This document shows positions 1 to 64,000 of a DNA stretch of 64,000 nucleotides, piece after piece. The notes below the pieces were generated by a model. It searched no databases and was not told where the DNA came from. It saw only the letters and a list, made by a program, of their open reading frames with translations. Origin of the DNA: Sipunculus nudus (lineage: Eukaryota > Annelida > Sipuncula > Golfingiida > Sipunculidae); the NCBI GenBank assembly GCA_026874595.1, contig CM049314.1:60181300-60245299 (forward strand), written 5' to 3'. Positions within the stretch are counted from its first letter, which is position 1. Each line of letters starts with the position of its first letter. The translations under genes were made by a program, and so were the position numbers.

Positions 1-84
1 TGAAAACATTCTGTAGCTGAAGATCCCTGTACACCAATTCTTCTTATGGACTGCTTTTTGTAGGCTAGGGTAGGGAATAGGAGT

Positions 85-345
85 CAAAGTCTGGTAGGGA
101 GTTAAAATCTGAGCGGGAGATTTTTCACGGTCGGCCACTACTTATGATGTACGCTATATAGGCTCAATGGGACGCTTGTGCCCACAGAGATGTATCACTC
201 ACAAATGAGTGCGTCTTTAGACGCATAGGAATTATAGCACAATCAGGACTATGAGGTGTTGGAGACAGCAGGGCGGGTGACAAGGGAATCCAAAATAACA
301 TGTTAGGAAGGGAGTGCTAGATCCCTGTCACATAGTCCCTTACTA
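85..345 (+). mobile_element. SINE-like element, copy 1 (body)
   Basis: Lies in an intron of SDR gene 1. The stretch AATCTGAGCGGGAGATTTTTCACGG ... CACTCACAAATGAGTG ... TTTAGACGCATAGGAATTA is collinear with 15750-15890. The tRNA-like head is poorly preserved here. It ends near the CCCTGTCACATAGTCCCTTACTAG stretch, matching CCCTTTCACGTAGTCC in copy 2. Confidence 0.55.
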
Positions 346-760
346 GAATTGAACTCTTCAGATACACGTAGTCAGGGGTTACAAGTTAATTAAGACAGCA
401 GGCAAATTGGAAGTAATTGCATGCACCAAAATAATGCGTTTAAAGAGTATTTTTATGTTTCATGATTTCCTTAACTGCCTTAAAGTCAGCCCTTGCATTC
501 TTCCTCACCTCGCTTTACGTCATGTCTAATTCCCCTGACTTTTAATCCTCATGCTTGATACGATATGTTTTGAACATGTCTATTTGTCAGGAGGTATTTG
601 GTAAAGTGTGTTCTTTGAGAGTGTAATAGGGACAGGCATCGTGTATTTGGTGTTCATCTTTAAAAACTTATCGCTGCAACTCGATGGTTGCGCTTTCTAG
701 CTTCAAATCGCTTTTGTTTAGACCAGTGCGCCCTGATCTGTGTCAACCTTTTATTTATAG

Positions 761-924
761 ACCTCATATGAATAAGTATGGGTACCACGTCTCCATCATT
801 GAACCTGGAGTCTTCGCCACCAACATTACCGACAATAACGTTACACGCAGCCGGGTCCAACAAGCGTATGATCGAATGTCTTCTGATGACCAAGAAGCAC
901 TTGGATCTGATTATGTTGACAAAA
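761..924 (+). CDS. SDR gene 1, penultimate coding exon
   Basis: The acceptor is TTATTTATAG at 751-760. The first base completes an Arg codon (phase 2). The exon encodes the segment containing SIIEPGVFATNIT, which corresponds to the strand carrying the conserved PG motif of the SDR fold (family knowledge), and ends near DYVDK before the donor GTAATT at 925. The open frame runs on past the donor, but the paralogue in gene 2 stops at the same codon, so the extension is intronic. Confidence 0.9.
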
Positions 925-2080
925 GTAATTATTCAAGGCAGTGTCAGTATCGGTTTGCTTTAGTATGTGTACCTTCAAAAAATAAAATAATATATAAGGT
1001 AAAATAATAATTTTGATAATAATAATAATACTATACAGACACCAAACATTTTGTTCTAAAATAGTCTGTACTTCATCATTTAAACAAATTGATAATTACG
1101 CAAACCTTTCTCAACTCCTCTTTACACCACTACATTACTAACAATGCATTACGTGCGATAGAATTTATAACAAAGAAACCCTGCAATCCGACTACCAAAC
1201 GCTTGCAAAGGTGTCTATCCCAGTTGTATGCAAATCAGATGAGACGACCAGGTCCATCAACCTAGGTATATTTTAGGCATAGGAATAGCCCTGCTTATGG
1301 AAACGGGTTTAAATGTGTTATATCTTACATTGGCCAAGTTTCTCACCAACATTCTTCGGCAGCCCTGTGGATAATTTGCGACCCCCTCAATCCCTCATTT
1401 TCGTTTCGGCATGCTGTGATGACTTCATTTCAGTCACATGATCCCTTTGCATAATGTTGAAATGCCTATATATAATCGATTAATAAAATTAAATCAATTA
1501 AACATAGATTCAAAGGTTATGTAAAATATAAAATTTTCATGATTACGCTATGGATGCATGGTGTATATTTCCTCCTTTACTTAATAATTGAAATAGCTCA
1601 ATTTTGGAGTGATGGCATGCAGTACGTAAGAGTACAGGCAGAGGCTAATCTATGTCATTTACTTAAAAAATCTTTGGTGAAGAGAATGCAGCCATATAAA
1701 GGAGTCGAAAGGAGCTTGTTTTGTCTTGGGTTCAATTTCGATGAAGAGTTTGAAAACTGGAAACATTCATACTTGAATTTAAATATTTATTTTAATTAAA
1801 AATATTTTATCAAACATGATCTATCACCATTTTTTCAGCCTTGATAAATGTGAAGAAACACATGGAGAAATCAGCCAACAAGAACTTGGACGAAGTGGTG
1901 GACGCCTACCAACACGCACTGTTCGCAGTGAACCCCAAGAAACGCTACAGTTGTGGGTGGGACAGCAAGTATGTCTTTATTCCAATGAGCTACATGCCTT
2001 CCTGGGTACAAGACTTCGTGTTCCCGGGCGTGATTCAAAACCTGTATCCAATGGCGGATCTAACCAAATTTAAAACATAA
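761..2080 (+). CDS. SDR gene 1 (RDH/17-beta-HSD6-like), 3' part only
   Basis: C-terminal part of a short-chain dehydrogenase/reductase of the retinol / 17-beta-hydroxysteroid dehydrogenase type. Two coding exons are visible, 761-924 and 1839-2080, joined by a 914-bp GT-AG intron in phase 1. The N-terminal cofactor-binding exon and the catalytic YxxxK exon lie left of the window, so activity cannot be judged here. Exon lengths (164 and 242 nt) and split-codon phases match gene 2 exactly, which makes this a tandem paralogue rather than a random ORF. The family normally oxidises or reduces retinoids or steroids with NAD(P)(H) at the ER membrane; the substrate here is unknown. A candidate AATAAA polyadenylation signal follows at 2135-2140. 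Confidence 0.9.
1839..2080 (+). CDS. SDR gene 1, last coding exon
   Basis: The acceptor is TTTTTTCAG ending at 1838; the terminal TAA is at 2078-2080. It encodes the C-terminal tail with LDEVVDAYQHALF, NPKKRYSCG and a final hydrophobic-aromatic stretch (PMSYMPSWVQDFV). The gene 2 last exon has the same length and shares VDAYxHALF, VNPKKRYSCG and SYMPS. In this family the C-terminal region forms the substrate-binding lid and a membrane-proximal segment. Confidence 0.92.
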
Positions 2081-3869
2081 ATTCGGGATATTGACAATTG
2101 GATTACATGTATTTGTGAATAATACTGATGATATAATAAATTTAATGGATTTCAGAGCGGTGTCAGAACTGTATAATGTTCGAAGGTTGCTGCATGATAA
2201 ATATATGGTTATGGTAGCTTTTAGAATACGCATATCTTTATCCCTTCAGTACATAACCTTCTGTATTAATGTTTTCTAAACTGAAAGCAAAACTATACGT
2301 AGGCTTAGGTGGTACACGATCGAAAGTTTCAGGTTTGCAAATGAAGGACACACCATATACCATCCAGTTATATTTGTTTATTCAGCGAGAGATTGGGGAT
2401 GGACATAGCTGAACAGGATATCTCAACCTCACTTTCAAAGTACTGATGATATATTTTTAGACATTTTGTGAATTATTAACTTAGGCATACTTACATACCC
2501 TTCGTTGGTATATTTGAATCTATACAAGGCTAAATTTACCAATGGTGAATTGCCGGTAAAAGTTTTTACTCATAAATAATATCAACCGCTTAGTTACTTA
2601 TCGGCAACGCAACAGGTGTCTTTGTTGTTTATGTCATAAAGATTCCGCATTCTTCGATGTAGATCCCAAAGGTTTACGGACATGCATTAACACACAAGAA
2701 ACTCCATTTAATTTTAGTTAAATATGTAATGTCAATTTCTAAAATGCACCAGTGTCCGCTTTTATGCCTTGAGTGATTCATGCCTCGCATTTGCTGATAC
2801 TTAAAGCAATATTTTATATGTTTATTTCCATCTTACTGTCCAGCAGGTGCTCCTCCGATGTTACACCATTTTGGGGTATGAGATTTAGCTTAACAGTCCT
2901 GTGTGGGCATCATGGTGGCTTATTGGGTATGAAAATATGGCATATGGTATATGGTTATCTCTAGTTTCCCTTCAAAATAAAACATTGAATACAATGAAAT
3001 ATATATTATAGTTGAACTATTGCAATAACTAATTTTGATATTTCGAGTTTGTATATATCTTCTCCTATGTGTTTTCTTCCTTTTGTTTATACAATTTGCT
3101 TGTGCTTGCAATAATCTGCCTAAGGGTGAATTTAAGAATGTTCTGTATTACATAATATGATTTATTTTCTTAAACTCTGCCCCATTGATTCATCAGTCCA
3201 ACTATTAGACTGTAATAAAGGACATGATACTTTGACTAAATTATGCCTTGATTCCCAAACTTCTTGTGGTTTACTTTATACTATTTCTATCCTGGAAATA
3301 AATATATATTTCTGACTATTGATGTTAGTTCTATATACATGGTGAGAGTTATATTTTAATGTCTTAATTTAGAAGGAATAAATTATTTGATTAAACCTTG
3401 TACCACGTGCATGCAATATCGACACATGTGAGTAACCCTATGGACAGGGCAAGAGCATATAGGACGCCATCTGGTAGAATACATATGGATTCTCAGTTGA
3501 AGACTTCTGTGCATTATCATGGATAAATCAGTTTTCATTGGAACTTCGCAACTACGTTATCCATTGCTGAACTTGATTTTTTTCTATAAAAACTAGGAAT
3601 CCCCCTTTCTTTCACCTGTAGCTTGACTTATTACGCTTTGTTCTATTCCCGCTGTACACGGTTTTTTGTTGTAATATTTATTTATCATTTACCAGTTAGC
3701 TAACCTGTACATCGGCATACCACCTGTTTAGATGCGCACGGTGTAATACTTGTCTGGGCAGAGCTCTTCATTTTGGACTAAAAATTTGGACTATTTTCAA
3801 GGGGACATGAATAATAAGTATTATGCCAAATACCAGAAGAAATATGAACAAATAAAAACAAATTGACTA
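2081..3869. other. Intergenic, nothing recognised
   Basis: AT-rich DNA downstream of SDR gene 1. Apart from the candidate AATAAA at 2135-2140 (part of the 3'UTR) no repeat or coding motif was recognised. Confidence 0.5.
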
Positions 3870-4630
3870 TTATATGGCAAAAAAAAACAAGGAAACAGAA
3901 AAAAATCATTAGCTGTGCAAACAAGGACCTCAACCGATATCAATATTGATGTATTGACTGATCATACAAGTAGCGAGGAGGTCGACCCTTTTCGCAACGC
4001 ACAGAAAACCCCACAATGTAAGAGGGCTGATGTTGAGGACTGTTTTCAAACAATGAAAGGCTCGCTTCTTATTGCAATAAATATAGGTAGAGATGAATCC
4101 AAACCTTAACTGCCACGGAAAATTGATAAATTAAAGGTAAAGTTGAATCAGATGAAAATTAAAATAGATAAAATAAAAACAGAGATTAAAGGACTACAGG
4201 AAGCTTACCAATTAGTACAGTCTCCGTATGAACATCTCGAAACACAGGTACATAAAACAATACAAATCAACGTTTATCACAACAAGAAAATGCTGAACTC
4301 CGCACATAAAAATACCACGATTAAATTGTAAACAGGAGAAGTAGAGGATTAATTTAATATTTGCTTGAACAATTTCGAACAGTACACATGAGAATTTAAT
4401 GTACGCATACGAGGGGTCCCCGAAACACCCTTGAGAGGACAGTTCACATATTGCAGCAAGTGTGCTGGTCAAATGCAGACCTCTGAGATATGAATGCACT
4501 ATAGAAGAAACTAAACAAACGGTATAAATCGCAAATCGCACAGGGATGCGCAACGTTAACCAGAAAGAAAGACAAATATAGTTAGTTTCTATAGCAGATT
4601 CCTTAGAAACAAAATACCATCTAGGGACCC
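3870..4630 (+). pseudogene. LINE ORF1-like relic
   Basis: Plus-strand fragments: a Lys/Glu-rich coiled-coil piece KIDKIKTEIKGLQEAYQLVQ at about 4158-4250, then NNFEQYT and, after a stop, EFNVRIRGVPETP at about 4366-4425. The coiled coil followed by an N-x-RIxGVPE box resembles ORF1 proteins of L1/Tx1-like LINEs. No reverse transcriptase follows within reach, and the frame is broken. Confidence 0.5.
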
Positions 4631-4789
4631 ATCGGTCCGATCCTCAGCTGAATTTGCCAATAAGAATAATTTCTTATAAGCCTTTAGAAAATGTGAGAGT
4701 AGTATCCTTGAACTTATCCTAAAAATCTGAGAACTTAGTATCTTAGGACTTTAATATTTTGATTTTCATAATAAACATTTTTTTAAAGT

Positions 4790-5115
4790 GGGTCCAGTGA
4801 CCTTTGCCTCTGACAACATAACCTCAAAATCTATAGATATGTTTCATTTTAGCAGGGTTTTGGATGAAATCTTTTGCTTAAATCCATCCACAATCTTTTC
4901 AAAGAAGTTGGTCTTGAGACCTTAACCTTTGCACTCATGACCCCTAAATCAGTAATGTTGGATCATATTAGTGTTGGGTCATAAATAAGTTAAGTTTTGA
5001 ACCAATATTCCAATCCAAAGTGTAGTTATCATCTAGAAAACGATGTGCGGACAGATGGCACCTGTGACCTTGACCTATTAGAAGGTGAGCAATATATGGA
5101 AGATTGAAGGTTTTG
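4790..5115. repeat. TGACCT-rich dispersed repeat
   Basis: Degenerate internal repetition of GTGACCTTTGCC, GACCTTAACCTTTGCA, GTGACCTTGACCTA together with ACCTCAAAATCTATAG and GGTTTTGGATGAAA. Such TGACCT-rich dispersed repeats are common in lophotrochozoan and cnidarian genomes. No coding capacity. Confidence 0.45.
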
Positions 5116-5566
5116 GATGAAAAGTTTTCTATTTTCTGGGATCTTGTTATCAATATCGGTAAATCATCGTCAGTGTTGCAGGGGGAGCGGCTGCTGCCCT
5201 TAACGTTCTGACTTAAAACTTCACCAAATACGGGTGAGGGATTGGCACAGGTTGTTTTGAAAGTGATTTATGGTAAAATCATATTTAGTAAAAAATGAAC
5301 TTATTAAGCAGATACGTTCGCACAGCTGTTCAAAGGTTACCTTATTTTGTAAATTGTTGGGCGTTAAGACGTTTGTTTTTTCATTGGGATGCGAATCAGA
5401 GGTACGTCGTTTAAGGCTGGACGAGCCCGGCTTCCGATGTAATTTTTTTTAAAGCCGATCTGAATTATGCGTTATAGGTCCTTGTATAAACTAAAATAAA
5501 ACAGGAAACTTATGGCTAGGATTAAACAATTAATGCTGACAAATCGTTTGTATACGATGGCCAGAT

Positions 5567-5625
5567 AGCCCCATTAAAACCATAATATATATTAATTAAA
5601 ACCATAATATATATTTATCATATGA
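5567..5625. repeat. Short tandem duplication
   Basis: TAAAACCATAATATATATTA occurs twice in direct succession (about 24-bp unit). Confidence 0.7.
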
Positions 5626-6736
5626 CAAAGAAAAAGCCGAAAAAATATAACTTTCAAAGATGAATTAACAGAAATAAAACATTATTAACAGCTAGCAGAG
5701 CAGAGGAGACATTTAACTTTCATTGGCAGAACTAAGATTGTAAAATCAATTGTTTGATCTCAGATTCAATACAGTTTCAAGTATTTCAATACCAAAAATA
5801 CACTAAAAAAGTCTGAATATTAAAACTTATAGTCTGGAATGGGAAAAGTGAAAAACTTTAAAGATAGATCATTATTCAGAATATTGATATAGTGGACATA
5901 TTTCTGATGATAGTGGTTCTTGGACAATTCTCTGGCGTTATAATATTTGAATAATATGTGCTTGCCACAAATGATATTTAACTCTTCATGTGACAATTAA
6001 TCGGTTTCAGAAGCAAATTTTTAATTTTAAATTGAGGTTTTTAAAGCTTGATATCAAATCAGATATAATGATAGTAATGTTTAAAATTATTATTGTTCCA
6101 TTCAAGCATAAAAACTTTAAATTTTAATTAAAACCCTTTTTCAGGCAGGTATTTTGTATATTAGGATTTTATAATGATAGAGGCCTTGCAGAAAAGGGGT
6201 ATTCTTCCACGATTTCTGTTGTCAGGAAATATGTTACAAAAATTATATTACAAATACACTGCAGGATGAGAATTCATCTTAGATTATCAATTTAAAATAG
6301 GACATCCTTCATGGATTGTAACACTAAGACTTTTATAGTTTCTACGGCACAAGTTCTTTAATAAATATATCCTTAAAGTAAGTAAATGTTTAATTGATAC
6401 GGTTGCAAAATGGAATACAGTTTTCCTTATTCCCTCTACATTGTGTTTAAATGGGAAATACAGATTTTTTTTCCTGTTCCTATAAGTTGACAAGTTAGAT
6501 ACAAATTTTTGCATGGTTTAATCGAAAAATTATATTTGATAATTAATGTACCTTTTTGTAAAATTGAAGTTAATGCAGCAGATTATATGTTTTGCTCTTG
6601 ACCTCTTGAAATCATTTAATGAATGGAAAGAAAGGAGAGAACAATATTTTAAAATATCCGTAAACAGGATAAAACATAATTCTTCTACTCGAAGAATTTC
6701 ATCAATATAATAAAATTATACTGATTATTGTAAAGC

Positions 6737-6739
<3 letters not shown>

Positions 6740-6782
<43 letters not shown>
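6740..6782. repeat. (AT)n microsatellite
   Basis: Uninterrupted AT dinucleotides, about 21 repeats. Confidence 0.97.
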
Positions 6783-6786
<4 letters not shown>

Positions 6787-8194
6787 CACTGATTGTTGAA
6801 AATCCTTCAAACAACTGTTGTATTGAAAATCACGCAAACAACGGTTGTATTGATGTTTTGTAAAAGATTCATATCCAGTGATATTGCTGACGATTTATTT
6901 TGTTTTATTTGGAATATGTTAAAATTTTAGTCTGAATTTTTATATTTAAATGTTGTATGTACTCGTCCAGAGTATGTTTAATTTCGGGGTGACAGCAGTG
7001 CATCTTGTGTTACTGGCAGTTCACATAACTAGAGCAGTGTGGCAGTCAGATGAATAAGCTGATCTATGTAAGTAATATTTCTTCATAAATTATTCCAATA
7101 AACCATTCTGCTTGTCATTGTTATCTAGAACAAACTGAATCACTCTGACCATGTAGAAGCTGTTTATTCTATTTATATAAGTCAATTTGATTTTAGGGAT
7201 AGACTAATTATTCACACATTCCAACATGTTCCAGAAAGCTCCTTTATCAATGTTGCGATTAATATGAGGAAACATATATGCCGGCAGTGTTGGAAGCGAC
7301 ATGTTTTATAAGCATTGTGCAAACTGGACAGATACTGCAATTTAGTCCAGAAAGTCCACTCTAAACGCAAGGTTACAACACTAGGTCTTCAAACAAGATT
7401 CCTTGAGAGTCTACGTTTCTGACTGCCAGAACTAATCTCTGTTGTAGCTGAAACGTTCTAAGAATGCTGACTCGTGACAAATATGGACATCGTTTCCTCG
7501 GTCGACAAACTTTCTTGGCAACAAGTAGAACGGTTCGGAAAATTAATGCCGTAATCTGAAGTAGATTAAAATGTTCCATGATGTGAAATCATGGCTCTGA
7601 AATTCAGTACTGAAATTATCTTCCCATTTCCCGAAAAACATTCTGCATCCCCTCCCACGCCCGCCATACCATAATCCTTCCCCCTTTTTATGATCAGTCT
7701 GTACCGTTACAGTTTTGTGAGGTCAAAGCTTGACAAGAGCATAACTACAGCTACTGTCTTTTGAGTACGACATAATCATTGGTGGATTGATGACAATACA
7801 AAATTTATTAAGATTAAATATAAAAGCCTGCTACAGTAAATTATATTTGAAGAAATTATATAGATTCCAACAGGATTAACTGTTTGTCCTGACCTTTGTT
7901 GATTGACCTGTTATAAGCAGGTATGAGTAAAAACTAACAACGCTACCACGTAAAACCAGGTTATCTGCTTCGGGGCTTTTTTTGTGATAGTATTTCGTTA
8001 AGAAATAAGTGGTTCTTTGCTTTGTTTCTAGCACATTTACACAAAAAAGGTATGAACATATTATCCTGAAATTTTGTAGAGGGTAGGGTGGGGGGGGGGG
8101 GTAAAGCAAATGAACAGTTCATTAAATTCTTGTAGATAATAAGGATCACAATAATATATTTCTTTCTGAATACAATCAAGATTAAGGGGAGATA

Positions 8195-8345
8195 TCTTTG
8201 TCCCCGTGTAGAATCCGCCTATTCATATGTATTTGTTCTTCCATTCACCAGATGAAATCGGTAACGGAAGCGTGACAGTGTTTATACACGGAAAATGTGC
8301 ACATGAACACGAAACTGATTCTGGCGGAGGGTTTTAGCCTATGAC
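8195..8345. repeat. Dispersed repeat pair, copy a
   Basis: CTTTGTCCCCGTGTAGAATCC ... TATGTATTTGTTCTTCCATT ... GGAAGCGTGACAGTGTTTATACAC is collinear with 12210-12330 (CTTTGTCCCCATGTTGAAGCC ... AGAAGCATGACCGTGTGTATACAC). Family unknown. Confidence 0.5.
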
Positions 8346-9414
8346 TGCAGAACCTGTTTGTTAATAGTCCTGGACAAGAGAAATTACGTATTGCCTCACA
8401 CACTATCCCCCCCCCCACCTTCCCAAACTGTGTTGAGGGTTTTAGGACTTCCCTTTTGAATCATATTTTTTAAACAACCCATTCATTTGCCGAAATGATA
8501 AGACCATGGTTATCCTGAAAAGATATTTCTTTTTGTACAGATTACAACGTACCTATAAACCAATAAAAATTATGTCAAACGGTGGTGTGCAACAGGTCTC
8601 GATTCTCAGTGGTGAACTAACCGAAAAGCCTTCAAATTAAAATTAGAGTGAATTTTCTTTTTTTTAGCGTTTGAATAAAAAAAACCCTGCTTCCTTTTGA
8701 GAGAGTGTAAATTGCTTTAGAGGTGTCATAATGGATAGGGAGGGTTTAATGCTGGAATTCTGCAGGAAACCCCCTTCCCTAAAAAAGTCGTCAAAGAATG
8801 GCAAATTATGCTATTCAAGAAATCAAAGTAGACGTGAGGCATATATAGGGTATACAAGGAATATTTCGTGAGAATGTTTTAACTCCGATAAACAACATGG
8901 GCCCAACATCATCATTGCCGGAGTTATGGCAATTGTATAAATAAGAGACTGCGAAAATACTCTGAAGAAATTGGATGACTATATAGAAAAGTGAAAGTTT
9001 ATGAAAGATAAAATTTGTATAAATTAAAGCTGAAAGGACACAATGAAAAACGATGTGTTAATTGTTAATTTGAAGGAAGTCTTTGGTATGATAACAAACA
9101 AATATATGTCATTATATCTACATGCACGCGAAAATGCAACTAAAAGCTGCCGATGAGAAAGCTGATAAGACAGGCCAGGCATATGGACTCCACCAGTATT
9201 AAATGCTTGTCTCGAGCTATGTTGATTGTCATCAGGTTGATCGGAAACTGATACTGCTCCCAGATAAACGTGAAGTTTATATCTTAGTGCGTAGGTTTGC
9301 AGCTGTGTCTTAAGTAAAATTTACGCCAAAAAAAGTATATTCGACATTTTATGAAAATTTGCAGAGGGTTAGCGTAAAACCGTATAAACAATCCATCAGA
9401 TTGTAATCAATATT
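8346..9414. other. Intergenic, nothing recognised
   Basis: No ORF, repeat or RNA motif recognised. Confidence 0.5.
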
Positions 9415-9960
9415 AGATTTTAAGCTCAGCTGAGTTAAAGTCACCTGAGCTATAGTTTGGATCCATTGTCCGGCGTCCGTCCGTCTGTCCGTGCGTGAGA
9501 CTGGCACGTTTTGAAACGTTTAGACCTACGAATAAAAATTCATCACACTGTTAGATGTCCACAAAACCTCCTAACAAACCAAAAACTGGACCACTGCGAC
9601 TTTGTTCCTTCAAGAAATTAAAAAAAGAAATACTAAATCTTCCATTTAAACCGTTTATCCCACCTCAGGACTGACAAGTATCAATACATGCCAGATATGA
9701 AGTCCATATTGTGTAATTTCTCGAAGTTATGGACCCGAACATAATGAACTTTGCAAAAAATGAGAAATGATCTTTTTTCATTGAACATGATAATTTTTAA
9801 GTCATAGTATGTATCCATGTCGATGGGGCAATAGGGTTTTTTTTTATTATTATTAACGCATTACCCAGAAACTTTTGGATATTTTTATGGGTCTTGGGTG
9901 CACTTCTTCTCAAGTATGTGTGTTACTCATGTCCTATTATCCCTGACAGGTGATTAATTT
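9415..9960. repeat. Dispersed repeat with AGCTCAGCTGAG arm and GTCCGTCC stretch
   Basis: Begins AAGCTCAGCTGAGTTAAAG, then GTCACCTGAGCTATAG and GGCGTCCGTCCGTCTGTCCG; the remainder is AT-rich with no ORF. The AGCTCAGCTGAG arm also appears at 35365 without the rest. This arm style is common in mollusc repeats (general knowledge). Confidence 0.5.
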
Positions 9961-11689
9961 TTGACGGTGTATTGACCCATGTCCTGTTATCCATAGCAAG
10001 CTGCTTTCAGGTTATTCACGTGGCCTGACCTCTCATGTCTTTCTTGTGATTGAAACTTTGGCTCCTTTAATTTGTTGTATTTATTCAGGTTCTGTGGGTT
10101 TAAGTGGTCTTGCTTGAGGTATACTGGACAGCTTGTGAGCTTCAGTGGGCAAGGAACTGTCTCAGGACAGAGTTGTGTGTGGAGCTCACGACTTGTTGTA
10201 GCTTGGCATTTCAATGGACGGGAGGATATAAAGGGAGATTAGCTGTTTCATGAACTATTGCCAACATTACAATACTTAAACACTGACATTTAATTCGCAA
10301 AATTATTTTGCCAGAGAGTGTGTGTATGAATTGACTTACCTTGGAACACCTGTAGACGACCTCTTGAACTCTGTGAGGAGATACCGGCCTGGTCTTATCA
10401 GATTTCTAGTGGTGGATCAATGAGAGGGGATATTATCTTTGGTCTTGGCAGTCTTTTGGTTGTAGGGTGGTATGACCAACCAGCGGAGGGCCATTTAGTC
10501 AATGTGTGTGTTAAGACTTTATGCATGTAATTCCTTAAAACCAAACAAAACCTAAATTCATGCAGCTCAGTATATGGTGATATGGTAATACTGTAAGTTT
10601 GCATGTTAAGACTCTGTAGTCTAATTGGTAGTTCAGTCTTAACAGCATTTCTCAAGATCCCGACTGTATTACTAAAGTTCAACTGTATACTATTTTTCTT
10701 GCATGTCCTCTATAAAAAATGAAATAAAAATGAAGAATATGGACCTCAATTAATTGTTACATGAGAAGTGAAGTGGTACCCCTAAAAAATATCTATAGTT
10801 TGACTTCAGAATATCAAAGTATATAGTAGTTCAGATGCTTAAGTGACAGAAACGGAATAGTTAAAATCTTGAGGTAAGAGGGGATTGTTTATTCTTACAG
10901 AGTTTAGTCTGTTTGTTTTGTCTTCCGTCTTGCATTGTGTGATGCCACTAAGGGTACGGGATTATGTAATCTGGGAACTGCAGGAATCTGCAGGAGACTG
11001 ATGCCTCTCAAATTTCCTCTCTTTTTATGCATTGAGTGTAATTAAACGTATAATTAAGCTCTTTGACTCTTTTAGTTTAAACCATAGCTGCATGTAAGTC
11101 AATCCTTATTTATTCCTCAAAAACTTGATATAAATGAACCTGAAGTCCGATCGTGTATCTGTATTTGACTGGAATATGACCGTGATACAGATGCACAGTT
11201 ATTCTCATATATACCCCCCCCCCCCCCAGGAAATGAATGGGATATAAGGCATTGTTTTTCCTAGATGTATATGCAGAGGTTTTGCTATTCCTACCATTCT
11301 CCCTCCCCTGCCATTGGGTCCTTGCACCTCTCACTAGGGGACATTAGTTTTATTCAAATTTGTAAAATGAATTGAATAAAAAATATTATTAGAAAAAAAA
11401 TTGAATTTAATTGAAACATTCTTGCCTCAAGAGAATAGGACAGAACGTGATCAGCTCTCTCTGTACATCATCTTTTGGTTATCATTATATACATATCAAT
11501 TATAAACTTTTTGCCATAAGCCCTTTCACAAAAAAAAACTTTCATATGCTGTATGTATATAGAATAATTTTATAAAAGAATGAAATTAGAAAGCAAAACA
11601 TTTTCAGATGTGTAATATTGCAAATGGATACGTTTATAAACTTTAAAACAAATGAATAAAATTTAGATCTAGTTTAAACTTCAAATTTT
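9961..11689. other. Intergenic, nothing recognised
   Basis: Contains a C14 run at 11214-11227 and short ORFs without motif. A phrase like CATGTCCTATTATCCCTGACA occurs twice (9928 and 9979), at the junction with the preceding repeat. Confidence 0.5.
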
Positions 11690-12190
11690 ATATTCCTGCC
11701 TCGGCAGAATAGGAGATTAAGTTATAAGCTTTGTTTGTCTACCAGTCTGTCTGTCCATGTTCAAATATTCAGTAAATGTTAATTCCCTTTTAACAGGTAT
11801 ATTTTAACTATACATTTGATAAAATTAAAAAAATATATATTCAATACTATATTATAAAACAGGTCCAAATAAAAAAAATGTGTAGACTGCTGAACTGTCA
11901 ATTTATCAAAAAGCCAACCGTTGATCATGGTGATACCATAGATTTTATGTTCACAAACTGCTCACATGCTTCAGTTTCAACATTAGGAAACACATGGACA
12001 GGTCACAAAATATTATTTGCAAAATCTCTTACTAATTAATACAACCTAATTATATTAACCAACCATGGCTATTTTAACCTCTTCTTCTAAGACTTTATAT
12101 CCATTGGATAATATTTTAGATTTTTACCTACAAGGTCAGCTTTAGCTGAGCACAATGATCCTTGGGCCCCTTGTTTCTGTTTCTTATTTA
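11690..12190. repeat. Related dispersed repeat in opposite orientation
   Basis: Contains CCAGTCTGTCTGTCCATG near 11740 and ends GGTCAGCTTTAGCTGAGCACAA ... TTGGGCCCCTTGTTTCTG at 12134-12180, a mirror of the arm at 9420. The interior is AT-rich without ORF. Confidence 0.45.
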
Positions 12191-12204
12191 AAAATATAAC
12201 AAAA

Positions 12205-12340
12205 GAGGAAGTCCTTTGTCCCCATGTTGAAGCCTCCCTTTAGTGTGTATTTGTACTGCCAAGTGGAATGGGTCACAGAAGCATGACCGTGTGTATACAC
12301 AAAAAAAGGGTACAATTGAACGATTGACTGAAAAAGAATT
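12205..12340. repeat. Dispersed repeat pair, copy b
   Basis: Diverged second copy of 8195-8345 in the same orientation. Confidence 0.5.
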
Positions 12341-12739
12341 CTGGTTTAGCGATTCAGAGTCCGATTGCAGATGTTCTGGCAATATATTTTCATGTTTGAG
12401 AGTCCCTTGAGATTGCGGGTGATAAAATGATTTGTGTGACGCGTTAAAAAATTCCAACACAAAATTGCCCATCAATACACATTGGGACGGTTACCCACTT
12501 GTTTTATAATGCTATGGTAGAGTGAACGCTCATTGTAATAAGGCACACCGGGGCCTAGCCCTCGGGTCAATAAGTTCATAAGTCACTAGTTCGGAAGTGA
12601 AGGGGCATGCCTGCGTAAAAGGCTTAGCTAACGTGTCGAAGCTAATGAATATTTGTTGGGGTACCAACCACTTTGCTCATTGTCAATTTTTTTTTTTTTA
12701 TAATTCATGCACCTCAGTAGCTTTTCGTAGAGTCAAGCA

Positions 12740-13290
12740 TAGAGGGGCTAAATTCCCGGCACATAACCCACTTGAAATGAAGCTGCCAACGAGGAGAGAT
12801 CGCCAGCTGGCAGAAGCCGCAGATCGTAAGGTTCGGATTGAAGACCCCTTTTTACCCAGGGTGAGACCACTACGGCGAGGCCGATAGCGTGGTGTGGGAT
12901 GGGGGGGGGGGGGGGGGGGCGCAGAGAGTGGGTATACCGTCCAGCTGAGTGAGGCGTAGAGTCGCAGAACAGCATCGGGAAGTCTGATGAGACACAGAAT
13001 CGCAGACCAGCACCGCACGGTCGACGCAGTGGTCGTTATCGAGGCCGAGAGAAGGCGCTGGAGTGTGGCCGGCGGAAGAGTGCGGTTCATCAGAGACCTG
13101 ACGAGAGGTATCGAGATACGGCTTGTGAGCTGGGGCACACGAGTCCAGCACAGAAGACCTGGGTCTTGGAAATGACGTCAGAGTACAGCTGATCATGTGG
13201 GCTTCCCCGGATTTCCAACAGATCTCGAAATTGTGTGTGTTTACACGAGCGCCTGGTTCAGACACATACACAACGTCGTCCCATGTGTGC
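12740..13290. other. GC-rich block with a G19 run
   Basis: About 550 bp clearly more GC-rich than the surroundings, with a homopolymer of 19 G at 12901-12919 and many CpG. Long overlapping ORFs on both strands (up to 146 codons) follow from the composition and show no motif. It could be a repeat fragment or a CpG-rich regulatory block; no adjoining gene supports the latter. Confidence 0.4.
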
Positions 13291-14729
13291 ATCCATTTCG
13301 AAGGCTAAATAAAAACAGAAGTATAGCCAACTTCGTATTAATTAAATAAATATTTGAGATTGAAAACATGTAAAGGACCCCTTGATGAAATAGAGCGAGT
13401 CGATATTACGTTACTCAGCCAGGAGGCACGTGAATGCACACTCTTGCTCATAGTGTGGTAATTTCACTTTTATGGCCCACCAACAATGGTCGCATCATCA
13501 TTTTTTGTCTTTCATGTTTTATTGATGGGTAGTTCTTGTGATATTGCGTATTGCTGCCTACCGGGACATTAATACGAAGATATTTGTAAAATTGCCTTGA
13601 ACCAGTTGGTTGTATATATTGCTTATATACGTTAACATTATAAGGGAAGCATGTTAAATTTTTTTTCGTGTAAAAATAGATTACATCAGAATTTTTTTTT
13701 CGTGTAAAAATAGATTACATCAGACTACTGCTGTATGCACATCGCAGAAGCAAATGCGGGCCGGGGAACGAGTACTTCTGAAACAATGTGTCTCTTGAGG
13801 CGAGAGTACCTGTATGCTGTTCTTTTATGGTTACACAATGTAGCTCCCGAAACTATGGAGAATCGTGAAATCAAATCGAGGACCCTTATTATGAATGTTT
13901 TCTTTTGTGTTTAGTTGAAACGAAAACAAAATTGTTTTATATAATTATTCATGATAAAAAATAATACATATGTACACAAACGTAGTGACTGATGATTAAC
14001 ACAAAATTACACTAGAGGCAATACGAAGACAACCTACTGAATACATTGAACATAATACGTGGCTGTCATATTTTATTGCCTTCCGCTTGAGTATATAATG
14101 CGTGCACTTGGGTTTTACTAAATTGCTGAGCCAGTTCGTGCTGACTGCGTCCTGGTGATGCCGCCTTGATTAATGTCACTTTCTCCTTCAAGAAGAGCCC
14201 TTTTTTGAGGCATGTTCGCACAACAGCAAGCAAATTAAACGCACACTGAATCATTAGAGAAATAAACTGACAGCGATCTATCCGATTAGGCAAGACAAGG
14301 TGTTAGATTTGCCGAGTGCAAGCTTTATTTATACATTTTACTGACTGCTCAATACTCAGTGTGGGTAAGGTATGAACATATTAACTTGGTCGTTCATTTG
14401 ACAAATGCGGATCGAACAACATGTGACGTCTACAAATATTAAGCTCTGGCCCCCGCACTTAGGGTAGCTATAATACAAGTGATCACTGAGGGGCGATTAG
14501 CATCGCTAGCCCAAGACCCCATGCAAGGCAGTTAGCCAGGCAGACCGGCTCATTAAGCAATCTGGCTGATGGTGATCCTCTTATTCTGCAACTTACGCCT
14601 CAACGACTCTCAGCGCGGACACGAGTCAGGAAGATATGCGGGACCAGATTAACATTCGGGATGGGAATCTTTTTCACCCTCTTTGATCTTTCGTTAAGGC
14701 GCCTGTGAGAAGGCGCAGCCATTGACTCG
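13291..14729. other. Intergenic, no gene recognised
   Basis: Only the 33-bp duplication listed separately; no coding motif. Confidence 0.5.
13660..13725. repeat. 33-bp tandem duplication
   Basis: The T-run followed by CGTGTAAAAATAGATTACAT and CAGA occurs twice in direct succession. Confidence 0.85.
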
Positions 14730-14935
14730 TAACAAATGTTGTTTCAATACTTCTGGGTGGTGGTCACATTAGCCCTGGGGCCTGGAAATCTGGTCGTAAT
14801 TCTAAATTCAGGGGTGGTGGTAATTTTGAGTCATTTATAAACATAAATAAACTAAAAATTCGGGACCAAGCAAAGTGGTCGAAATTGTGGGGTGGTCGCA
14901 ATGATAGATGGTCGCAAGGCGGGGTTCCACTGTAT
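14730..14935. repeat. GGTGGTCG-type dispersed repeat, copy a
   Basis: TCTGGGTGGTGGTCACATTAG ... TGGGGTGGTCGCAATGATAG ... GGCGGGGTTCCACTGTA. The terminal GCGGGGTTCCACTGTA and internal GGTGGTCG steps match 16905-17085. Confidence 0.45.
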
Positions 14936-15593
14936 TTGGGTTATATCTTTTACGGATAAAGCACAATCTGATCATGTATGTCTGTGATAAGAAAGGACCC
15001 GAACACTCATTGTCATTCGTCGCCGCCGGGTGGATCTGCTGGTATGAAAAGGCGAATTCAGTGTGCCTTATATAACATGCGTATTTCCAGAAATTAGTCT
15101 TGTTGCTTTCCATTGACGCTATGGAACACAACTGTCAATAGTTACAGTTATGCTATTTAAAGTGTCTTGTATTCGCCAACCAGCATTGATTACAAGTAGG
15201 TAGTCACATGTTCGGCAGAGCTGTGTACATCACACATCACAAACGCAACATTCTATCAACAGTGCCGGTATACGCACCAGCGCATTGGCCTGCCAAACGT
15301 AACGGCTGAGGGGAGACAGAAACGTTAGTGTACTTAGGTCAATAAGTTATATAAAAAGTATTTTAGACAGTTTAAAACATCAAACAATATAAGATAATTA
15401 TAAATATTTGTTTTGTTTATATATTTCATTATAATAGTAATAAATTTGTTGGAAAGTATCACAAAAAGTGGTATGTGACTCGCCTGGATTGCTTTAAAAG
15501 AATAACTTTAAAAAATTAAACGGACTCCAGAACTTTTTAGTTTAAAAGTGGTTCGACATGTGATTCAAAGTTTAGATTATAACATATTTAAAG

Positions 15594-16012
15594 GAGGGCC
15601 GAGTGGTACACGTATTCCTCTTAGCCATTTTAGTAACACTTCAGGCGATTCATATATAATGAACCTATAATCGCCAATCAAAGGGAATACATGGCTTATA
15701 TATGCATACATATATTGGAGCACAGGAATCAGAACCGGTAGATCGTTTGTTCGAATCTCAACCGAGATTTTTCAAGGTCGTTACCCACTCAGAGTGACCG
15801 CTATACAGAGGTGGCCGTGGCCGAATGGCCGTGTTTCACTCACAAACGAGTCGCCATTTGGGGCTCAATAGTGGTATTACCCAACTATGGGGGCGATTAC
15901 ACACCTAGGGGCCCGCGTGTGCAATAGACACCGGAATTGGTTAACACCAGGATAAAATATGAGAGAAAGCGTGAGGTACACGCCCTTTCACGTAGTCCGA
16001 AACCGGAATGAA
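15594..16012 (+). mobile_element. tRNA-derived SINE, copy 2
   Basis: The head has a box A-like GGGCCGAGTGGTACACG (15597) and box B-like TTGTTCGAATCTCAACC (15748), as in tRNA-Leu/Ser-type SINE heads, but the two boxes are about 135 bp apart, indicating an insertion between them. The body from about 15760 (GAGATTTTTCAAGGTCG, TTTCACTCACAAACGAGT, CCCTTTCACGTAGTCCG) matches copy 1. No tail repeat was recognised. Confidence 0.6.
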
Positions 16013-16312
16013 ATTCTGCATATATACATATCCTTACTTAAGCTAGCATTAGAAAAACGAGGCGGTTACCTCCAACAACAAAATTAAAAAGAAATAGTTA
16101 ATAGAAAAAAAATCTCGCATAGAGACAATACAATCTTGCCCTGGGACAAATAGGTTTGCTCTCTTTGTCTTATGAATACATTATGTTTTGTTAATGGTCG
16201 TGTTAGCGGAAGCTTGTACATTAGTCTGCCAATATTAACGCAGGCGATAAGATGGGTATTTCAAGTAAACGTTAAGTTGTTGTCCCTGTTTGATTTTAAA
16301 AAAATCAAAATA

Positions 16313-16322
16313 TAAATATATA

Positions 16323-16366
<44 letters not shown>
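16313..16366. repeat. (AT)n microsatellite
   Basis: AT dinucleotides with one TTTAT interruption near the left end. Confidence 0.95.
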
Positions 16367-16367
<1 letters not shown>

Positions 16368-16849
16368 CAGACATGAATATGATTAAAAATTTTAATTCAC
16401 ATAGAAATTCATTCATTAGAAATAAAACACACAAATGAAACGAACAGTTGCCGTTGATTCAGCCTTACAGCTTTGGTCTTAACACGAAGGTGGTCTGATG
16501 TCGAACACGTAATGAGAACAGAATGAACCCATCAATTCTCAGTGTTATTTAAATGGTTCCTGCTTGATCAATGAAATGTGATTTATCACAGTTTTACTTT
16601 ACTCACCTGAATGTATGCGTGTTTTTTCAGTTTTGTTTGCCAAACTCCCTTTTTCATCATGGTAAATGCTAATCTAACAGCCGCACTCAACATATAATGT
16701 AACGGACCGTTGCGCAGTCCAATATCTATTGATGCGTATATTTGGCCAACGGGTTAGGCGGCATTTTAAACAAGCCTTGCTATTGCGGTCCAGTTGAGAG
16801 CGGGGTTTCTCACATGCGCGGCTAATTAATCACGGGCAATTATCCAAGT

Positions 16850-17090
16850 CCAAGCTGGGCGATGAAGGTGTCACATGCTCAGCGGGCAGCGGTCGCCACG
16901 GGCCAGTGGTCGTGATACGGGGGTTTATCTGAAGGTCGGGACCAAATAAGGTAGTCGTTGGTCGGGATAGCGGGGTGGTCGTGTTACCAAAGTTTTTTGT
17001 ATAATAAATTGTATTAGACATTTCTTGGACCAAGAAACTTGGCCGTATTAGCGGGATGGTCGTGATGCGGGAGTTCCCTGTATTACAACT
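16850..17090. repeat. GGTGGTCG-type dispersed repeat, copy b
   Basis: AGTGGTCGTGATACGGGGGTT, GCGGGGTGGTCGTGTTACC and GCGGGATGGTCGTGATGCGG ending GGAGTTCCCTGTATTA; three internal steps of the same phrase. Same family as 14730-14935. Confidence 0.45.
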
Positions 17091-17746
17091 GAGCATTCTA
17101 GACTGCAAGTTTTATGTGCCCACAGTTAGGAATTAATAGTGAAGTAAGTGAAGTAATAACCAGAGGTTAAGACAGAACAATTCTCTGAGGCTTTATCGAG
17201 ATGTCAGTACCTAAGCATACGTCTATTTTCTATTCTGCTCATTTAAGATTTACCTTGATTCAAGTAAGGTATTTTTCTTTTGGTTTTCTTTCACTCGAAT
17301 AGATGAATAAAAACCTGATAAGAAAATTAAAACATACAGGAAATTTACAAATTGACTGATGTAAGGCATTGACTGTAACATATATACAGGAGCAAAGCCA
17401 GAGGGGGCCACGTGAGCCATGGTGCTGCTCTCCATCCAGTGCTCCCGGCGGACCAAGGATTTTACTTGGTTTAAAAATGATTAAGTTTTATAAAACACAA
17501 TCATAATATACTCAGGATGTAATATCAGACTTTGTCAGAAGACATTTCAGGAAACTTAGGCTATATCTGATCTTATGAGGTGTCTGAGAAACTGAGGTAT
17601 CCGAGAAACATGTATGTATTGCTCATGCAGTAATAAATGTAATTTTTTATTGATAATTCTACATTTCACTATGTTTGATCATGCAAATGTTTTTTTATAG
17701 TTCTAAATGGAATTAAAAAAAAATAATGTATGGAATTACTGTGTGA

Positions 17747-17785
17747 TATATAAATATATATATATATATATTTATTTATTTTTGA
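17747..17785. repeat. (AT)n and (TTTA)n microsatellite
   Basis: AT dinucleotides followed by TTTATTTATTTTT. Confidence 0.9.
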
Positions 17786-17924
17786 TGAATGTTTCGGCCC
17801 CCTCCGTCAATCATGACTACGCCCCTGATACTTCAAATATTTCAATGAAATATGGTGAAAGTTGCTTCCGAGTGTAAAATACTATAAATAAAATGGGACG
17901 ATTTACAGTTAGAATATATTTATA

Positions 17925-18055
17925 AAGCAATTACCCGTGCTACGCACGGTTTGGGGCGAACACGACGATCAGTACGGTGGTATCGGAAATCCATCGAAAA
18001 TCCGGAGATAGGGAAAATCATACAAATCGCCTTACGCTATTAATATATAGTTCCA
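17925..18055 (+). repeat. Small repeat with CCGTGC-TAC-GCACGG hairpin, copy a
   Basis: CCGTGCTACGCACGG at 17935-17949 is a 6-bp-stem hairpin. Downstream GATCAGTACGGTGGTATCGG, AATCATACAAATCGCCT and ACGCTATTAATATATAG match the end of 19376-19505. It resembles the 5' end and tail of a non-autonomous DNA element; class not identified. Confidence 0.5.
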
Positions 18056-19375
18056 TTATATGTATAGTGTTGTGGATAAAAATCTTTCGGGATTGTTTCG
18101 GATCAGCGTACAGTGGCACACGGTCGCCCGAATTAAGCCAGTCCCTAAAATGTGGTCGGGGTCTTTGACAAATGGTCACCTACACTTGTACCATGTGACA
18201 TGAGAAACTGATCTATATAATATCAAATATACTTACAAAAGAAACCGTCCAAGGAATAGATCTTCGTCGAAAAAGCAAAGAAAAACAGGTTTATATGAGG
18301 AAATAGTAACAATGATGGCCATGACTTATACACAGCAAGCATACATACTGAATGAAAGATTTAAAAGTCTTTTTTTTAAAACAAAGAGTATAACATTAAC
18401 AAATTGAAAATGAAATGGCACCTGCATGTAAAAGGAACTTATACCAGCACAAACTTATTAAATTTACAATTTTACAGGAAATTTACATTTGTAACTGCTG
18501 TAATGAGGAAAAATTTCAATTTCAAAACATTTTAAGTCAATATTAAATATATTCAACTTTGGTAATGTATAATGCCACTCAACACGTACACATCACACTG
18601 TACCAACCACGATGTGAATTTGGTTAACATTTTCTTTACATCTGTTACATAGTAGGCCTACATGTGTTGGTGAATATTTGTCAAGGAACTCAATCTCATG
18701 CAAGGCCTTGGACTTCGTGCAACCGGTGATTGTATAAAGCCAAAAAAAGTTTGGTTCTTAGACACCGCATTCGTCATTTTTACCACCCCCTTCCCCACGC
18801 CCCCATGTTTCAAAATTGTTATTTTGATTTTATCTTTAAAGAAGATAAAATATGATCAGATTTCCATTTGTTATAGAGTGCTTTTGCCTGTTTAGCAAAA
18901 CAAATCTGTTATTTTCATACTTTTCCCTGATCATATGACATTTTTATCGAAACATACAAAACAAAGGTAAAATATCGCCCACAGGTCCTGAAAAAAAATG
19001 TCTGAGAATCAAACCTTTTTTTCTTGGCCCAAACAAAACGATTTTCCTGTTACCCGGTAGATGTGCACTCAAGCATATCAGGTCATGTAAAGGAGCCCTC
19101 TTTTTGCAACCCCCCAGTCGCAGGAAGACCTGCAAAACAATTTTTCAAAGATCCCCCTATTGAGAAAGGATCGCCAATGGGGAATATTTCGGGCCGGTGG
19201 CCGCAAATATAAGAAAACCCCAAATAAGGCCCCCGGAGTAAAACTCTGTCCCTCCATCGCACACGCTGAGGCCATTGTGTTACCGGGCTCTAAGATACAA
19301 AGAAAAGAGGCTCCCGCGGGGGAGCAAATAGTAAAATATTAATTATGCATGTAATACGCAAATATTGTAAATAAA
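18056..19375. other. Intergenic, no gene recognised
   Basis: 18056-18930 is AT-rich without motif. 19000-19340 is more GC-rich with overlapping 60-65-codon frames on both strands but no recognisable domain; it may be a repeat fragment because small repeats a and b lie on either side. Confidence 0.4.
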
Positions 19376-19505
19376 AATGGGTGGAATCTTTTCGGACAAA
19401 CCCAAAACATATGTATGTCAAAAATCACGGCAATCCGTACGCTGGTATCAGAGGAGATACGGAAAATTACAAAAATCGCCTAATAAAAACGCTATTAATA
19501 TATAG
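19376..19505 (+). repeat. Small repeat, copy b
   Basis: GCAATCCGTACGCTGGTATC, ATTACAAAAATCGCCTAATA and ACGCTATTAATATATAG are shared with copy a; the hairpin end is missing or diverged. Confidence 0.5.
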
Positions 19506-20656
19506 ATGCCATGACGGCGCAGGGGACTTGACCCTGATACAGAGGTTCACAAAGAGGAATGCATTTCTAGCCCGGTTGACGGGGGCCTTTAAGATTCACT
19601 CACCCGTAAAACATACCTGGGCAAGGAACAGAAGGTATACTCAGTGAGGTCAGTTTCATTTGCCTGGATACATACTGTTAGGTGAACAGCCATTCTTTTC
19701 CAGTTTTGGCGACGGTAAGTATTCACAGCAGTGATTACAAATTTTTTTACAAAGGTAAACTTTAGCCAGTGTCGGTACATCAGTTAATTATAGACGGTCT
19801 TTGATACATTAGTTTTGTTAACTTTTTTCCTTTCCCGCTTAATTCTACAAAGCATTGTTTTGTGGGGCTAATATAGACTAGGGATATCACAGCATAACAG
19901 CCATACTGTGTGTTTGCCGGTAAACATTTCGACAGAATTTATCTTATCGTTACAGCAACACTTCGTGGTGCGTTTGCAAGCAAACTTTCAGTCAGGAATG
20001 ATCACATTTTTCCCGCTGAAATGCGTATGTTCGTTGGCTGGGATAACATCCATTTGAGGTCCAAATCATCACAGCAAAACTTTTTCTGTAGATATCAGGG
20101 ATAACAAAATTAGGTGTGATCAAATGATGGTGTGCTTGTCCAGAAAATGTCACATGAACAAGAAAAAGTTTACCCGAGCTGCTATTTTTTGTCACATATT
20201 CTTGGTGTCTAAAGACAATAGTATCAGCCACGTGTAACTGTGAATAGGGATTATCAAATCATATACGCGTAATATTGTTTGCAAGAACATCTACAAAACA
20301 GGTGATGACACTATTTTCCGAATACTTGGTCTTAGAAAGGGAGGTTGTGGTGGCTTAGTACTTGTCACAGGTAAACAATGTGCCGGGATTTTGTAGAATT
20401 TGAACATAAATCTCATATGCATTAGTGAAGGGAAAAGGCGTTGCGAGACTCGATTTTGAGCAAAAAAACATTACATTTCTCGCTCTGTTAGATTAAAAAT
20501 GAAGGAAAGAGTTTTTAGTTTGACCATTCATCTAAATAATGTAAACAATGGAACAAAGAGAGTCTTATCTACAGATGCAGAACCCGGTCATTACTTGTCA
20601 GTTTGCCCATTTATATTGAATTTAATCAAGAATCTTACCAACATTCTTTTTTTCAG
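19506..20656. other. Region upstream of SDR gene 2
   Basis: Should contain the 5'UTR exon and promoter of gene 2, since exon 1 begins at an acceptor (20656), but no donor or core promoter element can be picked with confidence. Confidence 0.4.
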
Positions 20657-20666
20657 AATCATCAAC

Positions 20667-33891
<13,225 letters not shown>

Positions 33892-34046
33892 GTAAGGATA
33901 CAATATAATGGGAAATGATAGTTATCATAGTATATACTAGAAATTGCGGCACCCACATTCATTCAAATTGAGACATATTTTTTTTCATTCAATGATAAAT
34001 GATAATGGTATGCAGTATACTTCTAACAGATATAACTGGAATATAA

Positions 34047-34049
<3 letters not shown>

Positions 34050-34104
<55 letters not shown>
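34050..34104. repeat. (AT)n microsatellite after SDR gene 2
   Basis: AT dinucleotides with one AAA interruption, right after a candidate polyadenylation signal. A short (CA)n(TA)n tract lies at 34496-34528. Confidence 0.95.
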
Positions 34105-34495
34105 CATAATTAAATATGCACACTATTTTACTACTTATATGTCCACATCTTTGATTATTAAAAAAACAAATCAGGTCAGAAGGAGCCTTTTGATTAAATG
34201 AAACATTACAATGTGTAATAATATAAAGGACTCTACTGTATTTATTTCATTTAATGATTTTACCATCTGTTTTCATTGAGGGAAACCATATTTTAAAACT
34301 GCGAAAATTATGAAAATAAATTGTAACAATTTTCTCACACTATAAGACTGGAACATCCCACCAACTTCAATGCCCAAAAGGCAATTGGAAATTGCACCCC
34401 TGAGATAGTATAATTTTAGTATCTCATATAAAAATTATATAATTATTTCTGCAAGAACTAGAATTAAGCCAAATGGACGCTTTTGATAATATGAA

Positions 34496-34526
<31 letters not shown>

Positions 34527-37410
34527 CTTAATTTAAGAGGCGGCTTTTCATTTGTTTGCTGAAAATTCTGATGTCATTCTAGTTATAGTAAAGACTAGTG
34601 TTCCAGGATAGTAGAGAGGATTACGTTTTCATACATAATAAGATTAAATGACAACCAGCTATTTTTTTAAATAGTTAATCAACTATTGACATTCCACAAT
34701 TTAGATGTCATTTTACATTTAAGGCCTTTTTTATCGAATTAAAACTATGTAGTCATAGATCTGTTCGTAACGGTTTGTTATTTCAAAAGACATGGAACTC
34801 TAAAGTACCCCCCCCCCGAATAATTAAAAATTCCAGTATCTGAACAACCGATGCATTGATCACCATGATTCTTTGCATGCATATTGATCATGGAGTGTTT
34901 CATCATTTCATCATTTCCTGTAGACTGGTGGCGCCACCTGCATTTTTTTTAATTTTACGCATTTTTACGCATCTCAATTATTGAGTCCTTCAAAGATGTG
35001 GTTGTCTGTTAACAGGGCACAAATCGTAGGCCAGAAAACGCCGACTTCACCACACACATGCAGGATGCTTGTTTTGTTAATATCAATATATTTATAACAT
35101 GTGGGGGCGCCAAATAATTCAAACACATCTAGCGGTAAAATTTCGAAAAAGTCGTTTTGCAACAAGCCATCTTTCAACTTCCAGATAAATGCAAACACAC
35201 CAACTTATAAATATAGGTGTAGATAAGCAAGTTCACACATCCATCACAGAGCCGTTATAAGAACTTTTCTAACAGGAATAACCTAGCGTTCAGTTATATG
35301 TATTGAGAGTAAGCTATGATCATATAAATGCTACAGAAAAAAGATTGGTGACTTGTTGACTTAAAGCTCAGCTGAGTTAGTACATAAATGCGCAGCGGAT
35401 ATATTACTATTTATTGCGCCCGGTCACTGTGTTTATTCTTTCAACGACTGTTAAATTTAATACCATATGAACGTCTGTGTAAACATGTTCATATGCCAGA
35501 GCTTTGATTTATAGTCAATTGATTCGATTTTAATTAGTTGCTGGAGGATTGCCTATGTAACCAGGTTCTGCACTACAAAGCACTCTGCGATAATGGCGTT
35601 AGTATTGCAAGTAGGGTCCAAAGTTTCAAGTGTTTGAATGCTTGCATGTAGCCGTGACAAACACGACTCAGGATTTAAAGTAATTAAGGCACAAGGTTAT
35701 GAGCTAATGAGCTAAACAAATAAATGAAAAATAAATGTCCCCGAACATCGGGGAAAACCATTCAAACCAATTAAATCGAATAGTATTTAATATGAGCATT
35801 ATAAGAATTATATAGATAAGCATTCCAGCATGGGAAAGGAATGCTTATCGGCGGCGTTAAAACATTGTTCTATAGTACATATTATGACACGTAAAATAAT
35901 TGCAAAAGAATACATTAGAAATACACTTCCTTGCGAAACTCCATGCCTCTCCGCCGTTTTATGCATGTCAAAACCCATCAATAGCAAATATTATTCAAAA
36001 CTCAGAAAAACTAGAAATCTGTATTCTAATGAATACAAGCCCCCGCCATGTTGCGATATGCCCCGAAGCCATGTTTGCATTTACTAATTCGGCCCATATT
36101 CCCTGGTTCACTCGTGCATAAGTGACAATACATTTATGAATATTCCTTGATGACGTTCCTTTATCCGGACGATGTACCAGGTCTACACCATGATCTTATC
36201 GATTCATTGGCCTGTTCCAGATGGAGTGAAACTAATTTAATTACATTTTTTTACAACTTTGTATAATAAAACAATTATATATCAAACCAGATAATGATAT
36301 ATTTTATTGTATTACATTTATACTAATATCAAGTGTACACAAAAATTTAGACAACTAAATGAACGCCTCGCAGCATTATGATCCAATTTTCTTCCAATTA
36401 TAATATTTATCTTTAAGCTGTTTGAGATATCTTGCACACGCATGAACACAGAGGGATAAACCTACGAATAAATTGACATGTAGGTAGGGGTGAAAATATT
36501 TGCGTGAATACACGACACAGTAATCATTTAAAGTGGATTGATATGGCTTAAATACTTCAAGTCATGACGACGCCAGTCATACGCGAATAAATCACTGCAA
36601 TGAGCATGTTTCTTATTGCAATGGCTGTAATCTTATATTAACATTATATTACGAATGATAAATCATAAAAAGTAATTGAAAAAAGCACATGGAAAATATA
36701 CAAAGTAAATTTCCTCAATGGTAAACTACTGACTCCCTGTGTTTCGTAATTTGTGTCATTATTCAAGCAGTCCGTGAGACAAATGCTTGTTTTTAGTCAA
36801 AAATGCAACAAACATACTGGGAATTTATCAATATGCTAAGTCACTGCGGAATATTTTGTGTACACAGAAAATCTTTCGCATTAAAAAGCGATCAAAAATG
36901 AAGAAATATTTATTTCGGTGCAATTTTCAATATGACAAGCTCTTCCACTCTATTATTCCAGAAAGGAAAACCTATAATTTCGCGACTTACTTCGTAATAT
37001 TCATACAATGCAGCATTTATGTTGCTAATGTAAACATTGTTACATAAAACATCTGTGTGGACAGTCATTTACCGGAACTTTATATATTGTCTTGCGTTAA
37101 TCACGTAACCTCGAAATTCCCTGATGAAAGGTTACTCGGTGACCCATTCGTCGCGTTACATTCATTTTAAGTAACGACAGAAAAACACCAGCGGTTACAA
37201 TAGTTTCAACGGTGTGAGTCGGGCAAAGTGTCACGCGAGGGGTCTGTTAACAATAGCGTTGTCGTATCAATTTTGACAGCACAGATTACAGAGCCAGTCG
37301 CTTAGACTGTCACCTTTTTTCACTGGTTAACCGGGGAAAGTACTGTGCAACCAACTTGTGGGTTTCAAGTTAGCCAAGAGTTCAAGCTGATTATGGTTTG
37401 TCCCCATTAC
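34105..37410. other. Intergenic downstream of SDR gene 2, no gene recognised
   Basis: AT-rich. It includes one isolated GGTGGCGCCACC at 34927-34938, a lone AGCTCAGCTGAG arm at 35368, a short C10 run at 34808-34817 and short frames (up to 86 codons) without motifs. Confidence 0.5.
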
Positions 37411-37920
37411 AGTGGCTGAGGCATTTCTACTCTAGAAAAAACATCTTGCAGGGAGCCAGGTCTCCAGCGGTTGAGGCACTTCTAGTCCAGATGACACATC
37501 TTGCTGGGTTCCAGGTCTCCAGCTCGGTTGAGGCACTTCTAGTCCGAATGACACATCTTGCATGGAGCAAGGTCTCCAGCTCGGTTGAGGCACTTCTATT
37601 CTAGATGATACATCTTGCTGGGAGCCAGGTCTTCAGCTCGGTTGAGGCACTTCTAGTCCAAATGATTTATCTTGCGAGATGCAAGGTCCCAGCTTGGTTG
37701 AGGCACTTCTAGTCTAGATTATACATTGCTGGGAGCAAGGTCGTGAGCTTGGTTGAGGCACTTCTATTCTAGATGATACGTCTTGCTTGGAGCCAGGTCT
37801 CCAGCCCGGTTGAGGCACTTCTAATCTAGATTATACAACTTGCTGGGAGCCAAGTCTCAAGCTTGGTTGAGGCACTTCTAGTCTAGATGATGCATCTTGC
37901 TGGGAGCCAGGTACCTAGTT
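37411..37920 (+). repeat. 57-bp minisatellite, nine copies
   Basis: GGTTGAGGCACTTCTAGTC-type starts at 37418, 37473, 37530, 37587, 37644, 37700, 37755, 37812 and 37869 (spacing 55-57). Each unit continues with a CATCTTGCTGGGAGCCAGGT-like stretch. Moderately diverged; not a multiple of 3 throughout and not coding. Confidence 0.93.
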
Positions 37921-38039
37921 CAAACGAGTTTTATGGATCCTATGTTTTCGCGTGGGTTCCACTGCCGCTGCCGCCGCGTTCGTTTCAGGAGAAGTCCTCT
38001 GAGACCCATGGGCCGGTCTTTCCGAAACCCGGCAGAATT

Positions 38040-38725
38040 GTTCCCTCACCTATATAGTTGTGCGTAACAAGGACAGGTGGCGCCACCTACGATCCTTTCT
38101 GTGCAGTACGAATCTGAGTGTCTTTCATATAACAGCCCATATCATATGTGTAGGGTCCATCTTTGCTTTTGTAATCTGTTTGTCTTTGTGGTTGTTCAGT
38201 GTATAGGGTTATAATTGTGCATGTCCATGGATCCTCGACACCTTCATTTCGTAAACAAGACTAATGGCACCATCTGCAATCGTGGTCGCGTGGGGTCCAT
38301 CCGTACATTTGCTTTGGGTTAACATCGCTCAAATCTCAGGAGTGATTCAAGGTATTGGTCTGAAATTTGGTATGTCCATCCTTCTTGGAAAGTTTTCTCG
38401 TAAACCAGACAGGTAGCGTCACTAATTTCCCGTTTTCGTAGAATTAATTAATGCCCTTTTCTCAGGAGTGATTTGCCGTATTGGCCTGAAACTGTGCATA
38501 TACATAGATCTTGGACTCCTCCATCTTGTACGCAAGAAATTTGGTATGTCCATCCATCTTGGAAAGTTTTCTCGTAAACCACACAGGTGGCGCCATCTAC
38601 CATCTTGTTTTCGTTGAATAAATTAATGCCTTTTTTTAAGAGTTTTTAGTGGACTTCATTCAGGAGTAGTGTTACATATGGGCCTGACATTGTACATGTC
38701 TGCGATTATTAACGACACAGTTTTA
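38040..38725 (+). repeat. Degenerate tandem repeat with GGTGGCGCCACC
   Basis: About 130-180-bp units sharing CTCAGGAGTGATT, TATTGG.CTGAAA, GGAAAGTTTTCTCGTAAACC and GAATTAATTAATGCC-type phrases (38336-38458, 38461-38638 and fragments before and after). The palindrome is at 38076 and, with one change, at 38586. Confidence 0.7.
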
Positions 38726-39689
38726 AGATAAAATATTTCAGTTATTTTTTCCGTATTTTTTGTGAATGTCACTATTTATTATTTTACTTTGTTTGTTTAT
38801 GAGTTGTTTATGTTATATTACAGCTAGTTTCATGTGCAACTTCCTGTTGGTCGGCGGGGCGAAGTCCATGGGTGTGTTCTGTTTACAAGTGAGCTAAAAT
38901 TACGCAGGCCTGGTTTCGTAGCGTTACGAATTTCTGACACTCATATTACCAACATACTATAATGTGACAAAGAGATCATAAACACATCTAGCCGAAGCGT
39001 ATCGGCCGCCAACACGTAACTGCTTATTACACATTTTCAAATATTCCATTGGCTGAGGGGTTCTCGTGTGCATGAGGTGTGCCCTATGTTTTTCTTCATA
39101 TAAATAAACTAGACCACGGGACTGACAAAAAGTGAGGGTATACTTTTGGTTCCCCGGCAATAACTCAGAAAATGACGTCATTTGCCATACCCCGGCTGCA
39201 TAAAAAACTTGGAGAACACCAAAAGACATCTGGAATTTGCTTCATACAACAGCATCAATAAGTAATGTTTGAGTAGAGTCAGTAAGATTTTGACCCCAAA
39301 CCAGTAAGCAAATGTCCCACCACTATTCAACATATTTTTAAATATATCGGATGAAAAATCAATATCTATTCGATGTATTGGAACATATCGTCGGTGCTGT
39401 ATTAAGGAATAGCAGGTTCATTTCATTTTATTATGAAAGAATTGCTTTTATGCTTATCATGAATAGTTTATGTGAGTAATATACTAACTTTAGTTAATAT
39501 ATAAAATATACATTTAAAAGAAATATAGAAAAACCAAGTTAAGGCTGGATATCCTGGCTCTGTGATTCAGCATTGAGCTCCTATTTTTCTATTTCCAATA
39601 CCCCGAAAAAGGGGAAGGTGTGCACCCCCACAGCTCTAACCTCCTTTTGTTATTTATGATGTCTAGAATTTCATATTTAATATTGTATT
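38726..39689. other. Intergenic, nothing recognised
   Basis: No ORF with a motif; flanks the left duplicate. Confidence 0.5.
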
Positions 39690-40740
39690 ATATGTCTAAT
39701 ATACTAGCGCACAATTTTATAAATTTAGACATTTAATTTCTTGATTTCTGCTTTTGATCTGACTCAAAGTGAAAACCACCTCAGAAATAACTGTGTGTAC
39801 AAATATACCTTTCAATTTTCTGTTTTTCAAAATTATAGGAATTTGCAGTATAATAAAGAAAGCCGATTTGTTTTGAACACATAATGACAATGCTAAGCAA
39901 GTGTGATTCTACAATCATAAGTGATTATTTTTCAAATTATTTTACAGAAAAACGTTTGTCTGTTACAGTGTTTGTAAGTACTCTGGTCTCTTGTTTAGGG
40001 CGCCTGTATTCCTTGACTAAAACAGCCCTTGCTGCTCTCTTTAATGTTCTACTGGCTACCGTTTGCTTGACGAGATTTTTTTCTACCTATATTGGTAAAC
40101 GGCGGATTTATTTCTTACAGGAGGAGTAAATATTAACCTTTTTGCCTTGTTGTGCTTGATGTGCGCCGCTGCTCTAGGAGGATTAGAACACCATCTGTAT
40201 TCGGGAGTGACTTTACCGTACACCGTGTCCTACAAGTTTTCAATTTTGATCAAGGAAAATGCAAATCCTCTCAAAAGCTCATGAAGGCAAGTCAGCTACC
40301 ATCATAATTTATCGTATAAACAACTACTGATCAATTTTAAGCTACCTTTTAACAGATAAGAAAAAAATGGTTTATTTTAAATTAGATATAAAGGACGACT
40401 AAATGATCACACACATTAGCTCTAGTAACAACTAGACGCGTTAGGTTTTTTACTCTGAAAGGCAAAAAAAAAGTTTTTTTGCGAAATACCCCGCCCCAAT
40501 AGTTTCTCCTCAAAACAAACATATCATTTGACACCTAAGAAATAATAAAAAAGTATAGCACTAATTGTTTTACAAAAGCATGGAATTTTTTAAGGACGTG
40601 ATGTATGTACATTGGTTGCTCTAGCTTCCACAGTCCCGTGAATGTGGTCCTGCAATTTGGACTTGTGCTTTCACATTATTTTTATTTTGGAAACTCTTTA
40701 TATTATCGTTAATAACGATGGATGCATCCCTATCGACAGT
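39690..40740. repeat. Diverged segmental duplication, left copy
   Basis: Collinear with 58770-59760: shared anchors include TTTCTGCTTTTGATCTGACTC against TTTCTGCTTCGAATCTGACTC, the ACAGGAGGAGTAAATATTAACCTTTTTGCC block against ATAGCAGGAGTATAAATTATTTTTTTGCC, and near the end ACTCTTTATATTATCGTTAATA against ACTGTTTATATTATCGTTTATA. Similarity is moderate with many indels, so the duplication is old. No ORF of interest. Confidence 0.6.
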
Positions 40741-40817
40741 TTCCGGCCGCTACATTCTGTTTTACAAACCAAACGCTGTTATGGGGAACAGCTTGAGGGA
40801 AATATATAATGCCGCAA

Positions 40818-41050
40818 TGGCGGTACTGGGCCCTGACAAGCGGCACTGGACCTCACCTTGGGGCAATGAACCCCAGTTGGTGGCAATGGACCCCAAATTG
40901 CGGTAGTTGATAACGACTGGCGGAAATTGTTCCTTAATGGTGGTACTAGAGCCCGACTTGGGGCAATGGGCCCCGACTGGCCGCACTAGAGCCGCAGCTG
41001 GCGGTACTGGTCTTCCAAAGGCGTCAATAGAGCCCGACTGGGTGCACTAT
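40818..41050 (+). repeat. 20-bp degenerate minisatellite
   Basis: About twelve 19-22-bp units close to GGCGGTACTGGACCCCGACT, highly diverged. The short ORFs on both strands here are by-products. Confidence 0.85.
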
Positions 41051-41780
41051 ACTACTTTGAATGACCATTCTGTCTATGCGATCCTTATCAATACCCTACT
41101 ACACTGAAGGCTCATCTGTATTCATCAGTCTCATACAATGCCTGGGACCCGTTTTGCTACTATGGTTCATCTACATTCATGAGCACGCTGAAAACTAAAT
41201 AATCTGAGAACAATACACCGATATCCGCCACAGCGCTTGGCGCATCGGGGTGCCCCATGAATACACTTATTGTCTAACGACACAAAAACCTTGGCCGGCG
41301 CATCGATTCTGAAAAAAGCACTCTCTCAAATTCAAAGATACAATTAAACCCAGAAAAAATATCTAAAAATGAAACAAAACTATAGGATTTACTTCGTCAC
41401 ATTTGGTCCCTTTACAATTTGTTTGCTTAAGGCCGGGCAAAAGCATTAATTTATCTCCTGTTATTTAAGGCAAATCGTATAGTGGCATATTCAAATAGCA
41501 TTGATGTTCTTGCATTTCTTACTCAGACATTAAGAATCGTAAAGGGTATATTCCTAAAGGCCAAACCAAGTAAAACGTCTTCAGGGGTGGTCACCCGTGT
41601 GACTAGACCATTTATTTTGCCAGTTGACGGAATTCGTCTATTGTCTCTCGTTTTGCTTGGCAATACCATGGCCAATTTTTTTTTTCTCTTTTACTTGACA
41701 TTTTACTTAAATTATTTTCAGAAATTTTATTTATAAATATTCATTTCACTTTTAACATATTTCTGGATATGGAATATTCT
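41051..41780. other. Left flank of the Ngaro-like insertion
   Basis: Unique sequence up to the B2 terminus. The last bases before the element (GGATATGGAATATTC) were presumably contiguous with GAACGAATTTTC at 58728 before insertion, joined by TTTA. Confidence 0.5.
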
Positions 41781-42031
41781 TTATGAGAAACATTTAGGCC
41801 CAGACATACAAGAAAAGCAAGACATCATTTGATTGAAAATGGGCCCACAAGAACCAAGATTTATTAGAAATGATCCCACCCACCCACCCCTCCCACCCCC
41901 TAAATTTACATATTATGTAATATAAGATATAAAAACCATGTAAGGTGGGGTCAACACCGCCAACAGTATGTATAGGCACATGATACACGTTTAAAACAGA
42001 TACAATGGAGGAGTAAGGGGTGGCTGCTGGG
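41781..42031 (-). repeat. Split direct repeat B2 (3' end of the Ngaro-like element)
   Basis: Second B copy. Strong similarity to B1 at 41781-41970, weak at 41971-42031. Its outer end reads CTCATAAA on the minus strand, then the flank GAATATTCC begins; the last four bases equal the first four of A1. Confidence 0.85.
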
Positions 42032-42350
42032 GTCAGAAATACAATGAAACGGGCAGCAGTAAGAGGCTTTGTCAGTACTGACCTTCGCTTAAGTACGGGT
42101 CAGTGTTTTGCCCGCACTGAAAGTATACACGCCTTTGATTGGCTTTAAAATTTGCTGAATATTCTTGTAGGGTCAAATGACAGTCAGCAGACCACGCAAC
42201 AGGCTGTTACAACTATCAGGCTGTCACCGCTATCGCGGGTATGGCACCCCAGCATGTAAACAAAAGGGTGGCGGGGGCGTGACCTTCACAGCTGTCGGGG
42301 CCCCATGCTCTCATAAAGCTCCTTTGCCTTGCTGGTAAAATAGATATTTA
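42032..42350 (-). repeat. Split direct repeat A2
   Basis: Second copy of the A repeat, sandwiched between B1 and B2 as in the Ngaro/PAT structure. Left homology boundary at 42032 (GTCAGAAATAC), right boundary at 42350 where B1 begins. Confidence 0.9.
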
Positions 42351-42600
42351 TGAGAAACATTCAGGCCCAAACATACAAGAAAAGCAAGATATCAGTTGCT
42401 TGAAAATAGGCCCACAAGGACCAAGATTTATTAGAAAAGATCCCACCCCCCACCCCCAAACCCCCAAATTTACATATTATGTTATATAAGATATAAAAAC
42501 CATGTATGATGAGGTCAAAAGTGCCACTGGACACTTCCCCCACACTACCAAGAATTTAGGGAGGAAGGCTGCTGCCTGCATTGGGGAAACTAAAATTATT
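42348..42600 (-). repeat. Split direct repeat B1
   Basis: Direct repeat of B2. Clear homology runs from 42348 to about 42530 (TTATGAGAAACATT, CATACAAGAAAAGCAAGA, TTTACATATTATGT and ATAAAAACCATGTA are shared), weaker to about 42600. It adjoins A2 directly. The C-rich stretch at about 42444-42467 differs in length between the two copies. Confidence 0.85.
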
Positions 42601-42639
42601 GATAGGAGAGCTTTATATAATGTTTGATAACTACATCAC

Positions 42640-43300
42640 ATAATAAACAGAGTTGGGCTCACATGAGTCACAAGGAGATATATACTATGCAATGGGTAAA
42701 GCTAAATGATCAGGCTCACATGAAACACTGAATAATATGACCTGTACAATTGCGGTTTAAATGAAAACAGAAATACTCTAATAATCTAAAGCATCTATGT
42801 TAAAATATACATCTATATAGCGGCTCACTTGAGACCGTGGCATGAAATAATTATATATCTACACATTGGTAAAGGTTGGGCTCACCTGAGTCACCAGCTT
42901 CACAAATATACTAAATCATAAAGGTCAAGCTGGTCAGGCTCACTTGGGGCACCGAACAACATACACATTGCAAAGAAGCAGGAATAAATTAGATGACTAA
43001 GGAAACATCATAGTGGCACTGTATGGACCACCACACATGCTAACAGCAAATTAAGCTAATACTGTAGGTAATAACAGAATTCTGACAAGGCTTTGACTCA
43101 CATAAGACACCAAGGACTTGGAGAATGGTCAGATAATTAAATAACAACAATCTGTGTATGCAATACAATAATAAGTTGGTGGGGTAGGCTCACTTGAGGC
43201 ACTCCCCGCCGGCAGAAAGACAAGGACCTGTGCAGACAAGCTTAGGCTAGATCAAATAAGTAAAAAGGGGTTGGGTTAGGCTCACTTGAGGCACTACCCG
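42640..43300. repeat. Spaced copies of a near-palindromic GGCTCACTTGAGGCAC motif in the Ngaro 3' region
   Basis: At least eight variants of GGCTCACTTGAGGCAC (consensus close to its own reverse complement around TCAAGTGA) occur at roughly 42656, 42712, 42822, 42876, 42938, 43092, 43188 and 43280, spaced 50-155 bp apart between the recombinase stop and B1. The spacer sequences are not clearly alike. Possible recombinase- or host-factor-binding sites, or a decayed tandem repeat; this is inference. Confidence 0.6.
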
Positions 43301-43321
43301 AAGGAAAAGGGGGGGGGGTAT

Positions 43322-44357
43322 TTATTCCGGTAGATGCAGTCGAATATACTTATGAAAAGCATTTCCAACGGCCGATATTGCGTATTTGGGCAACTGTTTT
43401 GCTTTGAGCTGCCGCTTCAGTTGCAGCACCAATTCTAAATCTATGGTCTTTAAATTTACTTGTATCCAGATTACAAAAATGTAGGTCCCGAGATAATTGA
43501 GAATTAAATTGGGAGCGGGATATCGGGTGTTCAAAGGGGGGAACTGTACAGGGGGCCTGGTAGTTTACCACGTGCATTGGAGAATTTTGAAAGTGAAGAA
43601 ACTGGGCAGGGCCCGTTGGATTTGGAATTAATAATAACTGTCTGACACTACCCTGGTGGCATGTTCTTGGCATGGCGGAGTGTGATACGGACTATTGCTA
43701 CCGGAGAAGGAGATATCAGAGCTCTGGATAACGTATTGGGCATTGTTAATATTGGAAAAAGCTCCTATATGTGAAAGCATCCATGAAAACAAGTTAAATA
43801 TAATGCAGAAAAAGGCACCTGAGATAAGACGACTGTACTGTGTGCTGCAAAGCCATTACCAGTTTAACTAAAATAGGAAGCGCAATGGGGAATCGCAAGT
43901 CGACTGTGGGACTTAGTTTCCGGGCACCGGCAAGGAACCTCCGTATGGCTTCTGTGGCAGTAGGATCAGGTTTGTTATCAGTTTGTGTGGATAAGACAGG
44001 GCAGAAGCTAAAGAAGCAAGTGTACTGCCAGAGCAACCTTGTCGAAATTTATTAGACAAAAATAATAAGACAGTCCAGGAAGATACAGGGATATCAGACA
44101 AAGATGGGTGCCTCTGGAGCTGACAAAACGTTTTAAGTGCATCCCAGACTCGAGTAAGATCTCTTGGTGTTGGCAGATATGCTGCTGGCGATAAGATGTG
44201 TACCAAGGTTGACTAAAGCAGGGTCGCAGGAAGCGGTTGGATCCAAGTTAGATTTAGGTTGGCGGCCGGGGCAAGGGTCTTGAAGCGGCACACCTGTAAT
44301 CGGGAGAGAGCATCCGCTTGAGAATTTAAAATGCCCGGGATATGTTGAGCCTTGCAT
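43322..44357 (-). pseudogene. Tyrosine recombinase of the Ngaro-like element (broken)
   Basis: Minus-strand fragments: SAM-like N-terminal DNA-binding part with SISANTKRSYSSLG (44133-44357) and LSDIPVSSWTVLLFLSN (43913-44206). A region near 43770 reads SHIGAFSN, where an Arg-Ile-Gly-Glu-like catalytic Arg box is expected, so that Arg may be lost. The C-terminal core has DHRFRIGAATEAAA and IRNIGRWKCF (frame 43350-43673) followed, after a one-base shift, by HKYIRLHLPE, which supplies the catalytic Tyr. The HxxR...GRW...Y order is diagnostic for DIRS/Ngaro recombinases, which integrate the circular cDNA. Multiple shifts show it is inactive. Confidence 0.82.
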
Positions 44358-44691
44358 AAAATATTATAACGTAACGTAGCTAAAACAAAGCGCCTAACTA
44401 GGTGCATTGTGTTCGGTTCATGGGTTGACTGTATGGCAAGAATAAACACCAGGGCTTGGTTGTCAGTGAAGATAGAAACTTTCTTGTTGGACAGTTCATG
44501 GCCCCAGGTTTCCAGAGCTGCAACGATGGGCCATAATTCCAAGGTGACAATATTAAATTTCCTCCATTTCGGGGGAATTTGCCGTAGAACCACTGAGAAC
44601 CGAACACAGAACCGAAACCGTGACCTTTTGCTGCATCAGTGAATAGTTCTAGAGAACTGTGGTGGACCATGCTGCATCCAAGAAAAAACAT
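44213..44691 (-). pseudogene. RNase H domain of the Ngaro-like element (frameshifted)
   Basis: Minus-strand fragments carry the acidic residues of RNase H: ELFTDAAKGHG (frame 44398-44691), then after a frameshift VTLELWPIVAALETW, VSIFTDNQALVFIL and ILNSQADALSRL (frame 44213-44593). The Asp-Glu-Asp-Asp set is preserved. It follows the reverse transcriptase and is immediately followed by the recombinase N-terminus, leaving no space for the methyltransferase seen in DIRS1 and PAT. Confidence 0.82.
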
Positions 44692-45630
44692 TTACCATTA
44701 AATGAATCTAGAAAATGCAGCCATACAGCGAGGTCAAGTTTGACATCTTTATTTAACCTGGTGTGGTGGTGTGGTTTTAATAAGCCCCGAGTTTTATTAA
44801 TAAGGCGCCGCAAAAATGCCCTGCCCAATAAAAAAAAAAACAACAGCACAAGCAAAATTGAGAAAACCAATTAATGACTGTAATTCTCGTAATGTGACTT
44901 TTACTTTATCGAGGAAAGATCTAATCATATTTTTGGCTTTAAAAGTTTGTCGTCAGGCAATCGCGCCATTTGGGACTTCGTGTCAAGCTCGATGCCAAGA
45001 AAGGTGAGCACCTTCAGTGAGGGACCTTCAGTTTTCTCATGAGCATAGGCACTCCTAAGGGTTTCACAAAGCGAACAGAAAGCATTTAGCATGGCGTTTG
45101 TTTTGGCTGGACTGTCATTTATAAAGAGATAATCATCAAGTACATGGACTATAGCCCCCGCGTGCCTTTGACAGATTTTTGAGGCGATGAATATCAAAGC
45201 CGAACTGAATTTCTCAAAGATTCTTCAAGTTGATGCACAACCCATGGGTAAGCATTTATCAAAATAAAACTGGCCTGCCTTGCCAATGAAAACCTAGCAA
45301 ATGATAATATTTTGGAGAGACTGCATGGAATAAGCCGAAAAGCTGCTTCAATATCTGTTTTTGCTAAAAAGGCATAGTTCCTAAACGTTTGAGATGCTCA
45401 ATCGCATCTTGGATGGATGCGTATGAAACAACAGACATCTCTAGGAATGCCTGCATTTACAGAATCAGATTCAGGATAAGAGAGATTATGAATTAAACGG
45501 AATTGATTCTCTTGTTTTTTGGGTACCACACCTAGCGGGGAAATTTGAAAGGACGTAAATGGTTGGTATGGAAATGGACCACCTATTCGACCGAATGATT
45601 TTTCTTTGTTTAATATCCTACTAACCACAT
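44649..45630 (-). pseudogene. Reverse transcriptase domain of the Ngaro-like element (frameshifted)
   Basis: Minus-strand fragments in order: fingers motif GVVPKKQENQFRLIHNLSYP (frame 45398-45628), TDIEAAF and LPMGCAS in broken frames at about 45230-45360, the catalytic strand HVLDDYLFI (frame 44925-45197), then FLGIELDTK, VTLRELQSLIGFLNF and FLRRLINKTRGLLKPHHHTR (44649-44960). The two Asp of the LDD box are intact. The domain is split by frameshifts, one in a 10-A run near 44830, and by a stop after LPMGCAS. The motif set is that of DIRS-order reverse transcriptases. Confidence 0.85.
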
Positions 45631-45867
45631 CTGGTTTGGATAAAGCCGACTGATGATTTTTGGGATTGAGATACTACGATTGCCAGTAAAGCCTAAACTG
45701 AAACCCTTGGTGAAGCCATCTATAATCTCTGCTGCGAGGGGCTTGATATATTTATGTTTTGACAAGAGATGATTTAAGAGGTCAGCACGTGCCGGAGTAG
45801 GGGGAGGTGTTTTACCGGTTACGGTTGTTGTAAGAATTGGCTCTGAAGGGGGGGTTGATTTGGTGCG

Positions 45868-46133
45868 CTAGCAGAAGGGGAGACGCGGGGTTGGGCTGTA
45901 CTTTGAGTAATTAAAGCTCCTGGGGAATGCTGGAGGGCGAGTTGTTGAATATGGAAGTTTTTGGCAGGGTGTTGTTGGCCACATATGCTGCATTTGTGAA
46001 TGTATGGGCAGGGTTGTCGGGCACAGGAACGATCTTTGTTGTAGGCCCAGCAAGTGTTTGGTGCAGCCTGGGCCCGAGGGGCTGGGAGGATTTAAAGTTT
46101 TTGTAGTTATTTTTACTTCAAGGCCCCTGATGG
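45868..46133 (-). pseudogene. Gag C-terminal zinc finger, separated by stops
   Basis: Continuing in the same frame after the gag stop, and beyond several further stop codons, the minus strand encodes a Cys/His cluster at about 45985-46056: CWAYNKDRSC, then RQPCPYIHKCSICGQQHPA. This is a C-x8-C-x4-C-x3-H-x-C-x2-C-type cluster of the kind expected for nucleic-acid binding by the gag product. A Pro/Gln/Ser-rich tail follows. The stops between the two parts show decay. Confidence 0.6.
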
Positions 46134-46905
46134 TCACGCGTCCATCCATAAGTCCCTATGTCGCTTGTCGTAGCGTCTTCCTGTCCCGGCCCTAAGCTTT
46201 CTAAACTCCCTACCATAGGTCTGCCAATTATTCCCGTTACCATTAAGGGCACGAATGGCCTCCATATAAGTGCACAATGCAGGGGCTTCAGGAGATTTTT
46301 CAGGTTTTGAGCAATACACGGCCATGAAAACGTGGAATGCCGAGGTCCATTCGTATATGTTGAGTGGAGGGGGTTTGGCATTGGCATTTACATTGGAGGT
46401 TTGCTTAGAAGACTTTTCATTGTCCTTTTTGTCAAAAGGGGAGAGTCCTAACTGCGAGTAGAGTTCAATGAACTCCTCTCGCCAAATAGCATCACGAAGA
46501 TCCTGGTCCACCCGGTCAGCAATGTTGATGATCTCGTCGTCAATGTCAATGTTGTCATCGCCGGACTTAGATTGGGATGCCTCACCTGATACAGCATAGG
46601 CCACACTGTTGGTAACCTCGGCGGTCGGACCGGGGTCTACAGCCAGTAACCCCTTAAACTGAAGGAGGCTCTTCATCTTAGAGTCGACGTCGACACTTAC
46701 TTTGTCTGAGATGTCTGAAACCAGAGCCTTTAACTGAGCCTCAGACAACCCAGTTGTTGACTGCGAGGGGGAGGGGGTATGTTCCGCGTTAGTGGCATGG
46801 GTGAGCCCACTCTGACGCCGTTTACGAGGGGCAGACGATGATGAGTCAACCTCGACTAGGCGTTGAGATGATTTGGAATTTCTCTTTGGTATCTTTATAA
46901 GTATT
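46134..46905 (-). pseudogene. gag-like ORF of the Ngaro-like element (broken)
   Basis: Open minus-strand frame with no ATG at its beginning; it opens near 46905 just after the satellite and stops at TGA 46134. It has a basic, Ser-rich start (KRNSKSSQ, APRKRR), an acidic middle (DDNIDIDDEI) and a predicted helical C-terminal part (FRKLRAGTGRRYDKRHRDLW). The position as first ORF and the composition suit a YR-retroelement structural (gag-like) protein; there is no family-wide catalytic motif to test. The upstream end abuts the array, so the true start codon may be lost. Confidence 0.65.
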
Positions 46906-47018
46906 CACAATGGTAATGAACAGTATGCAAACAATATAATTAGCCTTAACCCTGCTGCCTGCATGGAAATGCTTGATATCTGCCTTATGTCATGTTATGG
47001 TCTTGGCATATAATATTT
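46906..47018. other. Short spacer between gag and satellite
   Basis: About 110 bp containing stop codons in the gag frame, then the first degenerate satellite monomer (CTGGGGAACAAACATGGCAC). It shows that the array abuts the gag reading frame closely. Confidence 0.5.
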
Positions 47019-47435
47019 AACTGGGGAACAAACATGGCACCAGGCAGAATCAAAATAACCGGGGAACAAACATCGACCCCGTACCATGTTAAATAACCAG
47101 GAACAAACATCAACCCGGTAGCATGTTAAATAACCAGGGAACAAACATTGACCCGGTAGCATGTTAAATAACCAGGGAACAAACATCAATATGGTAGCAT
47201 GTTAAATAACCAGGGAACAAACATTAACCCGGTTGCTCTTGCATGTTAAATAACCAGGGAACAAACATCACCCAGGTAGCGTGTTAAATAACAAGGGAAC
47301 AAACATCGACCCGGTTGCACAGGCATGTTAAATAACCAGGGAACAAACATCAACCCGGCAGCATGTTATTATAGTTTTAATAATCAGTGGACATATACCC
47401 ACCTTGCAGCATATTAAATTACCGGGGAACAAACA

Positions 47436-48897
47436 TCAACCCGGTTCTATGATATTATTATTACGAGTGACCAGGGAACACATCAACCCGGTAATAATTT
47501 AATTACCAGGGAACATCATTATTGACCGGGGAACACATAAATAACCAGGGAACAAACATCGACCCGGTAGCACGTTAAATAACCAGGGAACAAACATCGA
47601 CCCCGTAACATGTTAAATAACCAGGGAACAAACATCGACCCCGTACCATGTTAAATAACCAAGGAACAAACATCAACCCGGTACTATGTTAAATAACCAG
47701 GGAACAAACATCGACTCGGTACCATGTTAAATAACCAGGGAACAAACATCGACCCGGTACCATGTTAAATAACCAGGGAACAAACATCGACCTGGTACCA
47801 TGTTAAATAACCAGGGAACAAACATGGACTCGGTACCATGTTAAATAACCAGGGAACAAACATCGACCCGGTACCATGTTAAATAACCAGGGAACAAAGA
47901 TCAACCCGGTACCATGTTAAATAACCAGGGAACAAACATCGACCTGGTACCATGTTAAATAACCAAGGAACAAACATCGACCCGGTACCATGTTAAATAA
48001 CCAGGGAACAAACATCGACTCGGTACCAAGTTAAATAACCAGGGAACAAACATAAACCCGATAACATGTTAAATAACCAGGGAACAAACATCGACCCCGT
48101 ATCATTTTAAATAACCAGGGAACAAACATCGACCCGACAGCATGTTTAATAACCAGGGAACAAACATCAACCCGGTTCTATGATATTATTATTACGAGTG
48201 ACCAGGGAACACATCAACCCGGTAATAATTTAATTACCAGGGAACATCATTATTGACCGGGGAACACATAAATAACCAGGGAACAAACATCGACCCGGTA
48301 GCACGTTAAATAACCAGGGAACAAACATCGACCCCGTAACATGTTAAATAACCAGGGAACAAACATCGACCCCGTACCATGTTAAATAACCAAGGAACAA
48401 ACATCAACCCGGTACTATGTTAAATAACCAGGGAACAAACATCGACTCGGTACCATGTTAAATAACCAGGGAACAAACATGGACCCGGTACCATGTTAAA
48501 TAACCAGGGAACAAACATCGACCTGGTACCATGTTAAATAACCAGGGAACAAACATGGACTCGGTACCATGTTAAATAACCAGGGAACAAACATCGACCC
48601 GGTACCATGTTAAATAACCAGGGAACAAAGATCAACCCGGTACCATGTTAAATAACCAGGGAACAAACATCGACCTGGTACCATGTTAAATAACCAAGGA
48701 ACAAACATCGACCCGGTACCATGTTAAATAACCAGGGAACAAACATCGACTCGGTACCAAGTTAAATAACCAGGGAACAAACATAAACCCGATAACATGT
48801 TAAATAACCAGGGAACAAACATCGACCCCGTATCATTTTAAATAACCAGGGAACAAACATCGACCCGACAGCATGTTTAATAACCAGGGAACAAACA
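47436..48897. repeat. 731-bp higher-order repeat, two copies
   Basis: The segment starting at CCCGGTTCTATGATATTATT (about 47440) recurs 731 bp downstream (about 48171), including the odd long monomers and the succession of GGTACC-type monomers, with only isolated differences (for example CATCGACCCGG at 47749 against CATGGACCCGG at 48480). This is a recent tandem duplication within the array. Confidence 0.88.
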
Positions 48898-50549
48898 TCG
48901 ACCCGTTAGCATGTTAAATAACCAGGGAACAAACATCGACCCCGTACCATGTTAAATAACCAGGGAACAAACATCAACCCGGTACCATGTTAAATAACCA
49001 GGGAACAAACATCGACCCGGTTGCATGTTAAATAACCAGGAAACAAACATTACCCAGGTATTGTGTTAAATAACCAGGGAACAAACATCACCCTGGTAGC
49101 GTGTTAAATAACCAGGGAACAAACATCGACCCGGTTGCACTTGCATGTTAAATAACCAGGGAACAAACATCACCCAGGCAGCGTGTTAAATAACCAGGGA
49201 ACAAACATCAACCCGGTTGCATTTGTATGGTAAATAACCAGGGAACAAACATCACCCAGGTAGCGTGTTAAATAACCAGGGAACAAACATCAACCCGGTT
49301 GCATTTGCATGTTAAATAACCAGGGAACAAACATCACCCAGGTAGCATGTTAAATAACCAGGGAACAAACATCACCCAGGTAGCGCGTTAAATAACCAGG
49401 GAACAAACATCGATTCGGTTGCACATGCTTGTTAAATAACCAGGGAACAAACATCACCCAGGTAGCGTGTTAAATAACCAGGGAACAAACATCGATCCGG
49501 TTGCACATGCATGTTAAATAACCAGGGAACAAACATCACCCAGGTAGCATGTTAAATAACCAGGGAACAAACATCACCCAGGTAGCGTGTTAAATAACCA
49601 GGGAACAAACATCACCCAGGTAGCGTGTTAAATAACAAGGGAACAAACATCGACCCGGTTGCACATGCATGTTAAATAAACAGGGAACAAACATCACCCA
49701 GGTAGCATGTTAAATAGCCAGGGAACAAACATCACCCAGGTAGCGTGTTAAATAACCAGGGAACAAACATCGATCCGGTTGCACATGCATGTTAAATAAC
49801 CAGGGAACAAACATCGACCCGGTTGCACATGCATGTTAAATAACCTGGGAACAAACATCACCCAGGTAGCATGTTAAATAACCAGGGAACAAACATCACC
49901 CAGGTAGCGTGTTAAATAACCAGGGAACAAACATCGATCCGGTTGCACATGCATGTTAAATAACCAGGGAACAAACATTACCCAGGTAGCATGTTAAATA
50001 ACCAGGGAACAAACATCACATAGGTAGCGTGTTAAATAACCAGGGAACAAACATCGACCCGGTTGCACATGCGTGTTAAATAACCAGGGAACAAACATCA
50101 CCCAGGTAGCATGTTAAATAACCAGGGAACAAACATCACCCAGGTAGCGTGTTAAATAACCAGGGAACAAACATCACCCGGGTGGCATGTTAAATAACCA
50201 GGGAACAAACATCGATCCGGTTGCACATGCATGTTAAATAACCAGGGAACAAACATCACCCAGGTAGCATGTTAAATAACCAGGGAACAAACATCACCCT
50301 GGTAGAGTGTTAAATAACCAGGGAACAAACATCGATCCGGTTGCACTTGCATGTTAAATAACCAGGGAACAAACATCACCCGGGTAGCGTGTTAAATAAC
50401 CAGGGAACAAACATCACCCAGGTAGCGTGTTAAATAACCAGGGAACAAACATCACCCAGGTAGCGTGTTAAATAACCAGGGAACAAACATCGACCCGGTT
50501 GCACTTGCATGTTAAATAACCAGGGAACAAACATCACCCAGGTAGCATG

Positions 50550-53500
50550 TTAAATAACCAGGGAACAAACATCACCCTGGTAGCTTGTTAAATAACCAGG
50601 GAACAAACATCGATCCGGTTGCACTTGCATGTTAAATAACCAGGGAACAAACATCACCCGGGTAGCGTGTTAAATAACCAGGGAACAAACATCACCCAGG
50701 TAGCGTGTTAAATAACCAGGGAACAAACATCACCCAGGTAGCGTGTTAAATAACCAGGGAACAAACATCGACCCGGTTGCACTTGCATGTTAAATAACCA
50801 GGGAACAAACATCACCCGGGTAGCGTGTTAAATAACCAGGGAACAAACATCACCCTTGTAGCGTGTTAAATAACCAGGGAACAAACATCACCCAGGTAGC
50901 GCGTTAAATAACCAGGGAACAAACATCACCCTGGTAGCGTGTTAAATAACCAGGGAACAAACATCACCCAGGTAGCGTGTTAAATAACAAGGGAACAAAC
51001 ATCACCCAGGTAGCGTGTTAAATAACCAGGGAACAAACATCACCCAGGTAGCGTGTTAAATAACCAGGGAACAAACATCAACCCGGTTGCACATGCATGT
51101 TAAATAACCAGGGAACAAACATCACCCTGGTAGCGTGTTAAATAACCAGGGAACAAACATCGATCCGGTTGCACTTGCATGTTAAATAACCAGGGAACAA
51201 ACATCACCCGGGTAGCGTGTTAAATAACCAGGGAACAAACATCACCCAGGTAGCGTGTTAAATAACCAGGGAACAAACATCACCCAGGTAGCGTGTTAAA
51301 TAACCAGGGAACAAACATCGACCCGGTTGCACTTGCATGTTAAATAACCAGGGAACAAACATCACCCAGGTAGCATGTTAAATAACCAGGGAACAAACAT
51401 CACCCAGGTAGCGTGTTAAATAACCAGGGAACAAACATCGACCCGGTTGCACTTGCATGTTAAATAACCAGGGAACAAACATCACCCAGGTAGCGTGTTA
51501 AATAACCAGGGAACAAACATCGATCCGGTTGCACATGCATGTTAAATAACCAGGGAACAAACATCACCCGGGTAGCGTGTTAAATAACCAGGGAACAAAC
51601 ATCACCCAGGTAGCGTGTTAAATAACCAGGGAACAAACATCACCCAGGTAGCGTGTTAAATAACCAGGGAACAAACATCACCCAGGTAGCGTGTTAAATA
51701 ACCAGGGAACAAACATCGATCCGGTTGCACATGCATGTTAAATAACCAGGGAACAAACATCACCCGGGTAGCGTGTTAAATAACCAGGGAACAAACATCA
51801 CCCAGGTAGCGTGTTAAATAACCAGGGAACAAACATCACCCAGGTAGCGTGTTAAATAACAAGGGAACAAACATCGACCCGGCTGCACTTGCATGTTAAA
51901 TAACCAGGGAACAAACATCACCCAGGTAGCGTGTTAAATAACCAGGGAACAAACATCGACCCGGTTGCACTTGCATGTTAAATAACCAGGGAACAAACAT
52001 CACCCAGGTAGCATGTTAAATAACAAGGGAACAAACATCAACCCGGTTGCACTTGCATGTTAAATAACCAGGGAACAAACATCACCCAGGTAGCGTGTTA
52101 AATAACAAGGGAACAAACATCGACCCGGTTGCACTTGCATGTTAAATAACCAGGGAACAAACATCGATCCGGTTGCACATGCATGTTAAATAATCAGGGA
52201 ACAAACATCACCCGGGTAGCGTGTTAAATAACCAGGGAACAAACATCACCCGGGTAGCGTGTTAAATAACCAGGGAACAAACATCACCCTGGTAGCGTGT
52301 TAAATAACCAGGGAACAAACATCGACCCGGTTGCACTTGCATGTTAAATAACCAGGGAACAAACATCACCCAGGTAGCATGTTAAATAACAAGGGAACAA
52401 ACATCAACCCGGTTGCACTTGCATGTTAAATAACCAGGGAACAAACATCACCCAGGTAGCGTGTTAAATAACAAGGGAACAAACATCGACCCGGTTGCAC
52501 TTGCATGTTAAATAACCAGGGAACAAACATCGATCCGGTTGCACATGCATGTTAAATAACCAGGGAACAAACATCACCCGGGTAGCGTGTTAAATAACCA
52601 GGGAACAAACATCACCCGGGTAGCGTGTTAAATAACCAGGGAACAAACATCACCCTGGTAGCGTGTTAAATAACAAGGGAACAAACATCGACTCGGTTGC
52701 ACTTGCATGTTAAATAACCAGGGAACAAACATCATCCAGGTAGCGTGTTAAATAACCAGGGAACAAACATCGACCCGGTTGCACTTGCATGTTAAATAAC
52801 CAGGGAACAAACATCACCCATGTAGCATGTTAAATAACCAGGGAACAAACATCACCCAGGTAGCGTGTTAAATAACCAGGGAACAAACATCACCCAGGTA
52901 GCGTGTTAAATAACCAGGGAACAAACATCGACCCGGATGCACTTGCATGTTAAATAACCAGGGAACAAACATCACCCGGGTAGCGTGTTAAATAACCAGG
53001 GAACAAACATCACCCTTGTAGCGTGTTAAATAACCAGGGAACAAACATCACCCAGGTAGCGCGTTAAATAACCAGGGAACAAACATCACCCTGGTAGCGT
53101 GTTAAATAACCAGGGAACAAACATCACCCAGGTAGCGTGTTAAATAACAAGGGAACAAACATCACCCAGGTAGCGTGTTAAATAACCAGGGAACAAACAT
53201 CACCCAGGTAGCGTGTTAAATAACCAGGGAACAAACATCAACCCGGTTGCACATGCATGTTAAATAACCAGGGAACAAACATCACCCTGGTAGCGTGTTA
53301 AATAACCAGGGAACAAACATCGATCCGGTTGCACTTGCATGTTAAATAACCAGGGAACAAACATCACCCGGGTAGCGTGTTAAATAACCAGGGAACAAAC
53401 ATCACCCAGGTAGCGTGTTAAATAACCAGGGAACAAACATCACCCAGGTAGCGTGTTAAATAACCAGGGAACAAACATCGACCCGGTTGCACTTGCATGT

Positions 53501-55930
53501 TAAATAACCAGGGAACAAACATCACCCAGGTAGCATGTTAAATAACCAGGGAACAAACATCACCCAGGTAGCGTGTTAAATAACCAGGGAACAAACATCG
53601 ACCCGGTTGCACTTGCATGTTAAATAACCAGGGAACAAACATCACCCAGGTAGCGTGTTAAATAACCAGGGAACAAACATCGATCCGGTTGCACATGCAT
53701 GTTAAATAACCAGGGAACAAACATCACCCGGGTAGCGTGTTAAATAACCAGGGAACAAACATCACCCAGGTAGCGTGTTAAATAACCAGGGAACAAACAT
53801 CACCCAGGTAGCGTGTTAAATAACCAGGGAACAAACATCACCCAGGTAGCGTGTTAAATAACCAGGGAACAAACATCGATCCGGTTGCACATGCATGTTA
53901 AATAACCAGGGAACAAACATCACCCGGGTAGCGTGTTAAATAACCAGGGAACAAACATCACCCAGGTAGCGTGTTAAATAACCAGGGAACAAACATCACC
54001 CAGGTAGCGTGTTAAATAACAAGGGAACAAACATCGACCCGGCTGCACTTGCATGTTAAATAACCAGGGAACAAACATCACCCAGGTAGCGTGTTAAATA
54101 ACCAGGGAACAAACATCGACCCGGTTGCACTTGCATGTTAAATAACCAGGGAACAAACATCACCCAGGTAGCATGTTAAATAACAAGGGAACAAACATCA
54201 ACCCGGTTGCACTTGCATGTTAAATAACCAGGGAACAAACATCACCCAGGTAGCGTGTTAAATAACAAGGGAACAAACATCGACCCGGTTGCACTTGCAT
54301 GTTAAATAACCAGGGAACAAACATCGATCCGGTTGCACATGCATGTTAAATAACCAGGGAACAAACATCACCCGGGTAGCGTGTTAAATAACCAGGGAAC
54401 AAACATCACCCGGGTAGCGTGTTAAATAACCAGGGAACAAACATCACCCTGGTAGCGTGTTAAATAACCAGGGAACAAACATCGACCCGGTTGCACTTGC
54501 ATGTTAAATAACCAGGGAACAAACATCACCCAGGTAGCATGTTAAATAACAAGGGAACAAACATCAACCCGGTTGCACTTGCATGTTAAATAACCAGGGA
54601 ACAAACATCACCCAGGTAGCGTGTTAAATAACAAGGGAACAAACATCGACCCGGTTGCACTTGCATGTTAAATAACCAGGGAACAAACATCGATCCGGTT
54701 GCACATGCATGTTAAATAACCAGGGAACAAACATCACCCGGGTAGCGTGTTAAATAACCAGGGAACAAACATCACCCGGGTAGCGTGTTAAATAACCAGG
54801 GAACAAACATCACCCTGGTAGCGTGTTAAATAACAAGGGAACAAACATCGACTCGGTTGCACTTGCATGTTAAATAACCAGGGAACAAACATCATCCAGG
54901 TAGCGTGTTAAATAACCAGGGAACAAACATCGACCCGGTTGCACTTGCATGTTAAATAACCAGGGAACAAACATCACCCATGTAGCATGTTAAATAACCA
55001 GGGAACAAACATCACCCAGGTAGCGTGTTAAATAACCAGGGAACAAACATCACCCAGGTAGCGTGTTAAATAACCAGGGAACAAACATCGACCCGGATGC
55101 ACTTGCATGTTAAATAACCAGGGAACAAACATCACCCGGGTAGCGTGTTAAATAACCAGGGAACAAACATCACCCTGGTAGAGTGTTAAATAACCAGGGA
55201 ACAAACATCACCCAGGTAGCGCGTTAAATAACCAGGGAACAAACATCACCCTGGTAGCGTGTTAAATAACCAGGGAACAAACATCACCCAGGTAGCGTGT
55301 TAAATAACAAGGGAACAAACATCACCCAGGTAGCGTGTTAAATAACCAGGGAACAAACATCACCCAGGTAGCGTGTTAAATAACCAGGGAACAAAAATCA
55401 ACCCGGTTGCACATGCATGTTAAATAACCAGGGAACAAACATCACCCTGGTAGCGTGTTAAATAACCAGGGAACAAACATCGATCCGGTTGCACTTGCAT
55501 GTTAAATAACCAGGGAACAAACATCACCCGGGTAGCGTGTTAAATAACCAGGGAACAAACATCACCCAGGTAGCGTGTTAAATAACCAGGGAACAAACAT
55601 CACCCAGGTAGCGTGTTAAATAACCAGGGAACAAACATCGACCCGGTTGCACCTGCATTTTAAATAACCAGGGAACAAACATCACCCAGGTAGCGTGTTA
55701 AATAACCAGGGAACAAACATCACCCAGGTAGCGTGTTAAATAACCAGGGAACAAACATCGACCCGGTTGCACTTGCATGTTAAATAACCAGGGAACAAAC
55801 ATCACCCAGGTAGCGTGTTAAATAACCAGGGAACAAACATCGATCCGGTTGCACATGCATGTTAAATAACCAGGGAACAAACATCACCCGGGTAGCGTGT
55901 TAAATAACCAGGGAACAAACATCACCCTGG
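50550..55930. repeat. 2160-bp higher-order repeat, about 2.5 copies
   Basis: The order of 38/44-bp monomer variants repeats with a period of 2160 bp: for example 51061, 53221 and 55381 start the same ATCAACCCGGTTGCACATGC block, and 52681 and 54841 share the rare ATCGACTCGG and ATCATCCAGG variants. Copies 1 and 2 are almost identical in every line compared; copy 3 has more differences and loses register after about 55930. Confidence 0.88.
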
Positions 55931-57563
55931 TAGCGTGTTAAATAACCAGGGAACAAACATCACCCAGGTAGCGCGTTAAATAACCAGGGAACAAACATCA
56001 CCCTGGTAGCGTGTTAAATAACCAGGGAACAAACATCAACCCGGTTGCACATGCATGTTAAATAACCAGGGAACAAACATCACCCTGGTAGCGTGTTAAA
56101 TAACCAGGGAACAAACATCGATCCGGTTGCACTTGCATGTTAAATAACCAGGGAACAAACATCACCCGGGTAGCGTGTTAAATAACAAGGGAACAAACAT
56201 CACCCAGGTAGCGTGTTAAATAACCAGGGAACAAACATCACCCAGGTAGCGTGTTAAATAACCAGGGAACAAACATCGATCCGGTTGCACCTGCATTTTA
56301 AATAACCAGGGAACAAACATCACCCAGGTAGCGTGTTAAATAACCAGGGAACAAACATCACCCAGGTAGCGTGTTAAATAACCAGGGAACAAACATCGAC
56401 CCGGTTGCACTTGCATGTTAAATAACCAGGGAACAAACATCACCCAGGTAGCGTGTTAAATAACCAGGGAACAAACATCGATCCGGTTGCACATGCATGT
56501 AAAATAACCAGGGAACAAACATCACCCGGGTAGCGTGTTAAATAACCAGGGAACAAACATCACCCAGGTAGCGTGTTAAATAACCAGGGAACAAACATCA
56601 CCCAGGTAGCGTGTTAAATAACAAGGGAACAAACATCGACCCGGTTGCACTTGCATGTTAAATAACCAGGGAACAAACATCACCCAGGTAGCGTGTTAAA
56701 TAACCAGGGAACAAACATCGACCCGGTTGCACTTGCATGTTAAATAACCAGGGAACAAACATCACCCAGGTAGCGTGTTAAATAACAAGGGAACAAACAT
56801 CGACCCGGTTGCACTTGCATGTTAAATAACCAGGGAACAAACATCACCCAGGTAGCGTGTTAAATAACCAGGGAACAAACATCGACCCGGTTGCACTTGC
56901 ATGTTAAATAACCAGGGAACAAACATCACCCAGTAGCGTGTTAAATAACAAGGGAACAAACATCGACCCGGTTGCACTTGCATGTTAAATAACCAGGGAA
57001 CAAACATCACCCAGGTAGCGTGTTAAATAACCAGGGAACAAACATCAACCCGGCAGCATATTATTAAAGTTTTAATAATCAGTGGACATATACCCTCCTT
57101 GCAGCATATTAAATTACCGGGGAACAAACATCAACCCGGTTCTATGTTATTATTATAACGAGTGACCAGGAACACATCAACCCGGTAATAATTAAATATC
57201 AAGGGAACATCATTATTGACCGGGGAACACATTAATAAATGGGAGCAAATATCAACCCGGTAGCATATTATAATTATCATTAATAATGACCGGGGGAACA
57301 CACATCCACCCGGCTGCATGTTTATTTATTTATTTATTTTATTTTTGTTATTATTATTATCATTACTAATGACCAGTAGCATATTAAATAACCGGAAACA
57401 AACATCGACCCGGTGGCATATTGTAATTATTATTAATGAGCAGGGAACACACATCAACGCAGCTGCATAATTGTTTCTATTGTCATTATTAAAGGCCGGG
57501 GAACAAACATCAACCAAGTAGCATGTTAAACGAACGGGGAACATACATCAACCCGGTAGCATA

Positions 57564-58410
57564 AATAAAAAAAATCGGGTAGGCATATAAACTCTGGCAA
57601 CCAAAACATAACATATATTTCTTGTATTGAAAACCCACATGCAAATGGAAACATAACTATGAACAACTGTATATGTCAGAATCTGGGACAAAAATAAAAA
57701 GACAGGAGGCAAGGAGCATATTAAAAGGGGCCACATGACAGGTAATAAAATACTAACATACCGGGGAGTTATATTATAGATATCCGTGGGGGGAGGGGAA
57801 GAGGAACCCGGACGTGTATAAATGAATGGAACCGGAAGAGCAATAAACATACGACATAGTATTAGTGCAATACCACAACGCAGGGAAATAACTATCGGTC
57901 TCTAAGACCTGTGATTACCGCGCCCCTCAGGCTTAAGTACCACAACTTGGACCCCACTGCACTAAAGTCGATTCCATCACTTAGAAACAAGAGCCTGCGC
58001 CACTTAAAACTCCGATGGTGCCACAAGGATGAATAATCTATAGCCCCCAGCACGGCGTCAAGATACTGGTTGCATGTTTTGACTCTCAAGTTATAATCAG
58101 GGGGATATGATTTGCCACAGTAAGAGGGGGTATCTGGGGTTCAGCTCCGAAACGGAAATATGTTTGACTCCGAATTCAAGATGTAACATTTTACAGAATT
58201 CATAAATAGAATTACCGACAACTTCAGGTTGACCGGTGTCAAGAGTTTCAAAGTTTTACCGAGGAGTACACACCTATCCGCTTTTTATATAAAAAAATTT
58301 AGCAGAACCCGTACAGATTCAAGATTTACCGAGGAGCGAGTTATTAGATAAAGAATAAAAAGTATTATCGAAATCAAAATACCGTTAGAAATTCAGTCAG
58401 TCAGAAACAC
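57564..58410 (-). other. 5' leader of the Ngaro-like element
   Basis: About 850 bp of apparently unique sequence between the satellite edge and A1, on the 5' side of the element's genes. No ORF with a recognisable motif. A promoter would be expected in or near A1, but none can be assigned by eye. Confidence 0.5.
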
Positions 58411-58727
58411 GTCAGAAATACAATGAAGCAGGCAGCAGTAAGAGGCTGTGTCAGTACTGACCTTCGCTTAAGTACAGGTCAGTGTCTCGTCCGCACTGAA
58501 AGTATACACGCCTTTGATTGGCTTTAAAATTTGCTGAATATTCTTGTAGGTCAAATGACAGTCAGCAGCCCATGCAACAGGCTGTCACAGCTATCAGGCT
58601 GTCACGGCTATCGCGGCTATGGCACCGCAGCATGTAACCAAAGGGTGGCGGGGGCGTGACCTTCACAGCTGTCGGGGCCCCATGCTCTCATAAAGCTCCT
58701 TTGCCTTGCTGGCAAAACAGATATTTA
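58411..58727 (-). repeat. Split direct repeat A1 (5' end of the Ngaro-like element)
   Basis: 317-bp direct repeat of 42032-42350, sharing for example the GTCAGTACTGACCTTCGCTT and CATGCTCTCATAAAGCTCCT segments. It is the 5' terminus of the element on the minus strand, beginning TAAATATCTG. Homology to A2 stops abruptly at 58727, where the flank begins. Confidence 0.9.
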
Positions 58728-58769
58728 GAACGAATTTTCAATTTTTCACCATTTTTTGGTCATAATATT

Positions 58770-59760
58770 TCTGTATTTCTGCTTCGAATCTGACTCGAAG
58801 TGGAAACCACATCAGAATTATTGCGACGTGTGTGCGTGTGCGGACAGAACCTCTAAACACATGTATTATGTTTATGACATTTAAGGAATCAGTGGTATTA
58901 CAGGGGAATATTTGAATCAGTGATTTACTTCTGTCTTTAACATCGAATGACAGTCATAAGTCAGTATGATTCTGCAGCCGTAACTGATAAATTTTATATT
59001 TCATGGAACCAGTGTTTTTCAGGCTTTATAAAGCGCGATTCTCCTATAGAGGGCGCCAGTTATCACCGGCAAAAACTCCTTTGTTGAAGTCTGATATATG
59101 CGTCTGGCTGTCGTTTACTGAACGCATGCTGTTTGTCTTACTGTTCTGTTTTAGAAGTGTTCATTTTTTATAGCAGGAGTATAAATTATTTTTTTGCCTA
59201 GATGTGTTCCGGTGCTCTTGGCTGAGGAGAATACCAGCTGTGCTAACGCGTTACTAGGGTACACAGGGACATTGCAAATCCACCCATGAGCTGATCAAGG
59301 CAGGAAATGATTTTTCTAGATGAAAAAATGATGTAATTCCTAATAAACTGTATTCAAGCCTTTTGATGCTACCTCTCCAAGCGATTTAAGTACAAGAGTT
59401 CATCTGAAATTACATAACTAGATAACATTAATCGTTAATATTTTCACACATATTTCATCTGTAAGGTAAAAACTGCAGCTGCTATTTTAGTTGAACTAGG
59501 CTGTATTACACCCTCCTTACTCTGTATTCTACTGATTGCAAGCGGGTCATCTCGGAAACTTAAGGATTTATAAAAAATGTTTAATATCTTTTGCAGCAAT
59601 TATATCATAAAAATGTGGAATAAATGGAGATATCTCTGTAAATTTGGGCTTCATCACGCCAATTAACGTGTTTCCGAATTTTGAAATTTTCTCCTTATTA
59701 TTTTATTTATAAACTGTTTATATTATCGTTTATACCGAAAGCTGCAGCCCGCTCAAAGTA
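58770..59760. repeat. Diverged segmental duplication, right copy (flank of the Ngaro insertion)
   Basis: Partner of 39690-40740, beginning about 40 bp outside the A1 terminus. The Ngaro-like element therefore seems to have inserted at or near the left boundary of this copy. Confidence 0.6.
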
Positions 59761-60110
59761 TTTATTTTTTCTAATCCAGTGCCTGTATTAGGATACCTTG
59801 AGAAAAATTCAATTCATGTGGTGCAACTGGCCGTGTTCAAAATATGAACCTGTGCTTAAATTTCCTCCTCAGCACTTAAACGTTTTCCAAACTAAAAGAA
59901 ACCTTTTCTCATATTAATGTATAACGGGATGGTATTGGGTCTAAGAAAATGTTAAACTACTGACACAGTATAGCAGGATTGTTGCTACATATCTGTCAAC
60001 AGCAGAAGAGAAAACGGCGCAATTTGCGAATTTTGAAGAATTTATAGTCATATCAGGGGCGCAGCCTGTATTTACGAAACAGGGAGCGTTGCACCAGGAA
60101 TACCTGCTGA

Positions 60111-60112
<2 letters not shown>

Positions 60113-60162
<50 letters not shown>
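60113..60162. repeat. (AT)n microsatellite
   Basis: About 24 AT units. A (GT)n tract follows at 60379-60402. Confidence 0.96.
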
Positions 60163-60165
<3 letters not shown>

Positions 60166-60426
60166 GTCAATCAACATAAAAAGAAGAGAGACATCAACGC
60201 CAATATTTCAAACAATCATATTATTTAGATAACATATACTGAATGTTGATAAATTGGGGCACTTCGGCTAAGCTGCTGGCAGGATGCCAGATGCTGGGGT
60301 GGGCCCAAACACTGTGCTTGGCTGAGCTACTTGTCAGTATGTCAGCATACTTATACATACGTGAAGCAGCTCTGTAGTGTGTGTGTGTGTGTGTGTGTGT
60401 GTTGCCTGCTGTCCTTTGTCGTTGTA

Positions 60427-61010
60427 TTATCGGCTGTGATAATCAAATGGGGAGTCTGCCAAAGGTGCGCAAAAGAATAAAACTAACTCTCTTTTTTTGA
60501 ATTTCTGATGACACTTGTACATATCAGAAAAGGCTGCGATAGTGAACATCGATCGATCTTGCTTTCCTTTTTGGATCTCAGGCTCATGATTGTAAGATTT
60601 TGCCAAAGTCCATTTAACTTGGCCGTCCAAAGACGCTGTGAAGCCTAATCTATTGAACCATTTTAGTCTAACAAAGAAACCAGGTGCATCATTGACTACA
60701 CAGAATTTAGAGTAGAAAAGCAATTTAGACCAATCACACAGAGACAAATGCATACAAAATGTTTGTTGGGATAATGCCAAGTGGAGGCTTCATCTTTGTT
60801 TGAAAACTTTATAATATCCTGTGTCCATCTCTGATGCGGCCATTGTAAAACAGTATGGGTTCCTAGAGTGTTTAGAGCCAAGGGATGACATAATGTCATA
60901 TCGAGGATTCAACATTAGGCATTTGCTATACTGCAAAGGAAAGCAACGCTCAACAATATGCCTGCTTTCAGTCATGGGAAACCAATTCGACTGAAAGCCT
61001 CCAAAAAATT
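60427..61010 (-). other. Unidentified open frame interrupted by one TGA
   Basis: On the minus strand one frame runs from about 61010 to 60427 (about 194 codons) with a single in-frame TGA at 60790-60792. The second part alone has 117 codons (MALSQQTFCM ... DSPFDYHSR). No domain is recognised. Composition is protein-like (many Cys, Phe, Lys) but a run of this length with one stop is about what chance would give once in a window this size, so it may be nothing, a gene relic or an unrecognised repeat. No splice context was established. Confidence 0.25.
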
Positions 61011-62161
61011 AAAGAATATCAATGTTAATTACCTGTGTATACATACATGTCGAGTTGACGAATGAAAACCTTTAAGATATTGCCAAGGATTTCCCAATAA
61101 AAATGAGATATTTGATCAATAAAATATCACTCCATATGGCAGTACTTAGCAAAAATTGAAATATACATCGAACATGAAACAGAATGCAGTATAAACGGGT
61201 CAGTTTACATTTTTAATGTCACCGGTTATGGTTTTGAGTATATGAATTTCATTATAGTTTTTCAACCTGTACAATATTTCATTCCAGAACACTTCATTGA
61301 AGGTTACTTTAACAACATGTATTCCTGTATTTATGCATCCCACAAAAGAACTGTTGTAATTTATGTACATGCTATCTGTGCTTGAAGGGGTTAGTTTGGA
61401 GGGAAAAGTATGTGCTGAGTGCACATTGGATTTCGCGTCGCCTGAGAAAAGGCCGCTTCATATTTATAATTATAACGCGCTTATGTTTGTCTTGTAATGG
61501 AAGTGCCATGTGCGAGTCTCTGTGTATGTCAGTGTGGAAGACAGCTGACAGCGTCCGCATTCACTGGACTCTTGAACATTTTACGCGGTAAATACCGCGC
61601 GATATGAAAAATCATCCTTGTTTTAATATGCATATTACGTGCTACTGGATGGCATCTGGCCAAATAGGCAAGTTCCAAGAATCCCTTGCGCAAGCGCTGT
61701 ATTCTCAAATAAACCCAGGGATCTGGGCGCTTATTACGGTAGGGGCGCATATAACGTCGTTTACGGTACTCTCTCTCTCCATATACCAGTCGTTTGTTCA
61801 GAATGAAAATGTGTCATTAGTGCAATAGAATTAATTATCGGCGAACGGCCCATTAGTTATTCTCACCCTTTGATTTAAATATATATGTATGTGATGTGTT
61901 GCTGCCAAAGCTAAATACAGGAGAACCAACACGCATCAATAAGGTTTATGATGTTTGACTTTTTATTAAGCGGCTTGTGCCGTCTGACGTCATCATTCAT
62001 CATGCCTTCACATCTCGCGATCCATTATTATAGAATGCAGCAATGTCAATGGTTGTAATTACTACTAGATATGATAGTTATTAATAAAGCTAAGTTTATC
62101 ATAAGAACAAATTTTATATTTGGTATTTATCATTGATACTGTACTTTCAGATATCAAAACT

Positions 62162-62498
62162 ATGGCTTGGGAAGTTTTCGAAGCGCTGTGCTCTTTTGTA
62201 TTTGCTGTCATCCTCCAATTCGTGGTGGAATATTTCCGGAGAAAACCCCAGATTGATAACATTGCTTCCAAATCCGTTCTGGTCACAGGTTGTGATAGTG
62301 GTTTTGGGAACAAACTGGCTAAGAGGCTAGGTGCTTTAGGATGCCGGGTTTTCGCAGGATGTTACACACAGAAGGGAGCTGATGAACTACGGAGCTGTTC
62401 CTCACACCGTGTGGAGATCATTATACTCGATGTATCTAAGACAGACAGCATCAAGAAAGCCCATAGCTTTGTCCTGGGCAGACTTCAACCAGACGAAT
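62162..62498 (+). CDS. SDR gene 3, first coding exon
   Basis: ATG 62162 is chosen because an acceptor (GTACTTTCAG ending at 62150) lies 11 nt upstream, exactly as in gene 2. The longer frame from 62120 would cross that acceptor. An upstream 5'UTR exon is implied. The donor is GAAT|GTATAA at 62498/62499. Confidence 0.9.
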
Positions 62499-63624
62499 GT
62501 ATAATAATTCTTGTCATGTTGTACTGGTATAAAATGTGTAATATTGTCTAAAGTTTTTGTATTAAGCATTTAGTAAGACTGTGAGCAGTTTTACCTTGAC
62601 ATTAGGGCTGATTAGATAGTAAATATCTTAATCTGTTATGTACGATATGGTAGAGTCCTGTATTTGTATTTTAATTACCGGAATTTCATGTAATTTATAA
62701 ACGGGCTATATTGAAATGAAGAAAGCGAACACGTCTGGCTTATCACGAAAGGGTAGACAGCCTTCAGATAAAAAAAGAAATCCAGAGGGACAGTTACATG
62801 ATGTGATCTATTCAAAGTTTTGTTCACAAATTCCTTCAAACTTTCTGAGGTGAGGACCCAACCTGGTAGGTAAAGGGCTGGATTTCGGAGCTAGTCTTAA
62901 GGACAAAAAGTATGCATACTGTTAACAGACAAGAAATACGTTATTAATATTTCAAGAATATCACCAGTTACAATATGAAAACAAACTTACATATAATTCG
63001 CACGTCAACTGAGGTAACATGCTGGCAAAAGGTCAGGCAATTCCAATGACATCAGTGAAGAAGTGGAGATCTAATAGGCTACACACAGCACCATATATCA
63101 TGACCTGTCAAAATATATAAAGATGCCTACAAAAGAATTAGTTTGAGAAACAAGGAGAAAAAGAAACACATTGGGTTGGGGTTGACACAACAGCTGGCTC
63201 GGTATATCTCCGTGAAGAACAATCCAATACCGTATCCAGCGATCAAAAGGGAGAACCACACAAAAAACGCCTTTGCCCGAGACCACAAAACTGCTGACTA
63301 GAAGCCAGTATGTATCATGTTTTGGCATCCCATACGCCAGTCACTCCAATCAAACAGACCTACATACGCCACGGTCTTAGCAAAATAGCCTGTAATCCGG
63401 TTTTATGTTAAATGATTTGTGCATGGACCATTAACGTGGTTTTCCTTGCATAAATGAAACTGTTGGTCGGACTTAACTCTTTCAACTGAATGGAATGAGG
63501 CTGTCCATAGAAGGAAATAAGCAGAAATATGTAATGTCGAATAGACCCCAGTCCCTCTTAAAAGATATGTCGTTACTGCTGGTACAAAGCAAATCATCCT
63601 GATACAGTAGCAACCTGATACGAC

Positions 63625-63687
<63 letters not shown>

Positions 63688-64000
63688 CATATAGACGTGT
63701 GGTTTGAGCTAATTTGATTAAAAACTTAAGTTGGTAGGATGTTATCAAGACATCAATTGTGTGTTGAAAAAAAGTGAGCCACTTATTTAAGTCAGGAAAG
63801 CATTTAGGATTTAAAGCTTGTCTTCAGAATTATACTATTTGTATTTTTCAGGGCTCTGGGGTCTTGTTAATAATGCAGGTATCATAGGAAGTGCATATGC
63901 CCCACCGGAATATCTAACCAAGGGAGACCTGCAGGAAGTGTTAGACGTGAACGTCCTGGGGATGATGGACATGATAGTACATTTTCTACCTCTTCTCGCG
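62162..64000 (+). CDS. SDR gene 3 (RDH/17-beta-HSD6-like), 5' part; runs off window
   Basis: Third tandem paralogue. Exon 1 is 62162-62498 and exon 2 starts at 63852 and continues past 64000. The intron is 1353 bp, phase 1, the same phase as gene 2 intron 1 but 8 kb shorter. The N-terminus is a hydrophobic anchor (residues about 5-23) followed by RRK; TGCDSGFG is at residues 42-49; the stretch GCYTQKGADELRSCSS is nearly identical to gene 2. Exon 2 carries LWGLVNNAGI and LDVNVLG. The catalytic YxxxK lies beyond the window. Membrane location and chemistry are expected to be as for gene 2. Confidence 0.92.
63624..63693. repeat. (AT)n microsatellite upstream of SDR gene 3 exon 2
   Basis: AT dinucleotides with ACATAC interruptions at both ends, 160 bp before the exon acceptor. 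Confidence 0.96.
63852..64000 (+). CDS. SDR gene 3, second coding exon (truncated by window edge)
   Basis: The acceptor is TATTTTTCAG ending at 63851. The first two bases complete a Trp codon, then LWGLVNNAGIIGSAYAPPEY and VLDVNVLGMMDM follow, the same order as gene 2 exon 2 (NNAG and the structural Asn). The exon is cut by the end of the sequence. Confidence 0.92.

Follow-up and report, generated by a model that had tools for sequence, protein, structure and literature searches.

TOC1 of Chlamydomonas is a split-repeat element with internal 76-bp tandem repeats, and the monomers that make up the 5'UTR of mouse L1 elements are about 200 bp long. These L1 monomers are arranged in tandem upstream of the coding region and are tied to promoter activity (PMC9022269). 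Amphibian Ngaro elements such as DIRS-53_XT of Xenopus have the layout A1 ... B1-A2-B2 and encode gag, reverse transcriptase/RNase H (RT/RH), a tyrosine recombinase (YR) and an SGNH hydrolase, the open reading frame (ORF) for the hydrolase following that for YR (PMC9210276). The Ngaro-like elements described from Cafeteria have a typical length of about 6 kb (PMC8547959). In their main texts, PMC9210276 makes no use of the word 'tandem' and PMC8547959 none of 'tandem repeat', and a limited literature search retrieved no case of a Ngaro element with a satellite or tandem-repeat array. The birth of satellites from repeats inside transposable elements as such is already established. In Lathyrus sativus, tandem repeats in the 3'UTR of Ogre/Tat LTR retrotransposons expand into satellites in situ (PMC7004042), internal repeats of Helitron/Helentron elements and MITEs give rise to satellites in oyster (PMC12628747), and SINE tails do so in frogs (PMC10794172).

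The window analyzed here, a stretch of 64,000 nucleotides from Sipunculus nudus (GenBank assembly GCA_026874595.1, contig CM049314.1, positions 60,181,300 to 60,245,299), contains on its minus strand (58727-41780) a decayed Ngaro-like retrotransposon inside a complete split-direct-repeat frame. The order of its parts was established by tblastn with the intact ORFs of a relative, L039 (C13:50.55 Mb), and is A1, a broken SGNH hydrolase, an array of 38/44-bp monomers, gag, RT/RH, tyrosine recombinase and B1-A2-B2. While the hydrolase ORF follows YR in the amphibian elements described in PMC9210276, it comes first in the S. nudus element, and a tandem repeat precedes gag. We consider it about 80% probable that the array is the inherited short repeat of one Ngaro-like insertion on C9, expanded in situ and separately in each duplicate of that insertion. 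The features of the element are as follows.

58411..58727, minus strand: A1 repeat, 5' end of the element; 94% identical to A2 and 97% to the copy at C9:60.338 Mb
57901..58234, minus strand: SGNH/GDSL hydrolase fragments, corresponding to residues 100-210 of the L039 protein (tblastn)
57063..57650, minus strand: degenerate edge on the 5' side of the array; orthologous across all three C9 copies (94.4, 95.1 and 95.7%)
47014..57562, minus strand: 38/44-bp tandem array of about 250 monomers, from TRF and profile search; 246 anchors
46134..46904, minus strand: gag-like ORF, 256 aa from stop to stop; 39% identical to L039 gag, with gag loci elsewhere in the genome
44213..45801, minus strand: reverse transcriptase / RNase H in several frames; PF17917 at 5e-7 (44213-44635), and tblastn
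43362..44188, minus strand: tyrosine recombinase, broken; tblastn with the L039 ORF, fragments 38-45% identical
42656..43294, minus strand: 3' iterated motif GTGYCTCAAGTGAGCC, eight copies at irregular spacing; scan with up to 3 mismatches
42347..42518, minus strand: B1 repeat, from its match to B2
42032..42350, minus strand: A2 repeat, from its match to A1
41780..41954, minus strand: B2 repeat, 3' end of the element, from its match to B1

A1 and A2 (58411-58727 versus 42032-42350) are 94% identical over 319 bp, which corresponds to a difference of 5.4%, and B1 and B2 (42347-42518 versus 41780-41954) are 90% identical. The statement of a preliminary description of this DNA that the array lies inside a complete A1 / B1-A2-B2 frame is borne out by these values. 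Its placement of the array between A1 and gag stands as well, while the assignment to the 5'UTR had to be given up: two hydrolase fragments (57901-58137 and 58127-58234) lie between A1 and the array, which is thus situated between the SGNH hydrolase and gag and not in a plain 5'UTR. Residues 1-99 of the relative's hydrolase found no match in the window by tblastn. Matches to the relative's gag, RT and recombinase fall into more than one frame and identify the window copy as decayed. The gag-like ORF is located about 0.1 kb past the array and gave no significant match in Pfam. The motif iterated near the 3' end is not specific for this region, because the same scan also matched a 57-bp repeat at 37.5-37.65 kb (three places) and the C1-locus array (13 matches).

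The assignment to the Ngaro-like elements is based on the split direct repeats, present in the window and in a copy on C6, on the tyrosine recombinase and on RT together with RNase H. The SGNH gene argues for a Ngaro rather than a PAT-like element, as judged from the elements described in PMC9210276. In L039, the first ORF encodes a GDSL/SGNH hydrolase (PF13472, 6e-10) and the third an RT (PF00078, 6.5e-14); the last ORF matches Cre with an E value of 1e-4, its Pfam match to PF00589 being below the cut-off at E 0.063. A methyltransferase domain, which is a DIRS-like trait, was not among the Pfam matches of the four L039 ORFs at E 0.01. A1 and A2 of L039 are 98.5% identical, and its B1/B2 repeats were not resolved.

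In the window, which is free of any N, TRF reports a repeat with a period of 38 at 47024-57063 (score 11674), and a monomer profile traces the array over 47014-57562, i.e., about 10.5 kb. The spacing of the anchor TGTTTGTTCC is 38 bp in 167 and 44 bp in 67 of 245 cases, and repeated 60-mers reveal longer internal periods of 2160, 731 and 366 bp. A block of the degenerate edge (57040-57240) recurs at 47345-47544 with 94.5% identity and partly at 48138-48275 with 91%, indicating that growth of the array copied stretches that included the old edge.

Two further copies on C9 (60.328-60.338 Mb and 60.785-60.868 Mb) are segmental duplicates of the window insertion. Both flanks are common to the three copies at about 94-99% identity, the comparison of the 3' flank covering about 0.8 kb for the copy at 60.785-60.868 Mb. 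A1 is disrupted into three pieces in the latter copy, here called C9:60.79 Mb, and A1 and A2 differ by 4.1% within the copy at C9:60.33 Mb. As the A1/A2 differences (5.4% and 4.1%) are close to the divergence of the flanks, insertion and duplication appear not to be far apart in age. The three array bodies start to diverge at the inner end of the common 5' edge, and their strongest long period differs (2160 bp, 1075 bp and 38 bp only). In the assembly they span about 3.3 kb at C9:60.33 Mb, 10.5 kb in the window and about 76 kb at C9:60.79 Mb. The smallest span includes about 1.1 kb of non-monomer sequence with a foreign 278-bp tandem module. The largest is the distance from the gag side at 60.7905 Mb to the hydrolase side at 60.8671 Mb and is largely extrapolated: the sequence examined comprises about 29 kb from one end, 1.9 kb from the opposite end and, for the middle 45.5 kb, two 400-bp samples, and consists entirely of monomer. 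The 3' part of the element is 98-100% identical between the window and C9:60.79 Mb, compared with 92-98% to C9:60.33 Mb, and a recent exchange of sequence between the window and C9:60.79 Mb copies took place over this part. An array-mediated crossover between C9 copies was considered and is not claimed, because the switch point lies inside gag and not in the array.

All array lengths are those of the assembly alone, which we counted against the expansion of an inherited repeat. Assemblies can collapse or join tandem arrays, and the large lengths could in principle be artefacts of this kind. We regard this as improbable, because the stretches examined contain no N, the array edges are orthologous and the arrays consist of mixed variants with a higher-order structure. 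Even if the lengths were greatly in error, the conserved repeat and the site at which it lies would be unaffected.

Copies of the element outside the duplicated insertion are informative about the origin of the repeat. The same 25-bp core, ACCRGGTTGATGTTTGTTCCCTGGT, is present in five divergent copies dispersed in the genome, where it recurs in arrays of 0.2-4.3 kb located 5' of the coding remains; the two ends of the core are inverted repeats of each other (ACCAGG/CCTGGT). The site of the array is the same wherever both of its sides survive, i.e., on C6, C3 and C5. The copy at C6:22.49 Mb has a complete frame (A1/A2 94.9% identical over 138 bp, B1/B2 89.6%) with a 44-bp unit present 17 times between SGNH and gag, followed by RT, YR and a 59-bp array before B1. 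At C3:17.05 Mb, gag is immediately preceded by about eight units, a weak SGNH fragment (E 3e-4) lying 5 kb upstream, and at C5:6.29 Mb an SGNH fragment is followed by three to five units and a YR fragment. At C11:60.75 Mb and C1:6.36 Mb, RT and YR follow the array without an intervening gag match, and the opposite side of the array showed no hydrolase. The C11 array measures about 4.3 kb and contains an expanded 43-bp variant, all 57 genome matches of which fall into that one locus. The proposal that the array belongs to the interior of a Ngaro-like element is supported, and related monomers recur ahead of the coding region in independent, dispersed copies.

Nine places in the genome match the stretch from A1 to the array: the three C9 copies, C10 and five without monomer. 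At C10:24.22 Mb, there is at most a marginal monomer remnant (E 0.008 and 0.05). The five loci without monomer (C1:75.6 Mb, two on C12, C11:66.0 Mb and C3:82.06 Mb) have SGNH pieces but yielded no match to gag, RT or YR in the DNA examined, and a short copy at C2:22.89 Mb with A1, B1, A2 and B2 within 1.6 kb contains neither monomer nor coding match. A1 itself has 27 matches genome-wide, 10 in the loci examined and 17 outside them. Several truncated monomer-free copies thus do exist. Their combination with a satellite widespread elsewhere, which the preliminary description had named as the signature of a later insertion, was not seen.

Majority core letters were compared for seven arrays, two of them expanded C9 arrays. 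In all 21 pairs, 22-25 of the 25 core columns agree, while the flanking columns agree at 4-8 of 13 positions in 18 pairs and at 9, 12 and 13 in the remaining three. Note that this conservation is partly a matter of ascertainment, the units having been located by an anchor of 13 letters that is itself part of the core (up to 3 mismatches); of the other 12 core columns, 10 agree both for C9-C6 and for C3-C6. The DNA of the C9 element is 66-75% identical to that of C6 or C3 (80% in one 101-bp stretch). The expanded variant on C11 agrees with the core in 19-22 of 25 columns, a drift that would be expected if growth followed the loss of function. With the core kept and the spacers drifting, the core probably acted in cis when the element was active, and we infer that it would have been a promoter, insulator, translation or packaging site.

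A younger family is represented in the gag search, the 25 rows of which collapsed to 22 loci. Arrays of the 38/44 type accompany gag in the three C9 copies, C6 and C3:17.05 Mb, with the doubtful remnant on C10, and the loci at C3:11.85 Mb, C5:29.22 Mb and C16 were left out of this reading. The young-type gag loci number 13; 65-bp repeats are present in 10 of them, and none were found in the 701 bp examined for the other 3. In these 10 copies, hydrolase and gag are separated by a nearly identical repeat region of about four 65-bp units, with one unit lost in one copy and no expansion, and all 29 genome-wide matches of the unit fall within these 10 loci. The model of the 38-44-bp monomer does not match the 65-bp repeats, and no homology was detectable. 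The two kinds of repeat share their position, which adds the 10 young copies to the insertions with a repeat at this site and does not imply common descent.

An array of RNA hairpins was also considered, as ACCRGG...CCYGGT could pair, and was rejected because tests were negative or weak. When pairing was compared with shuffles for six arrays, a weak excess was seen in C11 only (the paired count is equalled or exceeded in 27 of 500 shuffles and the Watson-Crick count in 3 of 500), and pairing in the C9:60.79 Mb copy was below that of shuffles. RNA folding z-scores for eight stretches were -0.55 and 0.63 for the window, -1.27 for C6, -1.28 for C11, -1.51 for C3, -2.16 for the young family and 1.37 and 1.46 for the other C9 copies. 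Rfam gave no match at the gathering score in 5 loci and three sub-threshold matches at 41-60 kb of the window, so that a known ribozyme is not supported.

A 28-letter monomer pattern (up to 3 mismatches) matched 2100 times in 1.43 Gb, always on one strand, with no match for the reversed control. The sequence examined accounts for 992 of these matches (208 in the window, 37 at C9:60.33 Mb, 707+40 at C9:60.79 Mb). Together with about 1124 extrapolated for 45.5 kb on the assumption of an even monomer density, about 2116 would be expected from the three C9 copies. Including this extrapolation, the three duplicates therefore account for essentially all matches. A 26-letter core pattern (up to 3 mismatches) had 40 forward and 999 reverse matches, the reversed controls yielding 1 and 0. 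Apart from one singleton, the 100 matches listed of these 1039 all reside in the window array and the arrays on C6, C11, C3, C1:6.36 Mb and C5:6.29 Mb; the 939 others, 17 of them forward, are given as a count. The singleton (C1:11.23 Mb) is a single motif that adjoins other tandem repeats, and no element piece was present in the 2 kb examined. No long array free of an element was seen and all long arrays observed are still inside elements, as far as the core is concerned among the 100 matches listed of 1039.

The preliminary description had left two possibilities, expansion of a short tandem repeat after insertion or mobility of array-bearing 17-kb elements that seed satellites elsewhere. The second, in which transposition of long arrays would spread satellites through the genome, has become a distinctly poor prospect, less probable still than an assembly artefact. 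It is true that the split-repeat frame encloses the array and that short arrays move with the element, but the only long arrays of the window monomer that were detected belong to a single duplicated insertion, whose other copies are segmental duplicates on the same chromosome. Moreover, unlinked copies hold their own variants in arrays of 0.2-4.3 kb, the 10 young copies have kept their roughly four repeats with the loss of a single unit, and only one core match among the 100 listed of 1039 lies outside an element-like locus. In the sequence searched, there is no sign of dispersal of the array. Least probable of all, with only a very slight chance, is the later insertion of an unrelated satellite into the element or of the element into a satellite, for which the great length of the array and the foreign 278-bp module at C9:60.33 Mb could be cited, but which conflicts with the fact that independent copies carry the same core, in the same orientation, ahead of their coding region and with the lack of any free satellite (monomer genome-wide; core among the 100 matches listed of 1039).

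Expansion after insertion, in contrast, fits the private monomer variants and the differing bodies of the C9 duplicates. According to this preferred reading, an element of the structure A1 - SGNH hydrolase - short tandem repeat - gag - RT/RH - YR - 3' repeat - B1 A2 B2 would have inserted once on C9. The short repeat was inherited within the element lineage, in which the core was kept while the spacers drifted. After insertion and decay, unequal exchange or slippage, the presumed modes of growth, would have expanded and homogenized the repeat individually in the three copies, in part at least later than the duplication of the host segment to two more places on C9. The position of the repeat, the conservation of its core, the duplication and the private variants of the monomer were observed directly in the genome.

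TOC1 resembles the S. nudus element in combining split repeats with internal tandem repeats, a likeness of layout. As in mouse L1, tandem units are found upstream of the coding region, a promoter role in the S. nudus element being hypothetical. A parallel in process is Ogre, where short arrays are likewise dispersed with the element and long arrays occur only at some places (PMC7004042). However, Ogre is a plant LTR element with repeats 3' of pol, whereas here a YR element carries them 5' of gag with a core kept across divergent copies. Helitrons, MITEs and SINEs share the expansion of a repeat internal to a transposable element but are DNA transposons or SINEs. On a limited literature search, a satellite in a Ngaro element, the 25-bp core and the 5' position of the hydrolase look new.

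The findings would extend satellite birth from internal repeats to tyrosine-recombinase retrotransposons, and one insertion in three duplicated copies, with array lengths apparently about twentyfold apart, offers a natural series for satellite growth and homogenization. The conserved core is a candidate cis-element in a poorly known class of retrotransposons. More tentatively, and with somewhat less than an even chance, the elements may form a Ngaro-like clade in which the hydrolase gene stands first, a conserved 25-bp regulatory box in iterated form separates hydrolase from gag, and a further iterated motif lies between YR and B1. Such a box would be needed by the live element and intrinsically prone to expansion, so that dead copies would become satellite nurseries. 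If this is true, satellite birth would have been caught inside a YR element, a single insertion having given rise to spans of about 3, 10 and 76 kb.

At its 3' end and in the adjoining flank (window 41000-46340), the window element is 98-100% identical to the copy at C9:60.79 Mb (L038), whereas the 5' part of the element does not share this identity, and the switch lies inside gag. We read this as a recent exchange between these two C9 duplicates, which are located about 550 kb apart.

Further repeats are present in the window. Tandem modules of 278-280 bp whose consensus sequences are related were located at several sites, including one within the array of a C9 copy, and the window holds a 219-bp version. 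Two other tandem repeats reside near the element.

Tandem repeats
L019 7272-7977: 278-280-bp module
L018 2070-3191: 278-280-bp module
L027 2233-3654: 278-280-bp module
L037 6958-8101: 278-280-bp module
window 31340-31760: 219-bp version of the module
window 37417-37912: 57-bp repeat
window 22830-23689: 299-bp repeat

The window also contains two exon-like stretches (20781-20968 and 62285-62472), which are 83% identical to each other and lie within ORFs that, judged by a motif, resemble short-chain dehydrogenases.

Within the element itself, a second iterated motif, GTGYCTCAAGTGAGCC, is placed between the tyrosine recombinase (YR) and B1.

Iterated motif between YR and B1
window 42656-43294: window element, eight scattered copies of GTGYCTCAAGTGAGCC
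L031 3080-3879: C6 copy, 59-bp array
L033 9150-10000: C11 copy, 54-bp array

Outside its array, the C6 copy carries a single monomer-like stretch at the A1 end (L031 9469-9507, E 3e-4). In the young C13 copy, a 562-bp direct repeat with 99.6% identity (L039 2291-2852 and L055 1040-1600) is found outside A1 on one side and directly past A2 on the other. An A1-B1-A2-B2 copy on C2 spans only 1.6 kb (L040 1382-2966), and a search for coding matches within it yielded none. In the copies on C11 (L033) and C1 (L056), the array is followed by RT and YR, and the stretch separating the array from RT gives no match to gag. This arrangement, shared by the two loci, suggests a deletion derivative of the element.
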